Shown piece by piece: positions 1-64,000 of a stretch of DNA of 64,000 nt. The first letter of the stretch is position 1. Each line of letters begins with the position of its first letter. A program made the position numbers and the translations under genes. The notes beneath the pieces are model-generated. The model ran no database searches and was not told the DNA's origin. It was given only the letters and a program-made list of their open reading frames with translations. The DNA comes from Flavobacteriales bacterium ALC-1 (GTDB lineage: Bacteria; Bacteroidota; Bacteroidia; Flavobacteriales; Flavobacteriaceae), in contig ABHI01000001.1 of the NCBI GenBank assembly GCA_000171875.1, positions 817,001 through 881,000 on the forward strand, given 5' to 3'.

Positions 1-1004
1 TTGAAGGTTTAACACGTCATTTATTAAAAGAAGTGAATGGTGTTGAAATAGAGAAATTCCCAAGAATGCTCTACGATGATGCGATGCGTTTGTACGGAAA
101 CGACAAGCCAGACATTAGATTCGGAATGGAATTTGGCGAATTAAATGCTGTAACTCAACATAAAGATTTTAATGTATTTAATAATGCAGAATTGGTTGTT
201 GGTATTGCTGTTCCTGGCGGAAACTCTTATACTAGAAAAGAAATAGATAAACTCATTGATTGGGTTAAGCGTCCACAAGTTGGTGCTTTAGGTATGGTGT
301 ATTCACGTTGCAACGATGATGGTAGTTATAAATCTTCTGTAGATAAATTTTACGATCAAGACGATTTAGCAAAATGGGCTGAAGTTACTGGAGCAAAAGC
401 TGGTGATTTAATCTGTGTGCTGTCTGGAGAAACCAATAAAGTAAGAGCACAATTAAGTGCATTACGTATGGAATTGGCAGAACGCATAGGTTTAAGAGAC
501 CCCAAGGTTTTCGCACCGCTTTGGGTTATTGACTTCCCTTTATTAGAATTAGATGAAGAGACAGGTCATTATCATGCGATGCACCATCCATTTACATCGC
601 CAAAACCAGGTCAGCTAGAATTGTTAGACACGAAGCCAGGAGAAGTAAAAGCCAATGCTTATGACTTAGTGTTGAATGGTAATGAAATTGGAGGTGGTTC
701 TATTAGAATTCATGATAAAGCAATCCAAGCGATAATGTTAAAACATTTAGGTTTTTCCGAGGAAGAAGCCAGAGCACAATTCGGATTCTTAATGGATGCG
801 TTTGAATATGGAGCACCACCACATGGCGGTTTAGCCTTTGGACTAGATAGATTGGTTGCCATTTTAGGAGGACAAGAAACGATAAGAGATTTTATAGCAT
901 TTCCTAAAAACAATTCGGGACGAGATGTTATGATTGATGCACCTGCACCAATTGATGACGAACAACTCGAAGAATTAAGTTTAAAACTCAATTTAAAATC
1001 ATAA
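1..1004 (+). CDS. aspS: Aspartyl-tRNA synthetase, C-terminal part (5' end outside window)
   Basis: Charges tRNA-Asp with aspartate in the cytoplasm. The reading frame is open from base 3 with no start codon in the window ([13 protein letters not shown] at its beginning), so only roughly the last 330 residues are seen. Class II synthetase features are visible: the [10 protein letters not shown] stretch, the GAD insertion region in the middle, the GGSIRIHD motif 2 region and the C-terminal motif 3 [15 protein letters not shown]. The GTG at 33 is an internal valine codon, not a start. The gene is followed by a clean rho-independent terminator, so it is probably the last gene of its transcript. 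Identification is from family motifs and is secure. Confidence 0.97.
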
Positions 1005-1010
1005 CTAATT

Positions 1011-1036
1011 AAATCCTGCTTCTTGCAGGATTTTTT
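1011..1036 (+). terminator. Rho-independent terminator after aspS
   Basis: Nine-base perfect stem (AAATCCTGC / GCAGGATTT) with loop TTCTT followed by a T run, seven bases after the aspS stop codon. It separates aspS from the ClC transporter gene, which starts 15 bases further on. Confidence 0.9.
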
Positions 1037-1050
1037 ATTAGCTTTAAACA

Positions 1051-2832
1051 ATGCCAACTAAATCCAACTTTTTTAAACGCTTACTCATCTGGAGGTATAA
1101 ACATATCTCCGAAAAAAACTTTGTGTTTTTACTAAGTTTGGTGATTGGCTTATTAGCTGGAATTGTTTCAGTAACGATTAAAAACATCACTTTTGCCATT
1201 CAAGCGGTTTTAGAAAAAGGCATTACTCTTTCTGAAAATAGTATTTATTTTATCTTACCCATTATTGGCATTTTCTTAGTGTATTTATTTGTGAAATATA
1301 TTTCAAAGAAGCCTAATGAGCATGCGATTCCCTCAATACTATATGCGTTATCTAAACGTGATGGAATTATTAGTAAACGTAGTATTTATCTTCCACTAAT
1401 CACAGCCCCATTAACTGTAGGTTTTGGAGGTTCAGTCGGATTGCTAGGGCCAGCAATTGCTTCTGCTTCAGCAGTAAGTTCTAACTTAGGACGGCTACTT
1501 CATATAGATAGAAAAACACGCAGTTTATTAATTGCTTGTGCTTCTGCAGGCGCTATTGCTTCGATTTTTAAATCACCAATCGCAGCTGTTATTTTTGCTA
1601 TAGAAATCTTTAGTTTAGATCTCACATTCGCATCATTATTACCATTATTAATCGCTTCGGTTTCATCAGTAATCACCTCATATTTTTTCTTAGGAGATAG
1701 TGTTCTTTTCGATTTTAATGTGGCAGATAAGTTTGCTATAAAAGACACCTTGTTTTATATCCTTTTAGGAATTGGTACTGGAATTGCGTCTATTTACTTT
1801 TCAAAAATATACTTTGGAATAACCACATTTTTTAATCGTTTTAAATCAGCAAGACACAAACTTATTATTGGTGGTTTAGCTATAGGTGTAATGCTATATT
1901 TCATTCCACCACTCTATGGAGAAGGCTTTGGTTTTATAAATAATTTGATGCTAGGAAATGATATTGAAGCATTGGGTAATACACCATTTGATTCGCATTT
2001 AGATAACATCTGGATTGTCATTGGTCTACTTTTCGGAATTACATTATTTAAAGCTATAGCCATGACGACAACATTTGCCGCAGGTGGAAGTGGTGGGATC
2101 ATTATTCCGACTTTAGTTATGGGAAGTGCTTTAGGAAATGTCGTAGCAAAGGTTATTAATAATTGTGGCTTAGGTTTTTCAGTATCTGAAGCAAACTTTA
2201 CTTTAATTGGTATGGCTGGTCTTATAGCAGGAGTGCTTCATGCTCCATTAACAGCCATATTTTTAATTGCAGAAATTACAGGTGGTTATGAGTTATTTGT
2301 GCCACTAATGATTACGGCTTCTATGTCTTTTATCATAAATAAAAATGGCCTAGACCATACCATTTATACCAAAGAATTAATAGAAAAAGGAGCAATACTC
2401 ACCCAGAACAAGGATAAAAACGTATTGACATTAATGAAATTAGATTCAGTAATTGAACAAAATTTCATTCAACTACATCCCGAAATGACTTTAGGTGAAA
2501 TGCTTAAAAATGGAGTCTCTAAGTCTAATCGAAACCTATTTCCTGTTACTGATGCTGAACAAAATTTTATTGGCATTATTTTACTAGACAACATTCGTTC
2601 GGTGATGTTTGATCAATCACTTTATAATTCTACTTCTGTTGAAACCTTTATGCAAAAACCTCCAGAAATTATATATTATGAAGATGATTCCATGGAAAAA
2701 GTGATGAAGAAATTCCAAACCTCTGGTGCATGGAATCTACCAGTTATAAAGGATAATAAATATTACGGATTTGTTTCTAAATCAAAACTATTAACTGCTT
2801 ATCGGCGCGAATTGATTAATTTTACATCCTAA
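1051..2832 (+). CDS. ClC-family chloride channel/transporter with C-terminal CBS pair
   Basis: A 593-residue integral membrane ClC protein. About ten to twelve hydrophobic segments fill residues 25-440, and two CBS-like repeats follow (about 450-590), a layout common in bacterial ClC proteins. The second selectivity motif is recognisable as GGSGGIIIP, and the N-terminal helix D motif is present as NEHAIPS. The helix F motif, normally G-x-E-x-P with the gating glutamate, reads GGSVGLLGP, placing leucine 132 at the glutamate position. In known ClC proteins loss of this glutamate uncouples proton exchange and gives passive anion flux, so this may be a channel and not an exchanger; that is inference. 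The downstream small membrane gene overlaps its stop by one base. Confidence 0.9.
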   Translation: MPTKSNFFKRLLIWRYKHISEKNFVFLLSLVIGLLAGIVSVTIKNITFAIQAVLEKGITLSENSIYFILPIIGIFLVYLFVKYISKKPNEHAIPSILYALSKRDGIISKRSIYLPLITAPLTVGFGGSVGLLGPAIASASAVSSNLGRLLHIDRKTRSLLIACASAGAIASIFKSPIAAVIFAIEIFSLDLTFASLLPLLIASVSSVITSYFFLGDSVLFDFNVADKFAIKDTLFYILLGIGTGIASIYFSKIYFGITTFFNRFKSARHKLIIGGLAIGVMLYFIPPLYGEGFGFINNLMLGNDIEALGNTPFDSHLDNIWIVIGLLFGITLFKAIAMTTTFAAGGSGGIIIPTLVMGSALGNVVAKVINNCGLGFSVSEANFTLIGMAGLIAGVLHAPLTAIFLIAEITGGYELFVPLMITASMSFIINKNGLDHTIYTKELIEKGAILTQNKDKNVLTLMKLDSVIEQNFIQLHPEMTLGEMLKNGVSKSNRNLFPVTDAEQNFIGIILLDNIRSVMFDQSLYNSTSVETFMQKPPEIIYYEDDSMEKVMKKFQTSGAWNLPVIKDNKYYGFVSKSKLLTAYRRELINFTS

Positions 2833-3077
2833 TGAAACCCATACACATTATCACATTAATAGCGTTTTTAGCTTCAATAGTAAGTATTATCTGTGGATTA
2901 ATATTAGAGGTTGAATATGCCCAAAAACTTATTGGATTTGGAGTTCTTGGTTTATTTTTAATCGTTTTTCCTTTATTCTCATACTACAGATGGAAAGATA
3001 AAGATGTTAAAGATTACATGCTTACCAAAGAGAACTTGGACAAAATGAGAGAAAACCAAAGAGAAAAGAAGATTTAA
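2832..3077 (+). CDS. Small two-helix membrane protein
   Basis: An 81-residue protein with two hydrophobic helices (about residues 5-25 and 32-50) followed by a highly charged tail (KDKDVKDYMLTKENLDKMRENQREKKI). I do not recognise a named family. The start ATG overlaps the stop codon of the ClC gene as TAATG, which implies co-transcription and translational coupling, so it may be an accessory of that transporter. No signal-peptide cleavage site is evident. Confidence 0.75.
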   Translation: MKPIHIITLIAFLASIVSIICGLILEVEYAQKLIGFGVLGLFLIVFPLFSYYRWKDKDVKDYMLTKENLDKMRENQREKKI

Positions 3078-3219
3078 TTTTTTTATTTCTAATGAAATAA
3101 AATTCTTTAATTGCTTTATTAGCAGTGCTTCTAAGCCATAGAACAAGCTATATTTAACTTATTAATTTTCAAATAATTAAAATAAAACGATTTATTAACA
3201 TTAGCGTTGATTTATATTA

Positions 3220-3227
3220 TATCTTTG
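3220..3227 (+). promoter_or_regulatory. -7 promoter box of the cold-shock gene
   Basis: TATCTTTG followed by CAC fits the Bacteroidota -7 consensus TAnnTTTG. It lies 25 bases upstream of the cold-shock ATG, giving a short untranslated leader. No clear -33 TTG at the ideal distance. Confidence 0.7.
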
Positions 3228-3252
3228 CACTTTAATTTTTATTTATATTATA

Positions 3253-3444
3253 ATGACTGGAACAGTTAAATTTTTTAATGATTCAAAAGGATTTGGATTC
3301 ATTACCAACGAAGAAACAGGAAAAGACATCTTCGTACACGTATCAAACCTAAATGGTGTAGAGTTACGCGAAGGCGATAACGTAGAGTACACAGAAGAAG
3401 AAGGAAGAAAAGGAATGGTAGCTGCAAACGTACAGGTACTATAA
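3253..3444 (+). CDS. Cold-shock protein (CspA family)
   Basis: A 63-residue single cold-shock domain protein that binds single-stranded RNA/DNA as an RNA chaperone. RNP1 (KGFGFI, residues 12-17) and RNP2 (DIFVHV, residues 25-30) are both intact, and the start [10 protein letters not shown] is typical of Flavobacteriaceae Csp proteins. Full family length. It is monocistronic: its own -7 box lies just upstream and a strong terminator 20 bases after the stop. Confidence 0.97.
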
Positions 3445-3464
3445 GTATATATCTTACAAGTTGC

Positions 3465-3494
3465 AACGCTCAATCTATGGTTGGGCGTTTTTTT
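3465..3494 (+). terminator. Rho-independent terminator after cold-shock gene
   Basis: Stem AACGCTCAA / TTGGGCGTT (one G-T pair) with a 7-base loop and a seven-T run. It also sits just before the convergent end of the PrcB-like gene. Confidence 0.9.
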
Positions 3495-3498
3495 ATGC

Positions 3499-3969
3499 TT
3501 AATTTTTATGTGTTGAGAAAATTATTGGCAAATCACTTTTAGTAATTTTAACAATATAATACGGTTGTGTCATTACAGATGTTGCCATTCCGCTAGGTGA
3601 TTTACGTATAATATTGACTTCAATATTTTTAGAACTTGGAGTAATATCTAATTTTAAACTGTGACCTCCAGTTGTCTTTACTTTGTCAAAAACAGCAATA
3701 ACAGTGTATTTAGAAAAATCAATATCTGATTCAGAAAAACTATCTGAAACTTTATTAACACTGTTCATTTTCACCATTATATCTTGCCAATCATCTTCAT
3801 TTATAATTACGCTATTTTGCTCTTTAATCCCTTCTTCGCCTGAGCCAAAAAGACTTCCTTTAGCTATAAGAACTATATCCTCTTCTCCCATTTTTGGTTG
3901 ATTGGCGGTTGTTGTTTTACAATTTAAAGCAAACAATAAAATTAAAACTGTCATTACTTTATTCATCAT
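3499..3969 (-). CDS. PrcB-like lipoprotein
   Basis: A 156-residue exported protein. The N-terminus (MTVLILLFALNC) ends in a lipobox-like cysteine at about residue 17, so it is probably a lipoprotein. The C-terminal part resembles the PrcB domain: the TTGGHSLKL strand and a final QPYYIVKI strand, with the AVFDKVKTTGG turn between. PrcB was named as a subunit of a Treponema protease complex; in Bacteroidota the role is not known. It is 13 bases downstream of tadA on the same strand and could be read from the same message. Confidence 0.7.
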   Translation of the reverse strand: MMNKVMTVLILLFALNCKTTTANQPKMGEEDIVLIAKGSLFGSGEEGIKEQNSVIINEDDWQDIMVKMNSVNKVSDSFSESDIDFSKYTVIAVFDKVKTTGGHSLKLDITPSSKNIEVNIIRKSPSGMATSVMTQPYYIVKITKSDLPIIFSTHKN

Positions 3970-3982
3970 TCATTTTTTGATT

Positions 3983-4432
3983 TTAATTCAAATTACGTTT
4001 TTCTATAAAAAAGCGTTTCATTAATTCTGAAGCTTCTTCAGCAAGAATCCCACTTACAACTTTTGTTTTAGGGTGTAATTTTGTTCCCATGGTTTCAAAC
4101 CCTCTTTGTTCATCAGAAGCCCCATAAACTATTTTAGAAATCTGACTCCAATACAAGGCGCCTGCGCACATTTGGCATGGCTCTAAAGTGACATAAAGTG
4201 TGCAATCTATAAGGTATTTTCCTCCTAAGAAATTTGCTGCAGATGTAATAGCCTGCATTTCGGCATGAGCTGTGACATCATTAAGCAACTCTGTTAAATT
4301 ATGTGTTCTTGCAATGATTCTGTCTTTAACAACTATAATAGCACCTACAGGAATTTCACCTTTTTCAAAAGCGACTTCGGCTTCCTGAAGTGCTTTTCTC
4401 ATAAAGTATGTATCGTCAAAAGGGCTTATCAT
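3983..4432 (-). CDS. tadA: tRNA-specific adenosine deaminase
   Basis: Deaminates adenosine 34 to inosine in tRNA-Arg(ACG). The zinc-dependent deaminase signature is complete: H56-A-E58 with catalytic glutamate 58, and P85-C86-x-x-C89. The length of 149 residues matches TadA, and the PVGAIIV strand before the first motif is typical. A guanine deaminase or other nucleoside deaminase is the alternative, but the EIPVGAIIV and PCQMCAGA stretches favour TadA. It is followed at 13 bases by the PrcB-like gene. Confidence 0.88.
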   Translation of the reverse strand: MISPFDDTYFMRKALQEAEVAFEKGEIPVGAIIVVKDRIIARTHNLTELLNDVTAHAEMQAITSAANFLGGKYLIDCTLYVTLEPCQMCAGALYWSQISKIVYGASDEQRGFETMGTKLHPKTKVVSGILAEEASELMKRFFIEKRNLN

Positions 4433-4449
4433 AAATGGTTTAAAACCTA

Positions 4450-7077
4450 CTAGTTTTTAATAATTTTTTCGTTGTAGCTAAAATCATCTCCTTTAATACT
4501 TAAAATATACAATCCAGATTGTAGTTGACTTGTATTTATAGTAATAGTATTGAATAATTCTTTTTGCATTTCTAGTACAACTCTACCATTAATATCAACT
4601 AAAGTAATTGCTACATTTCCTAAATCATAACGTGTTGAAATTGATAATTCAGTTTGTGTAGGATTTGGAAATACACTTAAGCTATCCTCAGAAAATTCAT
4701 CAACACTTAAACTAGAGCAATTAGCTAGGGATGGATCATTACTTGGAGGCATCGTAAAATCTTCTATCTGATCTATCCTAGAGTTTGAACTTCCTTGTTG
4801 AGCAGCTAAACCTAATCCGCGAGCAGCAAATACTTCCCAAATTATGCATTGATCTACACCTCCAGTTGTAGCTATATCAGCTGCTAAAATAGCATCTCTA
4901 CCATCTACAAAACCAGGACCACATGGTTGCAATTTTAAACCATCAATAACCAATTTCATTACCTTATTATTACCTCCATTTCCATTATATAAATCTGGAT
5001 CAAACCCGTATTTATCAATGTATGCCCATGTTAAATCCCATAATACAGTTGCCCAAACAAACCCAATCCCATGTGGTTGAGCAAGTGTGTTTGAAGCATT
5101 ATATGTAAATCCATTCTCAGTAAAATCAGTACTATAACGTGCAGGGCGTATACCTTCTCCAGTAACTGGTTCACTTATTGCAAATGTCCCTATGCCTCTA
5201 GCATCATCAGAAAAATCTGTTGATTTCATAGTTACCATAAGTCCAAACCAATCTGACCAGCCTTCACCCATTTGTTCATTATTCTGTAAGCATCCTGCCG
5301 CTGAGGGACCACCTGCTAATCGATTTGAGATACCATGACCATACTCATGAGCTATAATTCCATTATCAAAATCACCGTCTATAAAATCGGTTAAATCTGG
5401 TCCTAATAGGCTAGCTGTAATATTTTCTCCATTAATTAAAGCGGTTATAAGTGCTTCACCTGTACCCTGTGGAAGCATTAATGATGGTATAGATACAAAA
5501 CCCCCTTGAGCTCCGGCTCCCATAACTATAGCAGGGCCAGGCTCATTATTTACTACAATAGTAGCAATTGCACCTGCATTTTCTGCTGCTAAAACTTTAG
5601 CTCCAAATTCACACGTACCTCGTCTTATAACTGCAATATTTCCATTAAGTGCTGCTGAATTAACAATCCCTTCACAAGCGTCATATATATCGACACCTGT
5701 ATCAGTAGCTAAGACTAAATTAGATGAAATTGGTGTTGCCGAAAATAGTGCACCAAACCCAGCTCCAACACCTTCATAGGTACCTATTAAGCTTCCGTTT
5801 TCAATTACAACCCTTGGACTAACGTTAGTTCCTGGAGGAGACCATAAAAACATCTGCATTCTTGGGCTAAAGCCATCTGGAGGTGTGCCAAAATTAGCAT
5901 TATTAAAACCACTACCATCTTGGGCATCTGCAAAAACAAAATCACCTCCTGCTCCTTGATTACTGTAATTAGTAGTTTGAAAATTACCTGCACTCTCATC
6001 AAAACCATGCTGAAACCAAATATCGTGCATCATATTATTTAGATAAAACAAATTTGTAATTGCAGCTTCCTGATAATCTAATGGTGATAAATTAAAATCT
6101 AATGGAAAATCAAAGTTTAATGTTGAAGTTCCATCTGGAGAGAAACTAAGTCTAGAATCATTACCCTTAACATCTTCTTTTGCCCAAACATTATTGCCTC
6201 TAGCTATTGTATATTCTGCTCCTAAAATTCCGTCATCATCATGCCATCCAAATGGCGATGCAGTTGGGCTTGCTGGCTCTGTAACTATTTGTCTTACACC
6301 ATGATTTGGGCTCTCAATAGGAAGAGGAAAAACATTATAACTAGAACCATCAACAAGAAACGAATTTGGTGATGTCACTAAATTATTAAAATCTAACTGG
6401 CTTGAGTGCTCTGAATGTTTATGGTTTTGTTCAAATGTACAAGTTAAAATCAAATCATTTATCTCTATTATTTCATTGTTTAGAGCATTCACCCTAACAC
6501 TCCACCAATGTTTATTATCCTTTGCATAGATAATAAGATCCCATGCTAGCATTAAACTTTCTTCCTGTTTTACATAAACCAACTCAACCGTTATATCTTG
6601 AGTTGAAATACCAGCATTAGAGAAGACATAATTATTTCTATCATGGTCAAGTTGTACAATATTTTGCAGATTCCCCAATTCTAATTTAATTGCAATGTTT
6701 TGAATTGCTGAAACTGGAGAAAAAGAAGGGAATGTAGAATTAACTTTATTAGAAATATCATTTAAAAACCTATTTGCATAATAAAAAACTTTGTCATCTT
6801 TAATGGCAACGCTAGAAATTGCATTAAAAATTCTAATCCCTTGAAACGTTTGATTAACATAAACCTGAGTTAAATCTGTGCTTTCAGAATAATACGCATT
6901 GTTTACAACCAATTGTTCTATATCTTGATCATTAAAATTAAAATCAGATTTTTTCTCTTTTAAATAATCAATTATTAAAGCTCCATATTCTGAAGATTTA
7001 AGATTATTTTGACCAAATAGATGTGAAGCTGACACTACAATTAATAGTAATATCAGAAATAAGTTGTTGTTTTTCAT
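4450..7077 (-). CDS. Secreted M36 (fungalysin-type) metalloprotease with PA insert and T9SS tail
   Basis: An 875-residue extracellular zinc protease. The signal peptide (MKNNNLFLILLLIVVSAS) is followed by an FTP-type propeptide (about residues 25-210) and the M36 catalytic domain, whose HEYGH motif places zinc ligands H577 and H581 with catalytic E578. A PA (protease-associated) domain is inserted at roughly 440-550 (GNIAVIRRGTCEFGAKV region). The last 75 residues are a type A T9SS sorting domain (SVFPNPTQTELSI and the terminal YNEKIIKN), so the enzyme is exported by T9SS and probably anchored or released at the surface. It is likely used to degrade environmental protein. Transcribed alone; convergent with nothing nearby. 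Confidence 0.93.
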   Translation of the reverse strand: MKNNNLFLILLLIVVSASHLFGQNNLKSSEYGALIIDYLKEKKSDFNFNDQDIEQLVVNNAYYSESTDLTQVYVNQTFQGIRIFNAISSVAIKDDKVFYYANRFLNDISNKVNSTFPSFSPVSAIQNIAIKLELGNLQNIVQLDHDRNNYVFSNAGISTQDITVELVYVKQEESLMLAWDLIIYAKDNKHWWSVRVNALNNEIIEINDLILTCTFEQNHKHSEHSSQLDFNNLVTSPNSFLVDGSSYNVFPLPIESPNHGVRQIVTEPASPTASPFGWHDDDGILGAEYTIARGNNVWAKEDVKGNDSRLSFSPDGTSTLNFDFPLDFNLSPLDYQEAAITNLFYLNNMMHDIWFQHGFDESAGNFQTTNYSNQGAGGDFVFADAQDGSGFNNANFGTPPDGFSPRMQMFLWSPPGTNVSPRVVIENGSLIGTYEGVGAGFGALFSATPISSNLVLATDTGVDIYDACEGIVNSAALNGNIAVIRRGTCEFGAKVLAAENAGAIATIVVNNEPGPAIVMGAGAQGGFVSIPSLMLPQGTGEALITALINGENITASLLGPDLTDFIDGDFDNGIIAHEYGHGISNRLAGGPSAAGCLQNNEQMGEGWSDWFGLMVTMKSTDFSDDARGIGTFAISEPVTGEGIRPARYSTDFTENGFTYNASNTLAQPHGIGFVWATVLWDLTWAYIDKYGFDPDLYNGNGGNNKVMKLVIDGLKLQPCGPGFVDGRDAILAADIATTGGVDQCIIWEVFAARGLGLAAQQGSSNSRIDQIEDFTMPPSNDPSLANCSSLSVDEFSEDSLSVFPNPTQTELSISTRYDLGNVAITLVDINGRVVLEMQKELFNTITINTSQLQSGLYILSIKGDDFSYNEKIIKN

Positions 7078-7241
7078 AGCAATTAGATGATGGTTAACAT
7101 TAAGTCTTAAAAACTTGTATAGACTTACAATTTCTTTTTTCCTTTTCTCAAATGTAAGGAATCATAAAGAATATTGGAAATACATTTATTTTCTAAAATA
7201 ATAGGTTTAATGTTTTCTTATAAATCATTTATTAAATCTCG

Positions 7242-7249
7242 TATTTTTG
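7242..7249 (+). promoter_or_regulatory. -7 box of dxs abutting the start codon
   Basis: TATTTTTG matches TAnnTTTG perfectly and is separated from the dxs GTG by only four bases. Transcription in Bacteroidota begins a few bases after this box, so the message would be leaderless or nearly so. No convincing -33 TTG was found. Confidence 0.55.
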
Positions 7250-7253
7250 TTCA

Positions 7254-9038
7254 GTGCAAAAATCACTTTTAGAACATATCAACCTACCAAAAGATTTACG
7301 TCAACTCCAAGCTGAATACTTACCTCAGCTTGCTAAAGAATTACGTGAGTTTATTATCAATATTGTTGCAACTAAAGAAGGGCATTTAGGCGCTAGTTTA
7401 GGTGTGGTAGAATTAACCATTGCACTACATTACGTATTTAATACTCCAGATGATTTATTGATTTGGGATGTTGGCCATCAAGCTTATGGTCATAAAATCT
7501 TAACTGGTAGAAAAGATATATTTGAGACAAATAGACAACTTAATGGTATCAGCGGTTTTCCAAAACGCAGTGAAAGCGAGTATGATGCTTTTGGAGTTGG
7601 TCATTCATCAACCTCAATTTCTGCAGCATTGGGTATGGCAATTGCATCACAATTAAAAAGCGAAAATAAACACCACATTGCTGTTATTGGAGATGCTTCG
7701 ATTGCCAGCGGAATGGCTTTTGAAGGATTAAATCATGGTGGAGTTACAGATGCTAACTTATTAGTGATTCTTAACGATAATGCTATAGGTATTGATCCAA
7801 GTGTTGGTGCTTTAAAGCAATATTTAACTAATGTAAAAAAAGGAACAGAAAAACAAGACAATATTTTTGAAGCGTTGAATTTTGATTATTCTGGTCCTAT
7901 TGATGGTCATAATTTACCGTTGTTACTTTCTGAATTGGAGCGCTTAAAAACTGTAAAAGGCCCAAAGTTTTTACATGTTATTACTACAAAAGGAAAAGGT
8001 TTAAAACAAGCAGAAGAGAATCAGGTTAAATATCATGCCCCTGGTAAATTTAATGCTAAAACTGGTGAATTAAATGCAAAACCTAAAGAGGAATTAGCTC
8101 CTAAATACCAAGATGTTTTTGGAGAAACCATTGTAGAATTGGCTTTAAAAAATGACAAAATTATTGGTATTACTCCAGCCATGCCAACTGGAAGTTCTTT
8201 AAAGTATATGATGAAAGAAATTCCAGATCGCGCTTTTGATGTAGGTATTGCAGAACAACATGCTGTGACTTTAGCTGCGGGTATGGCAACACAAGGCCTA
8301 ATTCCATTTTGTAACATCTATTCTACTTTTTTACAACGCGCTTACGACCAAGTGATACATGATGTAGCTTTACAAAATCTTCCAGTTATTTTTTGTTTAG
8401 ATAGAGCTGGTTTGGTTGGTGAAGATGGTGCAACACATCATGGAGTATTCGATTTAGCGTATTTAAACTGTATTCCTAATCTGGTGATCTTTGCCCCAAA
8501 AGATGCTATTGCACTCAGAAACATAATGTACACAGCTCAATTGGGTATTAATTTCCCTATAGCTATTCGCTATCCAAGAGGAAGAGGTCATGTTTTAGAT
8601 TGGAAACAACCTTTTGAAACACTTAAAATTGGTAAAGGAAAATGTCTTAAAGAGGGCAACAAAATTGCTATACTCTCTATAGGTACAATAGCTAAAACGA
8701 TTGAAGATGCTATTTTAACTTTAAAACAAAAAGATGCTATTGGACATTATGATATGCAATTTGTAAAACCTTTAGATGACGGTTTGCTTCATAACATATT
8801 CGAAAAATATGATGCTATAATTACTATCGAAGATGGGGCCATAGTGGGCGGTTTTGGGAGTTCCATTTTAACCTTTGCTAATACCAATAATTACAAACAA
8901 AGAGTAGTGACTCTTGGTATTAAAGATGAATTTATAGAACACGGTAATATTGACCAATTAAGACAACTTCAAAAATTGGACATATTATCTATTAAAAAAG
9001 AAATTGAAAATTTATTCTTCTTCGTCAAGAGTAGCTAA
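7254..9038 (+). CDS. dxs: 1-deoxy-D-xylulose-5-phosphate synthase
   Basis: Condenses pyruvate and glyceraldehyde 3-phosphate with thiamine diphosphate, the first step of the MEP isoprenoid route. The 594 residues cover the thiamine-diphosphate domain (GHLGASLG, then GDASIASGMAFEGLNHGG), the pyrimidine domain (EQHAVTLAAGMA, GLVGEDGATHHG) and a C-terminal transketolase-like domain. The only usable start is GTG at 7254: an in-frame TAA lies at 7233 and the next methionine is deep within the enzyme, and the resulting N-terminus aligns in length with other flavobacterial Dxs proteins. The 3' end overlaps the opposing small ORF at 9012-9182. Confidence 0.95.
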   Translation: MQKSLLEHINLPKDLRQLQAEYLPQLAKELREFIINIVATKEGHLGASLGVVELTIALHYVFNTPDDLLIWDVGHQAYGHKILTGRKDIFETNRQLNGISGFPKRSESEYDAFGVGHSSTSISAALGMAIASQLKSENKHHIAVIGDASIASGMAFEGLNHGGVTDANLLVILNDNAIGIDPSVGALKQYLTNVKKGTEKQDNIFEALNFDYSGPIDGHNLPLLLSELERLKTVKGPKFLHVITTKGKGLKQAEENQVKYHAPGKFNAKTGELNAKPKEELAPKYQDVFGETIVELALKNDKIIGITPAMPTGSSLKYMMKEIPDRAFDVGIAEQHAVTLAAGMATQGLIPFCNIYSTFLQRAYDQVIHDVALQNLPVIFCLDRAGLVGEDGATHHGVFDLAYLNCIPNLVIFAPKDAIALRNIMYTAQLGINFPIAIRYPRGRGHVLDWKQPFETLKIGKGKCLKEGNKIAILSIGTIAKTIEDAILTLKQKDAIGHYDMQFVKPLDDGLLHNIFEKYDAIITIEDGAIVGGFGSSILTFANTNNYKQRVVTLGIKDEFIEHGNIDQLRQLQKLDILSIKKEIENLFFFVKSS

Positions 9039-9182
9039 ATCAGTTTGATTTTCTGCCTGTTCAATCTCAATTTTCTTGTAAGTAGTTTGCACTTCATTTG
9101 TGCTAGATATATCGTCTATCATTAAAAGGCATGTGACAACAACAAAGAAAATAACTAAGCCACCAAGTATATTATTTTTCAT
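9012..9182 (-). CDS. Small membrane peptide, 56 residues
   Basis: A complete ORF from ATG (9180-9182) to TAA (9012-9014), too short for most gene finders. The peptide begins MKNNILGGLVIFFVVVTCLL, a single hydrophobic helix, followed by an acidic/polar tail ending LDEEE. Its last 27 bases overlap the 3' end of dxs on the other strand, and the stretch it covers has no other gene. The composition (KNN start, one transmembrane helix, polar tail) is characteristic of real small membrane proteins. No known family recognised; function unknown. Confidence 0.6.
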   Translation of the reverse strand: MKNNILGGLVIFFVVVTCLLMIDDISSTNEVQTTYKKIEIEQAENQTDLATLDEEE

Positions 9183-9267
9183 AAGTAGGTTATTTAATAA
9201 TTAATCAAGGAAGTAAATGAAAGCAAAATATCGTTTAAAACCAAATTTATTCGACGAAATGCACTAA

Positions 9268-10608
9268 CTATAAAATATTACCTTTCAATTTTTGATGTAA
9301 TAGCATCGCATTTGTATCTGATAATTTTGAGATATAGAGGCAAATAGCTAACAAGTTTTGATAAAGCGAATCATTAGTAAATCTTATGGTTTCAGGTAAA
9401 ATATTAACCAATAGCTTATCATAGTTAGACATATCACTATTAAAATAATTGAATGCCATTTTACCATAGGCTTTTAACAATTGATTTAAAATCTCATATC
9501 CAGAAATTTCTTTATTAATCACTTCTTTAGAACGATACACATTCTTCACACTAATATCAATAATATCTTTAATCTGTGCTTTGTATTGGCTTACATCCAA
9601 TAAAGCCGTTTCGAATTTGCCTACTAAAATATTTTCTTCGTGCTTCATAAAAAGAGAAGCAGCCTCATCAATTAAAGTTCCAATGGCTAAGGCACGTAGA
9701 TAACTTACTCTGTCTTCTGTCGTTTTTAAAGCATTATAATTCTCAGTTTTAATTTTACCTCTAACTAAATTAATAAGATATTCTAATGCATATTCTTCTT
9801 GTATCAACCCCAGATTTATACCATCTTCAAAATCAATTATAGTATAACAAATATCATCTGCTGCTTCAACTAAAAATGCCAAAGGATGTCGCTGAAAACT
9901 AGAATAATTTGTACTTCGTTTCTCTAATCCCAGTTCTAAAGCCACATCCGTAAACATATCTTTTTCGCTTTGAAAGAAACCATACTTTTTATCTACGATA
10001 TGATTTGTCGGTTTTTTTGGTAAAGATTCTTTTGGGTATTTCATAAAGGCTCCCAATGTTGCATAACTCAATCTTAAGCCTCCTTCTCTACCTTCTCTGC
10101 TTTCAGTAAGAATTTTAAAACCGTTGGCATTACCTTCAAAATCACATAAATCTTGATATTCTGCTTCAGATAAATGCTTTTTAAACTGTGCTCCTTCACC
10201 AGCTTTAAAATAAGATCCTATGGCTTTTTCTCCAGAATGTCCAAAAGGTGGATTTCCAATATCATGTGCCAATGCCGCTGCAGCTACAATAGCCCCAAAA
10301 TCGTTCATAGTATAACCATGAACACTTTTTAGATGTGGGTGCTTTTCTAATAATAACTGCCCTACTTTTCTGCCTAAAGATCTACCAACAACACTAACTT
10401 CTAGACTATGTGTTAAACGTGTATGTACAAAATCTGTTTTAGATAATGGTACCACTTGTGTTTTGTCTTGTAGGCTTCTAAACTCTGATGAAAATATGAT
10501 TCGGTCATAATCAACCTCAAAGCCCAAACGTGTTTCGTCCTGTTCTTTTCTTAGTCTTTTATTGGTATCTCCAAAACGTTTTAAGGATAGTAATTGCTCC
10601 CAGTTCAT
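9268..10608 (-). CDS. dgt: Deoxyguanosinetriphosphate triphosphohydrolase
   Basis: Hydrolyses dGTP (or other dNTPs) to the nucleoside and triphosphate, helping control nucleotide pools. The HD-domain signature is clear: the first metal histidine in RLTHSLEVSVVGRSLG, then the HD pair in AAALAHDIGNPPFGHSGE. The start MNWEQLLSLKRFG and length of 446 residues fit the flavobacterial Dgt family. It stands alone on the minus strand, with 228 bases of intergenic sequence to the divergent TonB receptor. Confidence 0.93.
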   Translation of the reverse strand: MNWEQLLSLKRFGDTNKRLRKEQDETRLGFEVDYDRIIFSSEFRSLQDKTQVVPLSKTDFVHTRLTHSLEVSVVGRSLGRKVGQLLLEKHPHLKSVHGYTMNDFGAIVAAAALAHDIGNPPFGHSGEKAIGSYFKAGEGAQFKKHLSEAEYQDLCDFEGNANGFKILTESREGREGGLRLSYATLGAFMKYPKESLPKKPTNHIVDKKYGFFQSEKDMFTDVALELGLEKRSTNYSSFQRHPLAFLVEAADDICYTIIDFEDGINLGLIQEEYALEYLINLVRGKIKTENYNALKTTEDRVSYLRALAIGTLIDEAASLFMKHEENILVGKFETALLDVSQYKAQIKDIIDISVKNVYRSKEVINKEISGYEILNQLLKAYGKMAFNYFNSDMSNYDKLLVNILPETIRFTNDSLYQNLLAICLYISKLSDTNAMLLHQKLKGNIL

Positions 10609-10725
10609 AGTTTAATTCTTAGAAGATGCAAGATAGATAAATTGCTACACAATTGATTACATAAAGCCTAGTTAGATATTCAAAAAGTTTAATGTTATGC
10701 AATTGTTTCCTTAATGTCAATTCAG

Positions 10726-10758
10726 TTAATATTAAGCTAACACTAAACTAACCTTTTC
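10726..10758 (+). promoter_or_regulatory. Putative Pho-box-like 11-bp direct repeats upstream of the TonB receptor
   Basis: Three adjacent 11-base units: TTAATATTAAG (10726-10736), CTAACACTAAA (10737-10747) and CTAACCTTTTC (10748-10758), sharing [CT]TAA[CT] at the same phase. An array of direct repeats with 11-bp period is the architecture of PhoB sites in other bacteria. A -7-like TTCCTTTG follows at 10807-10814. The assignment to phosphate control is inference from the neighbouring genes. Confidence 0.5.
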
Positions 10759-10836
10759 ATTACAAATCTTTAATTTTTGTTTAACCTACAACACAAACAA
10801 TCATAGTTCCTTTGTACCGTCGATATAAAAGAACTA

Positions 10837-13692
10837 ATGAAAAGATTACAATTACTATTTATTTTATTTATAACTGCAACTTCTTTTGCTCAGAACACAG
10901 GATCAATTGTAGGCAAACTAACAGATAAGGAATATAATAATGAGCCACTTCCTTTTGCAAATATTTTAATTAAAGGTACAACTACAGGAACGACTTCTGA
11001 TATTGATGGTTTATACAAATTTGAAGACTTAGAAGTTGGATCATACACTATAGTATTCAGTTTTGTAGGTTACGAAACTCAAGAGATAAAAGCAGAAGTC
11101 ATTGCTGGTAAAATAACGCCCATAAATATTGCTTTGGGAGCAAGTGCTGCTACTCTAGATGAAGTGGTCATTAAAACTACAACAAGAAAAGAAAGTGAGG
11201 CCGCATTATTATTAGACCAAAAGAAAGCTGTTGAAATAAAGCAAAGTATTGGTGCGGTTGAATTAGCTCGTAAAGGTGTTAGCAATGCTGCTGGTGCAGT
11301 TGCTAAAATATCTGGTGTTTCTAAACAAGAAGGTTCTAGCAATGTATATGTAAGAGGTTTAGGAGACCGTTACTTAAATACGACTATGAATGGTTTGTCT
11401 TTACCTTCTAATGATGTTAATAAGAAGAATATAGACTTAAATTTATTCTCTTCAGATATCATAGAAAATGTATCCATAAGCAAAGCATACTCTTCAAGGT
11501 TTTATGGTGACTTTTCTGCTGGTAATGTAGACATTACCTCTAAAGATTATAAAGGAAACGGCTTTTTCGATTTTAATGTAGGCTCATCTGTAAATACTAA
11601 TTCAGCTGACAAAACATTTTTTAGAAGTGAAGGCACAAGTTATTTTGGGTTTTATAATAGATACGACAACAATCCTTTTGCTGTTGTATTATCCCACGGT
11701 TTTGATCCTCAACAAGCTGATACTCCAATAGACATTACTTTTGGTGGAGCTTTTGGAAAATCATTTGATTTTGAAAACGGATCGCGTTTAAGCTTTTATG
11801 CAACAGGCTCTTTTGAAAACGGGTACGAATACAGAAGAGGTTCTAATGTAGATTACACGAATGTAGAAAAGAAAGCTTTTGAAGATGCTGAGGAATTTGA
11901 ATACTCAACAAAAACTACAGCAATGGCATCTATTAACTATAAAATAGATGATACTAACTCCTTAAAATTTAATTCATTATTCATCAATAACGCTTCAGAT
12001 AAAGTTGGCTATTTTGGTATTGATGGAAATGGTAGAAATAGGGATGCTATTTTAAATACAGATGAAGGGTTTTATCAAATGAACGTTCAGTTTAATCAAA
12101 ACCTTATTTATGTTAATCAGTTAACTGGTCGTCACAGATTTAATGAGGGTAAGTATAATTTAGACTGGGGAGTTGGTTATAATGTCGTTAATGCCCATGA
12201 ACCAGACAGAAAACGTATAAGTGTAGAAAATTATCAATTTGCTTTAGATAATGATGCTTCTACATTACCAACGTTCTACAGCAATGTTGTTTTTGATAAC
12301 CAACGTTATTTTCAAAATATAAATGACGATGAATTAAATAGCAGATTAAATTTAGCTTACACTATTAATGAAACTGTAAAATTAAATCTTGGTTATGCAG
12401 GAAAAACTAAGGAAAGACAGTTTGATAATATTAGATATGGTTACGATATCGTAAACGCAAATACTCCTATTAATAATGTTAACGACTTAAACAGCATTTT
12501 CACGCTTGAAAATTTAAATATAGGTAATAGTACTGATGGCTTGTATGAATTAAAAGTAATTAATGCCTATCCAGGATTAAGCAATACTAACAGACCTGGA
12601 TCAGCTGAGAATACTTATAATGGTAATTTAAACGTGTATGCAGGTTATGCCAATGCAGAAATAACACTAAACGATAAATGGCTATTTGTGCCTGGAATAC
12701 GTGTAGAAGGTATTGACCAACAAATTGCTTACGATGTAATTAATCTAGGTGCCGCTGGTAATAGTAGTGTAGTCTCTAATGAAACTGTCTTTTTAGCAAG
12801 CTTAAGTGTAAAGTATAGTTTAAATGAAGATCAAAATTTACGTTTCTCGGCTAGTCAGACCATATCACTTCCAGAGTTTAAAGAAGTAGCACCATTTGTT
12901 TACGAAAGTATCTCTCAGCGTATTGGTGGTAACCCTGATTTATTAGGAACACAAGATGGTATCAATTATACGAATGTAAATGACGTGTCTTATTCTAAGA
13001 TTTTGAATTTAGATCTTAAATATGAATGGTTTATCAGCAAAAATGAAATCTTATCTGTTGGTGCATTTTATAAACAAATTAAAGATCCTGTAAACCAAGT
13101 TGTAGCTTTTGATGCTACTGGTACACAACGTTTTTTTAGAACAGGTGAGCAAGCAGAAATCTTAGGATTTGAAGCTGAATTGAGAAAGAACATCATTATA
13201 GATGATGAGACTGAAGATGCAAAACTATCTACTGGTTTCAACTTTACATATATGCATACGCAACAAGATTTATACGAATCCATTATCGGAACATATAGTG
13301 TTAGCTTCAATAAAGATGAAGAAGAGTTACAAGGTGCATCACCAATAATTGTAAATGCAGATATTAGTTATTCACCAACCTTTGGTAATTATAAGCCAAC
13401 TGCCAATTTAATCTTTTCGTATTTCTCGGACAGAATAGATGCTTTAGGCTCTGGGCAATTAGGTAATGTTATAGAAAAAGGAATACCAACTTTAGATTTT
13501 ATCCTTAAGAATAAATTGAATAGTAAAATGGAATTAAATTTTGGTATCAAAAATATTTTAAATCCAACAATTCAATATCTAAGAGAAGGAACTTCTGTGG
13601 GCGATGTATTGGTTACTTCTCCTAATGGAAAAGATGTTACAGACTATAAACGAGGACTAAATGTTGGTCTTCAATTCAAATATAAATTTTAA
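10837..13692 (+). CDS. TonB-dependent outer-membrane receptor
   Basis: A 951-residue outer membrane active transporter. In order: signal peptide (about 1-18, ending SFAQ), a CarboxypepD_reg-like domain (about 20-105), a plug domain (about 125-235, with the VYVRGLGDRY stretch) and a C-terminal beta-barrel ending in LNVGLQFKYKF with terminal phenylalanine. It is followed after 38 bases by a beta-helix lipoprotein that is probably its surface partner, and further on by a phosphate-type porin and PiT transporter. The promoter carries 11-bp repeats shared across this block, so phosphorus-compound uptake is a reasonable inference; the substrate cannot be read from sequence. Confidence 0.93.
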   Translation: MKRLQLLFILFITATSFAQNTGSIVGKLTDKEYNNEPLPFANILIKGTTTGTTSDIDGLYKFEDLEVGSYTIVFSFVGYETQEIKAEVIAGKITPINIALGASAATLDEVVIKTTTRKESEAALLLDQKKAVEIKQSIGAVELARKGVSNAAGAVAKISGVSKQEGSSNVYVRGLGDRYLNTTMNGLSLPSNDVNKKNIDLNLFSSDIIENVSISKAYSSRFYGDFSAGNVDITSKDYKGNGFFDFNVGSSVNTNSADKTFFRSEGTSYFGFYNRYDNNPFAVVLSHGFDPQQADTPIDITFGGAFGKSFDFENGSRLSFYATGSFENGYEYRRGSNVDYTNVEKKAFEDAEEFEYSTKTTAMASINYKIDDTNSLKFNSLFINNASDKVGYFGIDGNGRNRDAILNTDEGFYQMNVQFNQNLIYVNQLTGRHRFNEGKYNLDWGVGYNVVNAHEPDRKRISVENYQFALDNDASTLPTFYSNVVFDNQRYFQNINDDELNSRLNLAYTINETVKLNLGYAGKTKERQFDNIRYGYDIVNANTPINNVNDLNSIFTLENLNIGNSTDGLYELKVINAYPGLSNTNRPGSAENTYNGNLNVYAGYANAEITLNDKWLFVPGIRVEGIDQQIAYDVINLGAAGNSSVVSNETVFLASLSVKYSLNEDQNLRFSASQTISLPEFKEVAPFVYESISQRIGGNPDLLGTQDGINYTNVNDVSYSKILNLDLKYEWFISKNEILSVGAFYKQIKDPVNQVVAFDATGTQRFFRTGEQAEILGFEAELRKNIIIDDETEDAKLSTGFNFTYMHTQQDLYESIIGTYSVSFNKDEEELQGASPIIVNADISYSPTFGNYKPTANLIFSYFSDRIDALGSGQLGNVIEKGIPTLDFILKNKLNSKMELNFGIKNILNPTIQYLREGTSVGDVLVTSPNGKDVTDYKRGLNVGLQFKYKF

Positions 13693-13730
13693 AAAACGAA
13701 CAAATCAATTAAAAATTAAACTTAAAAAAA

Positions 13731-14930
13731 ATGAAAAATAAATTAGTTTTAGGCTTAGCCATTTTCGGAATGCTACTGAACTCATGTACTACAGATGACA
13801 CTGCCGATATTATCATCAACGATAATAGCGTTACTAATAATAATGGTGGAAACAACAACAATGATGTCATCCTTTTATCAGGAACATATACTGAAGATCT
13901 TACATTAGATAGCAACAACACTTACAAAATTGATGGTGCACTTATTATGACTTCAGGTACCACATTAACCATACCTGCTGGTATGGTTATCGAAGCTGTA
14001 GCTTCTGGTTCAGATGTTTACATTGCTATATCAAGCGGAGCTCAAATTATAGCAAATGGGACAGCAAATAATCCTATTATATTGACTTCAGATTCAGCTG
14101 CACCTCAAGCGGGTGATTGGGGTGGATTAATCCTTTTAGGGGATGCACCAATTAATTCTGTTACCGGAGCTGCTACTGCAACTTCTGAAATTGCAAGTTT
14201 ACCTTACGGTGGAACAGATGCAACTGACAATTCAGGTAGTCTAAGATACCTAAGAGTACAATACTCTGGAGGTTCTGCAGATGGACAGTCTGAAAATAAT
14301 GGCGTCTCTTTTTATGGAGTTGGAAATGGAACTACAGTAGAGTACATTCAAGTTTTTGAAGGTAAAGATGATGGTGTTGAATTCTTTGGAGGAACTGTAA
14401 ACGTTGATTTCGTTTCTGTTGTTAATGCTCAAGATGATTCTATAGATTGGACGGAAGGTTATTCTGGTACAATCACCAACGCCCATGTATTACATGGACC
14501 TGAGCATGATAAAGGTATAGAAGCAGATGGTTACAATACAGATATAGGAAACAATTCTAATCCAATTTTTTGGTCTAAGCCAACAGTTACAAATTTAACT
14601 ATTATTGGTAATGGTTCTAGTACAGGAAACGAAGCTATAAGATTAAGGGCTGGGACTCAAGGTATCTTTACTAATGTACTGCTTGATGGTTTTGCTGAAG
14701 GTTTTGATTTAGATGGTGATGCTGGAGCAACAAGTGACAACCCAACTGGTACTGGAGTTTTAAATGGAGATTTATCTGTTACTGATATTACTTTTACAGA
14801 CGTAACACTTCAAGTAAAAAATGATACCGGGGAAACCTTTGCCAATTCAGAGTTCTTATCTGGTATTGGTAATGCTACAGGAACTGATTTTGCTTCTTGG
14901 GGAGCTGATTGGACAGTAGGAAACAACTAG
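13731..14930 (+). CDS. Lipoprotein with right-handed beta-helix-like repeats, TonB receptor partner
   Basis: A 399-residue exported protein. MKNKLVLGLAIFGMLLNSC gives a signal peptide with lipobox cysteine at residue 19. An Asn-rich linker (about 30-46) is followed by repetitive short beta-strand units rich in G, T, D and N, such as the ISSGAQIIANGTANNPIILTS segment and the DGVEFFGGTVNVDFVSV segment, the pattern of a parallel beta-helix. It is 38 bases behind the TonB receptor and almost certainly co-transcribed. By analogy with SusC/SusD pairs it may bind substrate at the cell surface; it has no SusD homology that I can see. Confidence 0.8.
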   Translation: MKNKLVLGLAIFGMLLNSCTTDDTADIIINDNSVTNNNGGNNNNDVILLSGTYTEDLTLDSNNTYKIDGALIMTSGTTLTIPAGMVIEAVASGSDVYIAISSGAQIIANGTANNPIILTSDSAAPQAGDWGGLILLGDAPINSVTGAATATSEIASLPYGGTDATDNSGSLRYLRVQYSGGSADGQSENNGVSFYGVGNGTTVEYIQVFEGKDDGVEFFGGTVNVDFVSVVNAQDDSIDWTEGYSGTITNAHVLHGPEHDKGIEADGYNTDIGNNSNPIFWSKPTVTNLTIIGNGSSTGNEAIRLRAGTQGIFTNVLLDGFAEGFDLDGDAGATSDNPTGTGVLNGDLSVTDITFTDVTLQVKNDTGETFANSEFLSGIGNATGTDFASWGADWTVGNN

Positions 14931-14963
14931 GTTTTTGCCACATAACAATTGATTATAAACAAG

Positions 14964-14989
14964 AAAGCATCCTAAATTTAGGATGCTTT
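14964..14989. terminator. Bidirectional terminator, perfect palindrome
   Basis: A 26-base perfect palindrome, AAAGCATCCTAAA joined to its complement, lying between two convergent genes. The flanking A and T runs allow it to work on both strands. Confidence 0.85.
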
Positions 14990-15008
14990 TCTGTTTGTAA
15001 ATGTTTTA

Positions 15009-15374
15009 TTAATTCCGAATTGCAAGAGACGTTTTAGCATCTCTTTTCCATTCATTAATGCTTACAATAGCATTATTTGTATAATCTACTTCTTTTAAAG
15101 TTTTATCTGTCCAATAAAACCATTTGCCGACTTTTTTCCCATTATCATAATTCGCCGAAATACTCTTTTTACCTTCGGTATCATAACTTAACCATTCACC
15201 TTGTAATTTACCATCTGTAGTGTAAGATCCTGTTTGGCTTACAACTCCATTGTCGTGATAATACGTTACATCAATTAAATTGGTGTCTTTGTTAAGTTCT
15301 AATTTACGCTCTTGCTGTGCAAAAGAAACCATACCGAAAAATAAAGCGAATAAAAGCAACACTTTTTTGTTCAT
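15009..15374 (-). CDS. Exported MORN-like repeat protein
   Basis: A 121-residue protein with a cleavable signal peptide (MNKKVLLLFALFFGMVSFAQ). The mature part has about three repeats of the pattern Y-x-x-G-K-x-x-G-x-W-x-x-Y (for example GSYTTDGKLQGEWLSYD and YDNGKKVGKWFYW), the MORN_2 or YwqK-like repeat. Such proteins are common in Bacteroidota and have no established function; database names calling them antitoxins are not supported by anything here. It diverges from the porin gene, and two of the 11-bp repeat clusters lie in the shared upstream region. Confidence 0.8.
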   Translation of the reverse strand: MNKKVLLLFALFFGMVSFAQQERKLELNKDTNLIDVTYYHDNGVVSQTGSYTTDGKLQGEWLSYDTEGKKSISANYDNGKKVGKWFYWTDKTLKEVDYTNNAIVSINEWKRDAKTSLAIRN

Positions 15375-15431
15375 AATTATGGGTTTTAAAAATTACTTAA
15401 TAATCAAATATAAAGATTAGTTAATATTTAG

Positions 15432-15464
15432 GCAACAATTACTTAACATTAATTTTACATTGAA
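15432..15464. promoter_or_regulatory. Putative Pho-box-like repeats, cluster upstream of the MORN-like gene
   Basis: Three contiguous 11-base units: GCAACAATTAC, TTAACATTAAT and TTTACATTGAA, sharing ACA and TTA/TTG at fixed phase. It lies 58-90 bases upstream of the divergent MORN-like gene start. Confidence 0.4.
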
Positions 15465-15518
15465 CACACAACAAAATGATTATCAGCTTTTTAATAAGTA
15501 TAATTTATTCCGAAAAGC

Positions 15519-15551
15519 TTAATGATTAGTTAATGCTAAGATTACACTATG
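15519..15551. promoter_or_regulatory. Putative Pho-box-like repeats, central cluster
   Basis: TTAATGATTAG (15519-15529) and TTAATGCTAAG (15530-15540) are near-identical tandem 11-mers, followed by ATTACACTATG. This pair closely resembles the first unit upstream of the TonB receptor (TTAATATTAAG). No coding gene starts just downstream on the plus strand, but an orphan terminator follows at 15648. Confidence 0.45.
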
Positions 15552-15675
15552 GTCATACATCATATATATATTTACTTCGTCTTATAAGACCTATTAGTTT
15601 CGTATAATCTATTAGTTTTTGTCGACTAATTATCATGAATTCTAATGACTGCCTTTGGCCAAGGCAGTTTTTTTA
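15552..15675 (+). ncRNA. Candidate small RNA ending in an orphan terminator
   Basis: Between the central 11-bp repeat cluster and the porin promoter there is no ORF above a dozen codons, yet the stretch ends in a perfect intrinsic terminator (stem ACTGCCTT / AAGGCAGT, 15648-15668, then seven T). It contains a direct repeat of CTATTAGTTT at 15591 and 15609 and an ATTAG/CTAAT pair able to form a hairpin. A terminator with no gene in front of it implies a short transcript starting somewhere in 15570-15630. The exact 5' end is not determined and no known RNA family was recognised. Confidence 0.35.
15648..15674 (+). terminator. Orphan rho-independent terminator
   Basis: Perfect eight-base stem ACTGCCTT / AAGGCAGT with loop TGGCC and a T run. 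The nearest upstream plus-strand coding gene ends at 14930 and already has its own terminator. Confidence 0.85.
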
Positions 15676-15684
15676 TGTTAAAAC

Positions 15685-15729
15685 TTAACACTAAGGAAAC
15701 ATTCGTTTTTGAAATAATTAAGTTCTTTG
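15685..15729 (+). promoter_or_regulatory. Porin promoter with Pho-box-like unit
   Basis: TTAACACTAAG at 15685-15695 matches the repeat units upstream of the TonB receptor. A -7-like AGTTCTTTG follows (TTCTTTG at 15723-15729, then CACCCGAC), and the same context (AGTTCCTTTGTACCGTCGA) occurs at the TonB receptor promoter, suggesting co-regulation of the two genes. Confidence 0.45.
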
Positions 15730-15754
15730 CACCCGACAAAAACTAACATTTATA

Positions 15755-16960
15755 ATGAAACTGAAATTTACTTTAGTTGCTATTACCTTAATAGCTTTTA
15801 CTTCAATTAACGCGCAAGAAATTAGTGACACTTCTTTTGGGAAAGGTTTAATCAACTTTACTGCTAAGGATAGTTCTTTTAGTGTAAAATTTGCACCACG
15901 TTTTCAAGTCCGTTCTATGTCCTCATGGAATCATGATGGAAATCAGTATGGAAGTCCAGAACATAATTTTATAGTGCGTCGTGCACGTTTAAAATTTGAT
16001 GGTTTTGCCTACAGCCCAAAATTAAAATACAAAATAGAATTAGGATTATCTAATAGAGATATATCTGGCGCTAACCAGTTTAATAGAAATACACCAAGAT
16101 ATATTTTAGATGCAGTGTTAATGTGGAATTTTGCAGAAAACTGGGAATTATGGGCAGGACAAACAAAATTACCTGGTAACGTAGAACGCGTTGTATCCTC
16201 TGCAAATCTTCAATTAATAGACCGTTCTTTATTAAATAGTCGTTTTAATATTGATCGTGATTTAGGAATTCAATTACGACACAAAACAAATTTAGGTGGC
16301 GATTTTTTAATGCGTGAAAAATTTGCAGTATCTCAAGGAGAAGGTCGTAATGTTACTGAAGGAAACGAAGGTGGTCTTCAATATACGGCGCGTTTAGAAT
16401 TTTTACCTTTTGGAAAATTTAAATCTAAAGGAGATTACAGCCAATCCGATTTAAAACGTGAAGAAAAACCAAAATTAATGGTCGGCTTTACTTATAACTA
16501 TAATCAAGATGCTGTTAGAGAAAGAGGATTCGCAGGAGATTATATGATTAGAACTGATGGTACTATTTACGAAACTAATCAAACTACTATTTTTGCTGAT
16601 ATGATGTATAAGCATAATGGTTTTTCATTTATGGGTGAATATGCTAAGCGATCTGCTGATGATGCTATTGCAACTGAAGCGGACGGAACAACACCAACCG
16701 GAGATATCGTTTTAACTGGTAATGCATTAAACTTACAAGCAGGTTACTTATTTAAGAGTAATTACGAGATTGCAGCACGTTTTACTACAGTAGACTACGA
16801 AAGTGAAACTGGGGCTTTACCAACAGAACAATACACACTAGGTGTTAACAAATTTGTTGTTGGTCATAAATTGAAGGTACAATCTGATATAAGTTATACA
16901 ACCTTAGACGGAAATGAGAATAATATTACGTTTAGACTAGGTTTTGACATTCACTTTTAA
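15755..16960 (+). CDS. OprO/OprP-type phosphate-selective porin
   Basis: A 401-residue outer membrane beta-barrel. After the signal peptide (ending INAQ, about residue 20) comes the hallmark of the family: FAPRFQVRSMSSWN, the FIVRRARLKFDGFAYSPKLKYKIELG segment, and the ELWAGQTKLPGNVER region. The C-terminus LGFDIHF ends in phenylalanine as expected for Bam-assembled barrels. Members of this family pass phosphate or polyphosphate in Pseudomonas; the PiT phosphate transporter begins 70 bases downstream, which supports that role here. Upstream lies a repeat unit shared with the TonB receptor promoter. Confidence 0.9.
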   Translation: MKLKFTLVAITLIAFTSINAQEISDTSFGKGLINFTAKDSSFSVKFAPRFQVRSMSSWNHDGNQYGSPEHNFIVRRARLKFDGFAYSPKLKYKIELGLSNRDISGANQFNRNTPRYILDAVLMWNFAENWELWAGQTKLPGNVERVVSSANLQLIDRSLLNSRFNIDRDLGIQLRHKTNLGGDFLMREKFAVSQGEGRNVTEGNEGGLQYTARLEFLPFGKFKSKGDYSQSDLKREEKPKLMVGFTYNYNQDAVRERGFAGDYMIRTDGTIYETNQTTIFADMMYKHNGFSFMGEYAKRSADDAIATEADGTTPTGDIVLTGNALNLQAGYLFKSNYEIAARFTTVDYESETGALPTEQYTLGVNKFVVGHKLKVQSDISYTTLDGNENNITFRLGFDIHF

Positions 16961-16971
16961 ACAATATAAAA

Positions 16972-16993
16972 ATAACATTAACATAACATATCT
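16972..16993 (+). promoter_or_regulatory. Putative Pho-box-like repeats before the PiT gene
   Basis: Two 11-base units in register, ATAACATTAAC and ATAACATATCT, followed by further CTAAC/CTAACA copies to 17004. A weak -7-like GATATTTG ends at 17017. The pattern matches the units at the other promoters of this block. Confidence 0.4.
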
Positions 16994-17030
16994 AACGCTA
17001 ACAGTCTAGATATTTGCAAAATCAAAAATT

Positions 17031-19304
17031 ATGGACAATATGTATTTATTCATGTTAATTGCCATCACCGTATTAGCCATTGCTGATATAATTGTTGGTG
17101 TAAGTAACGATGCTATTAATTTCCTGAATTCAGCAATTGGTTCTAAGGCTATTTCCTTACGAACTATAATGATTGTGGCAAGTTTAGGTATTTTTATTGG
17201 TGCTGTTTTTTCAAGCGGTATGATGGAAGTAGCACGAAAAGGAATTTTTGTTCCTGCACAATTTGAATTTGGGGAAATTATGCTCATTTTCATGGCGGTT
17301 ATGATTACAGATATTCTATTACTAGATTTCTTTAATACACTAGGCTTACCAACATCTACTACAGTTTCTATTGTATTTAATCTATTAGGAGCAGCAGTGG
17401 TAATGTCGTTGATAAAAATTAGTCATTCAGATTCTCAATCTTTTTCAGATTTAGCAACTTATATCAATACCGAAAAGGCCATAGAAATTATCTCAGGTAT
17501 TTTGCTCTCAGTGGTTATTGCTTTTTCTGTAGGTGCATTGGTACAATGGGTCTCACGACTTATTTTTACATTTAACTACGAGAAAAAGGTAAAAAGTTTT
17601 GGAATGATTTTCGGAGGTGTAGCATTAACCGCTATTACCTACTTCATCTTCTTAAAAGGTCTAAAAGGCACACCTTATTATAAAGATCTTAAAGGAGTAT
17701 TAGAAGGTAATGAAATATTCATTATTCTCGGTAGTTTAGTGTTCTGGACTTTGTTCTCTTTTGCATTCGAAAAAATAGCAAAAAAAACAGTACTACTTGT
17801 AGTAATTGCAGTCGGTACATTTGGTTTAGCTTTAGCATTTTCCGGAAATGATTTAGTAAACTTTATTGGTGTACCAATGGCAGCTTATCATTCTTATGAA
17901 GCTTGGGTTGCTGGTGGAATGGATGTAGCTATGTCTATGGAAGTCTTAGATAAAAAAGTACCTGCAGAACCTTATTTATTATTTATTGCTGGAGCTATAA
18001 TGGTATTAACACTATGGTTTTCTAAGAAAGCAAAAACAGTTGCTGAAACTGAGATTAGTTTGTCTAGACAAGGTGATACTCACGAAAAATTTGAGCCAAA
18101 TGCATTATCTAGAAGTGTTGTGAAAGGTACTACTAGACTTTCTAATTATTTTGGTGCCATTTTACCAAAATCAATTAAATCGACGATAGATACTAACTTC
18201 AGTAAGCCAGAAGTAATCATGACTAAAGATCAGAGTATAGATGCTCCAGCTTTTGATATGATTAGGGCTTCTGTAAACTTAATGGTAGCAGGTGTATTAA
18301 TTGCTATTGCTACATCAATGAAGTTACCTTTATCTACAACCTATGTTACTTTTATGGTTGCTATGGGTACATCTTTAGCAGATAGAGCTTGGGGAAGAGA
18401 AAGTGCTGTATATAGAGTCGCTGGTGTATTAAATGTTATTGGTGGATGGTTTGGTACCGCTCTTGGTGCTTTTATTGCTGCAGGTACTGTGGTATTCTTA
18501 ATAAACTGGAATCCTAGTGTAATTACACCTATATTGCTTTTATTAACTGCTATATTATTATACAGAAACTATAAATCTCACCAAAAAAGCTCAAACAAAA
18601 GTATAGAAGAAGATAGCCTTAAAGAAACTGGTAGTCGTTCTGTACAAGGGGTGATTTTAGAAAGTGCAGACAATATTTCTAATGTTGTAAAACGTGGAAA
18701 TAAAATTTACACAAACGCAGTTAGTGGCTTAGCAAAGCAAGATTTAGCTTTACTGAAAAAGAACAAAAAACAGATTGAAAAATTATCTACAGAAGTTGAT
18801 AGCCTACGTGATAATATTTTCTACTTCATTAAAAACTTAGATGAAACAAGTTTAAGAGCAAGTAGCTTCTATATTAATATCCTTGGATATTTAGAAGACA
18901 TGACACAGTCTCTAGAATACATCTCAAAAGTGAGTCATAAGCATGTGAACAACAATCACAAAAAACTTAAATTTAGCCAAATTAAAGAACTAAAGGAGGT
19001 TGATGATGCTATGGAAATACTTTTAAACGACGCTAAGACTGCATTTGATTCACGTTCATTTGAACAAATAGGTTCAGTAATAAATCGTAAAAAGGAAGTT
19101 CTTGATTTAGTAACTGATAAAATTGTAAAACAAGTTGCACGCACACGTACTGAAGAATCAAGTCCAAAAAATACAACACTATATTTTGGATTATTACTTG
19201 AAACTAAAGACTTATTGAATGCAACAATGAATTTATTAGAAGAATACCATAACTCTTTTGATAGTACAATTGAACCTGCAACTATTACTCCAGATGAAGA
19301 ATAG
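17031..19304 (+). CDS. pit: PiT-family inorganic phosphate transporter with C-terminal PhoU-like domain
   Basis: A 757-residue inner membrane phosphate:cation symporter. The paired family signatures are both present: VGVSNDAINFLNSAIG near residue 22-38 with TTTVSIVFNLLG, and the second half repeat SGNDLVNFIGVPMAAY (about 279-294) with LPLSTTYVTFMVAMGTSLADRAWG. About twelve membrane segments lie in residues 3-520. The last 220 residues are soluble and helical (LAKQDLALLKKNKKQIEKL...), resembling the PhoU/DUF47 domain, so a possible regulator is fused to the transporter, a layout seen in Bacteroidota. Sits directly after the OprP-type porin. Confidence 0.93.
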   Translation: MDNMYLFMLIAITVLAIADIIVGVSNDAINFLNSAIGSKAISLRTIMIVASLGIFIGAVFSSGMMEVARKGIFVPAQFEFGEIMLIFMAVMITDILLLDFFNTLGLPTSTTVSIVFNLLGAAVVMSLIKISHSDSQSFSDLATYINTEKAIEIISGILLSVVIAFSVGALVQWVSRLIFTFNYEKKVKSFGMIFGGVALTAITYFIFLKGLKGTPYYKDLKGVLEGNEIFIILGSLVFWTLFSFAFEKIAKKTVLLVVIAVGTFGLALAFSGNDLVNFIGVPMAAYHSYEAWVAGGMDVAMSMEVLDKKVPAEPYLLFIAGAIMVLTLWFSKKAKTVAETEISLSRQGDTHEKFEPNALSRSVVKGTTRLSNYFGAILPKSIKSTIDTNFSKPEVIMTKDQSIDAPAFDMIRASVNLMVAGVLIAIATSMKLPLSTTYVTFMVAMGTSLADRAWGRESAVYRVAGVLNVIGGWFGTALGAFIAAGTVVFLINWNPSVITPILLLLTAILLYRNYKSHQKSSNKSIEEDSLKETGSRSVQGVILESADNISNVVKRGNKIYTNAVSGLAKQDLALLKKNKKQIEKLSTEVDSLRDNIFYFIKNLDETSLRASSFYINILGYLEDMTQSLEYISKVSHKHVNNNHKKLKFSQIKELKEVDDAMEILLNDAKTAFDSRSFEQIGSVINRKKEVLDLVTDKIVKQVARTRTEESSPKNTTLYFGLLLETKDLLNATMNLLEEYHNSFDSTIEPATITPDEE

Positions 19305-19325
19305 TTTATAATATCTATAAATTAT

Positions 19326-19359
19326 AAAGCCTCAATTCTTAAAAAAGAATTGAGGCTTT
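19326..19359. terminator. Bidirectional terminator between pit and chrA
   Basis: Fifteen-base perfect stem AAAGCCTCAATTCTT / AAGAATTGAGGCTTT with a four-A loop, serving the two convergent genes. Confidence 0.9.
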
Positions 19360-19376
19360 TATTTTTCTCTAAAGCT

Positions 19377-20501
19377 TTAAAATAAACTAACAAGTAAATA
19401 ACCTAAAATTGCGCCAATTACAATTGTCCATATTGTACTTACTTTGGTTTTAAAGGTTAGTGCAATTGAGATAAAAGCAATAAATATAGCCTGCCATTCT
19501 ACAAGTGTTTCTTTTGCCATAATAAAAAGTACAGCTAACATCACTGCAACCGCTGCTACGTTAACAGAATCTAAAAAATATCTCAAAATTTTAGATTTTT
19601 GCATTCTTGGTATAAATGGATTTAATATTAAAACGAATAAAAACGACGGTAAAAAAATGCCTGTTGTAGCCACCAATGCCCCTTTAAATCCTGAAAGTTG
19701 ATAACCAATAAATGTTGATGTAGATAATACTGGTCCGGGAGTAAATTGTCCGATGGCTATAGCATCTATTAATTCAGCTCGTGTTAGTAATCCTCTAGTT
19801 ACTAATTCGGCATCTAAATAGGCGAAAAGTACATAACCACTTCCGTAAAGAATCGTTCCTACTTTTAAGAATATTAAAAAGAGCTTTAAGGTCGAAACTT
19901 TAGCAACAGTAATATTAATTCCGAAAAATAAAAGTAATGGTGAAACTGAATTTAAGTTTGAAGTTGACTTAGATTTCAAATAAAAATAGAGCATTCCTAA
20001 TACACCTGCACTTAATAAGGCGACAATTTCATTAACTCCAAATAGACTAGCCACTAAAACCAAAACACCTAGAATTGCTAGTTCTGTAGTTTTAATTGCC
20101 TTTTTTCCTAATTTTATAACTGCACCAGCAATAATGGCCAAAACCGCTGGTTTTATACCATAAATAAAAGGTTCTACTTGTGGCAATTCACCATATTGTA
20201 CATATAAATAAGCTAATGCTGCTGTGATTAGCGTCGCTGGAAAAATAAAAGCAATACCAGCAACAAAAAGTCCAGCTTTACCTGCACGTTCATAACCACA
20301 ATGCATAGTCATTTCAGTAGAATTGGGACCAGGAATTAAATTAGTGGTTCCTATTAAATCTAGAAAATATTCTCTAGTCATCCATTGTCGCTTTTCAATA
20401 ATCTCATCTTCCATCATAGCAATATGAGCAGCTGGTCCACCAAATGCAAAACAACCTAGCTTAAAGAAAACAAGTGCAACTTCTTTTAATTTTGAATTCA
20501 T
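19377..20501 (-). CDS. chrA: Chromate transporter (CHR family, two-domain)
   Basis: A 374-residue inner membrane protein made of two homologous CHR domains. Each carries the family signature: FGGPAAHIAMMEDEII near residue 19 in the first half with GTTNLIPGPNSTEM, and GSGYVLFAYLDAELV with FTPGPVLSTSTFIGY in the second. About ten to eleven hydrophobic segments. ChrA proteins export chromate or take up/transport related oxyanions; the true substrate in flavobacteria is often untested. Convergent with pit and divergent from the OmpA-like gene. Confidence 0.92.
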   Translation of the reverse strand: MNSKLKEVALVFFKLGCFAFGGPAAHIAMMEDEIIEKRQWMTREYFLDLIGTTNLIPGPNSTEMTMHCGYERAGKAGLFVAGIAFIFPATLITAALAYLYVQYGELPQVEPFIYGIKPAVLAIIAGAVIKLGKKAIKTTELAILGVLVLVASLFGVNEIVALLSAGVLGMLYFYLKSKSTSNLNSVSPLLLFFGINITVAKVSTLKLFLIFLKVGTILYGSGYVLFAYLDAELVTRGLLTRAELIDAIAIGQFTPGPVLSTSTFIGYQLSGFKGALVATTGIFLPSFLFVLILNPFIPRMQKSKILRYFLDSVNVAAVAVMLAVLFIMAKETLVEWQAIFIAFISIALTFKTKVSTIWTIVIGAILGYLLVSLF

Positions 20502-20588
20502 TATTAAAATTTAAAATCTTTAACGTCCAAAAGTAACATTTCATCGTATATAGAACTGTAAAACTAATTTAAACCAAAAGTTAAAACG

Positions 20589-21440
20589 ATGAAAAAAATT
20601 TCAATCCTATTAGTAACAGCTATTTTATTTAGCTCATGTGTTTCAAAAAAGAAATATATGGCTTTAGAACAAGAAAATGGTGAAATTAAAAGTGAACTAA
20701 CAAAAACTAGAGTTGAAAAGGAAGACTTAGAAAATAAGTTTGCTATTATAGAAAAGCGTGTAAGCGATTACAATACTAAAATACAATCTTTAAATGAGGA
20801 TGTTGAAGGCTTAGCTATAGAAAACAAAGCAAAATTTGAAGTTTCAAAAGACGGTACTGTAGCTTCTGGAGTTAGTAAAGAAAAAATGCGTGCTACGTTA
20901 CAAAATGTAGATCCTGAAAAATTAGCAGGCGCTAAGACGTTAAAAGATTCTATGAATTTAGCTGTACAGCATAATTTAAGTAAAGCTATGAATACTGAGG
21001 ATCTTAATGAAGATGAAGATATTGTAGTAGATATTAACGACACAGTAGTTATGATTTCTATTGCTGATGATATGTTATTTAACACAGCAAGTTATAGAGT
21101 TAGTAATAAGGCTGATAAAATCTTAAAGAAATTGGCAGATGTCATCAATTCTGAGCCTAGCTTAGATGTAATGGTTGAAGGTCATACAGATTCTAGAAGT
21201 ATTAATACTGCTAAGGTTTCAGACAACTGGGAATTAAGTGTATTACGTGCAACTTCTGTTGTAAAAAAATTACAAAAACAATTTAAGGTAGCACCAGAAC
21301 AATTAATAGCTTCTGGTCGAAGTAGTTACCAACCTTTAGTTGAAAATGATTCTAGAGATAATCGTGCTAAAAACCGTAGAACACGTATTATATTAATGCC
21401 TAACATTGATAAGTTTTTTGCTCTAATGGAAGCAAAATAG
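20589..21440 (+). CDS. OmpA-family peptidoglycan-binding lipoprotein
   Basis: A 283-residue envelope protein. MKKISILLVTAILFSSC is a lipoprotein signal with cysteine 17. Residues 24-75 are a predicted coiled coil (KKKYMALEQENGEIKSEL...), then a linker and a C-terminal OmpA domain (about 150-275) with the diaminopimelate-contact region VEGHTDSRSINTAKVSDNWELSVLRA and the closing NRRTRIILMP. It probably tethers the outer membrane to peptidoglycan. Monocistronic: terminator 25 bases after the stop. Confidence 0.92.
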   Translation: MKKISILLVTAILFSSCVSKKKYMALEQENGEIKSELTKTRVEKEDLENKFAIIEKRVSDYNTKIQSLNEDVEGLAIENKAKFEVSKDGTVASGVSKEKMRATLQNVDPEKLAGAKTLKDSMNLAVQHNLSKAMNTEDLNEDEDIVVDINDTVVMISIADDMLFNTASYRVSNKADKILKKLADVINSEPSLDVMVEGHTDSRSINTAKVSDNWELSVLRATSVVKKLQKQFKVAPEQLIASGRSSYQPLVENDSRDNRAKNRRTRIILMPNIDKFFALMEAK

Positions 21441-21464
21441 TCTTCAAATCTATCTAAATTTAGT

Positions 21465-21509
21465 AAAAAAGCATCCTCCCGTAAAATTCGGCATTGGGTG
21501 CTTTTTTTT
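21465..21509 (+). terminator. Rho-independent terminator after the OmpA-like gene
   Basis: Stem AAAAAGCATCC / GGGTGCTTTTT (one G-T pair) with an 18-base loop and an eight-T run. Confidence 0.8.
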
Positions 21510-21515
21510 ATGCTT

Positions 21516-21683
21516 TAATACCAATTATATCACAAAATAAGCCCTATAATTTGTTTATTTTTCACTATTTCTGCGTTATAAAAAATAAATCGTAGCTATA
21601 GGCTATGCTTAATTTTTATGTCTTGGACTAGCAAAAACTAATTCAAATTATTTAAAACTCATTTTATAATACAAATGGTATAA
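21516..21683. repeat. MITE-like element with imperfect terminal inverted repeats
   Basis: About 168 bases bounded by TAATACCAATTATAT (21516-21530) and ATACAAATGGTATAA (21669-21683), whose reverse complement matches the left end at 12 of 15 positions. The centre holds a long imperfect inverted repeat (AAAAATAAATCGTAGC at 21581 against GGCTATGCTTAATTTTT at 21601). No ORF. Only one copy is in the window, so repeat status rests on its structure. Confidence 0.5.
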
Positions 21684-21713
21684 TTTGTAATTTGTGAAAA
21701 AATATTAAAATCC

Positions 21714-22433
21714 ATGAAATCACTTTTTGTTTTTATTATTGCATTTAGCACTTTATCTAGCTTTAGTCAAGATATATCTCCTCAACAATTATTAGAAAAC
21801 ACTAAAAATTATCATGATCCAAATGGTAATTGGAGTACCATTAGAGCAGCTTTCACTGTTGAAATGACTACACCAAACGCGTCAAAACGCACTAGTCAAA
21901 TTCGAATAGATTTAGCTAGAGAATTTTTTAGTGTAAAAGCTACTAAAGATACTATAACCACTATCTATTCTGTGAACAAAGGAAAATGTGGAATGGTCTA
22001 TAATGGTAAAGATTTAGATAGTATACAAGCCAAAGAAAAAAAGATGTCTTGCGACAGAGCGACGCTTTATAAAAACTACTACACTTACCTTTATGGCTTA
22101 CCTATGAAGCTTAATGATCCTGGAGCAAATCTTAGCGACAAGGTTGAAAAAAAGACCTTTAAAGGTAATGACTATTTAGTTTTAAAAGTCACCTATGACG
22201 AAGCTGTTGGTAGCGATGTTTGGTATTTTTATTTTAATCCAAAAACTTATGCTATGGAAGTTTATCAGTTCTTTAAAACAGATGATAAGGGTAAAGAAAA
22301 ACCAGATTCTGGTGAATATATCTTACTCTCAGGAGAAGCAGAAGTAAAAGGCATTAAAATGCCCAAAGTAAGAGCCTGGTATTATAATAAAGAGGATAAG
22401 TATTTAGGGACTGACACTTTGGTTGAGAACTAA
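21714..22433 (+). CDS. DUF6503-like exported protein (LolA-like fold possible)
   Basis: A 239-residue protein with a signal peptide (MKSLFVFIIAFSTLSSFSQ). The mature part has the pattern of the flavobacterial DUF6503 group: QLLENTKNYHDPNGNWSTIRA near the N-terminus, a cysteine pair at GKCGMVYNG and KKMSCDRAT, and alternating beta-strands (DYLVLKVTYDEAVGSDVWYFYFNP) reminiscent of LolA-type half-barrels. Function unknown. Family call is from memory of related sequences and is moderate; exported soluble protein is firm. Confidence 0.65.
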   Translation: MKSLFVFIIAFSTLSSFSQDISPQQLLENTKNYHDPNGNWSTIRAAFTVEMTTPNASKRTSQIRIDLAREFFSVKATKDTITTIYSVNKGKCGMVYNGKDLDSIQAKEKKMSCDRATLYKNYYTYLYGLPMKLNDPGANLSDKVEKKTFKGNDYLVLKVTYDEAVGSDVWYFYFNPKTYAMEVYQFFKTDDKGKEKPDSGEYILLSGEAEVKGIKMPKVRAWYYNKEDKYLGTDTLVEN

Positions 22434-22438
22434 AAAAA

Positions 22439-22461
22439 AGCATCTCATTTCTGAGATGCTT
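22439..22461. terminator. Bidirectional terminator
   Basis: Ten-base perfect stem AAGCATCTCA / TGAGATGCTT with a three-base loop between two convergent genes; preceded by eight A and followed by a short T-rich stretch. Confidence 0.85.
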
Positions 22462-22501
22462 CTTAATATTTAAATCGAGATCTTTTTTTCAAAGGAATTA
22501 G

Positions 22502-24301
22502 TTACCCTTCACAACTAGCACATTCTTTCTTTTGTTTGAATTTCTGTGCTGCGTTCATACTGTGTTGGTAGTACAATGATTTTACTCCTAATTGCCAAGC
22601 GGTAACATATAACTTGTTAATATCCTTAACTGGCATATCTGGATGTACCATTATATTTAATGATTGGCCTTGGTCAATGTGATTCTGCCTGTTTGCCGCC
22701 TGATAAATAATTGTCATTTGATCAATTTCAGAATAGGTTTTAAAGACGTCTTTTTCTAGCTCTGTTAAACCTTCTAAATGCTGTACAGATCCATCATAAT
22801 CACGGATGCTTTTCCAAATCTCAACAGTATCCATACCTTTTTCTTTAAGCAATGCTTTTAAGAATGGGTTTTTAATTGTTGTCTTTATTTTAGCAATATC
22901 CTTAACATAACTGTTAGACCATATTGGTTCAATACCTTGCGATACTTGGCCTAAGATAAATGCAGAAGATGTTGTTGGTGCCACAGCATTTAATGTTGCA
23001 TTACGTCTTCCATAACCTTTCATTACTTCTGGTTCTCCAAATTTTTCAGCTAATTCTTCTGATGCCTTAACTGACTTTTCTTTAATCGTCTTAAAGATTT
23101 CACTGTTAAGATTAAATGCTTCAGCACTATCAAACGGTAACATTTTAGATTGTAGTAATGAGTGCCATCCTAAAGCTCCCATTCCGAGTGCTCTATTTTC
23201 TTTAGCGAAGTTATAAGCCTTCTCCATAAACATGAAGGTTTGTCTATCGTCTCTATCTGGAGAATCTCTATAAACCTCTAACTTGGTTACAAATTCTTCT
23301 AATACAGCATCTAAGAAATAAACCATAGTTTCTACCGCATCTGTATCTTTCCACTTATCGTAGTGTAATAAGTTTATTGAAGATAATACACATACAAAAG
23401 ACCATCTATCGTTTGTTGGTAACATAATTTCTGAACACAAGTTACTTGCGTAAATCTCATGTTTGTTCTCTTGATATACTTCTGGTGCAGTATTATTAGC
23501 GTTGTCCTTGAAGAAGATGTAAGGATATCCTATTTCACCTCTTCTCTGTAATACTTTTGCCCAAATAGCTCGCTTTTCAGTATCACCATCGATCATTTCT
23601 TGCATCCACTCATTACCAACAGTTACACCATGTGTTAACTCTTGGATGGGATTACCTTCTGTACCTATTTCTAAAAATTCGTTTATATCATTATGTTCTA
23701 TTGGTAGGTATGGGGAAAAACGACCTCTTCTCACTGAACCTTGACTTACTACATCAACCATTTTTTCAAACAATTGCATAATATGTACAGCTCCAGAAGA
23801 TTCGCCATTATTTTTTACTGGTGCACCTCTATGACGCAATTTACCGAAGTAACCAGAAGTACCACCTCCTAGTTTAGACATCATGCCCACTTCTGACTGT
23901 GTGTATAAAATATCACCCATATCATCAGAAATGTGTGAACCGAAACAACTAATTGGTAAACCACGTTTTTTACCAAAGTTAGACCACACTGGCGATGCTA
24001 ATGAATAATAGCCTTCTGCCATATAGCCATAAAACTTATCCGCAAAACCAGGAATATTTAAAATTTTCTCAGCATTGTTAGCTATTTCTCTGATACGTTC
24101 TTCAGGAGTTGTGTCTTCTGTTAAATAACCAGATGATAAAAATTTGCGACTATGGTCTGTTAACCATTTTATTTCTGGTTCTGTGTTAGCCTCTTTAATG
24201 GCTTCTTTTCTGGCTTTAATTAATTCATTGTGAGGGGAAGTTTGTGTAGTTTGAGGGTCTGCTACTTTGCTTACAAGGTCTAAGTTAGTTTTGTCGTTCA
24301 T
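22502..24301 (-). CDS. nrdA: Class I ribonucleotide reductase, catalytic alpha subunit (no ATP-cone)
   Basis: Reduces ribonucleoside diphosphates to deoxyribonucleotides. Catalytic residues are all visible: the redox cysteine C119 (GLPISCFGS), the N-x-C-x-E active-site triad in ASNLCSEIMLP, its partner cysteine in FVCVLSSINL, the tyrosine pair SLYYQ for radical transfer and the C-terminal CASC for thioredoxin/glutaredoxin reduction. At 599 residues it is much shorter than E. coli NrdA because the N-terminal ATP-cone is absent; the cone sits instead on NrdB, the gene immediately upstream (4-base gap). Cytoplasmic, operon nrdB-nrdA. Confidence 0.96.
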   Translation of the reverse strand: MNDKTNLDLVSKVADPQTTQTSPHNELIKARKEAIKEANTEPEIKWLTDHSRKFLSSGYLTEDTTPEERIREIANNAEKILNIPGFADKFYGYMAEGYYSLASPVWSNFGKKRGLPISCFGSHISDDMGDILYTQSEVGMMSKLGGGTSGYFGKLRHRGAPVKNNGESSGAVHIMQLFEKMVDVVSQGSVRRGRFSPYLPIEHNDINEFLEIGTEGNPIQELTHGVTVGNEWMQEMIDGDTEKRAIWAKVLQRRGEIGYPYIFFKDNANNTAPEVYQENKHEIYASNLCSEIMLPTNDRWSFVCVLSSINLLHYDKWKDTDAVETMVYFLDAVLEEFVTKLEVYRDSPDRDDRQTFMFMEKAYNFAKENRALGMGALGWHSLLQSKMLPFDSAEAFNLNSEIFKTIKEKSVKASEELAEKFGEPEVMKGYGRRNATLNAVAPTTSSAFILGQVSQGIEPIWSNSYVKDIAKIKTTIKNPFLKALLKEKGMDTVEIWKSIRDYDGSVQHLEGLTELEKDVFKTYSEIDQMTIIYQAANRQNHIDQGQSLNIMVHPDMPVKDINKLYVTAWQLGVKSLYYQHSMNAAQKFKQKKECASCEG

Positions 24302-24305
24302 GGAT

Positions 24306-25595
24306 TTAAAATAAGTCGTCGCTAGTTATACTTTTAGTTCTTTTGCTATAATTTATAGAACGCTTCACGAAGAAATCTCCATGTTTTGTTCCTATGATTT
24401 CGTCGTCAAACCATTCGGTTTGAGTTAATAATGTTTCGTCTACATCGAATACTTTTTCAATTCCAATGCTCTCTAATGAATTGTTAAATCTATTTTTAAG
24501 AAATTCATTTATCACATCTTTTGGTAAAAACTCTAATTCACCAGCTTCAAAAATCCAATCTACAAGTTCACTCTCTGATGCAAACGCTTCTCTACATAAT
24601 TCTCTAACTATTTCATTATGCTCTGCATCGAACCAGGTTGGGTTTTCAGCTTTTATAATTTTAATGATATCAATTCCGAAATCTCCATGAATATTCTCTT
24701 CTTTCGATGTTGCTTCAACCACATTAGAAACACCTTTAAGCATGTTTTTATGCTTATTGAAAGCCATGATGATTAAAAACTGTGAGAATAAAGACACATG
24801 CTCTATAAAGAGAGAGAATAATAAAATAGATTCTGCGTATTCCTTGTTGTCTTCGCTTTTAGCATTCTTTAAAGCGGTTTCTAAATAATGAACTCTCTTC
24901 ATTATTACGGGCTTCTTCTTTAGGTGTTTAAACTCGTTATTAAGACCTAAAATTTCTAATAAATGTGAATAGGCATCATGATGACGTACTTCACTTTCTG
25001 CAAATGTTGCTCCAACTGCTCCAATTTCTGGCTTTGGCATTTTATTATAAATCTCGCCCCAAAATGATTTTACAGCAACTTCAATTTGTGAAATCGCAAG
25101 CATTGTATTTTTAATAGCATTTTGTTCTACAACCGTCAATCTTGTTTTAAAATCTTGAATGTCGCTTGTAAAGTTAAATTCTGAATGTATCCAATACGAA
25201 TGTCTTATAGCATCTACATAATCATTAAGCGCTGGATACTCGTATGGCTTTAAGTTGATACGTTTTTCAAAAATGTTGGTCTTTCTATTTCTAGCTTGCT
25301 CGTCTCTATATAGGATATATGCTTTTGCAACATTTGGGAAAGCACTTCCCATCAATTTTTCTTCTACAAGATCTTGTACTTCTTCTACAGTAGGTAAATA
25401 GCTATGATCTTTTCCCTTTCTTTCTAATAAGGTTTGCAACACATTTACAGAAATTCCATTTGCATCTTCTTTAGTCCCATTTCCGACAGACATCATCGCT
25501 TTTTCGATAGCATTAGAAATTTTATTTAAAACAAATGGACTTGTTTCGTAATCTCTTTTTATAATTTCTGTAATCTCTAGTTGTTTAGTATCCAT
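24306..25595 (-). CDS. nrdB: Ribonucleotide reductase beta subunit with N-terminal ATP-cone
   Basis: Radical-generating subunit. Residues 1-105 are an ATP-cone (YETSPFVLNKISNAIEKAMM, then VEEVQDLVEEKLM and ...AKAYILYRDEQARNRK), followed by the ferritin-like domain with metal ligands in ESEVRHHDAY (E-x-x-H plus a conserved tyrosine four residues on), LFIEHVSLF and KEENIHGDFG (E-x-x-H). A cone on beta and not alpha is known from Leeuwenhoekiella blandensis, where it switches activity through beta oligomerisation, and related flavobacterial enzymes use dimanganese (class Id). The metal cannot be told from sequence. First gene of nrdBA; promoter far upstream (see 25781-25836). Confidence 0.95.
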   Translation of the reverse strand: MDTKQLEITEIIKRDYETSPFVLNKISNAIEKAMMSVGNGTKEDANGISVNVLQTLLERKGKDHSYLPTVEEVQDLVEEKLMGSAFPNVAKAYILYRDEQARNRKTNIFEKRINLKPYEYPALNDYVDAIRHSYWIHSEFNFTSDIQDFKTRLTVVEQNAIKNTMLAISQIEVAVKSFWGEIYNKMPKPEIGAVGATFAESEVRHHDAYSHLLEILGLNNEFKHLKKKPVIMKRVHYLETALKNAKSEDNKEYAESILLFSLFIEHVSLFSQFLIIMAFNKHKNMLKGVSNVVEATSKEENIHGDFGIDIIKIIKAENPTWFDAEHNEIVRELCREAFASESELVDWIFEAGELEFLPKDVINEFLKNRFNNSLESIGIEKVFDVDETLLTQTEWFDDEIIGTKHGDFFVKRSINYSKRTKSITSDDLF

Positions 25596-25780
25596 GCTTT
25601 AATTTTAATTATTGAGGCTAAAGAGCTATTAGAATGGCCTGTAATCATTCCAAATTTCTGTAGCAAATGCTGTAAAATGTGTTATTATTTTTCTTTAATA
25701 AAAAGAAATAAAATGGGCGTGTATTTTAAAAACGTCGATTTTTCGAATTGAATTTAACTTCAGTGCTCTAAAATCTATTT

Positions 25781-25836
25781 TTATTTTGCCTTGAACAAAG
25801 ATTGACATTTGTACTTAAAATTAAAAGGCAAAATAA
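25781..25836 (-). promoter_or_regulatory. nrdB promoter flanked by a 12-bp inverted repeat
   Basis: Perfect arms TTATTTTGCCTT (25781-25792) and AAGGCAAAATAA (25825-25836) enclose a minus-strand -7-like box AATCTTTG (25796-25803). The implied 5' leader of nrdB is close to 190 bases. The arms could be an operator bound by a dimer looping over the promoter. Confidence 0.45.
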
Positions 25837-25910
25837 TAAACGTTGTCAACAAGTTTTTAACAAACCAATGTATAGCCTATAAAACCTAATGTTTTGTGAA
25901 ATTTTTACAT

Positions 25911-25948
25911 AAAACACTGATATACAGTATTTTACAATATTATTGTAA
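25911..25948. promoter_or_regulatory. Two overlapping palindromes, possible operator
   Basis: A 23-base palindrome at 25911-25933 (outer AAAA/TTTT, inner ACTG/CAGT around ATATA) is immediately followed by the perfect palindrome TTACAATATTATTGTAA at 25932-25948. They lie just upstream of a -7-like TAGGTTTT (25961-25968) that would read towards the terminator at 26042. Confidence 0.4.
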
Positions 25949-25972
25949 TTTATAAAACTGTAGGTTTTATCG

Positions 25973-26073
25973 TATAAAAACAAAGGCTAGCAGGCGTGTT
26001 TATTGAAGATTTTGTAATTTAATTTATGGAGACTACTAAACAAAAAAGAGCGTTGATGTAACGCTCTTTTTTT
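25973..26073 (+). ncRNA. Candidate short transcript ending in a strong terminator
   Basis: From the -7-like TAGGTTTT (25961-25968) to the terminator at 26042-26073 is about 100 bases with no gene. The only ORF is 11 codons (METTKQKRALM, from 26025), whose stop lies inside the terminator stem. It could be a small RNA or a micropeptide message. The 5' end is a guess. Confidence 0.3.
26042..26073. terminator. Strong orphan terminator
   Basis: Thirteen-base perfect stem AAAAAAGAGCGTT / AACGCTCTTTTTT with loop GATGT and a T run; the A-rich left arm makes it usable from either direction. No annotated gene ends at it. Confidence 0.85.
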
Positions 26074-26437
26074 CCCTAATAACTAACTAAATGAAAAGTA
26101 ATTTTAAAAAATCACCCCTTATTAAATTAATACTGAAACAAAAAGTTAGGATTTTAATTAATTCTAACTTTATATTGGTTAATAGCAAATAATCAAAAAA
26201 AGCAAAGTCCCCACAATTGCTTTTAAATATATGATTAGTTTCATTACTCAAATATCTACATATAATAATTCATTTCTTGGCTGTTATGTATAATTGGTAA
26301 TAAAAAATGTATGGCTGGATATTCTAGATTTTGAGCTATTCATTTTTAGCATGTTATACACAAAACCAAGCATTGCACACATATTTACCTGCAAAACAAT
26401 CATTATATACATATATTTATAGTCTATACTTTTTAAT

Positions 26438-27172
26438 ATGTTAAAAGCAGTAATTGTCGATGACGAACCTAAAGCGATTCAGAGTTTAATTTGGGAGCTA
26501 AGCAATTTTAGCAAAGAAATTGAGGTGATGGCATCTTTTACAAATCCAGATGAAGCATTACAATTTTTAGACTCTAACACACCTGATTGTTTGTTTCTAG
26601 ATGTACAAATGCCAACTATAGGTGGCTTTCAATTTTTAGAGCAATTAAAAAGTATTGATTTCGCTGTTATAATTACTACTGCTTATGACGAATACGCCAT
26701 TAAAGCTCTTAAGCACGAAGCTATTGACTATTTACTAAAACCTATTGATTCTGACGATTTAAAAGAGTCTATTTCGAAAATAAAAAAACATAGTAGTCGT
26801 ACAATCAACTCCATGAAATTTGAGCGCATGTTATCGAATTTTAATTCAAAATTCGATAAGAAACGTATCACTATTAATACAGATGGAAAGCTTCTTTTTT
26901 TAGATGTGGATGATATTATTTATGTAGAATCGGATGGTAATTATAGCACACTATTCTTGAGAGATCAAAAAAAGATAGTAGTAACTAAAAAATTAAAGGA
27001 GGTTGATGCTATATTACCCGAACATTATTTCTTTAGAATACATAACTCTTACATTATAAACCTTAATAAAATAAAGGCATTTATAAAAAATGAGGGGTAT
27101 GTAATTATGGATAGTAATCATAAAATTCCTGTAGCAAGACAACGAAAATCAGATTTTCTTGAAAAATTATAA
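26438..27172 (+). CDS. LytTR-family response regulator
   Basis: A 244-residue two-component regulator. The receiver domain (residues 3-118) has the acidic pair D8/D9, phospho-acceptor D55 in LFLDVQMP, and the lysine in LLKPID; the LytTR DNA-binding domain occupies about 145-243 (YVESDGNYSTLFL, then the RIHNSYIINL segment). The kinase gene begins 3 bases after its stop, so the two are an operon. LytTR regulators usually bind direct repeats upstream of their targets; nearby candidate targets are the exported genes that converge on this operon. Confidence 0.94.
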   Translation: MLKAVIVDDEPKAIQSLIWELSNFSKEIEVMASFTNPDEALQFLDSNTPDCLFLDVQMPTIGGFQFLEQLKSIDFAVIITTAYDEYAIKALKHEAIDYLLKPIDSDDLKESISKIKKHSSRTINSMKFERMLSNFNSKFDKKRITINTDGKLLFLDVDDIIYVESDGNYSTLFLRDQKKIVVTKKLKEVDAILPEHYFFRIHNSYIINLNKIKAFIKNEGYVIMDSNHKIPVARQRKSDFLEKL

Positions 27173-27175
27173 TCT

Positions 27176-29107
27176 ATGAATTGTTTGTTATCACATAAGG
27201 TTTTAAGTCTCTTTATTTTGTTGATTTCATTTGCTTGGAATGCTAATACACAAAATCCAGATTTTGAAACTGTATTAACTTATATTAAAACTGCAAAACC
27301 TACACAACACACCCAAATAGATTCTGTTTTAAAGCCGTTTGAAAAAGATAGCTTACTTATGAAGCGCATTCTCGAAGCTTCAAAGTTAATTGCTTATAAT
27401 GAAGGGTCTAGTTACGCACTTAATGCTCTTGGAGTAATTAATAGAAACATTTCTAATTACAATCAGTCCATAAAACTCCATCAAGAAGCTAAGCAATATG
27501 CCGAAAAAGCAGAAAGTGATGAATTTAATATTATAAGTCTTAACATGATTGGTGTCGCTTATAGGCGCATGGATGTTATTAAACCTGCATTAGACTACCA
27601 TACTGAAGCACTAAAAATTGCCTATTCAGTTGTCAATCCATCAAAAACAATTAGTTACAATATTGCAGTATCGCAAAACAGCATTGGTAACATTTATCTT
27701 GCACTAAAGCAATATAATATGGCCATCAGTCAGTTTAATAAATCTCTAGAAATTGAGAAGAACGCTAACAATAAACTAGGTTTAGCCATTAATTATCATA
27801 ACATAGGTTATGCTGAAGAGGCTTTAGGAAATTTGGAGACTGCTCTAATTAATTATAAAACATCATTAAAATATAATAATGCCATCGATTCAGAAATTGG
27901 TCGTGTAATCTGTTATAATAGTATTGGCGGAATTTACTTAAAGCAAAAAAACTATAAAGAAGCTGAACCTATTATTAGAGATGCTTTAGAAAAAGCATTA
28001 AAACTAGATGATCAATTCTATATTTCCTCAACCTACCTCAACCTTGGACAATTAGAGATTCAGTTGAGTCAACTTTCTTCAGCTGAAGAAAACTTAAAAA
28101 AAGCATTAGACATTGCAACATCATATAATTTAAAATCGTCAGTTGCAGAATCTAGCAAATTACTATCAGAAATAAATCAGGAAAAAAAGAACTTTAAAGC
28201 TGCATTAGAATACTACCAAAAAGCTGTAGAAATAGAGAGTACTATACTGACAGAACAAAATCTTCAGTATGTAAACGATATTGCTTTAGAATATGAAAAT
28301 GAAGACAAAAACAATCAAATAAAAGCTTTAGCTTCAGAAAATGAAGCCGTAATGCTACGTTTAGAAAGAAATAAAAAAATATTACTATATACGTCATTAT
28401 CTCTAGCCATACTTGGTATTGTATTATTTATACTCAACAGAACAAAAGCCTTAAAACGAGATAAACATATTTTAACCTTAGAGCAAGATATGTTGCGAAG
28501 CCAAATGAATCCGCATTTTATTTTTAATTCTTTAAACTCAATTAAACTCTATATTATAAATAACGAAAAAGAAAATGCGGTGTACTACCTTAATAAATTT
28601 TCGAAATTAATTCGTAAAATATTAATGGCTTCTAAAGAAAAAGAGACCTCTCTAAATGATGAACTAGAGACCATGAAACTTTACATGAATATTGAAAACA
28701 TTCGTTTCTCTAACGAAATAGACTTTAAAATTAATGTAGATAATTCTATAAATACCGAAATCACCAAAGTACCTTCACTTGTGTTGCAGCCTTTTTTAGA
28801 GAATGCGTTATGGCATGGTTTGTCTTCAAAATCTGAGGATAAAAAAATTGAATTGAATGTTGTTAAAAATGCACCAAACTATATAACTGTTGAGATTATT
28901 GACAATGGTATAGGCAGGCTCGCTTCTAGAAAAATACAGGATAGAAAAAAACTGAAACGCAAATCTGTTGGTATTGATATTACTAAAGCACGACTTGCTA
29001 ATTTTTCGAAAGCCTTCTTAAACTCTTATTCTTTGAAAATTGAAGACTTATATAATGTTGAAATACCTTCGGGAACAAAGGTGTTATTGCAAATTCCTGT
29101 AAAATAA
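27176..29107 (+). CDS. TPR-containing sensor histidine kinase, LytS/His_kinase type
   Basis: A 643-residue membrane kinase. An N-terminal signal or anchor (about 1-24) is followed by six or more tetratricopeptide repeats (about 60-360), a short coiled coil, one transmembrane helix (about 400-419, LLYTSLSLAILGIVLFIL) and a cytoplasmic His_kinase domain with phospho-acceptor H447 in SQMNPHFIFNSLNS. The HATPase-like region follows, with the N-box (LQPFLENALWHGL) and G-box (IIDNGIGR). TPRs on the periplasmic side probably sense a protein or ligand. Partner of the LytTR regulator just upstream. Confidence 0.93.
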   Translation: MNCLLSHKVLSLFILLISFAWNANTQNPDFETVLTYIKTAKPTQHTQIDSVLKPFEKDSLLMKRILEASKLIAYNEGSSYALNALGVINRNISNYNQSIKLHQEAKQYAEKAESDEFNIISLNMIGVAYRRMDVIKPALDYHTEALKIAYSVVNPSKTISYNIAVSQNSIGNIYLALKQYNMAISQFNKSLEIEKNANNKLGLAINYHNIGYAEEALGNLETALINYKTSLKYNNAIDSEIGRVICYNSIGGIYLKQKNYKEAEPIIRDALEKALKLDDQFYISSTYLNLGQLEIQLSQLSSAEENLKKALDIATSYNLKSSVAESSKLLSEINQEKKNFKAALEYYQKAVEIESTILTEQNLQYVNDIALEYENEDKNNQIKALASENEAVMLRLERNKKILLYTSLSLAILGIVLFILNRTKALKRDKHILTLEQDMLRSQMNPHFIFNSLNSIKLYIINNEKENAVYYLNKFSKLIRKILMASKEKETSLNDELETMKLYMNIENIRFSNEIDFKINVDNSINTEITKVPSLVLQPFLENALWHGLSSKSEDKKIELNVVKNAPNYITVEIIDNGIGRLASRKIQDRKKLKRKSVGIDITKARLANFSKAFLNSYSLKIEDLYNVEIPSGTKVLLQIPVK

Positions 29108-29158
29108 TTCAAGTATCTGTTTCTAAAATCACACGCTTTGTTCTCAAGGTTATATTTC

Positions 29159-31570
29159 TTATTTCAATATAATCTTTTTATTTATTATAGTTCTATTTGA
29201 AGTAATCTTAAAAAGATAAAGTCCTTTATTTAAGCTTGAGATATTAAGCTGAACTGTATCATTAATCTCTAATACCTTATACCCTAAAATAGAGAATACT
29301 TCTATGCGATCTATTTTAATATTAGAATTAATATGTAAAATCCCATTTGTTGGATTTGGATATAATCTAATTTCCGAATCTAATACTACTTCCGAAACAC
29401 TCAACACATTTGGCTGAGGGATATATTCAGCAGCAAAATCAGCGTCAACAATTTTAAACGCGTTTTGTGATGCGTGAGTCCACATACTTCCTTCACTGTC
29501 TATGGTTATCGTTCTTGGTAAATAATGATCAAGAGCTGGTAAAATAGTGCTATTTCCGGCTACATATATGTTTGAGAGTATTGGATTTGAATCTGTTGGA
29601 TTTTCAATAGTAATAATTATTGAAGAGTCATTTAGCAAGTGCGCTTTGCCATTAGTATCCACCACTAGGTCTTGCACTTGAAAAATATCTGGATAGTCTT
29701 CATATAGAAACGAATAAAAGATTTCATTTTCCTGATAAACTGCACCAGAAGTCCCTAAGAACCAAACACCTCCATTTGGTGCAGCAACCACTTTTTTTAA
29801 CGTACCTATATTTCCTATCGAAGACACATCATAAGTTGTAGAAGTTAATGTCGTAATGTCAAATTTTTTAATTTCTATGCCATTATAACTTCTTATAAAC
29901 CATGCGTCACCATTATCGTCTGCTGTAAAATAATACGAGTTGAGATACCAATCTTCATCTAAATCGTACGTATGCACTAAAACATCATCTTTATAAACTT
30001 CAATCTTTTTAGCACCTCTATTATAAACCCATACTTGATCAGAAACACGCTTCATATCATTGGCTTCATTAGCATTTACCTGAATAGAATTGGCATTAGG
30101 AAAATCAATTTTCCGTATTTCGTTGGGGCTACCTCCTTTGATAATTGCTTTTCCGTCATCATCAATAGCAGAGGCATAACTTAAGTCTTCAATAAGAATG
30201 GATTGATGATTATCATTAGCATCACGATACACCACAATCTCATCATCTGTATTAAACCACCACACACCTCCATTAGCATCTGGTAAATTATAATTAAATC
30301 TTGCATTCATACGTTGAGATAAATTTCCGTCTTCGTTATCATTACGTCCAGACCAAACATCATCATTATTAATAACAACTTCAAAATTATTATTTGAACC
30401 ACTTGAACCATCTGATGTTGTAAAATAAAATTGATTATTTCTAAAATAAATATTGTTTGGATTATACGTCATAGGAACGCCTAATGCTTCTATATCTGTA
30501 GATGATTTTAAATCCCAATTAGGTGCGTTTCCAGTAAAAGTGAGTTTCATAATACCTGAGTAGTAAGAGGTATTAGTCCAAATAATATCATTATTATCTA
30601 ATGCAATATTCTGAAATGCATAATTTATATTAGGAGTATTAGATTCTAATTGATATAGATCGTAAGTTTCATTTGTAATATTAAATTTCACTATACCTCC
30701 ATCTGAATTTGCATCGCTTTGTGCTAACCATAAATCTCCATTAGAATCGAATTGCAAATCATTAACCGTATCAAACGGCAGGTTAGGTGTTGTAGTACTA
30801 TCATAAGAAACTACTGTTAAAGGGGATGATATATGGTTTGACACATCTATTTTATGCAATCCTGTATTACCCGCTAAGTACAAATAGTCGTTATTATATA
30901 TAAGATTTGCAGAGTTTATACTAACATCAACACTTTGTAAGTCAGGTAAATTTTCAACCAACGAGACTGAGTTACCGTCATATATATATAGTTGTCTGTC
31001 GGAAGAGTTAAAAGTTATAATCCAAGTAAGACTCCTATCAAAATCGTACACAAACAATTGTGGATTTATGTTATCAGGAAAACTTAAAAGAGTGAACGTT
31101 TTTAATGTTCTATCATATACATGAGTAATAGGTCCTATGCTAGCGTTGATAGATCGAATTATCACTTTACCATCTGGCAGTACTAATCCATTTTCTATAG
31201 TCCCAGCATTTGTCCAATCACCTTGTGTGCTATAAGTTGGCACAGCAATATTTGGGATATTTTCCCATGTGCCATCTGTATTTCTAATGGATAATCCATT
31301 ATCTGTTACATAAACCTCATCATTATTAAAATAATTAGGAAGCATTCTATTAACACCTCTATCGTTTAAACCATAACTGCGATCTACAATACCTAAATTA
31401 TCTATACCATCACAAAAGGTTAATTTATCTGCTGCTTCAGGAATAGTATTCCCACACTGATTTGGATAAAAGGTTATTTTAGTTCCTGTTAAAAATGCTT
31501 CCGCTTTTGTGATTTGTGCTTCCGTTAGACTAGAACATAGCAAGGCTAAAAAGAGTAATCTTAATTTCAT
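29159..31570 (-). CDS. Exported propeller-like repeat protein with T9SS sorting domain
   Basis: An 803-residue protein. Signal peptide about 1-18 (ending TEAQ). Residues 60-700 are repeated beta-strand units of the form D-x-x-G-x-x-W-x-x, such as LQFDSNGDLWLAQSD, VDTNGKAHLLND and IDSEGSMWTHAS, typical of two-component-regulator-propeller or SMP-30-like beta-propellers. The last 80 residues are a type A T9SS sorting domain (IRLYPNPTNGILHI... KGLYLFKI... NKKIILK). It is therefore secreted or displayed on the cell surface. Last gene of the five-gene minus-strand operon (27-base gap to the next gene upstream). Function unknown. Confidence 0.85.
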   Translation of the reverse strand: MKLRLLFLALLCSSLTEAQITKAEAFLTGTKITFYPNQCGNTIPEAADKLTFCDGIDNLGIVDRSYGLNDRGVNRMLPNYFNNDEVYVTDNGLSIRNTDGTWENIPNIAVPTYSTQGDWTNAGTIENGLVLPDGKVIIRSINASIGPITHVYDRTLKTFTLLSFPDNINPQLFVYDFDRSLTWIITFNSSDRQLYIYDGNSVSLVENLPDLQSVDVSINSANLIYNNDYLYLAGNTGLHKIDVSNHISSPLTVVSYDSTTTPNLPFDTVNDLQFDSNGDLWLAQSDANSDGGIVKFNITNETYDLYQLESNTPNINYAFQNIALDNNDIIWTNTSYYSGIMKLTFTGNAPNWDLKSSTDIEALGVPMTYNPNNIYFRNNQFYFTTSDGSSGSNNNFEVVINNDDVWSGRNDNEDGNLSQRMNARFNYNLPDANGGVWWFNTDDEIVVYRDANDNHQSILIEDLSYASAIDDDGKAIIKGGSPNEIRKIDFPNANSIQVNANEANDMKRVSDQVWVYNRGAKKIEVYKDDVLVHTYDLDEDWYLNSYYFTADDNGDAWFIRSYNGIEIKKFDITTLTSTTYDVSSIGNIGTLKKVVAAPNGGVWFLGTSGAVYQENEIFYSFLYEDYPDIFQVQDLVVDTNGKAHLLNDSSIIITIENPTDSNPILSNIYVAGNSTILPALDHYLPRTITIDSEGSMWTHASQNAFKIVDADFAAEYIPQPNVLSVSEVVLDSEIRLYPNPTNGILHINSNIKIDRIEVFSILGYKVLEINDTVQLNISSLNKGLYLFKITSNRTIINKKIILK

Positions 31571-31596
31571 GATGATAATTTTTAAATTATTGGAGT

Positions 31597-32160
31597 CTAT
31601 TTTACCTTTAATGAAAATATTGCAGGCAAAATTTCTTGTTCCCCATCAAACGTGATTTTTAAAAAATAATAATGCCCTTCTTCATTAGAGAATGTATCAC
31701 CACCAGGAATAAACGTATCACCGCCAGGAATGAACGTATCACCTCCTGGTATAAACATATCACCACCGGGTACTAGTTCACTATCTATTGTTTCGCATAA
31801 GTCTTCAATATTAAAAACAAATAATCTTTTATTAATTCTAAAAACCCCTTCAGAACTACACTCAAATATTGGTTTTGAATTCTTATTTATGTATTCAAAA
31901 CCTACATCTCCTTCTGGTAATTCATCATCAATAAATTTTTCTTCCAAGCCTTTTAATATTTCAAAATTTACTTGGCATGAAAACTTTTGTAATTCTGTAT
32001 TATTTGAGTTTAAGTATAGCTTAAAGCTCTCAGAATTAGAAAAATTGACTCCTGTCTTTTTTAGTGATTGGATAGTTTTAGTATTTATAGTAAGTGTTTG
32101 TGCAAATATTGAACTTAAGTTAAATGCAAATAGTAACACTAATAATTTGATTGCTCTCAT
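31597..32160 (-). CDS. Exported protein with four PGGDTF heptad repeats
   Basis: A 187-residue protein with signal peptide (ending IFAQ, about residue 21). I recognise no family. Near the C-terminus is a run of four seven-residue repeats, [IV]PGGD[TM]F, encoded by four 21-base DNA units (31691-31774). The codons differ between units at several synonymous positions. PGGDTF turns followed by short strands suggest a small repetitive beta structure or a Ca-binding loop; both are guesses. Co-directional with four other exported proteins, gaps of 26 and 29 bases on either side. Confidence 0.7.
   Translation of the reverse strand: MRAIKLLVLLFAFNLSSIFAQTLTINTKTIQSLKKTGVNFSNSESFKLYLNSNNTELQKFSCQVNFEILKGLEEKFIDDELPEGDVGFEYINKNSKPIFECSSEGVFRINKRLFVFNIEDLCETIDSELVPGGDMFIPGGDTFIPGGDTFIPGGDTFSNEEGHYYFLKITFDGEQEILPAIFSLKVK
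31691..31774. repeat. Four 21-bp in-frame tandem repeats
   Basis: Units at 31691, 31712, 31733 and 31754 each encode one heptad of the PGGDTF repeat on the minus strand. They vary at third codon positions (for example CCA, GCC, CCT, CCA forms within the proline-glycine codons), so they are not a fresh slippage product. Confidence 0.85.
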
Positions 32161-32189
32161 TGTGATTTGTTTTTGATTATTATTTCTTT

Positions 32190-32735
32190 TTAATCTGTGA
32201 TTTCCTGAATTTTAGTAAACACCACATAATTGTATTCTGCTTTTGTATAATGTCTTGCTCCACCTTTAGTTTTAAGAATATAATTAGTCATCGCAACCAT
32301 TTCCCAAGCTTCTTTTTCTGCGCTAAGCCAACTAGCTTTATTAAGTTTTTCGCAATTATTGGTTTCACCAAACATCTTTACCTCTTGTAGTTTACTTGTT
32401 TCTGTTTCCTGAATATTTATCCAACTCCAAGTCCAAGTTTTTTCTGATACGTTTATTTTTCCAACATGAATAAAATCTATACTCAAATAAGGGCTTCCAT
32501 TTTTAAAAATAGAAATTTTAGAGTTTTTAAAATCATAATTCCATCTATAGTCCTGTTCACTTTCATCGATAAAATAAGTGCTTTGAAAACTTGCTAATTG
32601 TTTCCAAAAAAGGGTTAGTTGTTCGGTGATTAATGATTCACATTCTGTTGTATTTTCAAGCACTTTTTCTTCTTGTCCTTTACATTGTAAAAGAGCAGAA
32701 AGCACAAGCACTGTTATAATTAATGGTGTTTTCAT
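32190..32735 (-). CDS. DUF6882-like lipoprotein
   Basis: A 181-residue lipoprotein: MKTPLIITVLVLSALLQC ends in a lipobox cysteine at residue 18. The mature part has an E-rich start, then a W-rich stretch (KTWTWSWINIQETE, residues about 98-111) and a later AEKEAWEMVAMTNYIL helix, the pattern of the DUF6882 group as I recall it. No catalytic motif seen. Fourth-from-last position in the five-gene exported operon. Function unknown; the family call is tentative. Confidence 0.6.
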   Translation of the reverse strand: MKTPLIITVLVLSALLQCKGQEEKVLENTTECESLITEQLTLFWKQLASFQSTYFIDESEQDYRWNYDFKNSKISIFKNGSPYLSIDFIHVGKINVSEKTWTWSWINIQETETSKLQEVKMFGETNNCEKLNKASWLSAEKEAWEMVAMTNYILKTKGGARHYTKAEYNYVVFTKIQEITD

Positions 32736-32755
32736 ATAAATAGTAAAGATTTAGA

Positions 32756-34156
32756 TTATTTGAATAAACCTTGATCCAATAAATCCCAACTAACAACATT
32801 ACGTTTAAGTTCTGAATATGTATAAACCAAATCTTTTTTGACAAACATTATTTTGTGTCTAATCCATTTTTTAGTTTTTCCATCTTTAGTTTTATACGCT
32901 CTATAAGTAAATGCAAACGAATGTGCTGCATCAATATAATCTGGAACACCTTTAAATTTATCTCTAATGTTTCCTGTAGCTTTTATTCTACTTGAAGTTG
33001 TATCATATGCATAATACTTTGCTCCCTTAAAAAAGTAAACTGTCTTATACCAAATTGTTGCTGCATCTATATTTGTTGGTATACCTTTCCAGCCATCTTT
33101 ACCAATTGTTCCGGTTTTATCAACAACTTGTTTTGAAGTATCATATCGATAATATTTAGAACCTTTAAAGAAATAATATTTTTTATTTGATGGGTGTTCT
33201 ATTACAGCATCTATATTTTTTGGGACACCTTTATAAGCCTCATAACCTAATCTTTTATTATATGTTCGTGGTGTATTAGGTGAAAAGTTTAAAGCTAATT
33301 CTTTTAGTCGTTTTGTATAAAAACCGGTATTGTTATGATTGTTCTTTTTATTATTGTTATCTATTTCTGTTATTTTTCTAGCTAGATAATTGCTATTGTA
33401 TTCTTTTACTATTTTTTTATAAGCTCCTTTAATAAAATGAACCTCAGTACCATTTCTTACCACGCCATCAATTTTATGAAATAGTCCTTTCCAACCATCT
33501 CTAGCAATAATTCCTGTTTTATCAGCAGCATCTCTTCTAAAATCGTATCTGTAATATTTATCCCTTGCAAAAAAATAGGCCTTCCCATTAGGATGCATTA
33601 TAGCGCTATCTATGTTTGCTGGTAATCCTTTCCAACCACCAACACCAATGGTTCCAATCTTATCCATCTTATCTTTTGCAAAACTAAAACGATAGTATTT
33701 TTTCCCTTTAAAAAAATAAGCACAATTATTAGTAGGATGCATAATAACAGCATCAATTGGTCCTTCTATCCCAGTCCATCCGTCTTGACCAGTTACTCCT
33801 GTTTTATCTACTTTTTTCTTACTAAAGTCGTAACGCTGATATGTATTACCTGTAAAAAAATATGCCTTTTTGTTTTGTGGGTGTATTAATACAGCATTTA
33901 CATTTTTTGTTACTCCATACCAACCATCTTTACCTATTCTCCCCATCTTATCCAACTTATCTGTTACCGGGTTGTATTGATGAAAAAATTGACCAACAAA
34001 AAAATGTGCTTTACCACTTGTAGGATGTAATACACTTGCATTTATTGCTTGCAAATCATTATTAAATTCATCATCAAAATTACTGGCTTGAATAAAAAGT
34101 AATCCTAGAAAAAAGAATGTAGTTATTAATTGTACTTTTTTGATATAAAGTTTCAT
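32756..34156 (-). CDS. Exported hemopexin-repeat protein
   Basis: A 466-residue protein with signal peptide (about 1-23) and hemopexin-like repeats of about 45 residues. Each unit has the pattern IDAV-x-x-HP, then AYFFKGxKYYRYD and a DKxGxIGxDGWKG turn. Four units fill residues about 36-235 and are followed by a roughly 70-residue Asn/Lys-rich linker (SNYLARKITEIDNNN...) and two more units (about 300-420). Four units make one hemopexin propeller; the second set is incomplete. In eukaryotes these propellers bind haem, metals or matrix proteins; in bacteria they occur in secreted proteins of unknown use. No T9SS tail. In operon with the DUF4412-like gene 18 bases upstream. Confidence 0.85.
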   Translation of the reverse strand: MKLYIKKVQLITTFFFLGLLFIQASNFDDEFNNDLQAINASVLHPTSGKAHFFVGQFFHQYNPVTDKLDKMGRIGKDGWYGVTKNVNAVLIHPQNKKAYFFTGNTYQRYDFSKKKVDKTGVTGQDGWTGIEGPIDAVIMHPTNNCAYFFKGKKYYRFSFAKDKMDKIGTIGVGGWKGLPANIDSAIMHPNGKAYFFARDKYYRYDFRRDAADKTGIIARDGWKGLFHKIDGVVRNGTEVHFIKGAYKKIVKEYNSNYLARKITEIDNNNKKNNHNNTGFYTKRLKELALNFSPNTPRTYNKRLGYEAYKGVPKNIDAVIEHPSNKKYYFFKGSKYYRYDTSKQVVDKTGTIGKDGWKGIPTNIDAATIWYKTVYFFKGAKYYAYDTTSSRIKATGNIRDKFKGVPDYIDAAHSFAFTYRAYKTKDGKTKKWIRHKIMFVKKDLVYTYSELKRNVVSWDLLDQGLFK

Positions 34157-34174
34157 AATGTGTTTTGTTTTTAA

Positions 34175-35032
34175 TTAATCTTCAGTTGACATGACTGAGT
34201 CTGCTTTTATAAATTGGTATTCATCTACTTTAATTGATGTGGATTCATTATCTAAAGCCACACACACCATTTTAGAATTATACTTTTTTTTCTTTTTGTG
34301 TGTAAAATCCATTTCTAATACCAAACTGTTATCAGCAAGTTCAAACCATTTTGGGTTAAATCCTTTGGGTATATGTTTTGTATGCGTACCAAAAACTTGA
34401 TTAAAACTTACAGGTGCATCAAAAGCGATATACATTTTTATGTTGTATTCACCACTTTCTAATTCAAACCCTTGACACTCATACCCCAAAATGGTTTTAG
34501 TGTCAATTTCCTTGAAGGTGAATTCTTCGATTTCTTCATTTTCATCCTCATCTTCGTCTTCAGTTATAAGATTTTCATTTGTTGAAAGAATGTGCCCATT
34601 TTTTTGCTCATTCATATCAGTAAATAGAGTCATCACTTTTAAACTTTCATCCATAACCATGTACATACTTCCTACTTGTTTTCTTTTACCCATATCTGGC
34701 TTTGCTCCAAAATATTTTGCGTCTGGTTTTAAGTAATAAACCATATTAACATTATTATTATTAGTTTGCATTTGTAAGACATACTTCCACTCAAACTCAT
34801 AACTTTTTGGTAAAATGGATGGGTCTTCACTTTTCTTTGAAAAATCGAAGTTCAATACTTTTTCAACACTTTTTTCAGCAGCTCTTGCTGCTTTTTCTTC
34901 TGCCTTTCTAAGTATGGCTTCTTTGGCAGCTTCTTCAGCTCTTTTTTTTAATTTTTTTAAAAATTGACCGTGAGACATTTGACTTGAAAAAATGAAAGTC
35001 AAAAGAAAAACAAATAGTAGTTTCATTTTCAT
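34175..35032 (-). CDS. Exported DUF4412-like protein
   Basis: A 285-residue protein with signal peptide (about 1-22, ending SHGQ). Residues 24-60 are an Ala/Lys/Glu-rich helix (KKLKKRAEEAAKEAILRKAEEKAARAAEKS), then beta-strands including YYLKPDAKYFGAKPD and the segment KEIDTKTILGYECQGFELESGEYNIKMYIA, matching the T-K-T-I-L-G-Y-x-C pattern of DUF4412 proteins as I recall them. An acidic run (TEDEDEDENEEIEE) interrupts the middle. First gene of the exported operon, divergent from the ECF sigma factor across a 118-base promoter region. Confidence 0.65.
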   Translation of the reverse strand: MKMKLLFVFLLTFIFSSQMSHGQFLKKLKKRAEEAAKEAILRKAEEKAARAAEKSVEKVLNFDFSKKSEDPSILPKSYEFEWKYVLQMQTNNNNVNMVYYLKPDAKYFGAKPDMGKRKQVGSMYMVMDESLKVMTLFTDMNEQKNGHILSTNENLITEDEDEDENEEIEEFTFKEIDTKTILGYECQGFELESGEYNIKMYIAFDAPVSFNQVFGTHTKHIPKGFNPKWFELADNSLVLEMDFTHKKKKKYNSKMVCVALDNESTSIKVDEYQFIKADSVMSTED

Positions 35033-35063
35033 GATATATTTTAAAGATTAATTAATTCTACTA

Positions 35064-35151
35064 TTTAGTGTTTCGCATAAAAAAAAGTAAACATTGAGTT
35101 GCAAAAATTTTATATTTACAGTGTTAACCTATTCAGATTTTAAACACTAAA
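35064..35151. promoter_or_regulatory. Divergent promoter region with a flanking 10-bp inverted repeat
   Basis: The 118-base gap holds back-to-back -7-like boxes: TATATTTA (35111-35118, plus) and AATTTTTG on the minus strand (35102-35109). TTTAGTGTTT (35064-35073) and its exact reverse complement AAACACTAAA (35142-35151, overlapping the sigma-gene ATG) flank them, consistent with a shared operator. Confidence 0.4.
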
Positions 35152-35699
35152 TGACAGACAGCAATCTAATTAAGGGTCTTAAAAATGATAACAAACATGC
35201 TTTAAAATATGTATATACAGTTAACAAAACTGCCTTTTTGAATTTTGCTAAAAAATTCCCTTTAGCTGAAGAGGATATCATTGATATTTACCAAGATGCT
35301 ATTATTGCATTAAGAGAAAATGCCATAAAAGGAAAAATTGACAACATTACTAGCGAACTAAAAACGTATTTGTTTAGTATTGGTAAGTATATGATTTACA
35401 ATCGGTTGAAAAAACAAAAAAAGATACATTTAGTAAATTATGATTCTAACTTAACAAACGATGAAGAATCATTTTTTTTTGATTTTAATACTAACGAATT
35501 AAGTACTGAGCAAAAGCAATTACAAATCGCTTTTAAATCATTAGGCCAAAAATGTAAAGCGATTTTAACATTGTTTTATTATCGAGGTTTTGATCTTGAA
35601 GAGATTATGAAAGAACTAAATTATACAAACAAAGATGTTGTAAAAAGTCAGAAATCACGTTGTATAAAATCTCTAAAAACGATGATTTATAAAAATTAA
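35151..35699 (+). CDS. ECF-type RNA polymerase sigma-70 factor
   Basis: A 182-residue sigma factor of the extracytoplasmic-function group. Region 2 lies at about 15-80 (FAKKFPLAEEDIIDIYQDAIIALREN, with the conserved acidic/aromatic pattern) and region 4 at about 125-180 (SLGQKCKAILTLFYYRGFDLEEIMKELNYTNKDVVKSQKSRCIKSL), the HTH that contacts the -35 element. Only region 2 and 4 are present, as expected for ECF sigmas. The membrane TPR protein follows after two bases and is its probable anti-sigma partner. Divergent from the exported operon. Confidence 0.9.
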   Translation: MTDSNLIKGLKNDNKHALKYVYTVNKTAFLNFAKKFPLAEEDIIDIYQDAIIALRENAIKGKIDNITSELKTYLFSIGKYMIYNRLKKQKKIHLVNYDSNLTNDEESFFFDFNTNELSTEQKQLQIAFKSLGQKCKAILTLFYYRGFDLEEIMKELNYTNKDVVKSQKSRCIKSLKTMIYKN

Positions 35700-35701
35700 T
35701 T

Positions 35702-36412
35702 ATGGACAAAGAAGAATTAATAGCACAATATCTTACAAAAAAGCTCTCTCAAGAAGCTCAGAAAGAGTTTGATCATTTAATGGTCACAGATCCTCAATTT
35801 AAAAAAGAAGTTACGTTTCAAGAAGATTTAAGAACTGTAATACAAAAAGAAGAAAATGAGATTATAAAATCTCAATTACAAGATTTTGAAACTGAAGAAC
35901 ATTCTAATTTTTCTTTTAAAAATTGGTTTGTTGCTGCTTCTGTAGCTATACTGTTAGGCTTATCTGGCGCTTGGTATTTCAACAATTCAATTGATACTGA
36001 AAAACTATATACGGAAAATTTTAAGCCATATAGAAATATAGTGCAACCTATAGTGAGAGGTGAAACAAAAACAGATTTAAAAACAAAAGCATTTACTGCT
36101 TACGAAACCAAAAACTACACTAAAGCACTTAAGCTTTTTGACCAGATACTAAAAGTAAATACTGATGAAACTATCGCTTTTTATAAAGCTAACGTTTTAT
36201 TAGAACTCGATAAAACAAATGATGCTATCTCAATTTTTGAGAAAAACCTAAAAACACCTGATAGTTTAGATGATAAAAATAATTGGTACCTAGCTTTAGC
36301 TTATTTAAAATTAAATAATATTAAAAAAACTAAAGCTATTTTAGGTAAGTTAAAAACTACATCTACATATAGAAACAAGAATGTAAAGCAACTACTTAAA
36401 AAGCTTGATTAA
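35702..36412 (+). CDS. Membrane-anchored anti-sigma-like TPR protein
   Basis: A 236-residue single-pass protein. The N-terminal cytoplasmic 70 residues (QYLTKKLSQEAQKEFDHLMVTD...) resemble anti-sigma segments found next to Bacteroidota ECF sigmas, one transmembrane helix spans about 74-93 (NWFVAASVAILLGLSGAWYF), and three TPR-like units fill the periplasmic part (about 123-230). The position, 2 bases after the sigma gene, supports an anti-sigma role; direct homology to a characterised anti-sigma factor was not recognised. Its last 21 bases overlap the 3' end of the convergent CHAT gene. Confidence 0.75.
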   Translation: MDKEELIAQYLTKKLSQEAQKEFDHLMVTDPQFKKEVTFQEDLRTVIQKEENEIIKSQLQDFETEEHSNFSFKNWFVAASVAILLGLSGAWYFNNSIDTEKLYTENFKPYRNIVQPIVRGETKTDLKTKAFTAYETKNYTKALKLFDQILKVNTDETIAFYKANVLLELDKTNDAISIFEKNLKTPDSLDDKNNWYLALAYLKLNNIKKTKAILGKLKTTSTYRNKNVKQLLKKLD

Positions 36413-39190
36413 TCGCTTTCTACCTAAGAAAATTAAAACAAGTAATAAAAGTATCCCTAAAACAATAATAATATTATTGGATTGTGTTTCAATAGCAGAA
36501 ACATCCCCTGAAATTACAAACCCTGACCAATAAAATGGATGCTTTAACATCTCATCATCTGTTGATTTTAAGTAGTGTAATTTAGCATTTCTTAAGGCTT
36601 CATCCTTATCTTGTCCTTTATTTAGATTTTCATAAAATGACACCATTAAAATTGATGTTTCTTGGTCAGGAACTTTCCAAAGACTCATAACAGTACTTTT
36701 AACTCCAGAAAAAGCAAAAGCATTAGATAAACTAATTACTCCTTTCCCTTTAACTTCTTTTCCTATTCCTGTTTCACAAGCACTTAAGGTTACCAAATCA
36801 GAATTTAGTTTTAATGCATACAACTCTTCTAGTTTAAGATATTTTTGAGAAGGTTCTAAATTTGAATTATCATAAAAGTAAATTTTACTGTTTAAAGGTG
36901 CTTCTTTATTAATTGAAGAATGAGTAGCAAGATGTATTAGCCTAGCATTTGATGCATCTTCAACAAACTTATCTTTATTGGCTTTTTCATCTAAATAAAC
37001 ATTCCCATTTAGGATCTCATTAATACGATTTACTTCATATTTGCTACTAGAAAGTTTTGTTTTATTAAAACCATCATGGGTAGCAAAAGGAGCAAACAAT
37101 AGTGTTTTTGTTTGTCCTATTTGAGAGGTAAAATTTTGTGTAATCGAGTTTAATCTAACTACACTTATATCCTCTATTAAAAAATGTGAACCTTCTTTAG
37201 ATGGCACCCAAAGAGATTCAATAGGTAAAAGGTGCAATTCTCCATCTAATATGACTTTGTTCTTTTTATTTAAGTCAATATATTTTTCAAAAAGGCGTTT
37301 ATAAATTATTATACTGGACTTTTTAAACATTTTCGCATTTCTGTTTTGAAGAGATCTAACAACTGTATTTATATTGTATTTTAAACTATCTGTTATAGTA
37401 ATTTTATCAAATTGCAATAATTCTCCATTGACGTTGAAAATATAAATAGCTTTATTTCCAAAAAAGAATTCGATAAGATTATCATTTTTAAACCTTGTTT
37501 TTATCTGTTGCTCTATTGGTTTTCCGTTTCCATATCTGACATCATAATAATTTGGCGCAACAATTTTTAACTTTTTTTTGAATCGATCAAACTCTTGTTC
37601 GACACTATCTTTAAGTATTTCTAATTTTATATGACTTCTTGAGTGAAATATAGATTGAACAGAGTCCAAAAATTTAAGTAATGCCTCTTCTTTTTTCAAT
37701 ATTTTTTTTGGAATTGATTTTTGAAGCTGACTTTGCTTAATAGATTTTATCTCGCTTAAAATAGTCACATTTTTACTCTCATCACAAACACTTAAAGCTT
37801 TAAAAAATGTATTTGAATCTTGTGTGCTTTGCCAATTGTGATGATAAAGATCTAATAAGCTTTCGTAAAAACTTTTAAACTCTTCATTACTCATAAACTT
37901 ATCCTCTTCGCTTAATGAACCAATAATTTTAATCAACTCATGAACATTTTGATAAGAGTTCATTGCTATATTTAAATAATCTTCATCAGTTGTAGATTCG
38001 TATATCTGTTTTGACAAATCGCCTTTAACTGTTAACGCCTTCAATAAGGCTAAGTTTTTGAATTTTGCTTTATTAATTTCTACCTCACTATGAAAATCAG
38101 CTGGACTATTTTGCGTGTCAAAATTTAAAGCTATAGCCTCCGTTATCATACTTATTGACTTTTTTGTTTTTCCAATATTATAATACGATTGAGCTAATAT
38201 TTTTAATCTATCTGAATTGAAACGGTTTATCCAGTTTTTATCATTAATGTCTACTGAGACTAAAAGATTAATAACTTTTTCGTAGTTGCCCATATCATAA
38301 TAAACATGACTTAAACGTCTTTTTATAAACTCGTCTGATATATGTTTATTATAGTTAGAAGTTGCCACAAATTCTTGAAAATCTAACAACGTTTTCAATG
38401 CTAAATCATATTGTTTTGTGATTGTGTAATAAGAAGCTTTAGTCGATTCTATTCCGAAAACATCAAACAAAGGCGTATCCTCTTTACTATATGATTTTAT
38501 TCCCTCTTTTTGAAGTAGTTTCTCTAATTTATTGTATTTCTCATCTACTAAATATAAGTTCAATAAACTAGAATAAATAGTTGCAGTATCATATTGATTT
38601 TCTTTTGCTATGTTTAATCCATTAAGGTATAACTCTTCAGCTTTGTCATAATTAAATAGTTTTTGTTCAATAGATGCCAAATTCAATAAGTTATTAAATC
38701 TTTCTTTTTGAATGCCAGGTTCTTGATCATGCCGTAAGTAATTAAATATTTTAAAGGCTTTTAGCTTAAAATATTTGGCGTCTTCAAACGCTTGGGCTTT
38801 ATATTTATACCTTGAATAATGATCATATAACCTTGCCACATCTATATGATCATCACCTAGATATTGCACATACTCAAAGGCCTGTTCAATTGGTACTTTT
38901 TGAATTTCAGGTGGCTGCCATAATAAAAACAAACATACTGACGTATTGACTTTAGAAGCTATGACTTTATCATATATCTTTAGTTTTTGATATATAGAGT
39001 CTGTTTTTATAAATAACCGCTTGCCCTCTTCATACTTTCTTTCAACAGTAATTAAATGTTGAGCAAGTTTAAAAAGACTATCTGCTTCTTTTTCATTCAA
39101 GCTATCAGCCTGAAACCTGTAAGAAAAGTCAATTGAGCCATAACTCAAAACAGTTATAAGAAAAAAAAGAATTGAAAAATATACTTTCAA
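36392..39190 (-). CDS. TPR-CHAT caspase-like protease with a C-terminal membrane anchor
   Basis: A 932-residue protein. An N-terminal signal sequence (about 1-20) is followed by many TPR-like helical repeats (about 50-460), then a CHAT domain (about 620-890) with the catalytic pair H757 (LIHLATHSS) and C805 (VTLSACETG), and one C-terminal transmembrane helix (about 900-920, IIIVLGILLLLVLIFLG) with a short positive tail. The topology puts both TPRs and protease outside the cytoplasm. CHAT proteases act on proteins in several bacterial systems, including the RNA-guided Craspase. Convergent with the anti-sigma-like gene. Substrate unknown; a link to the sigma pathway is inference. Confidence 0.9.
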   Translation of the reverse strand: MKVYFSILFFLITVLSYGSIDFSYRFQADSLNEKEADSLFKLAQHLITVERKYEEGKRLFIKTDSIYQKLKIYDKVIASKVNTSVCLFLLWQPPEIQKVPIEQAFEYVQYLGDDHIDVARLYDHYSRYKYKAQAFEDAKYFKLKAFKIFNYLRHDQEPGIQKERFNNLLNLASIEQKLFNYDKAEELYLNGLNIAKENQYDTATIYSSLLNLYLVDEKYNKLEKLLQKEGIKSYSKEDTPLFDVFGIESTKASYYTITKQYDLALKTLLDFQEFVATSNYNKHISDEFIKRRLSHVYYDMGNYEKVINLLVSVDINDKNWINRFNSDRLKILAQSYYNIGKTKKSISMITEAIALNFDTQNSPADFHSEVEINKAKFKNLALLKALTVKGDLSKQIYESTTDEDYLNIAMNSYQNVHELIKIIGSLSEEDKFMSNEEFKSFYESLLDLYHHNWQSTQDSNTFFKALSVCDESKNVTILSEIKSIKQSQLQKSIPKKILKKEEALLKFLDSVQSIFHSRSHIKLEILKDSVEQEFDRFKKKLKIVAPNYYDVRYGNGKPIEQQIKTRFKNDNLIEFFFGNKAIYIFNVNGELLQFDKITITDSLKYNINTVVRSLQNRNAKMFKKSSIIIYKRLFEKYIDLNKKNKVILDGELHLLPIESLWVPSKEGSHFLIEDISVVRLNSITQNFTSQIGQTKTLLFAPFATHDGFNKTKLSSSKYEVNRINEILNGNVYLDEKANKDKFVEDASNARLIHLATHSSINKEAPLNSKIYFYDNSNLEPSQKYLKLEELYALKLNSDLVTLSACETGIGKEVKGKGVISLSNAFAFSGVKSTVMSLWKVPDQETSILMVSFYENLNKGQDKDEALRNAKLHYLKSTDDEMLKHPFYWSGFVISGDVSAIETQSNNIIIVLGILLLLVLIFLGRKRLIKLFK

Positions 39191-39227
39191 TTTATAAAAT
39201 TTAGATTTACACTAAGTTAAGAAACTA

Positions 39228-39791
39228 TCAGTAGTTCTCTGCAACTTTCTCTAATTCGGCATACCAATCTTCGCCAAACTTTCTTATTAGTGCTTCTTTT
39301 ACAAATTTGTAAACAGGTACTTGTAATTCTTTTCCGAGTGAGCAGGCATCATCACAAATCTCCCACTTGTCGTAATTAACACCAGAAAACTCAGAGTAAT
39401 CTTTTACTCTAATTGGATATAAGTGACAAGACACTGGCTTCTTCCAAGAAATCTCACCTTGATTGTAAGCTTCCTCAATAGCGCAAAGTGCAGTTTTTTT
39501 CTCATCAAAAATGACATAAGCACAATCAGCACCATTAATTAGCGGGGTTTCTAAATCACCAAAAGCTGTAGTCACTGATGTTCCTTGTTGTTCTATAACT
39601 TCAATGCCTTCTTTTCTAAGAAATGGTTTTACTTTTGGATAAATGTCTTCAAGAATTTTCACCTCATCTTTGTCTAAAGGTGCACCAGCATCACCATCAA
39701 TACAACAAGCACCTTTACATGCCGAAAGATTACACACAAAATCTTTCTCGATAATGTCTTCAGAAACTATAGTTTTTCCCAGTTGAAACAT
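39228..39791 (-). CDS. DUF3109-family cysteine-rich protein
   Basis: A 187-residue soluble protein. The conserved cysteines of the family are present: VCNLSACKGACC near residue 19-30, a later ADCAYV, ALCAIE, SCHLYPIRV and CDDACSLG. The pattern resembles the YkgJ-type Fe-S or zinc cluster fold and is very common in Bacteroidota. Starts MFQLGKTIVSEDII as in relatives. Function unknown. Separated by 37 bases from the CHAT gene start, on the same strand, but CHAT is a distinct accessory gene. Confidence 0.88.
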   Translation of the reverse strand: MFQLGKTIVSEDIIEKDFVCNLSACKGACCIDGDAGAPLDKDEVKILEDIYPKVKPFLRKEGIEVIEQQGTSVTTAFGDLETPLINGADCAYVIFDEKKTALCAIEEAYNQGEISWKKPVSCHLYPIRVKDYSEFSGVNYDKWEICDDACSLGKELQVPVYKFVKEALIRKFGEDWYAELEKVAENY

Positions 39792-39881
39792 TTAGCAAAA
39801 ATACTTAAACTTTACAGTTATTTAATATTGAAAATCCGTAATTAAATCTCACCTTTGCCGCGAAATTTAAAAAGTAAAGTC

Positions 39882-40463
39882 ATGCAACTAGATTTTAAAC
39901 AAATATTTACAGCCTTTATGGTACTTTTTGCCGTTATAGATATTATCGGTAATATTCCTATAATTATTGATCTGCGTAAAAAAGTTGGACACATACAAAG
40001 TGAAAAAGCATCACTAATAGCAGGCGTAATTATGATTGTATTTTTATTTTTAGGTAAAAGTTTACTGTCTCTAATCGGAATCGATGTCAATTCCTTTGCT
40101 GTTGCAGGTGCATTTATCTTGTTTTTCATAGCATTAGAAATGATACTAGGGATTACGTTATATAAAGATGATGAAGATGGTGGTATAACGGCCTCTGTCT
40201 TTCCTTTGGCCTTTCCACTTATTGCTGGACCAGGCAGTTTAACCACTTTACTATCCTTGCGTGCAGAATTTGCTATTGAAAATATAATTGTTGCCGTAAT
40301 TAGTAATGTTATTGTAATTTACATTGTGTTAAAAACTTCTGCAAAGATAGAACGCATCATAGGCCCCAATGGAATTAAGATAATAAGAAAAGTTTTTGGC
40401 GTAATTTTGTTAGCCATAGCCGTAAAACTATTTGCGCATAATATTAAAGAGTTATTGGCTTAA
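39882..40463 (+). CDS. MarC-family membrane protein
   Basis: A 193-residue inner membrane protein with six hydrophobic segments. The signature features are FAVIDIIGNIPIIIDL near the N-terminus, FILFFIALEMILGI, and FPLAFPLIAGPGSLTTLLSL. The family has no agreed function. I use ATG 39882 (MQLDFKQIFTAFMV); the TTG at 39855 lies in a -7-like CACCTTTG (39850-39857) and so is upstream of transcription. Followed after 10 bases by a small membrane protein gene. Confidence 0.87.
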   Translation: MQLDFKQIFTAFMVLFAVIDIIGNIPIIIDLRKKVGHIQSEKASLIAGVIMIVFLFLGKSLLSLIGIDVNSFAVAGAFILFFIALEMILGITLYKDDEDGGITASVFPLAFPLIAGPGSLTTLLSLRAEFAIENIIVAVISNVIVIYIVLKTSAKIERIIGPNGIKIIRKVFGVILLAIAVKLFAHNIKELLA

Positions 40464-40473
40464 AACTTAAATT

Positions 40474-40674
40474 ATGAAGATATTTACACTTATACTATCA
40501 GTTCTTGCAATCGTACTCATTATTTTTAATGCTACAAAGTTAAATTTTGATGCACTTTTTGAAGGTGAGAGTTATACCGCGACATTGACAATAATTGCTG
40601 CTTTGTGTGCTATTATATTATTACAAATCTTAAGAATTTCGAAACAAATTGAAAAACTAGATAAGAAGCGTTAA
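40474..40674 (+). CDS. Small two-helix membrane protein
   Basis: A 66-residue protein with hydrophobic helices at about 3-21 and 36-53 and a charged C-terminus (RISKQIEKLDKKR). No family recognised. Lies between MarC and a flavoprotein and overlaps the latter start by one base (TAATG), so all three are probably one transcript. Confidence 0.8.
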   Translation: MKIFTLILSVLAIVLIIFNATKLNFDALFEGESYTATLTIIAALCAIILLQILRISKQIEKLDKKR

Positions 40675-41279
40675 TGGTTTTTGATGTTTTAATAATAGGG
40701 GGGGGAGCAGCTGGAATGTCTTGCGCTTTAGTTTTGGGTTCTGCAAAAGACAAAACATTTGCTAAAAATAAAAACATCGCTATTATTACACATCAAAAAA
40801 CATCGCATCTTCAAAATGCTTTGTTTAATAATGTATTAGGGTTAACCCCTGGCACTTTAGGTGCTGATATTTTAAATAACGGAAAGCAACAACTCAAAGA
40901 TTTATATCCGCATGTCAACCAGATTGAAAAAGAAAAGGTAACAGCTGTAGAAAAACAGCTTAAAGGTTTTACTGTAACTACAAATAAAAACACATACCAC
41001 TCTAAAATAGTAGTAATTGCTGTTGGCTATACAGATATGTGTACTATTAAAGGCATAGAAAGTTATATTGAACCTCACCCAAGAGCAGCTATTGAAAAAA
41101 AAAGAATTTGGCTAAAAAACACCAATCATTTAATTGAAGACAATTTATATGTTGCTGGTACACTAGCCGGTTGGCGGAGTCAGTTTGCAATGGCTTGTGG
41201 TAGTGGGTCGCATATAGCTACAGATATTTTAACACTTTGGAATGATGGTAAGCATACAAAAATTCATGATAAAGTATAG
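40674..41279 (+). CDS. Truncated thioredoxin-reductase-like FAD flavoprotein
   Basis: A 201-residue protein with the dinucleotide-binding motif DVLIIGGGAAGMSCAL at the N-terminus and the second FAD motif AGTLAGWRSQFAMACGSGSHIA near the end. The NADPH-binding domain and the CxxC redox motif of thioredoxin reductase are both absent, so it is a single FAD domain split by nothing. An FAD-linked oxidoreductase with an external electron donor is one reading. An 8-G tract at 40698-40705 encodes part of the GGG motif and could be slip-prone. Overlaps the previous gene by one base. Confidence 0.8.
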   Translation: MVFDVLIIGGGAAGMSCALVLGSAKDKTFAKNKNIAIITHQKTSHLQNALFNNVLGLTPGTLGADILNNGKQQLKDLYPHVNQIEKEKVTAVEKQLKGFTVTTNKNTYHSKIVVIAVGYTDMCTIKGIESYIEPHPRAAIEKKRIWLKNTNHLIEDNLYVAGTLAGWRSQFAMACGSGSHIATDILTLWNDGKHTKIHDKV

Positions 41280-41286
41280 TTTGCAA

Positions 41287-42897
41287 TTACTGCTTAAAAT
41301 TAGGATACTCTGAACTTAAAAGTATCACTTCTTGCACCATAACATCTTCTTTGTTGATAATCTCTTCATAAGCATTATCATCAAATAATTGTCGAGCTAG
41401 TGTAGCTTTTATAATACGCTTTATTTCGTCGTTATACGCAACAAAAGTGATATTGGTTCGCTCTTTTCTGTTTATAAAATCTTGAAAACGCACAACAATA
41501 TCGTCACTTACTTCAAAATTATTAATAAAGTCATATTTAGAGACATTAGCATAAACACTTCGATCTTTATCCAGTTCCTCAAAAACAAAATAGCCGAAAT
41601 GACCTCTACGTCTTAGGTAATTTATAGTCTCATTATCATATAAACGGTCAACTGGCACAAATATATCTGGAATAATACCTCCTCCTCCATAAACCACTTT
41701 ACCTTTAGGAGTGGTAAATTTTAAAGAGTCATCAACCTCTATATTTTCTTCATCTGCCAACTCACCTGTTCTTAAACGTTTGTAATAATCATTATGATAA
41801 CCTCTGTTATCACCATTAGTATAAGGTCGTTGTATGGAGCGTCCTGTTGGTGTATAATAACGTGAAACAGTTAAACGAACAGCACTACCATCACCCAATG
41901 CCATTTCGCGCTGTACTAAGCCTTTTCCATAAGAACGTCTTCCAACTATAATACCTTTGTCATTATCTTGAAGTGCTCCAGCTATAACTTCGCTTGCAGA
42001 TGCAGAATTTTCATTAATTAAAATATAAATTTCACCATCTTCAAAATCACCTCGGCTTGTGGCATATGTTCGCTCCTCTTTTCCTTTTTTATCTTTTGTA
42101 AACAGAATAAGTTTATCGTCTTCTAAAAACTCATCTGCAATTTGCTCAGCTACACCTAAAAACCCTCCAGGATTATCACGTAGATCTAATACTAATTTTG
42201 TAGCTCCTTGATCTTGTAATAAGTCTAAAGCCTGTTTAAATTCTTTATAAGTAGATTCTGCAAAACGGTTAATTTTTATAAAACCTAAATCGTCAGTTAG
42301 CATATAAGCTGACTCTACACTCTTAATAGGAATACTTTTTCGTTTGACTTCAAACTCCAATAGTTTATCTTCTCCTTTTCTATAAACCGTGAGTTTAACT
42401 TTAGTGTTTTTTTCTCCTTTAAGTTTTTTAGTTATTAAATCGTTGGTAATATTATTACTGCCAAAAATGGTATCACCGTCTGCATACAAAATTCGATCTC
42501 CACTCATAATACCGGCACGTTCACTTGGTCCGCCTTCAGTAGGTTTTATAACAGCAATACTATCTTTGTATGGATAAAAATTAATGCCTATACCAACAAA
42601 ATCACCCTTCATACTCTCAGTAATACGAGCTAAATCTTCTTTTGGAATATAAGTAGAATGAGGATCTAGATTATCTAAAATACCATTGACTGTAACATCG
42701 ACTATACTATCTGTATTAATATCATCAACATACTCATAATCAATATAATCGATGAGACGATTAAGCTTATCTTTTTTACTGTTTGTAGTAAACAGATTAT
42801 CTGACGTATCTGTAAAGTTTAACTTTCCGCCAATAGCAACTCCAGCTGCTATTGCAACACCAATAATAAGCGGTATGTATTTATTTTTAGTTGCCAT
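41287..42897 (-). CDS. S41-family C-terminal processing peptidase with PDZ domain
   Basis: A 536-residue periplasmic serine protease. One N-terminal membrane helix (about 5-25) anchors it, then an S41 N-terminal region, a PDZ domain (about 95-175, YADGDTIFGSN region) and the catalytic domain with serine in NENSASASEVIAG and general-base lysine in RRSYGKGLVQ. CtpA-type enzymes trim C-termini of envelope proteins. The start ATG overlaps the dCMP deaminase stop by one base, so the pair is translationally coupled. Confidence 0.92.
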   Translation of the reverse strand: MATKNKYIPLIIGVAIAAGVAIGGKLNFTDTSDNLFTTNSKKDKLNRLIDYIDYEYVDDINTDSIVDVTVNGILDNLDPHSTYIPKEDLARITESMKGDFVGIGINFYPYKDSIAVIKPTEGGPSERAGIMSGDRILYADGDTIFGSNNITNDLITKKLKGEKNTKVKLTVYRKGEDKLLEFEVKRKSIPIKSVESAYMLTDDLGFIKINRFAESTYKEFKQALDLLQDQGATKLVLDLRDNPGGFLGVAEQIADEFLEDDKLILFTKDKKGKEERTYATSRGDFEDGEIYILINENSASASEVIAGALQDNDKGIIVGRRSYGKGLVQREMALGDGSAVRLTVSRYYTPTGRSIQRPYTNGDNRGYHNDYYKRLRTGELADEENIEVDDSLKFTTPKGKVVYGGGGIIPDIFVPVDRLYDNETINYLRRRGHFGYFVFEELDKDRSVYANVSKYDFINNFEVSDDIVVRFQDFINRKERTNITFVAYNDEIKRIIKATLARQLFDDNAYEEIINKEDVMVQEVILLSSEYPNFKQ

Positions 42898-43328
42898 TAG
42901 GCTTTCAAATCTTCAATATGTTCTAATTCTATACCAGCTTTTGCTAAAAACTGTAATCCAGAATCATCTTTATAACCATTTTGGTATACAACACGAATTA
43001 TGCCAGCTTGATGAATCAATTTACTACATTCTTTGCAAGGTGACAATGTAATATACAAAGTCGCACCTTTACAAGATTGTGTTGAGGATGCTACTTTTAA
43101 AATAGCATTGGCTTCAGCATGTAATACATACCATTTGGTGTAACCTTCATCATCCTCACAATAATTTTCAAAACCTGTTGGTGTACCATTATAGCCATCA
43201 GAAATAATCATTCTGTCTTTAACAATAAGCGCACCTACTTGTTTGCGCTTGCAATGGGATAACTTTCCCCATTCTTTTGCAATGCGTAAATAAGCTTTAT
43301 CGTAACGTAATTGTTTTTTGTTTGGCAT
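42897..43328 (-). CDS. dCMP deaminase family protein
   Basis: Deaminates dCMP to dUMP for thymidylate synthesis. Zinc site: H70-A-E72 in YVLHAEANAI and P97-C98-x-x-C101 in PCKECSKL. The 143-residue length matches the ComEB/dCMP deaminase group, and the GYNGTPTGF loop before the site is typical. Ends one base into the S41 protease start. The second zinc deaminase of the window besides TadA. Confidence 0.9.
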   Translation of the reverse strand: MPNKKQLRYDKAYLRIAKEWGKLSHCKRKQVGALIVKDRMIISDGYNGTPTGFENYCEDDEGYTKWYVLHAEANAILKVASSTQSCKGATLYITLSPCKECSKLIHQAGIIRVVYQNGYKDDSGLQFLAKAGIELEHIEDLKA

Positions 43329-43426
43329 TAATAAATTTTGTTAGGCGGAACACGTAATGTTAACAACGAATATAAAAGGTTAGTATTTTATAACCAATCA
43401 ATTATCAGTTAAAGTTTTACCAAACT

Positions 43427-44026
43427 TTATGAGGCTTGGCTTAACAAATCACTTTGAGCTATCATAGGAATTACTAAACCTATAACAATAGAAGAAAGTA
43501 CCATTACCCAATCACGACGTGTAAACCTGAAGAAGGTTTGACATAAAAATCCAAGAAACAAAACCACAAATACAATAATGACCTGAGCAATTTCAATACC
43601 TAACGCAAACTCTATTAGAAGTTCTATTTTGTTTTCCGACTGACCAGCAAACATTTTAAATTCTCTTGCAAATCCTAAACCATGTACAAGTCCAAAAAAC
43701 AACGTAGTAAAAAACAACAAACTCACTTTACTGTTTTTATTTCTCTTGCTTGCCGTAAATACATTGTAGATGGCTGCAATAATTATTGTGACTGGTATCA
43801 AAAACTCTACAAGTTTTCCATTAACACTTACAATACCATATGCTGCTAAAACTAATGATAACGTATGACCAAGTGTAAACATAGAAACTAATAGAAGCAC
43901 ACGTTTCCAATCTTTAAACACATAAGGCACAGCCAAAACCATTAAAAAAAGTACATGGTCGTAGCCGTTAATATCTAGGACGTGATTAATGCCATATTTT
44001 ACATTAAACCAAAAATTTTCTAACAT
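43427..44026 (-). CDS. HupE/UreJ-family membrane protein
   Basis: A 199-residue inner membrane protein with about six hydrophobic segments and conserved histidine/aspartate residues (NGYDHVLFLMVL, FTLGHTLSLVLA, FGLVHGLGFAREF), the signature of HupE/UreJ-type metal permeases. Such proteins carry nickel or cobalt; substrate here unknown. ATG 44026 is chosen because a perfect minus-strand -7 box TAACTTTG (44048-44055) lies just upstream; the longer frame opening at TTG 44050 begins inside that box. Confidence 0.85.
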   Translation of the reverse strand: MLENFWFNVKYGINHVLDINGYDHVLFLMVLAVPYVFKDWKRVLLLVSMFTLGHTLSLVLAAYGIVSVNGKLVEFLIPVTIIIAAIYNVFTASKRNKNSKVSLLFFTTLFFGLVHGLGFAREFKMFAGQSENKIELLIEFALGIEIAQVIIVFVVLFLGFLCQTFFRFTRRDWVMVLSSIVIGLVIPMIAQSDLLSQAS

Positions 44027-44047
44027 AATTAATTCATTAGGGAAAAT

Positions 44048-44055
44048 CAAAGTTA
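44048..44055 (-). promoter_or_regulatory. -7 box of the HupE gene
   Basis: TAACTTTG on the minus strand, a perfect TAnnTTTG. Together with the next ATG it fixes the start of the HupE gene at 44026. Confidence 0.65.
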
Positions 44056-44162
44056 CAATTAAAAAGTAACTTCATTACTTTGAAATAACGTCAATAAAAT
44101 TTGCTTATTCTAATTTTCTTTCGGAATATTGTGCCACACAAAGTTCAACAACTTATTGAGAT

Positions 44163-44283
44163 GTTATCAAGAAAGGTGGAGGGATTAGACCCTGTGAAAC
44201 CTTAGCAACCCTTAGACTTACTAAGAAGGTGCTAAATTCTACTTGAAAGCGCAAGTCATTTTTTGCAAATTCGGATAGATAAC
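44163..44283 (+). promoter_or_regulatory. SAM-I-type riboswitch upstream of metZ
   Basis: P1 stem GTTATC (44163-44168) pairs with GATAAC (44278-44283). Between them lie the expected conserved blocks AAGAAAGGTGGAGGGA, GAAACC...AGCAACCC and AAGGTGCTAAATTCTAC, the core of the SAM-I (S-box) aptamer. The metZ ATG is 110 bases downstream. No strong intrinsic terminator is seen in the expression platform, so control may act on translation or need Rho. It probably senses S-adenosylmethionine and governs the whole met operon. Confidence 0.93.
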
Positions 44284-44393
44284 TCAAAACTAATTACTCA
44301 TCTGTAATTAATATTTTCTTTATAACATTTTTCTATTAAGTACACTTTTAAAGGTGCATTTGGCTTTGATTTAATCATTTAAAGTATTAGGAA

Positions 44394-45563
44394 ATGAGCT
44401 CTAATTATATAGAAACTGAAGCGATACGTACTCAAATAGAACGTTCTCAATTTTTAGAACATTCTAACCCATTGTATTTAACATCAAGTTATGTTTTTGA
44501 AGATGCGGAAGATATGCGAGCTTCTTTTGCAGACGAAAAAGAACGTAATATATACAGTCGGTATTCTAATCCTAATACTTCAGAGTTTGTAGAAAAAGTA
44601 TGCAAAATGGAAGGTGCAGAACGTGGTTATGCCTTTGCCTCTGGAATGTCAGCTGTATTTTCAACATTTGCAGCGTTATTAGATTCTGATGATCACATCA
44701 TCTCATCTCAAAGTATATTTGGGTCAACGCAAACATTTTTCAATAATATTCTTCCAAAATGGAACATTTCTACAAGTTATTTCAAAATTGACGAAATTGA
44801 TATTATAGAGCGTTTAATTCAACCGAACACTAAAATAATCTATGCAGAAAGTCCCACTAATCCAGCTGTAGATATTTTAAACCTAAAACGTTTGGGAGAT
44901 ATTGCAAAAAAGCACAATCTAATTTTTATTATAGATAATTGTTTTGCAACACCATATTTACAACAACCTATAAAATTTGGTGCAGACTTGGTGATTCATT
45001 CTGCTACAAAATTAATGGATGGCCAAGGTAGAGTCTTAGGTGGTGTAACCGTTGGCAGTAATGATTTGATTCAAAAAATATATCTATTTGCTAGAAACAC
45101 AGGACCAGCACTATCACCTTTTAATGCATGGGTTTTGTCTAAAAGTTTAGAGACATTACCGGTAAGGGTAGATAAACATTGTGATAACGCTTTAAAAGTA
45201 GCGACATTTTTAGAGTCACACAGCAATGTCAACTTTGTTAAATATCCTTTTTTAAAATCGCATCCGCAATATGACTTAGCAAAGCAACAAATGAAATTAG
45301 GAGGTAATGTGGTTGCTTTTGAAATAAAAGGAGGTATTGATGCAGGTCGAAATTTCCTTAATTCAATCAAACTCTTATCGCTCTCGGCAAACCTTGGAGA
45401 TACTAGAAGTATTGTAACACATCCAGCATCAACAACTCATGCTAAATTATCTGAAGATGACCGTTTACAAACTGGCATAACAGGTGGTTTAGTTAGAGTT
45501 TCAGTAGGGTTAGAGCATGTCGAAGACATCATTAACGATTTAAAACAAGCATTAGAAATATAA
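44394..45563 (+). CDS. metZ: O-succinylhomoserine sulfhydrylase (MetZ-type, PLP-dependent)
   Basis: Uses sulfide and an activated homoserine to make homocysteine. A 389-residue Cys/Met-metabolism fold enzyme: the substrate loop YSRYSNPNTSEFVEKV at about 51-66, GYAFASGMSAVFS, and the PLP-lysine motif VIHSATKLMDGQGRVLGG. The HSATK-x-x-DGQGR form is characteristic of MetZ and less so of cystathionine synthases. O-acetylhomoserine as substrate is possible. First gene after the SAM riboswitch; rhodanese, metH and metF follow with short gaps. Confidence 0.9.
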   Translation: MSSNYIETEAIRTQIERSQFLEHSNPLYLTSSYVFEDAEDMRASFADEKERNIYSRYSNPNTSEFVEKVCKMEGAERGYAFASGMSAVFSTFAALLDSDDHIISSQSIFGSTQTFFNNILPKWNISTSYFKIDEIDIIERLIQPNTKIIYAESPTNPAVDILNLKRLGDIAKKHNLIFIIDNCFATPYLQQPIKFGADLVIHSATKLMDGQGRVLGGVTVGSNDLIQKIYLFARNTGPALSPFNAWVLSKSLETLPVRVDKHCDNALKVATFLESHSNVNFVKYPFLKSHPQYDLAKQQMKLGGNVVAFEIKGGIDAGRNFLNSIKLLSLSANLGDTRSIVTHPASTTHAKLSEDDRLQTGITGGLVRVSVGLEHVEDIINDLKQALEI

Positions 45564-45581
45564 CAAATAAGTAATAAAATT

Positions 45582-45875
45582 ATGAACCAAAATAATCTAG
45601 AATTTGAACATGTTGAGAAGTATCTTGAAAAAGAAGCTATTGTATTAGATGTAAGAACTGAAGAAGAATACAATGAAGGTCATGTTAAAAATTCATTGCA
45701 TATTGTTTTAGACGATTTAGAATACGAAATAGATCAGTTAAAAACACTTCAAAAACCAATAATTACATGTTGTAGAAGTGGTGCAAGAAGCGAGCGTGCT
45801 AAGGACTTATTATTGGAGAATGATATTGATGTCATTAATGGTGGACCTTGGCAGAATGTAGAATCCTATTTATAA
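45582..45875 (+). CDS. Single-domain rhodanese-like sulfurtransferase
   Basis: A 97-residue rhodanese domain. Features: VLDVRTEEEYNEGHVKNSLHI at the N-terminus and the active-site loop ITCCRSGARSERA with catalytic cysteine. Single-domain rhodaneses carry sulfane sulfur between partners. Its placement between metZ and metH suggests a role in handling sulfide or persulfide for homocysteine formation; that is inference. Next gene starts 12 bases after the stop. Confidence 0.9.
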   Translation: MNQNNLEFEHVEKYLEKEAIVLDVRTEEEYNEGHVKNSLHIVLDDLEYEIDQLKTLQKPIITCCRSGARSERAKDLLLENDIDVINGGPWQNVESYL

Positions 45876-45886
45876 TCAAAGTAGTA

Positions 45887-46888
45887 ATGCACAACATTTA
45901 CAAAGAAATACAAAAACGAATTTTGGTACTCGACGGAGCTATGGGGACCATGCTTCAACAATATAATTTTTCGGAAGGAGATTTTAGAGGAGAACGCTTT
46001 GCAGCTTATCCATCTCCATTAAAAGGAAACAACGATTTACTCTCACTAACGCAACCAAAAGCTATTGCAGAAGTGCATGCAAAATACTTTGAAGCTGGAG
46101 CAGATATTGTAGAAACCAATACCTTTTCTGGCACAACCATAGCAATGGCTGACTATGATATGGAAGATTTAGTTTACGAACTCAATTTTGAATCTGCCAA
46201 AATTGCTAAAGAAGTTGCCGATAAATTCACAAAAGCAAATCCAGAACAACCGCGTTTTGTAGCTGGTAGTATTGGGCCAACTAATAAAACGGCTAGTTTA
46301 TCACCAGATGTTAATCGACCAGAATATAGAGCGATAACTTTTAATGAATTAAGAATCGCTTACAAACAGCAAGTTGAAGCCCTTATTGATGGAGGCGTCG
46401 ATGTGCTTTTAGTGGAAACTATTTTCGATACATTAAATGCAAAAGCGGCTTTATTTGCGATTGAAGAAGTTAAAGATGAACGAAACATTGATATTCCAAT
46501 TATGGTTTCTGGAACAATTACAGATGCTTCAGGAAGAACCTTATCTGGACAAACCGTTGAGGCATTTTTAACATCAATCTCACATATTCCATTATTGAGT
46601 GTAGGATTTAATTGTGCGCTTGGAGCTGAGCAGTTAAAACCTTATTTACAACGCTTATCTAACGAAACAGAATTTTACACTTCAGCGCATCCTAACGCAG
46701 GTTTACCAAATGCTTTCGGAGAATATGATGAATCACCTAAACAGATGCAAAGCTATATTGAAGACTATCTTAAAGATGGTCTTATCAATATTATTGGTGG
46801 TTGCTGTGGTACAAGTCCTGCGCATATTAATGCAATAGCTGAAGTAGCCAAAAATTACCAACCAAGATTAATTCAAAAGTTCGCATAA
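45887..46888 (+). CDS. metH: Methionine synthase, homocysteine-binding part (split MetH, N-terminal)
   Basis: A 333-residue homocysteine S-methyltransferase domain. Zinc ligand motifs are present: [13 protein letters not shown] with one cysteine and [13 protein letters not shown] with two. It begins with [22 protein letters not shown], characteristic of the MetH N-terminus. It lacks all other MetH domains; these lie in the next ORF, which starts at the same TAATG overlap. Start ATG at 45887 (MHNIYKEI); the open frame further upstream at 45848 overlaps the rhodanese end. Confidence 0.94.
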
Positions 46889-49569
46889 TGGCAGAATCAG
46901 ACTGTAAGAAATATTTAACTTTATCCGGATTGGAACCTCTAGTAGTTACTCCAGAAAGTAACTTTATTAACGTAGGAGAACGTACAAACGTTACTGGGTC
47001 TCGAAAATTTCTTCGTTTAATAAAAGAAGAAAAATACAATGAAGCTTTAGAAGTCGCCAGAAATCAAGTTGATGGTGGTGCACAAATACTAGATGTCAAT
47101 ATGGATGAAGGTATGCTCGATGGCGTCTATGCTATGACTACCTTTTTAAATTTGATAGCATCAGAACCTGATATTTCTAGAATTCCGATAATGATTGATA
47201 GTTCTAAATGGGAAATTATTGAAGCTGGTTTACAAGTTGCTCAAGGAAAATGCGTTGTAAATTCTATCAGCTTAAAAGAAGGTGAAGCTGAATTTAAACG
47301 ACAAGCAAAACTCGTTAAGCGTTATGGAGCAGCAGTAATTGTGATGGCATTTGATGAAACTGGTCAGGCTGATAATTACGATAGACGTATAGAAATTTGT
47401 AAGCGTTCATACGATATTCTGGTTAACGAAGTTCATTTTCCACCCCAAGACATCATCTTCGACCCAAATATTTTTCCTGTGGCAACAGGTATGGAAGAGC
47501 ATCGTAGAAATGCGCTCGACTTTTTTGAAGCTACAAAATGGATTAGAGAAAATCTGCCTTATGCTAATGTTTCTGGAGGTGTGAGTAATGTGTCTTTTTC
47601 ATTTAGAGGAAACAATGTAGTTAGAGAAGCGATGCATTCTTCATTTTTGTTTCATGCAATTAAAAACGGAATGAATCTAGGTATTGTTAACCCAACAATG
47701 CTGGAGATTTATGACGAAATAGATAAAGACTTATTAGAGCGTGTAGAAGATGTTTTATTTGATAGACGCGATGATGCAACTGAGCGTTTATTAGATTTTG
47801 CAGAATCCGTTAAAGGACAGAAAAAGGAACAAGAAAACACAATCCAAGAATGGAGAAACGAACCTCTACAAGATAGAATTACCCATGCTTTAGTTAAAGG
47901 TATTGATGCTTTTATTATTGAAGATGTTGAGGAGGCGCGTTTAGAATCTAGCAGACCAATAGAAGTCATTGAAGGGCATTTAATGATTGGAATGAATGTC
48001 GTTGGAGATTTATTTGGAAGTGGTAAAATGTTTTTACCTCAAGTCGTAAAATCAGCTCGTGTTATGAAAAAAGCTGTGGCTTACCTTCAACCATATATTG
48101 AGGCCGAAAAAGATGGCAAACAAGAGTTTGCAGGCCGTATTTTAATGGCCACAGTAAAAGGCGATGTGCATGACATAGGAAAGAATATTGTAAGTGTAGT
48201 TTTAGGTTGTAATAATTACGAAATCATTGATCTTGGTGTCATGGTGCCTCCCGAAAAAATTATTGAAACCGCAAAAGAGGAGAACGTTGACATTATTGGC
48301 TTAAGTGGATTAATTACACCTTCTTTAGATGAAATGGTGTATGTCTCTAAAGCGCTTGAAAAAGAGCAATTAGACATTCCTCTTATAATTGGAGGCGCGA
48401 CGACTTCTAGAGCACATTCTGCAGTAAAAATTGCACCTAATTATAGTAATACAGTTGTTCATATCAATGATGCATCGAGAGCAGTAACAGTAGTTGGGAA
48501 TTTACTTAAAAATGATAGTAAGATCTATAAGAATCAAATTCGTGAGGAGTATGATTTGTTTAGAGAACAATTCATGAAACGTGGAAAGAAGAAAGAATAT
48601 TTATCTATAGAAGATGCTCGGAAAAATAAATTTCAAATTGATTGGAATACTTCTGAGATTATTAAACCTAAACAGTTAGGCATTCAAATACTAGAAGATT
48701 TCGACATTACTAAACTTGAAGACTTTATCGATTGGTCACCTTTCTTTAGGAGTTGGGATTTACATGGAAAATATCCTAATATTTTGCAAGATGGTGTTGT
48801 CGGCGAACAAGCGACAGAGTTATTTGCTGATGCCCAAATATTGCTTAAGCGGATTTTTGATGAGAAGCTCTTAAAAGCCAAAGCTATCTTTGGCCTATTT
48901 GAGGCCAATACAATTATTGACGATGATGTAGAAATTATAGATGAAGCTGGGAATGTATTAGATACATTCTTAACCCTCCGTCAACAATCTAAAAAATCAG
49001 CGGGTAAACCCAATATAGCACTAGCAGATTTCATAGCACCCAAATCATCAGAAAGGCAAGATTACATGGGCTGTTTCTGTGTATCAACAGGATTCGGAAC
49101 TCAAGAATTAGCCACACAGTTTGAAGCTGATAATGACGATTATAATTCCATAATGATTAAAGCACTAGCTGATAGATTAGCTGAAGCATTTGCTGAATAT
49201 TTACACAAAGAAATCAGAACAAAACACTGGAATTACGTCAAAAACGAAAACCTTTCTAACGAAGAATTAATCAAAGAAAATTATAAAGGTATTCGCCCAG
49301 CGCCAGGTTATCCTGCCTGTCCTGATCACTTAGAAAAGAGAACCATATGGAGCTTGCTTAAAGTTGAAGAAACCATAGGAGTTAAGCTTACAGATAGTTT
49401 AGCAATGTGGCCAGCTGCAAGTGTAAGTGGTTATTATTTTGCAAATCCAGAGGCTAGATATTTTGGCTTAGGAAAAATAACCAATGACCAAGTTGTAGAT
49501 TATAGTAAACGAAGAAATATCACTTTTGAAGAAGCAGAAAAGTGGTTAAATCCAAACATCGCTCAATAG
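46888..49569 (+). CDS. metH: Methionine synthase, folate/B12/activation part (split MetH, C-terminal)
   Basis: An 893-residue protein continuing MetH. In order: pterin-binding domain (about 30-280, [16 protein letters not shown] and DVNMDEGML), four-helix cap, cobalamin-binding domain with [16 protein letters not shown] (histidine ligand to cobalt, about residue 430) and [12 protein letters not shown], and the C-terminal AdoMet-activation domain (about 590-893) with [12 protein letters not shown]. So it accepts methyl groups from methyltetrahydrofolate and repairs oxidised B12. The two halves of MetH as separate, overlapping genes are typical of this family, not a frameshift error. Confidence 0.95.
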
Positions 49570-49659
49570 ATGAATCGAGCATATCTAAAATTTCATCCCT
49601 AACGAAAAATGATTAATTGCGAACAGCATGTGTCCATAAAAAATAATAGATAGAATCAC

Positions 49660-50616
49660 ATGAAAGTAACAGAACATATAAAAAAAGCTAACGGAAAAAC
49701 ACAATTTTCTTTTGAAATATTGCCTCCATTAAAAGGTCAACATATTCAATCTATTTTTGATAATATAGACCCTTTAATGGAATTTAAACCACCTTTTATT
49801 GATGTAACCTATCATCGTGAAGAATATGTGTTTAAAGAAGTTGAAAATGGCCTTCTAAAAAAGCAAGTTGTAAAAAAACGACCAGGTACAGTAGGCATTT
49901 GTGCAGCTATTCAAAATAAGTATGGAGTAGATGCCATTCCTCATATTCTATGTGGCGGATTTACAAAAGAAGACACCGAAAATTTCTTAATTGATTTAGA
50001 CTTTTTAGGTATTGAAAATGTAATGGCTTTACGAGGTGATGCCGTTAAAAGCGAAACTTATTTTAAACCTGAAAAAGAAGGGCATTCGTATGCTAATGAA
50101 CTTATCTCTCAAATTGCAGAGATGAATAATGGAAAGTATTTAGACGAAGAATTACAAAACAGTTCTGCTACAAATTTTTGTATAGGAGCTGCTGCTTATC
50201 CAGAAAAACATATGGAAGCACCAAGTTTAGAAAGTGATATACACTTTCTGAAAAAGAAAATAAAAAGTGGGGCGACTTATATTGTAACTCAAATGTTTTT
50301 TGACAATCAAAAATATTTCAATTTTGTAGATAAATGCAGAAAAGAAGGGATAACTGTACCTATTATTCCTGGTTTAAAACCTATTTCCACCAAAAAGCAA
50401 CTGAATTTAATTCCACATCGTTTTCATGTGGATTTACCAGAAGAACTCATTATAGATATTGTAAAGTGTAAGGATAATAAAGCAGTAAGACAAGTAGGCA
50501 TAGAATGGTGTATAGAGCAATCAAAAGAACTTCAAAAAGCAGGAATCCCAGTTTTACATTATTACTCTATGGGAAAAAGTACTAACATTAAAGCTATAGC
50601 TAAAGAAATTTTTTAA
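49660..50616 (+). CDS. metF: Methylenetetrahydrofolate reductase
   Basis: Reduces 5,10-methylene- to 5-methyltetrahydrofolate, the methyl donor for MetH. The 318-residue TIM barrel has the family signatures QFSFEILPPLKGQ, ENVMALRGDAVKSE and MFFDNQKYFNFVDKCRK. FAD-dependent. Last gene of the SAM-controlled met operon; 90 bases separate it from metH. Confidence 0.94.
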   Translation: MKVTEHIKKANGKTQFSFEILPPLKGQHIQSIFDNIDPLMEFKPPFIDVTYHREEYVFKEVENGLLKKQVVKKRPGTVGICAAIQNKYGVDAIPHILCGGFTKEDTENFLIDLDFLGIENVMALRGDAVKSETYFKPEKEGHSYANELISQIAEMNNGKYLDEELQNSSATNFCIGAAAYPEKHMEAPSLESDIHFLKKKIKSGATYIVTQMFFDNQKYFNFVDKCRKEGITVPIIPGLKPISTKKQLNLIPHRFHVDLPEELIIDIVKCKDNKAVRQVGIEWCIEQSKELQKAGIPVLHYYSMGKSTNIKAIAKEIF

Positions 50617-50677
50617 ATCTAGTTTTAAGTCTATAAAGTTATCATACGCAAAGTATAATTAGAGTTTTAAAAAAACT

Positions 50678-50685
50678 TAGATTTG
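50678..50685 (+). promoter_or_regulatory. -7 box of the Rrf2 gene, four bases from its ATG
   Basis: TAGATTTG is a perfect TAnnTTTG. Its spacing to the start codon (four bases) equals that of dxs and implies a leaderless message. Confidence 0.6.
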
Positions 50686-50689
50686 CAGT

Positions 50690-51100
50690 ATGCTTTCAAA
50701 GAAAACTAAATACGGAATAAAAGCATTGGTTTATTTAGCCAAGCAAAAAAAACGAGACCCTGTCCAAATTTCTGAAATCTCTAAATCAGAGAATATTTCA
50801 AGAAAATTTTTAGAAAGCATATTGTTAACGCTTAGAAAAAATGGAATACTAGGATCTAAAAAAGGGAAAAACGGTGGTTATTATTTGTTAAAAGAGCCAA
50901 ATGAGATTCCTATGACTTCGATAATGCGACTTTTAGAAGGACCTATAGCGATGGTGCCATGTGTAAGCCTTAATTTCTATGAAAAGTGTGATGACTGCCC
51001 AGATGAAAACGCGTGTGCTGTGCATAATGTAATGCTCAAGGTACGTGATAATACTCTAGATATTTTTAGAAATACAACTTTAGCAGATTTATCAAATTAG
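50690..51100 (+). CDS. Rrf2-family regulator with four C-terminal cysteines
   Basis: A 136-residue winged-helix regulator (SKKTKYGIKALVYLAKQ, then helix-turn-helix about 26-50 with VQISEISKSENISRKFLESIL). Cysteines at 91, 100, 103 and 109 (PCVSLNFYEKCDDCPDENAC) could bind an Fe-S cluster or sense thiols, as in IscR or NsrR, though the spacing differs. Relatives of this type (CymR) control cysteine synthesis. It sits immediately before the sulfate reduction cluster, whose promoter has an operator-like CCTA...TAGGAAT sequence, so it is the natural candidate regulator. Confidence 0.87.
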   Translation: MLSKKTKYGIKALVYLAKQKKRDPVQISEISKSENISRKFLESILLTLRKNGILGSKKGKNGGYYLLKEPNEIPMTSIMRLLEGPIAMVPCVSLNFYEKCDDCPDENACAVHNVMLKVRDNTLDIFRNTTLADLSN

Positions 51101-51164
51101 TAAATTCATAAATTAACACCTTAATTTTTTAGTTTTTATTACCTGATTATTAAATAATAATTTA

Positions 51165-51201
51165 TACGTTTGCATAATAATCCTAGTATTCCGATAGGAA
51201 T
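51165..51201 (+). promoter_or_regulatory. Sulfur-operon promoter with operator-like dyad
   Basis: A perfect -7 box TACGTTTG (51165-51172) is followed nine bases later by CCTAGTATTCCGATAGGAAT (51182-51201), which contains the dyads CCTA/TAGG and ATTCC/GGAAT. A near copy lies at 52159-52178. Position over the start of transcription fits repression. Confidence 0.55.
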
Positions 51202-51226
51202 TAAAGAATAATAATTTATTTAAAAC

Positions 51227-51487
51227 ATGGAAACCACTATAAATAAAGGTTTAACTACAGAAAAACTAAAGAAGAATGAGAGTTCTTCTCAAGAGAATAT
51301 TAAGCGAAGCTTACTTAAAACAATAAGTTGGAGAGCTGTTGGGACTATAACAACAGTAACTATTTCATATATACTTACTGGAACAATGGCCTTGGCCTTT
51401 TCTATTGGTGGTATAGAATTAGTTTCAAAAATGGCACTTTACTTTTTTCACGAACGTGCATGGAATAATATAAAATGGGGGAAATGA
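51227..51487 (+). CDS. DUF2061 membrane protein
   Basis: An 86-residue protein whose C-terminal half is the DUF2061 domain: SLLKTISWRAVGTITTVTISYILTGTMALAFSIGGIEL and then ALYFFHERAWNNIKWG, two hydrophobic helices. DUF2061 proteins are often encoded next to assimilatory sulfate reduction genes in Bacteroidota, and some fuse to sulfur enzymes; their function is not established. The stop overlaps the cysH start as ATGA. Confidence 0.88.
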   Translation: METTINKGLTTEKLKKNESSSQENIKRSLLKTISWRAVGTITTVTISYILTGTMALAFSIGGIELVSKMALYFFHERAWNNIKWGK

Positions 51488-52104
51488 TAAATATAGATAT
51501 TGACTTTTGGAATAAGAAATTAAGAGATAGAACACCTAATGAAATTGCAGAATGGGCATTAAAATTGTCAGATAATTACATTGTAACAACAAGTTTTGGA
51601 ATTTACTCTTCGGTTTTATTGAGTACCATGTCAAAACTCGATAAGGATATTAGAGTAGTTTGGTGTGATACATTATATAATCAGCCAAGCACCTATAACC
51701 ATGCTTCAGGCTTAATAAAAAAGTACAATCTCAATATTCTTAAATACCAATCTTTATATACTAAAGAAGAAATTGATGCTACAATTGGCTTGCCAAGTTT
51801 AGAAGATGATAATCATGCCATTTTTTCAGAAGCAGTGAAGCTTGAGCCTTTTAGACGTGCATTAACAGAACAAAATCCAGATGTTTGGTTTACGAATATT
51901 AGAGTAAGACAAACTGAGTATAGAGATAAGAAAGATATTTTAAGTTATAGTAAAGATGGTATTCTTAAAGTGAGTCCGTTTTACTATTGGAGTGACTCAG
52001 ACTTGGACACCTATATAGAAGAGAATCATTTAGCAAAAAATGCATATTACTTCGATCCAATAAAGGCTTTACTTAATAGAGAATGTGGTATACATTTTCA
52101 GTAA
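51484..52104 (+). CDS. cysH: Phosphoadenosine phosphosulfate (PAPS/APS) reductase
   Basis: Reduces activated sulfate to sulfite. A 206-residue ATP-pyrophosphatase-fold enzyme: TTSFGIYSSVLLST loop, VVWCDTLYNQPSTY, TNIRVRQTEYRDKK and the catalytic ECGIHF at the C-terminus. The paired CC...CxxC cysteines of Fe-S APS reductases are absent, so this is the PAPS type by motif. ATG 51484 gives an ATGA overlap with DUF2061; 51475 is the alternative. The usual partners cysD and cysN are not between it and the sulfite reductase. Confidence 0.9.
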   Translation: MINIDIDFWNKKLRDRTPNEIAEWALKLSDNYIVTTSFGIYSSVLLSTMSKLDKDIRVVWCDTLYNQPSTYNHASGLIKKYNLNILKYQSLYTKEEIDATIGLPSLEDDNHAIFSEAVKLEPFRRALTEQNPDVWFTNIRVRQTEYRDKKDILSYSKDGILKVSPFYYWSDSDLDTYIEENHLAKNAYYFDPIKALLNRECGIHFQ

Positions 52105-52158
52105 TAGATAAAAATCTGTAAAGAAATACCAAGTAATTGGATATTTCATTTAAATAAA

Positions 52159-52178
52159 CCTATTAAATCCATAGGAAT
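52159..52178 (+). promoter_or_regulatory. Second operator-like sequence, before the sulfite reductase gene
   Basis: CCTATTAAATCCATAGGAAT matches the operator-like sequence at 51182 in 15 of 20 positions, with CCTA and ATAGGAAT identical at both ends. It lies 11 bases before the sulfite reductase ATG. Confidence 0.5.
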
Positions 52179-52189
52179 AATATAATAAA

Positions 52190-54283
52190 ATGCAAAGTTT
52201 CAGAACAGAATTAGAAAATCCCATAGTAGAAAAGGATATCATTGAGTTGTCAAATAAAATTGAACTTTTTCATAATGGGAAAATTGATGAAGAGAAATTT
52301 AGAAGTCTTCGTTTAGCACGAGGTGTATATGGGCAGCGCCAAGAAGGTGTTCAGATGATCCGTATTAAATTACCTTATGGTAAAGTGTTGAGTCATCAAT
52401 TACGTCGTATTGCAGAAGTTTCTGATAAATATTCAAGAAGTCGATTGCATATAACTACGCGACAAGATATACAGATTCACTATGTAGATTTAAATCGCAC
52501 ACCAGAACTTTGGGCAGAATTAGAACGTGATAAGGTAACACTTAGAGAGGCTTGTGGAAATACGGTAAGAAATGTTACTGCAAGTGAAACTGCTGGTATT
52601 GATGTTAATGAACCTTTCGATGTATCTCCTTATGCAGATGCGCTATTCAAATACTTTTTAAGGAATGCTGTTTGCCAAGAAATGGGCAGAAAGTTTAAAG
52701 TCTCTTTTTCCGGAACAGGTGAAGATACAGGTTTGTCTTACATGCACGATTTAGGTTTTATTGCCAAGATAAAAAATGGAGTAAAAGGCTTTAAGGTAAT
52801 GCTAGGTGGTGGTCTAGGTTCTCAGCCAAGACATGCAGATTTGTTTTATGAGTTTTTACCGTCAGATAAAATCCTTCCATTAATGGAAGGAGTTCTAAGA
52901 GTTTTTGATCGTTATGGAGAACGAAAAAGTAGAGCTAAAGCTAGACTAAAGTTCTTAATAAAAGATATCGGACTAGAAGCTTTTAAGCAACTTGTTGAAG
53001 AAGAACAAAATGCTATAGAATATAAAACTATAGAAATAGATGAAACAAATTATGAGGCATCAAAACCAATTTCTGTTTCTGCTCCTATAGTTGAAATTAA
53101 AAATAAAGAGGCTTATAAATTGTGGAAATCAACGAATGTCTTTCCACAAAAACAAGCAGATTATTTTGCTATAGGGATTAAGATTTTATTAGGTGATTTT
53201 TATACAGATAAGGCAAGGCTATTAGCTGATATAGTTGAGCAATACGCAGCAAGCGAGATTAGATTGAGTTTGCGTCAGAATATTTTAATCCCTTTCGTAA
53301 AAGAAGATCTATTACCGTTTTTCTATACTGAATTAGAAAAGTTAGGATTTGTAGAAGCTGGTTACAATAAAGCTGTAGATATCACAGCATGCCCTGGTAC
53401 AGATACTTGTAATTTAGGGATTGCAAGCAGTACTGGTATTGCAGAAGAGTTAGAACGCGTTATCAAATCTGAATATCCACAATATTTAGAAAACGAAGAT
53501 TTAGTCATTAAAATTAGTGGTTGTATGAATGCTTGTGGGCAACACAATATGGCCAATATTGGTTTTCAAGGCATGTCAATTCGAACAAAAGATAAATTGG
53601 TTGCACCAGCATTACAAGTGCTTTTAGGTGGAGGAAATTTAGGAAACGGAAATGCTTATTTCGCAGATAAAGTCGTTAAAGTTCCAAGTCGAAGAGGACC
53701 TGAAGCCTTACGCAGAATCTTAAATGATTATGAAGCGAATGCAAACGGAAAACTATATGTTGATTATTACAAAGAAAAAGGCGAAAAATACTTTTACCAA
53801 TTACTTACAGATTTATCAAATATTGAAAACCTAACTCAAGAAGATTTCATTGATTGGGGAAAAGATGAGCAATATATAAAGGCTATTGGTATTGGTGAAT
53901 GTGCTGGTGTAATTGTAGATCTAATTGCAACACTTTTTTTAGAAAGTGAAGAGAAAATAGAAGAAGCTAAAGAAGCATTTACTAATAAAGTCTATTCAGG
54001 AGCGATTTACGAAGCATATCGTTCTATGGTAAATTCAGCAAAGGCAATTTTACTTTCTGAAAACATAAAAACCAACACGCAAGCAAGTATAATCAAACAG
54101 TTTGATGAAGGTTTTGTAAAAACGAAAAGAATACATTTAGGAACCTCTTTTTCAGAAATTATTTATCAGATTAAAGTGTTTCCGCCAACAAAAGATTTTG
54201 CAATTAATTATATAAAAGCAGCTGAACAATTTTTAGGAAGTGTTAAAGCTTTCAGAGAGGAACAAGTTATCGTAAAAAGTTAG
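52190..54283 (+). CDS. Sulfite reductase (ferredoxin-type) with C-terminal HEPN-like domain
   Basis: A 697-residue protein. The first ~560 residues are a siroheme-[4Fe-4S] nitrite/sulfite reductase with two N-terminal half-domains and cluster cysteines C401 and C407 (ACPGTDTC) and C445 and C449 (SGCMNACG). The last ~140 residues form a helical HEPN-like domain (AIYEAYRSMVNSAKAILL, about 595-690). Because the cobA/siroheme and ferredoxin genes follow, it most likely reduces sulfite to sulfide. The HEPN-like part lacks an obvious RNase motif (R-x4-6-H). The operon has its own operator-like sequence just upstream. Confidence 0.92.
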   Translation: MQSFRTELENPIVEKDIIELSNKIELFHNGKIDEEKFRSLRLARGVYGQRQEGVQMIRIKLPYGKVLSHQLRRIAEVSDKYSRSRLHITTRQDIQIHYVDLNRTPELWAELERDKVTLREACGNTVRNVTASETAGIDVNEPFDVSPYADALFKYFLRNAVCQEMGRKFKVSFSGTGEDTGLSYMHDLGFIAKIKNGVKGFKVMLGGGLGSQPRHADLFYEFLPSDKILPLMEGVLRVFDRYGERKSRAKARLKFLIKDIGLEAFKQLVEEEQNAIEYKTIEIDETNYEASKPISVSAPIVEIKNKEAYKLWKSTNVFPQKQADYFAIGIKILLGDFYTDKARLLADIVEQYAASEIRLSLRQNILIPFVKEDLLPFFYTELEKLGFVEAGYNKAVDITACPGTDTCNLGIASSTGIAEELERVIKSEYPQYLENEDLVIKISGCMNACGQHNMANIGFQGMSIRTKDKLVAPALQVLLGGGNLGNGNAYFADKVVKVPSRRGPEALRRILNDYEANANGKLYVDYYKEKGEKYFYQLLTDLSNIENLTQEDFIDWGKDEQYIKAIGIGECAGVIVDLIATLFLESEEKIEEAKEAFTNKVYSGAIYEAYRSMVNSAKAILLSENIKTNTQASIIKQFDEGFVKTKRIHLGTSFSEIIYQIKVFPPTKDFAINYIKAAEQFLGSVKAFREEQVIVKS

Positions 54284-54287
54284 AATC

Positions 54288-55067
54288 ATGACACCAAGAT
54301 TAACAGTAGTCGGCGCAGGACCAGGCGATGCAGATTTAATTACATTAAAAGCGATAAAAGCTATAGAATCTGCAGATGTCATTTTATTTGACGCACTAGT
54401 AAATGAAGAATTATTACAATATGCTTCTCGTAAAGCAGAGAAGATTTTTGTAGGGAAACGAAGCGGTTGTTATTCATATCATCAAAACCAAATAAACGAG
54501 TTAATTGTAGAACGTGCATTACGTTGCGGACATGTAGTACGACTTAAAGGAGGCGATCCTTTTATTTTTGGTCGCGGAGCTGAAGAATTAGAATATGCTA
54601 AGGATTATGCTATTGAAGTTGCTGTTGTGCCAGGTATTTCATCTTGTGCAGCTGTACCAGCTTATCAAGGCATACCATTAACAAAGCGTAATGCCTCAGA
54701 GAGTTTTTGGGTGATTACAGGTACAACAAAATCGCATAAAATTTCTGGTGACATTGCATTGGCTGCAAAATCAACAGCTACAGTAGTGATTTTAATGGGA
54801 ATGGGGAAATTGTCAGAAATTGTCAGAATCTTTACTAAAGAAGGTAAAGGTAAAACTGCTGTTGCTATTATTCAAAATGGCACAAAGATTAACGAAAGAG
54901 TTGGTATAGGAACAATAAGCACTATTGAAGCCATAGTTGAGGAGAAACAATTGTCTACTCCAGCAATTATCGTTATTGGTGAAGTCGTTAATCAGCGTGT
55001 AGATTTAACTGAGATATATGCAAAAGCTGATTTAGCAATGGTAAACTCAAATCAACAAATTGCTTAA
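54288..55067 (+). CDS. cobA: Uroporphyrinogen-III C-methyltransferase
   Basis: Makes precorrin-2 from uroporphyrinogen III using two SAM, the first step of siroheme. The 259-residue protein has the standard signatures: LTVVGAGPGDADLITLKA, ADVILFDALVNEELL, RLKGGDPFIFGRGAEE and PGISSCAAVPAYQGIPLTKR. Immediately downstream of the sulfite reductase (4-base gap) and upstream of the dehydrogenase/ferrochelatase. Confidence 0.95.
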   Translation: MTPRLTVVGAGPGDADLITLKAIKAIESADVILFDALVNEELLQYASRKAEKIFVGKRSGCYSYHQNQINELIVERALRCGHVVRLKGGDPFIFGRGAEELEYAKDYAIEVAVVPGISSCAAVPAYQGIPLTKRNASESFWVITGTTKSHKISGDIALAAKSTATVVILMGMGKLSEIVRIFTKEGKGKTAVAIIQNGTKINERVGIGTISTIEAIVEEKQLSTPAIIVIGEVVNQRVDLTEIYAKADLAMVNSNQQIA

Positions 55068-55069
55068 TT

Positions 55070-55648
55070 ATGGAGAGAAATAACCTTTATCCAATTTTTC
55101 TAAAAGCAAAACATCTAAATATTTTAATTGTTGGTGGTGGCAATGTAGCAGAAGAGAAATTGACTTTTTTGCTAAAATCTAGTCCAGATGCGGAGGTTAC
55201 TATGGTGTCTCCTATGTTTAGAGAAGGGACTATCCGACTTGCTAATTCTGGAAATGTTAAACTAATTGAAGATGTTTATAAAAACGGGTATTTAAAAGGA
55301 CATCATATTGTTATTGCTACAACAAATCAACCAGAAATCAATAGAACAATATATAAACATTGTAGAGCACAAAACAAACTGGTAAATGTAGCTGATAATC
55401 CACCGTATTGTGATTTTTATATGGGTGGAATAGTAACCAAAGGAAATGTGAAGGTTGCTATTTCTACTAATGGAAAATCACCAACAACAGCAAAACGATT
55501 ACGTCAATTTTTTGAAGATGTTATTCCAGAAAACATTGATGATTTGGTAAAGAACCTAAATATATATAGAAAGACCATTAAAGGGGATTTTGAGCAGAAA
55601 GTTGAAAAATTAAATGAATTCACTAAGGGATTAGTAGAAAAAATATAG
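55070..55648 (+). CDS. Precorrin-2 dehydrogenase / sirohydrochlorin ferrochelatase (Met8p-like)
   Basis: A 192-residue protein with the Rossmann motif ILIVGGGNVAEEKLTFLL and the dehydrogenase/chelatase signature VNVADNPPYCDFYMGGIVTKG...KVAISTNGKSPTTAKRLRQFFE. It converts precorrin-2 to siroheme, the cofactor of the neighbouring sulfite reductase. Two-base gap to cobA. Confidence 0.92.
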   Translation: MERNNLYPIFLKAKHLNILIVGGGNVAEEKLTFLLKSSPDAEVTMVSPMFREGTIRLANSGNVKLIEDVYKNGYLKGHHIVIATTNQPEINRTIYKHCRAQNKLVNVADNPPYCDFYMGGIVTKGNVKVAISTNGKSPTTAKRLRQFFEDVIPENIDDLVKNLNIYRKTIKGDFEQKVEKLNEFTKGLVEKI

Positions 55649-55652
55649 AACA

Positions 55653-56702
55653 ATGATTAAAACAGATATATTAATAATCGGAGCAGGACCAACAGGTTTA
55701 TTTACTGTTTTTGAAGCAGGATTGTTAAAATTAAAGTGCCATTTAATTGATGCATTGCCCCAGCCTGGTGGTCAATGTTCTGAATTATATCCTAAAAAAC
55801 CGATATATGATATCCCTGGTTTTCCAGAAATATTAGCAGGAGATTTAACAGCAAATTTATTGGAACAAGGAAAGCAATTTCAGCCAGGATTTACATTAGG
55901 TGAACGTGCAGAAACTATAGAGAAACAAGAAGATAGCAGTTTTATTGTCACGACGAATAAAGGTACGCAACACCATGCACCAATTATAGCTATAGCGGGT
56001 GGTTTAGGAAGCTTTGAGCCGAGAAAACCGAAATTGGAAAACATCGAAAAGTATGAAGACAAAGGTGTTAACTATTTTATTAAAGATCCTGAAGTGTATC
56101 GCGATAAAAAAGTAATCATTGCTGGTGGTGGAGATTCAGCATTAGACTGGAGTATATTTTTAGCTAATGTAGCTTCAGAAGTAACATTAGTTCATAGAAG
56201 AAATGAGTTTAGAGGAGCTTTAGATTCTGTTGAACAAGTTCAAGAACTGAAGTTGCTTAACAAAATCAACTTAATTACTCCAGCTGAAATTACGGCTTTA
56301 TATGGTGAGGATAAGATAGAAGGTGTATCCGTTGCTCGTAATGGTGAAACTCAAACATTAGAAGCAGATGCATTTATTCCTCTTTTTGGCTTATCACCAA
56401 AATTAGGGCCAATTGGAAATTGGGGACTTGAGATAGAAAAGAATGCGATAAAAGTAGACACACTAGATTACCAAACCAATATTCCTGGCATTTACGCTAT
56501 TGGTGACGTTAATACTTATGAAGGCAAATTAAAACTAATTCTTTGTGGTTTTCATGAAGCAACGTTAATGTGTCAATCTGCGTATAAAAAATTGAATCCG
56601 AATAAGAAATTTGTTTTAAAATATACAACGGTAAGCGGAATTAATGGTTTTGATGGTACGCGTAAAGAATCACCAAAAGCTGTTGTTAAGGCAATTATAT
56701 AA
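55653..56702 (+). CDS. FAD-dependent NAD(P)H oxidoreductase (ferredoxin reductase type)
   Basis: A 349-residue thioredoxin-reductase-like flavoprotein with both Rossmann motifs, DILIIGAGPTGLFTVFEAG and KVIIAGGGDSALDWSIFLA, and the C-terminal FAD motif GIYAIGDVNTYEG. No CxxC, so it fits the TrxR-like ferredoxin-NADP reductase group. The [2Fe-2S] ferredoxin gene overlaps its end by one base; together they likely feed electrons to the sulfite reductase. Confidence 0.92.
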   Translation: MIKTDILIIGAGPTGLFTVFEAGLLKLKCHLIDALPQPGGQCSELYPKKPIYDIPGFPEILAGDLTANLLEQGKQFQPGFTLGERAETIEKQEDSSFIVTTNKGTQHHAPIIAIAGGLGSFEPRKPKLENIEKYEDKGVNYFIKDPEVYRDKKVIIAGGGDSALDWSIFLANVASEVTLVHRRNEFRGALDSVEQVQELKLLNKINLITPAEITALYGEDKIEGVSVARNGETQTLEADAFIPLFGLSPKLGPIGNWGLEIEKNAIKVDTLDYQTNIPGIYAIGDVNTYEGKLKLILCGFHEATLMCQSAYKKLNPNKKFVLKYTTVSGINGFDGTRKESPKAVVKAII

Positions 56703-57031
56703 TGCAAAATGTTACCATACATATCATTGATAGAGAAGGAAAAAAACATGCTGTTTTAGCACCTACAGATATGGCAATGAACTTAATGGAAGTAGTACGT
56801 TCTTATGAGTTAGCTCCAGAAGGAACAATTGGTATTTGTGGAGGTATGGCTATGTGTGCTTCCTGTCAATGCTATGTGAATTCAGCCCATAAATTAAATG
56901 CTATGGAAGATGATGAGGATGCCATGTTAGCAGAAGCTTTTAATGTAAAAGATAATAGTCGTTTAAGTTGTCAAATTTCTATTTCAGGGGTTTTAAATGA
57001 TTTGGAAATTGAATTAGCTCCGGAAGTATAA
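56702..57031 (+). CDS. [2Fe-2S] ferredoxin
   Basis: A 109-residue ferredoxin of the adrenodoxin/putidaredoxin type with cluster cysteines in GICGGMAMCASC and a last cysteine in RLSCQIS (C-x5-C-x2-C...C). Starts with TAATG overlap after the oxidoreductase gene. Probably the electron donor to the sulfite reductase of the operon. Confidence 0.93.
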   Translation: MQNVTIHIIDREGKKHAVLAPTDMAMNLMEVVRSYELAPEGTIGICGGMAMCASCQCYVNSAHKLNAMEDDEDAMLAEAFNVKDNSRLSCQISISGVLNDLEIELAPEV

Positions 57032-57049
57032 TATTTGTTTTAGTCTAAG

Positions 57050-58432
57050 CTAAAGTTTCGGAACAACTATTGATCTGTTAATCCAACATCCTATTTTTAT
57101 TGTTTTACCAGCCATATCTTTAATAAATATTTCTTCTCGTGTTGGTGCTTTCGCTTCATAATTAGCAACAGATTGATTTACCAATTTTTGCAATGTAGGA
57201 TCTACTCTTGAAGCCTTTTTGGCTTCCTTTGCAGCTAACCAAAACACAGCTCTTTGATAAAAATTATCCTTACCGCAATTTTTAGCACTATCATTATACA
57301 TTCCTGCAATTAACAAATGAGGTTTTCCATTTGAAGGGTTTAATTTTAGTGCATCTAAAAAGAAAGTTCTTGCTCTGCTATATTGCTTTTTATTTTTTAG
57401 AATAACACCTATTCTAATAGCCAAATTGGATTTTTTATAAGGCCTTGTTTCTAAATGATACCCTTCTTCTAAATATTTATAAGCTTCCTCATCTTTTCCT
57501 TTTTTAAGTAAAACTGTTGCTACATAAATTTTGGTGTCAGCGGATGGAGATACTTTATCATATTGCTTTACTAGTGTCTCATAAAGTGCATCTTCTGTGC
57601 ATTTTTTGTGATACATTCTGCTAACAGTTCGTTTTAACCATACAGCATCATTTTTATTGGCTTTGAAGTTTTTAGTGTACAGCGGAATTAAATTCTCACA
57701 AACCGCTCTAGCATCTGATTTAGCATTGATGTTGTCTTGGATAATTTTATAATTTTTAAGATAACTTTCATATGACGCCCTCTTACTTTTTTCTTTTTTG
57801 GTAAGCGATTCATTTCTATCCAGTTTTTCAACCAGAAAGTTTAATTTTTCTGAATAGTTCTGAATCTCACCTTGTATTTTCTCAGTTATATCATCATAAG
57901 TATTAAACAACTCCTCATCTGTTTTTTTACCTTCATCAAACAGATCTATCATTAATGAAAAGTAAGAATATAAACTTTTAGGATGTGTGAATGTTTTCTT
58001 ATCTGCTTCGAAGGCTTCATTAAAACAACTATATAATTCTTCTTTACTTTTGTCTAATTCGTTTTTATAATCATATCGTAACTGACAGGATTTAACATCA
58101 TATTCGCCTTTTGGAGTACTACTAGCAAAATATTGATAACGTAGTTCCCATATAGACAACAAATCTTCAATAAAACGCTTCTTTTCATCTCCTTTACTTA
58201 CTTTAATTTTGTGTTTTAGAATCTTTTCCCCATCAGCGTAAGTTGCTAAATTTAGGTTAGGACAATTATTTTTTACATACAACCAAGGCTCGTACGCAGT
58301 ATCATATTTCTTAACCTTAGTAGCTTCATGAAAATCGGAAAGTTTAGTCTTACATTCTAATTCTTTTTGGGCATTCATAAGACTTGTACCTATTAAAAAA
58401 ATGGCACAAAGGAGAGTTATTGTTCTTATCAT
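57050..58432 (-). CDS. Exported TPR protein
   Basis: A 460-residue protein with signal peptide (about 1-21, MIRTITLLCAIFLIGTSLMNAQ). The mature part is mostly helical, with TPR-like units clearest at about 285-400 (VATVLLKKGKDEEAYKYLEEG and IGVILKNKKQYSRARTFFLDALKLNPSNG) and a C-terminal 60 residues of beta character ending CWINRSIVVPKL. No enzymatic motif. Function unknown. Convergent with the ferredoxin gene. Confidence 0.8.
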   Translation of the reverse strand: MIRTITLLCAIFLIGTSLMNAQKELECKTKLSDFHEATKVKKYDTAYEPWLYVKNNCPNLNLATYADGEKILKHKIKVSKGDEKKRFIEDLLSIWELRYQYFASSTPKGEYDVKSCQLRYDYKNELDKSKEELYSCFNEAFEADKKTFTHPKSLYSYFSLMIDLFDEGKKTDEELFNTYDDITEKIQGEIQNYSEKLNFLVEKLDRNESLTKKEKSKRASYESYLKNYKIIQDNINAKSDARAVCENLIPLYTKNFKANKNDAVWLKRTVSRMYHKKCTEDALYETLVKQYDKVSPSADTKIYVATVLLKKGKDEEAYKYLEEGYHLETRPYKKSNLAIRIGVILKNKKQYSRARTFFLDALKLNPSNGKPHLLIAGMYNDSAKNCGKDNFYQRAVFWLAAKEAKKASRVDPTLQKLVNQSVANYEAKAPTREEIFIKDMAGKTIKIGCWINRSIVVPKL

Positions 58433-58501
58433 AGTACAGTTGATTTGTAGTTAGTTATAAAATATAAAACCACAAAAAACATACCAAAAGACCTAAAAAA
58501 C

Positions 58502-58530
58502 AAAAAGCCTCAACATCGTTGAAGCTTTTG
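58502..58530 (-). terminator. Terminator for tRNA-Leu
   Basis: On the minus strand AAAAGCTTCAAC / GTTGAGGCTTTT with loop GAT (one G-T pair), followed by a T-rich run, directly after the tRNA 3' end. Confidence 0.75.
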
Positions 58531-58612
58531 TACTCAAGGTGGGAATCGAACCCACACTTCCGAAGAAACTGGATTTTGAATCCAGCGCGTCTACCAATTC
58601 CGCCACTTGAGC
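58531..58612 (-). tRNA. tRNA-Leu (anticodon CAA)
   Basis: An 82-base class II tRNA. On the minus strand it starts GCTCAAGTGGCGGAATTGG and the acceptor arm closes with CTTGAGT plus discriminator A. The anticodon stem CTGGA/TCCAG frames the loop TTCAAAA, so the anticodon is CAA (reads UUG). A variable arm TTTCTTCGGAA and T-arm GTGGGTTCGATTCCCAC are recognisable. CCA is not encoded. An almost identical 5' fragment lies 330 bases away. Confidence 0.95.
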
Positions 58613-58622
58613 TTAAGTAGTA

Positions 58623-58871
58623 TTATTTTTTATCTCTAATTAATCTTAACTTTTCTTTTCCTATTCCAGATTTCCAATATTTTTCTCTTTCTCTAGCTTC
58701 ACTTCTTTCAACATCTAAAACCTCTGTAAATATCAATTTGAAAGGTCGATATGGTCTAGTCGTTTTTTCTCTACCAGATTGATGTCTAGCAACTCTATTA
58801 TCAATATTTTCAGTCATTCCAACATAAATATAATTCCTGTTAATACTTGATAAAGCGTAAATATAAAACAT
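58623..58871 (-). CDS. Small GIY-YIG nuclease-family protein
   Basis: An 82-residue single-domain GIY-YIG protein (UvrC/homing-endonuclease fold): MFYIYALSS, YIYVGMTENIDNRVARHQSG with the catalytic arginine, and the glutamate in SEAREREKYWKSG. Stand-alone domains like this occur in many copies in flavobacterial genomes and may be mobile. It ends 11 bases from the 5' end of tRNA-Leu and is bounded on its other side by a partial copy of that tRNA, so it appears to have arrived together with a target duplication. Confidence 0.88.
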   Translation of the reverse strand: MFYIYALSSINRNYIYVGMTENIDNRVARHQSGREKTTRPYRPFKLIFTEVLDVERSEAREREKYWKSGIGKEKLRLIRDKK

Positions 58872-58893
58872 AATCTAAAGAGCTAATGTCAAA

Positions 58894-58942
58894 AGCGCGC
58901 CTGCCTGTCGGCAGACAGGTCTACCAATTCCGCCACTTGAGC
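58894..58942 (-). repeat. Partial tRNA-Leu copy interrupted by a 20-bp palindrome
   Basis: AGCGCG (58894-58899) and a 23-base TCTACC...GAGC piece (58920-58942) together reproduce bases 58584-58612 of tRNA-Leu exactly, but are split by the palindrome CCTGCCTGTCGGCAGACAGG at 58900-58919. The copy is not a functional tRNA: the anticodon arm and 3' half are missing. It forms the outer boundary of the GIY-YIG insertion. Confidence 0.85.
58900..58919. repeat. 20-bp palindromic insertion
   Basis: CCTGCCTGTCGGCAGACAGG forms a stem CCTGTC/GACAGG around GGCA. It is GC-rich in an AT-rich region and sits exactly between two parts of the tRNA copy. Palindromes of this sort occur repeatedly in flavobacterial genomes to my recollection; only this copy was seen here. 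Confidence 0.6.
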
Positions 58943-59029
58943 AATTTTGGACAGCAAAAATAGAAAATATTTTTCGGCAATCAATTAAAAATAGTGGGTT
59001 TTATAATTTTTTGAAGCAAAATAATTTTC

Positions 59030-59037
59030 TAAATTTG
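59030..59037 (+). promoter_or_regulatory. -7 box of prs
   Basis: TAAATTTG, a perfect TAnnTTTG, 48 bases before the prs ATG, with TTG at 59011 as possible -33. Confidence 0.6.
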
Positions 59038-59084
59038 GGCTTTAATTTCAACTAATCAACAACCCTTTAAATTACTGATAACAA

Positions 59085-60026
59085 ATGCCATACAAAACTA
59101 GAGAAGCCAAGATTTTTACATGTGGCCAAAGTCAACACTTAGCAGAGCAAATTGCAGCTGCTTACGGAGTTAAATTAGGTAATGTTATCACATCAACTTA
59201 TAGTGATGGTGAGTTTCAACCATCATACGAAGAATCTATTCGTGGAACTCGTATTTTTATTATCGGTTCTACCAATCCAGGTCCTGAAAATTTAATGGAA
59301 ATGCTGTTAATGATTGATGCTGCTAAGCGTGCGTCTGCAAGGCATATTACGGCAGTAATGCCTTATTTTGGATGGGCAAGACAAGATCGTAAAGACAAAC
59401 CAAGAGTACCTATCGCAGCTAAATTAGTAGCAAAAATGCTAGAAGCGGCAGGTGCAACACGTATTATTACTATGGATTTGCATGCAGATCAAATTCAAGG
59501 ATTTTTTGAAAAACCAGTAGACCACTTATTTGCTTCAACTATCTTTTTACCATACTTACAAAGTTTAAACCTAGACGATTTAACTATTGCCTCTCCAGAT
59601 ATGGGAGGTTCTAAACGTGCTTATGCTTATTCTAAAGCTTTAAAAAGTGATGTCGTTATTTGTTATAAGCAACGTGCTAAAGCAAATGTAATTTCGCATA
59701 TGGAACTCATTGGCGATGTTACAGGTAAAAACGTAGTACTTGTAGATGACATGGTCGATACAGCTGGTACATTAACTAAAGCTGCTGATTTAATGATGGA
59801 GCGTGGTGCAAAAAGTGTAAGAGCTATTTGTACGCATCCTATTTTATCTGGTAGTGCTTATGAACGACTTGAAGCTTCTAAACTAGAGGAATTAATAGTA
59901 ACGGATTCAATCCCTGTAAAACAAGAAAGTAAGAAACTTAGAGTTTTAAGCTGTGCAAATTTATTTGCTGAAGTGATGCACAATGTACATCATAATGAGT
60001 CTATTAGTAACAAATTTATAATGTAA
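59085..60026 (+). CDS. prs: Ribose-phosphate pyrophosphokinase
   Basis: Makes PRPP from ribose 5-phosphate and ATP for purine, pyrimidine, His, Trp and NAD synthesis. The 313-residue protein has FTCGQSQHLAEQIAAAYG, the ATP-loop RQDRKDKPRVPIAAKLVAKML, the metal-binding histidine in TMDLHADQIQGFF and the PRPP loop VVLVDDMVDTAGTL. Class I Prs. Precedes rplY by 214 bases with its own promoter. Confidence 0.97.
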   Translation: MPYKTREAKIFTCGQSQHLAEQIAAAYGVKLGNVITSTYSDGEFQPSYEESIRGTRIFIIGSTNPGPENLMEMLLMIDAAKRASARHITAVMPYFGWARQDRKDKPRVPIAAKLVAKMLEAAGATRIITMDLHADQIQGFFEKPVDHLFASTIFLPYLQSLNLDDLTIASPDMGGSKRAYAYSKALKSDVVICYKQRAKANVISHMELIGDVTGKNVVLVDDMVDTAGTLTKAADLMMERGAKSVRAICTHPILSGSAYERLEASKLEELIVTDSIPVKQESKKLRVLSCANLFAEVMHNVHHNESISNKFIM

Positions 60027-60149
60027 AATAAGCTTATTTTCTTTTAATTTTCAACACCTTAATTTTTAATTTGACTTCTACTTTTCTGCAAAAAGTTAGT
60101 AGAGGGTAAAAAATAGGCTTAAAAGGCTAGTATTTTCATATAATATTTC

Positions 60150-60157
60150 TAAATTTG
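60150..60157 (+). promoter_or_regulatory. -7 box of rplY
   Basis: TAAATTTG followed by CACCCC. A leader of about 77 bases follows, with the small hairpin CCCTC/GAGGG at 60194-60208, which may regulate the ribosomal gene. Confidence 0.55.
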
Positions 60158-60240
60158 CACCCCTCTAAAGCAAAACCTGCTACAGAGGACAAACCCTCAA
60201 AATGAGGGAATTAATAATTATTAAATAACAATTTCAAAAA

Positions 60241-60903
60241 ATGAAATCAATTACAATTAACGGATCTCAAAGAGAAAGCGTAGGCAAAAAGTCAACTAAA
60301 GCCTTACGTAATGCTGGTCAGGTTCCTTGCGTTATATACGGAGGAGACAAGCCATTACATTTCTCAGCACCAGAATTGGCCTTCTCAAAACTTGTATATA
60401 CAGCTAGCGCGCATACAGTTGTGATTGCCTTAGATAATGGTGAAAAGTATAATGCTATTATGCAAGATATTCAATTTCACCCAGTAACAGATAGAATTAT
60501 ACATATCGATTTCTATCAAATTTTCGAGAACAAAGCGATTACTATGAATATTCCTGTACAAGTTGTAGGAACATCTAAAGGAGTTTTAAATGGTGGTAAC
60601 TTAAGAAGACCATACCGTAAACTTAAAGTAAAAGCTATTCCGTCAAAACTTCCAGATTTTATCGAAATAGATATCACTCCTTTAAAAATTGGTGATAAAG
60701 TATATATTTCTGAATTAATGAATGACGATTACTCATTGATTCACCCAGATAATATGGTTGTTTGTCAAGTAAGACGTAGTAGATTAGCTGTCGTTGATGA
60801 AGAAGAAGAGGAAGAAGGTGAAGAAACTGCTGAAGGAGCAGAAGGAGCTACTGCAGAAGCAGGAGCTGATGCACCAGCAGCTGAAGGAGCAGCACAAGAA
60901 TAG
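60241..60903 (+). CDS. rplY: 50S ribosomal protein L25/general stress protein CTC
   Basis: A 220-residue L25 of the long CTC type: the N-terminal L25 beta-barrel binds 5S rRNA ([26 protein letters not shown], then [12 protein letters not shown]), and the CTC C-terminal beta domain runs about 95-180. The tail after residue 185 is a low-complexity E/A/G stretch ([22 protein letters not shown]), a common feature of Bacteroidota L25. Own promoter and a strong terminator behind it. Confidence 0.96.
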
Positions 60904-60925
60904 ATAAAAACTATTTCAAATATTT

Positions 60926-60957
60926 AAAAAGCATTCTATTATAGGATGCTTTTTTTA
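60926..60957 (+). terminator. Rho-independent terminator after rplY
   Basis: Stem AAAAGCATTCTAT / ATAGGATGCTTTT with a minimal loop and a T run. Confidence 0.85.
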
Positions 60958-60982
60958 TTTTTACACAAAGGAAAAATACACC

Positions 60983-61615
60983 ATGTGTAAGTTTTTAAAA
61001 AAATGGCTTGGTTTTAGTAATACAATAGAACTAACAGAAGAAGAGAAAATGAAAAAGTTCTTAATTGTTGGCTTAGGAAACATAGGTGAGAAATATGCCA
61101 ACACCAGACATAACATAGGTTTTAAAGTTTTAGACTATTTAGTTAAAACTAATGATACGTCATTTGAAACCCAAAAACTAGGAGACATTGCTACGGTAAA
61201 AGTTAAAGGACGTACACTTATTCTTTTAAAGCCTAGTACTTATATGAACCTAAGTGGAAAGGCAATTAAATATTGGTTAGAAAAAGAAAAAGTGCCTCTA
61301 GAAAATTTACTCGTTGTAACCGATGATCTTAATTTACCTTTTGGTTCGCTTAGATTAAAAACGAAAGGTAGTGATGGAGGTCATAATGGGTTAAAAGACA
61401 CCCAAGACAAATTACAAACCACAAAGTACAATCGTTTTAGATTTGGTATTAGTGATACGTTTAGTAAAGGAAGACAAGTAGATTATGTCTTAGGTGAATG
61501 GAGTGATGATGAGAATTCTAAGTTAGAAGAACGTTTAAAAACCTCAATAGAACTTGTAAAATCATTTGCTTTGGCTGGTGTAAACAATACAATGAACCAA
61601 TTTAACGGAAAATAA
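60983..61615 (+). CDS. pth: Peptidyl-tRNA hydrolase
   Basis: Releases tRNA from dropped peptidyl-tRNA. Catalytic residues: histidine in NTRHNIGF, with the TYMNLSG and VTDDLNLPFGS segments of the site and the GGHNGLKD loop. The ORF starts MCKFLKKWLGFSNTIELTEEEK before the usual MKKFLIVGLGN; ATG 60983 with an AAAGGA upstream gives a 22-residue N-terminal extension that relatives also appear to have. The conserved domain itself starts at ATG 61049. Confidence 0.92.
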   Translation: MCKFLKKWLGFSNTIELTEEEKMKKFLIVGLGNIGEKYANTRHNIGFKVLDYLVKTNDTSFETQKLGDIATVKVKGRTLILLKPSTYMNLSGKAIKYWLEKEKVPLENLLVVTDDLNLPFGSLRLKTKGSDGGHNGLKDTQDKLQTTKYNRFRFGISDTFSKGRQVDYVLGEWSDDENSKLEERLKTSIELVKSFALAGVNNTMNQFNGK

Positions 61616-61674
61616 AATGTAGCTTTGTTTTTCGACATATTTTTAAGTTAAAAAAATAGCAAAACTGTTTAAAT

Positions 61675-62571
61675 TTGAACACAAAATCAGCAAAAGTAAC
61701 CACTATAGGCACCTTCGATGGTATTCATATTGGACATCAAAAAATATTAAAGCGTGTTGTTACTCTTGCTAAAAAACAAGATTTAGAACCTGTTGTTTTA
61801 ACCTTGTTTCCACATCCTCGAATGGTGCTTCAAAAAGACGACTCTATAAAGCTATTAAACACTATTAATGAGCGTGTAGTACTTTTAAAATCATTTGGCA
61901 TAAAAGATGTCATAGTAAAAGAGTTTACAAAAGAATTTGCTAACCTATCTGCTAAAGATTACGTAAAACAAATTTTAGTTGACGAATTAAATACCAAACA
62001 GATTGTTATAGGTTACGATCACCATTTTGGAAAAAATCGAAATGCTAACATTACAGATTTAAAAGAATTTGCTCAACTCTACAATTTTAGGGTTGAAGAA
62101 ATTTCAGCACAAGATATAGAAGATGTTACTGTAAGTTCTACCAAAATTAGAAATGCACTCGACAAAGGGCAAGTAGCTCTAGCAAATTCATTTTTGGGTT
62201 ACACCTATTTCATTACTGGGACTGTTGTTAAAGGAAAAGGCATAGGTAGAACTATTGATTTCCCAACAGCCAATATTCATATTAAGGAAACCTATAAATT
62301 AATTCCTAATGAAGGAGTCTATGTGGTAAAATCTAAAATAGATGACAACATTATTTTTGGCATGATGAATATTGGCACTAACCCTACCGTTGGTGGTGAA
62401 ACACGCTCAATAGAAGTTCACTTTTTTAATTTTAATACAGATATTTATGAGTCTGAATTAAAAATTGAATTCTTAAAGCGTCTGCGTAGCGAACAAAAAT
62501 TCGAAAATATTGAAGCCTTAAAAAATCAGTTAGCTAAAGATAAAAAGGCCGCTTTAGAATTTATAAAGTAA
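61675..62571 (+). CDS. ribF: Bifunctional riboflavin kinase / FAD synthetase
   Basis: Phosphorylates riboflavin and adenylates FMN. The N-terminal FAD synthetase domain has TIGTFDGIHIGHQKIL and IVIGYDHHFGKNRN, and the C-terminal riboflavin kinase domain has GKGIGRTIDFPTANI and NIGTNPTVGG. 298 residues. There is no ATG start: the frame is closed by TAG at 61657, and TTG 61675 is the only plausible initiator, leaving just ten residues before the TIGTFDG loop. That TTG overlaps a -7-like TAAATTTG (61670-61677), so the true start or promoter is uncertain. Confidence 0.9.
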   Translation: MNTKSAKVTTIGTFDGIHIGHQKILKRVVTLAKKQDLEPVVLTLFPHPRMVLQKDDSIKLLNTINERVVLLKSFGIKDVIVKEFTKEFANLSAKDYVKQILVDELNTKQIVIGYDHHFGKNRNANITDLKEFAQLYNFRVEEISAQDIEDVTVSSTKIRNALDKGQVALANSFLGYTYFITGTVVKGKGIGRTIDFPTANIHIKETYKLIPNEGVYVVKSKIDDNIIFGMMNIGTNPTVGGETRSIEVHFFNFNTDIYESELKIEFLKRLRSEQKFENIEALKNQLAKDKKAALEFIK

Positions 62572-62575
62572 TAAC

Positions 62576-63883
62576 ATGAATAAATTTTTATTCAAACATA
62601 TAGATAATTCTGGTCTTATCATTTTTAGAATTGTTTTTGGCTTGCTCTGTTTTTTAGAAGCCTTTGGAGCCACACTTACTGGTTGGATAAGACGCACATT
62701 AATAGATCCAGATTTTACCTTTTCTTTTATTGGTTTTGAATGGCTCCAACCACTTCCAGGTAATTGGATGTATGTCTACTACATCGTTATGGCAATTTTT
62801 GGTTTACTAATTATGGTAGGTTATAAATACCGATTTAGCATGTTAATGTTTGCAATTATGTGGACAGCGACTTATTTAATGCAAAAGTCATCTTACAATA
62901 ATCATTATTATTTATTAGGTCTTTTAAGTTTTATGATGGTGTTTTTACCTGCTAATGCTTATGCTTCAGTAGATGCAAAACTAAAGCCATCCATAAAGAA
63001 AATCTCAATGCCCAGTTGGTGCAAATGGGTTTTTGTAATTCAGTTATTTATCCTCTACACTTATGCCTCAATTGCTAAATTATATCCTGATTGGCTAGAC
63101 ACTACAGTAGTAGCTTTACTTATGAAAGGGAAAGCAGGTTACCCAATAATTGGTGATGTATTGCAAAACACAACGCTTCATCATTTAATCGCTTATGGAG
63201 GCATTTTATTTGACGGTTTAATAATTCCATTGTTATTGTATAAACCAACACGTAAGCATGCATTCTTTATTTCAATATTTTTTCATCTTTTTAATTCTAT
63301 AGTATTTCAGATAGGGATTTTTCCATACTTAGCTTTGGCTTTTAGTCTGTTCTTTTTTGAACCAAAAACAATTAGAAATATCTTTTTAAAGCGAAAACCA
63401 TATTATAATGACGATGCTATTATTACACCTAAATATAAACCTGTATTAGTTGTTTTATTTTCTGTTTATTTTATAGTTCAAGTTGCATTACCTCTAAGAC
63501 AACATTTCTTTAAGGACAATGTATTATGGACAGAAGAAGGTCATCGATTATCTTGGCGAATGATGCTACGTTCTAAAAGCGGAAGTGCAAGATATAAGGT
63601 TATTGATGAAGCTACCAACCAGCAAATTCCGATTAAATTAGACGACTATCTTACTGAAAAACAGCAACGAGGTGCTTGCACAAAACCCGATGTTATTTGG
63701 CAATTTGCACAACATTTAAAACAAGATTTTGCTAAAAAAGATATCTCTGTTAAAGTCTACGTAAGAGTTTATGTAAGCGTCAATGGAAAACCTGCAAAAC
63801 AACTTATTGACCCAAAAGTTGATATTGCTAATGAAGAATGGCACCATTTTAAACATCACGATTGGATATTACCTTCAAAATAG
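62576..63883 (+). CDS. HTTM-domain membrane protein (gamma-carboxylase-like)
   Basis: A 435-residue integral membrane protein with five or six helices in residues 10-300 and a soluble C-terminal part. It has the HTTM features RIVFGLLCFLEAFGATL, KSSYNNHYYLLGLLSFMM (Asn-His pair) and FFHLFNSIVFQIGIFPYLA, as in vitamin K-dependent gamma-glutamyl carboxylase and its bacterial relatives. Without a known substrate the bacterial function is unclear. Starts 4 bases after ribF. Confidence 0.85.
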   Translation: MNKFLFKHIDNSGLIIFRIVFGLLCFLEAFGATLTGWIRRTLIDPDFTFSFIGFEWLQPLPGNWMYVYYIVMAIFGLLIMVGYKYRFSMLMFAIMWTATYLMQKSSYNNHYYLLGLLSFMMVFLPANAYASVDAKLKPSIKKISMPSWCKWVFVIQLFILYTYASIAKLYPDWLDTTVVALLMKGKAGYPIIGDVLQNTTLHHLIAYGGILFDGLIIPLLLYKPTRKHAFFISIFFHLFNSIVFQIGIFPYLALAFSLFFFEPKTIRNIFLKRKPYYNDDAIITPKYKPVLVVLFSVYFIVQVALPLRQHFFKDNVLWTEEGHRLSWRMMLRSKSGSARYKVIDEATNQQIPIKLDDYLTEKQQRGACTKPDVIWQFAQHLKQDFAKKDISVKVYVRVYVSVNGKPAKQLIDPKVDIANEEWHHFKHHDWILPSK

Positions 63884-63975
63884 CTCTCTTTTTAATTTTA
63901 TCAGGTTAAATGAGTTCATTACTTTTGTTGCCTGTTTTTATTACGTTTTTTTAGCGTAAACCCAAAATTATAGAT

Positions 63976-64000
63976 ATGTTACAGGTTGCTGTTATTAGAG
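63976..64000 (+). CDS. serS: Start of a gene, probably seryl-tRNA synthetase
   Basis: ATG at 63976 opens a frame to the window edge encoding MLQVAVIR, matching the usual N-terminus of flavobacterial SerS. Only eight codons are visible, so this is a hint, not an identification. Confidence 0.4.

Follow-up and report, generated by a model that had tools for sequence, protein, structure and literature searches.

Integrative elements insert at tRNA genes and leave behind an intact tRNA together with a tRNA fragment. In phages, the part of the literature source used here describes SegB, encoded by a GIY-YIG gene beside tRNA genes and reported to cut in tRNA-containing DNA, as well as tandem segB/tRNA-Tyr arrays in phage T6 (PMC13096335). 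Hairpin elements of sponge and fungal mitochondria are dispersed intergenically and inside rRNA genes, and their mobility is suspected (PMC2800124, in excerpt). The hairpin described below differs from these in that they reside in organelle DNA and in that the same excerpt mentions no link to a nuclease (PMC2800124).

The locus analyzed here lies in a 64,000-nt stretch (the window; contig ABHI01000001.1, positions 817,001 to 881,000) of the genome of Flavobacteriales bacterium ALC-1. It resembles SegB of phages T4 and T6, as far as the excerpted description goes (PMC13096335), in its free-standing GIY-YIG gene beside tRNAs and in the tandem nuclease-tRNA repeats of its relatives. Unlike SegB, the element resides in bacterial chromosomes, encodes a bare catalytic domain, and is accompanied by a tRNA relict (i.e., a partial tRNA copy) that is split by a GC-rich hairpin. 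Sequence kinship to SegB was judged by searches of phage records and PHROGs, which gave no match; we suggest that the element may work like SegB, and we do not class it as SegB. With integrative elements, the locus shares the tRNA site and the intact tRNA plus fragment, but the unit carries no integrase or recombinase, and its relict is hairpin-split, whereas integrative-type scars at the same tRNA are unbroken. Among the matches listed from titles and abstracts of the open-licence literature, we found no description of a tRNA-tied nuclease with a hairpin-split relict.

A preliminary description of the window had noted that bases 1 to 29 of the tRNA-Leu(CAA) 5' part recur at 58894 to 58942, split by a 20-mer, with the GIY-YIG gene between the two copies, and this arrangement was confirmed (Table 1). 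The order on the minus strand is TATTTTTG, relict 1 to 23, hairpin, relict 24 to 29, GIY-YIG gene, 10 nt, and intact tRNA-Leu(CAA). The motif TATTTTTG fits what we take to be the Bacteroidota promoter motif (TAnnTTTG), and prs presumably encodes ribose-phosphate pyrophosphokinase. Relict 1 to 23 occupies the site of the original tRNA 5' end, i.e., the position beside prs at which the tRNA starts in the empty sites of congeners.

Table 1. Features of the tRNA-Leu(CAA) locus (positions are those of the window)
Feature	Position	Strand	Basis or remark
tRNA-Leu(CAA), intact	58530-58612 (ARAGORN); 58531-58612 (Rfam RF00005)	minus	ARAGORN, Rfam, own-genome search
GIY-YIG nuclease ORF, 82 aa	58623-58871	minus	ORF list; Pfam PF01541, E 6.1e-16
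Relict of tRNA-Leu bases 24-29	58894-58899	minus	tRNA homology stops after base 29
Hairpin, 20 nt, CCTGCCTGTCGGCAGACAGG	58900-58919	not assigned	splits relict at tRNA 21/22
Relict of tRNA-Leu bases 1-23 (acceptor 5' strand and D arm)	58920-58942	minus	sequence repeat
Putative promoter, TATTTTTG	58955-58962	minus	upstream of relict; similar sequence precedes tRNA in empty sites
prs, neighbor outside the element	59085-60026	plus	fixes orthologous locus

The inserted 20-mer lies at the D-loop/D-stem boundary of the tRNA (21/22) and, read on the minus strand, comprises a 6-bp stem (CCTGTC/GACAGG), a 4-nt loop, and a 4-nt tail. It had been described as a 20-bp palindrome; the insert is present, but the symmetry is imperfect, as 4 of the 20 positions of CCTGCCTGTCGGCAGACAGG differ from its own reverse complement, and it is the minus-strand RNA form that folds as a hairpin. 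The 20-mer is single-copy within the window at up to 3 mismatches (shuffles, 0) and in the entire genome at up to 2 mismatches. Given this uniqueness, the null result of the shuffles, and the occurrence of the same arrangement in other genera, the arrangement in the window is not due to chance. By similarity search, the intact tRNA is the sole tRNA-Leu(CAA) of the genome; the other tRNA-Leu matches are the TAA and GAG isoacceptors and, as the fourth, the relict itself. The nuclease stop codon lies 10 nt ahead of the tRNA 5' end, and this short gap implies that the tRNA would either share the nuclease transcript or start inside the nuclease gene. No other ORF of at least 50 aa was found between the two tRNA copies. 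A scan of positions 58450 to 59100 against Rfam returned the tRNA as the sole match, and, the intact tRNA being uninterrupted, an intron in the tRNA was rejected. A second small GIY-YIG gene of this genome (L002, G000:C8:35642-35857) has direct repeats of up to 38 nt on both flanks, which contain a hairpin repeat (TCGATACA-hairpin-CACTCGA); L075 and L081 appear similar by eye.

The 82-aa protein is a member of the GIY-YIG superfamily and consists of the catalytic domain only, with no added DNA-binding domain. Across 55 sequences, Y5, Y16, G18, and E63 are invariant and R26 is near-invariant; some of these are presumably catalytic residues. In a fold search with an AlphaFold2 model (pLDDT, 96), the closest solved folds were small GIY-YIG proteins, with UPF0213 BH0048 first (E 5.5e-4) and Slx1 and the I-TevI catalytic domain weaker (E of approximately 0.01 to 0.04). 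Slx1-Slx4 processes branched DNA, according to the title of a structure entry; unlike Slx1 and UPF0213 proteins, the protein described here is linked to tRNA genes. At E 0.001, no family in NCBIfam, PHROGs, or PADLOC-DB matched the protein (anti-phage defense, 0 PADLOC-DB families), and a tblastn search of 50,697 phage records at E 1e-5 gave no match. The dN/dS ratios of the nuclease gene (0.05 to 0.37 over ten pairs; 0.05 to 0.18 for the window gene versus five relatives) indicate that it is under purifying selection.

The genus has a conserved locus with tRNA-Leu(CAA) next to prs. We read it in 59 of 60 genomes (G193 was left out), and prs was present in 56 of the 59 stretches (absent from L252, L277, and L278). 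A single tRNA stands alone at 53 of the 59 loci (i.e., empty sites), while the GIY-YIG gene, the relict, and the hairpin occur together at three (the window, L037, and L038). L037 and L038, assigned to the same genus by genome search, read the same as the named Winogradskyella MAG loci L096 and L102, which makes Winogradskyella the probable genus. Neither the nuclease nor the hairpin was found at the remaining 56 loci. The empty sites support the proposal that a nuclease gene entered the tRNA locus and that an intact tRNA plus a partial copy resulted, and a search for nuclease-free strains that keep the hairpin-split fragment, which would have spoken against the link between the two, gave 0 of 56 loci with a hairpin.

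Three genus loci (L049, L254, and L276) have neither hairpin nor nuclease but carry a relict, behind which stands a different tRNA-Leu(CAA) allele. Together with L128 and L145, in which such an unbroken tRNA scar adjoins a nuclease unit, they make up five loci with an unbroken relict of approximately 43 to 46 nt followed by another tRNA-Leu(CAA) allele. A ParB-domain gene follows the scar in L049 (2373-3380); in L145, a gene 94% identical to it (2764-3771) comes after a tRNA allele of this kind. We infer that the unbroken relicts of L049, L254, and L276 are scars of an integrative element, and the foreign tRNA of L128 and L145 is better explained by such an element. These scars serve as a control, as they involve the same tRNA and the same kind of relict and contain no hairpin. 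A reading of five loci in which the intact tRNA differs as tRNA swaps made by the nuclease was revised, since L128 and L145 have a second, unbroken scar and the acceptor stem in L123 differs by one base only.

The locus in the window is one case of a Bacteroidota-wide pattern, much wider than could be seen from its sequence in the preliminary description. Eight tRNA-linked proteins served as queries against named bacterial and archaeal genomes, and the best 80 of 266 loci were kept. A tRNA adjoins the nuclease gene in 74 of these 80, always on the same strand, a ratio that describes the tRNA-linked clade and not all small GIY-YIG genes, as the loci were picked by similarity to tRNA-linked queries. 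The 74 neighbors comprise 64 tRNA-Leu(CAA) and ten tRNA-Leu(GAG, CAG, TAA) or tRNA-Ser genes. For PF01541 loci in general, a tRNA was present in the stretch read in 4 of 30 cases (L068, L081, L082, and L094), on the opposite strand in L081. With a 55-sequence profile, 87 of the 296 genomes searched in the phylum gave matches (E of 1e-12 or lower). Of the 30 best profile loci, 28 (window included) show a tRNA on the same strand next to the gene or to its array, with tRNA-Arg and tRNA-Cys as additional neighbors; in L224 and L230, the tRNA adjoins the first copy of a tandem array and not the matched copy. The two locus sets partly overlap (L216 is the window, and L217 is from the genome of L032). 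In the 74 and the 28 loci alike, the nuclease gene stands beside an intact tRNA, its presumed target, and in the window, where the tRNA is the sole Rfam match in 58450 to 59100, it is free-standing, outside any intron or intein.

Two orders occur: 5' relict-nuclease-tRNA, with the hairpin mostly at tRNA 9/10 or 21/22, and tRNA-nuclease-3' relict, with the hairpin mostly at or near the T-stem/T-loop boundary. Nuclease-tRNA units are single or form near-identical tandem arrays (93 to 100% identity between copies). Beyond the intact tRNA, 11 of 98 loci carry an extra relict, which in three cases is weak or unclear (L112, L153, and L239). No relatives were found in plasmid, phage, or viral-contig collections, and a phage or plasmid vehicle was rejected on this ground. 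Every one of the 149 Flavobacteriaceae genomes searched has at least one GIY-YIG match, with up to 12 per genome (UvrC-type genes counted). In L094 (1456-1880), a tRNA-Ser relict beside the GIY-YIG gene is split by a tandem hairpin array and a second, different hairpin. In L241, a gene related to the GIY-YIG gene is located between gene pieces that we take to be recombinase-like, with an inverted repeat at the ends and no tRNA.

We aligned each relict to its own intact tRNA in 98 of 110 loci (80 named and 30 profile loci). The other 12 comprise two with too little flank (L168 and L237) and ten in which no tRNA lay on the same strand within the distance limit; hairpin-bearing relicts are seen by eye in several of the ten, and one is the tRNA-free L241. 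An insert of at least 10 nt was found in 93 of the 98 aligned loci. Relicts outscored every reversed-flank control in 91 loci, 87 of which have such an insert (the exceptions in the alignment being L128, L145, L233, and L236), and the seven relicts below control were excluded from the helix-end count. Exact helix ends of the cloverleaf hold 97 of 125 inserts (null mean, 44; maximum, 61 in 2000), a few of which are alignment joins that were kept in the count (e.g., L097, L114, L120, and L226). Counted per distinct tRNA and position, helix ends hold 30 of 50 (null mean, 16; maximum, 27 in 5000). Of 124 inserts, 116 fold at -3 kcal/mol or better, and 96 are more stable than 95% of their own shuffles, while 28 are not. 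The main positions are 9/10, 21/22, and 53/54, and tRNA-Arg(TCG) has an insert at 31/32 (L010, L029, and L202; by eye). At tRNA-Leu 21/22, 32 of 50 inserts are the exact 20-mer of the window; at 9/10, 14 different sequences were found in 17 cases.

Conservation of the hairpin was examined in 40 loci with a 20-nt insert at 21/22, selected with a pattern in which the insert is exactly 20 nt long and its first four bases are restricted. In 710 locus pairs whose nuclease genes are saturated at silent sites (pS of at least 0.6), the hairpins are 97% identical, and exactly so in 63% of the pairs, while the 30 nt upstream are 31% identical and the 12 nt before the start codon are 40% identical. Only the hairpin column of this comparison was used, as hairpins at 9/10 disturb the relict-identity column and the acceptor comparison. 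The 97% identity despite silent-site saturation of the nuclease argues that the hairpin of the window is a maintained part of the element and not a stray repeat. The suggestion that the palindrome is a second, independent mobile repeat was not supported at this locus: the hairpin at 21/22 is conserved across genera and behaves as part of the element. As the window's genome holds a single copy of the 20-mer, its conservation there cannot be due to gene conversion from another site in that genome. A conserved pairing of the full 20-nt palindrome was rejected, since no pair changed on both sides and shuffles were not exceeded.

We consider it somewhat better than an even bet that the unit is a free-standing nuclease element akin to SegB that inserts copies of itself into tRNA genes, with both its movement and the role of the hairpin inferred. 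The nuclease would cut an uninterrupted copy of the tRNA gene, recombination repair would copy both the nuclease gene and a working tRNA into the cut locus, and the resident half-tRNA would remain as a relict. A homing-like cycle of this kind appears most likely because the tandem units are 93 to 100% identical and because SegB, in the portion of the source cited, provides a precedent (PMC13096335). Less eroded relicts run past the hairpin to base 45 or 46 (L108 and L124), i.e., into the anticodon arm, or begin at base 14 to 28. The original break was therefore probably in or near that arm and not at the hairpin, and the hairpin as the cut site of the nuclease is disfavored. Transcribed as one unit with an essential tRNA, the nuclease would also be hard to lose.

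Counting for this homing-like reading are the same-strand tRNA neighbors, the frequency of inserts in the relicts, their placement at helix ends and their stable folds, the empty versus filled loci of the genus, the conserved hairpin, the purifying selection on the nuclease, the outcome of the fold search, and the near-identical tandem copies, as well as the acceptor stems that differ between intact tRNA and relict in L102, L114, and L169. Several observations count against it. The intact tRNA beside the nuclease carries the same uninterrupted sequence, and yet the donor is uncut; the bare catalytic domain has no obvious part that would read a long target; and the plasmid, phage, and viral-contig collections gave no relative as a carrier between cells. 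The patchy presence of the unit could also be explained by loss. Also counted against it are five hairpin-split tRNA fragments with no GIY-YIG gene detected within 1.5 kb on each side (L016, L031, and L033) or approximately 250 bp on each side (L191 and L192), and the many non-tRNA sites of the 20-mer. The five fragments derive from tRNA-Ile, tRNA-Thr, and, by eye, Val- and Asn-like tRNAs and lie a short spacer away from an intact tRNA; they are possibly stripped-down forms.

Within the homing-like reading, the hairpin is a component of the relict that is maintained, and the role that we tentatively prefer, at rather less than even confidence, is that of keeping the relict dead. By breaking the relict at helix ends, the hairpin would prevent re-cutting, recombination with the intact copy, and folding of the half-tRNA. 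Roles at the RNA level or guided by the enzyme would be alternatives.

In an alternative that we regard as unlikely, the hairpin itself is mobile, i.e., an element of approximately 20 nt that enters the ends or loops of folded nucleic acid without target duplication, with a Slx1-like GIY-YIG nuclease opening the sites. In its favor, 36 of the 149 Flavobacteriaceae genomes contain dispersed members of the 20-mer family (up to 24 copies), and none contains the reversed control pattern. By eye, copies lie in tRNA fragments (in relicts at 9/10, 21/22, and 31/32), in the middle of hairpin repeats, inside themselves, or in simple repeats, and double-length inserts occur at single sites in L141, L158, and L162. 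In L176, L182, L179, L181, L184, and L213 to L215, the 20-mer was seen by eye in the middle of a CTTCGACAAG/CTCAG repeat, in the middle of a CTGAAACAAG/TTCAG repeat, or inside another 20-mer. Genomes with the 20-mer also hold more GIY-YIG genes (mean, 7.0 versus 4.4 without; p 3e-6, and p 1e-4 among genomes of 2.5 to 4.7 Mb). Apart from this alternative, the proximity of the palindrome to GIY-YIG genes, the lack of which would have spoken against the link proposed in the preliminary description, does occur, at 8 of the 74 sites read (within 300 bp), where we estimate a chance of approximately 0.1% per site from about five genes per 3.5-Mb genome. Against the mobility of the hairpin, the remaining 66 sites have no GIY-YIG gene detected within that distance, 40 of the fetched stretches extending only approximately 250 bp per side. 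The hairpin at tRNA-Leu 21/22 is nearly unchanged across genera, unlike a free-moving repeat, and hairpins in the wider phylum often differ in sequence and length. Stems formed by the flanks of the 20-mer gave a weak test (at least 5 bp at 5 of 74 sites, permuted mean 1.9 and maximum 6; at least 6 bp at 4 of 74 sites, permuted mean 0.8 and maximum 4), and the placement of dispersed palindromes within other stems is claimed by eye for the named sites only and not as a rule. The proposed link between palindrome and GIY-YIG gene holds at the locus in the window but is not absolute, given the five fragments without a GIY-YIG gene and the non-tRNA sites. With REP/RAYT systems, these repeats have in common that they are short dispersed palindromes. 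Y1 transposase genes are unassociated with the palindrome (16 of 35 palindrome-bearing versus 16 of 35 palindrome-free genomes; among higher-copy genomes, not found in G106, G112, G120, G126, and G147 and found in G069, G074, G094, and G146), and RAYT/REP was rejected both as the mover and as a class for the element.

Slightly more doubtful still is a home-and-rescue drive, in which the nuclease would destroy resident tRNA genes, bring its own working tRNA, and act on the folded strand of the tRNA gene so as to add hairpins at cloverleaf helix ends; such a drive could also spread the short hairpin repeats of many Bacteroidota genomes. An RNA-level unit appears improbable. The relict and hairpin would here act as a folded leader or tail of the nuclease-tRNA transcript and serve in its protection, processing, or regulation, in line with the close, same-strand nuclease and tRNA, the conserved hairpin sequence, insert positions that leave the tRNA stems able to pair, and the strong hairpin in the folded leader of the window. 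However, the relict precedes the nuclease in some loci and follows it in others, so that a single leader role cannot fit both, and a change on both sides was seen at one base pair only, in the 16-nt hairpin (none in the 20-nt palindrome, shuffles not exceeded). That an integrative element left the tRNA half as an ordinary attachment-site scar, and that the hairpin was inserted later at random, is very improbable: unbroken scars do occur at the same tRNA in five loci, with the ParB-domain gene beyond in L049 and L145, but these scars are hairpin-free while 87 of 91 nuclease-linked relicts have an insert, the hairpin is conserved despite silent-site saturation, and the unit lacks a recombinase gene.

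The homing-like reading thus remains the one that we favor. The pattern points to a little-noticed mobile gene family living on tRNA genes, in which one clade of small GIY-YIG genes is tied to tRNA genes and has a conserved non-coding partner. It suggests, as a testable idea, how selfish nucleases can persist at essential tRNA genes, and it may help to explain the dispersed hairpins of Flavobacteriaceae genomes, which have so far lacked an explanation.
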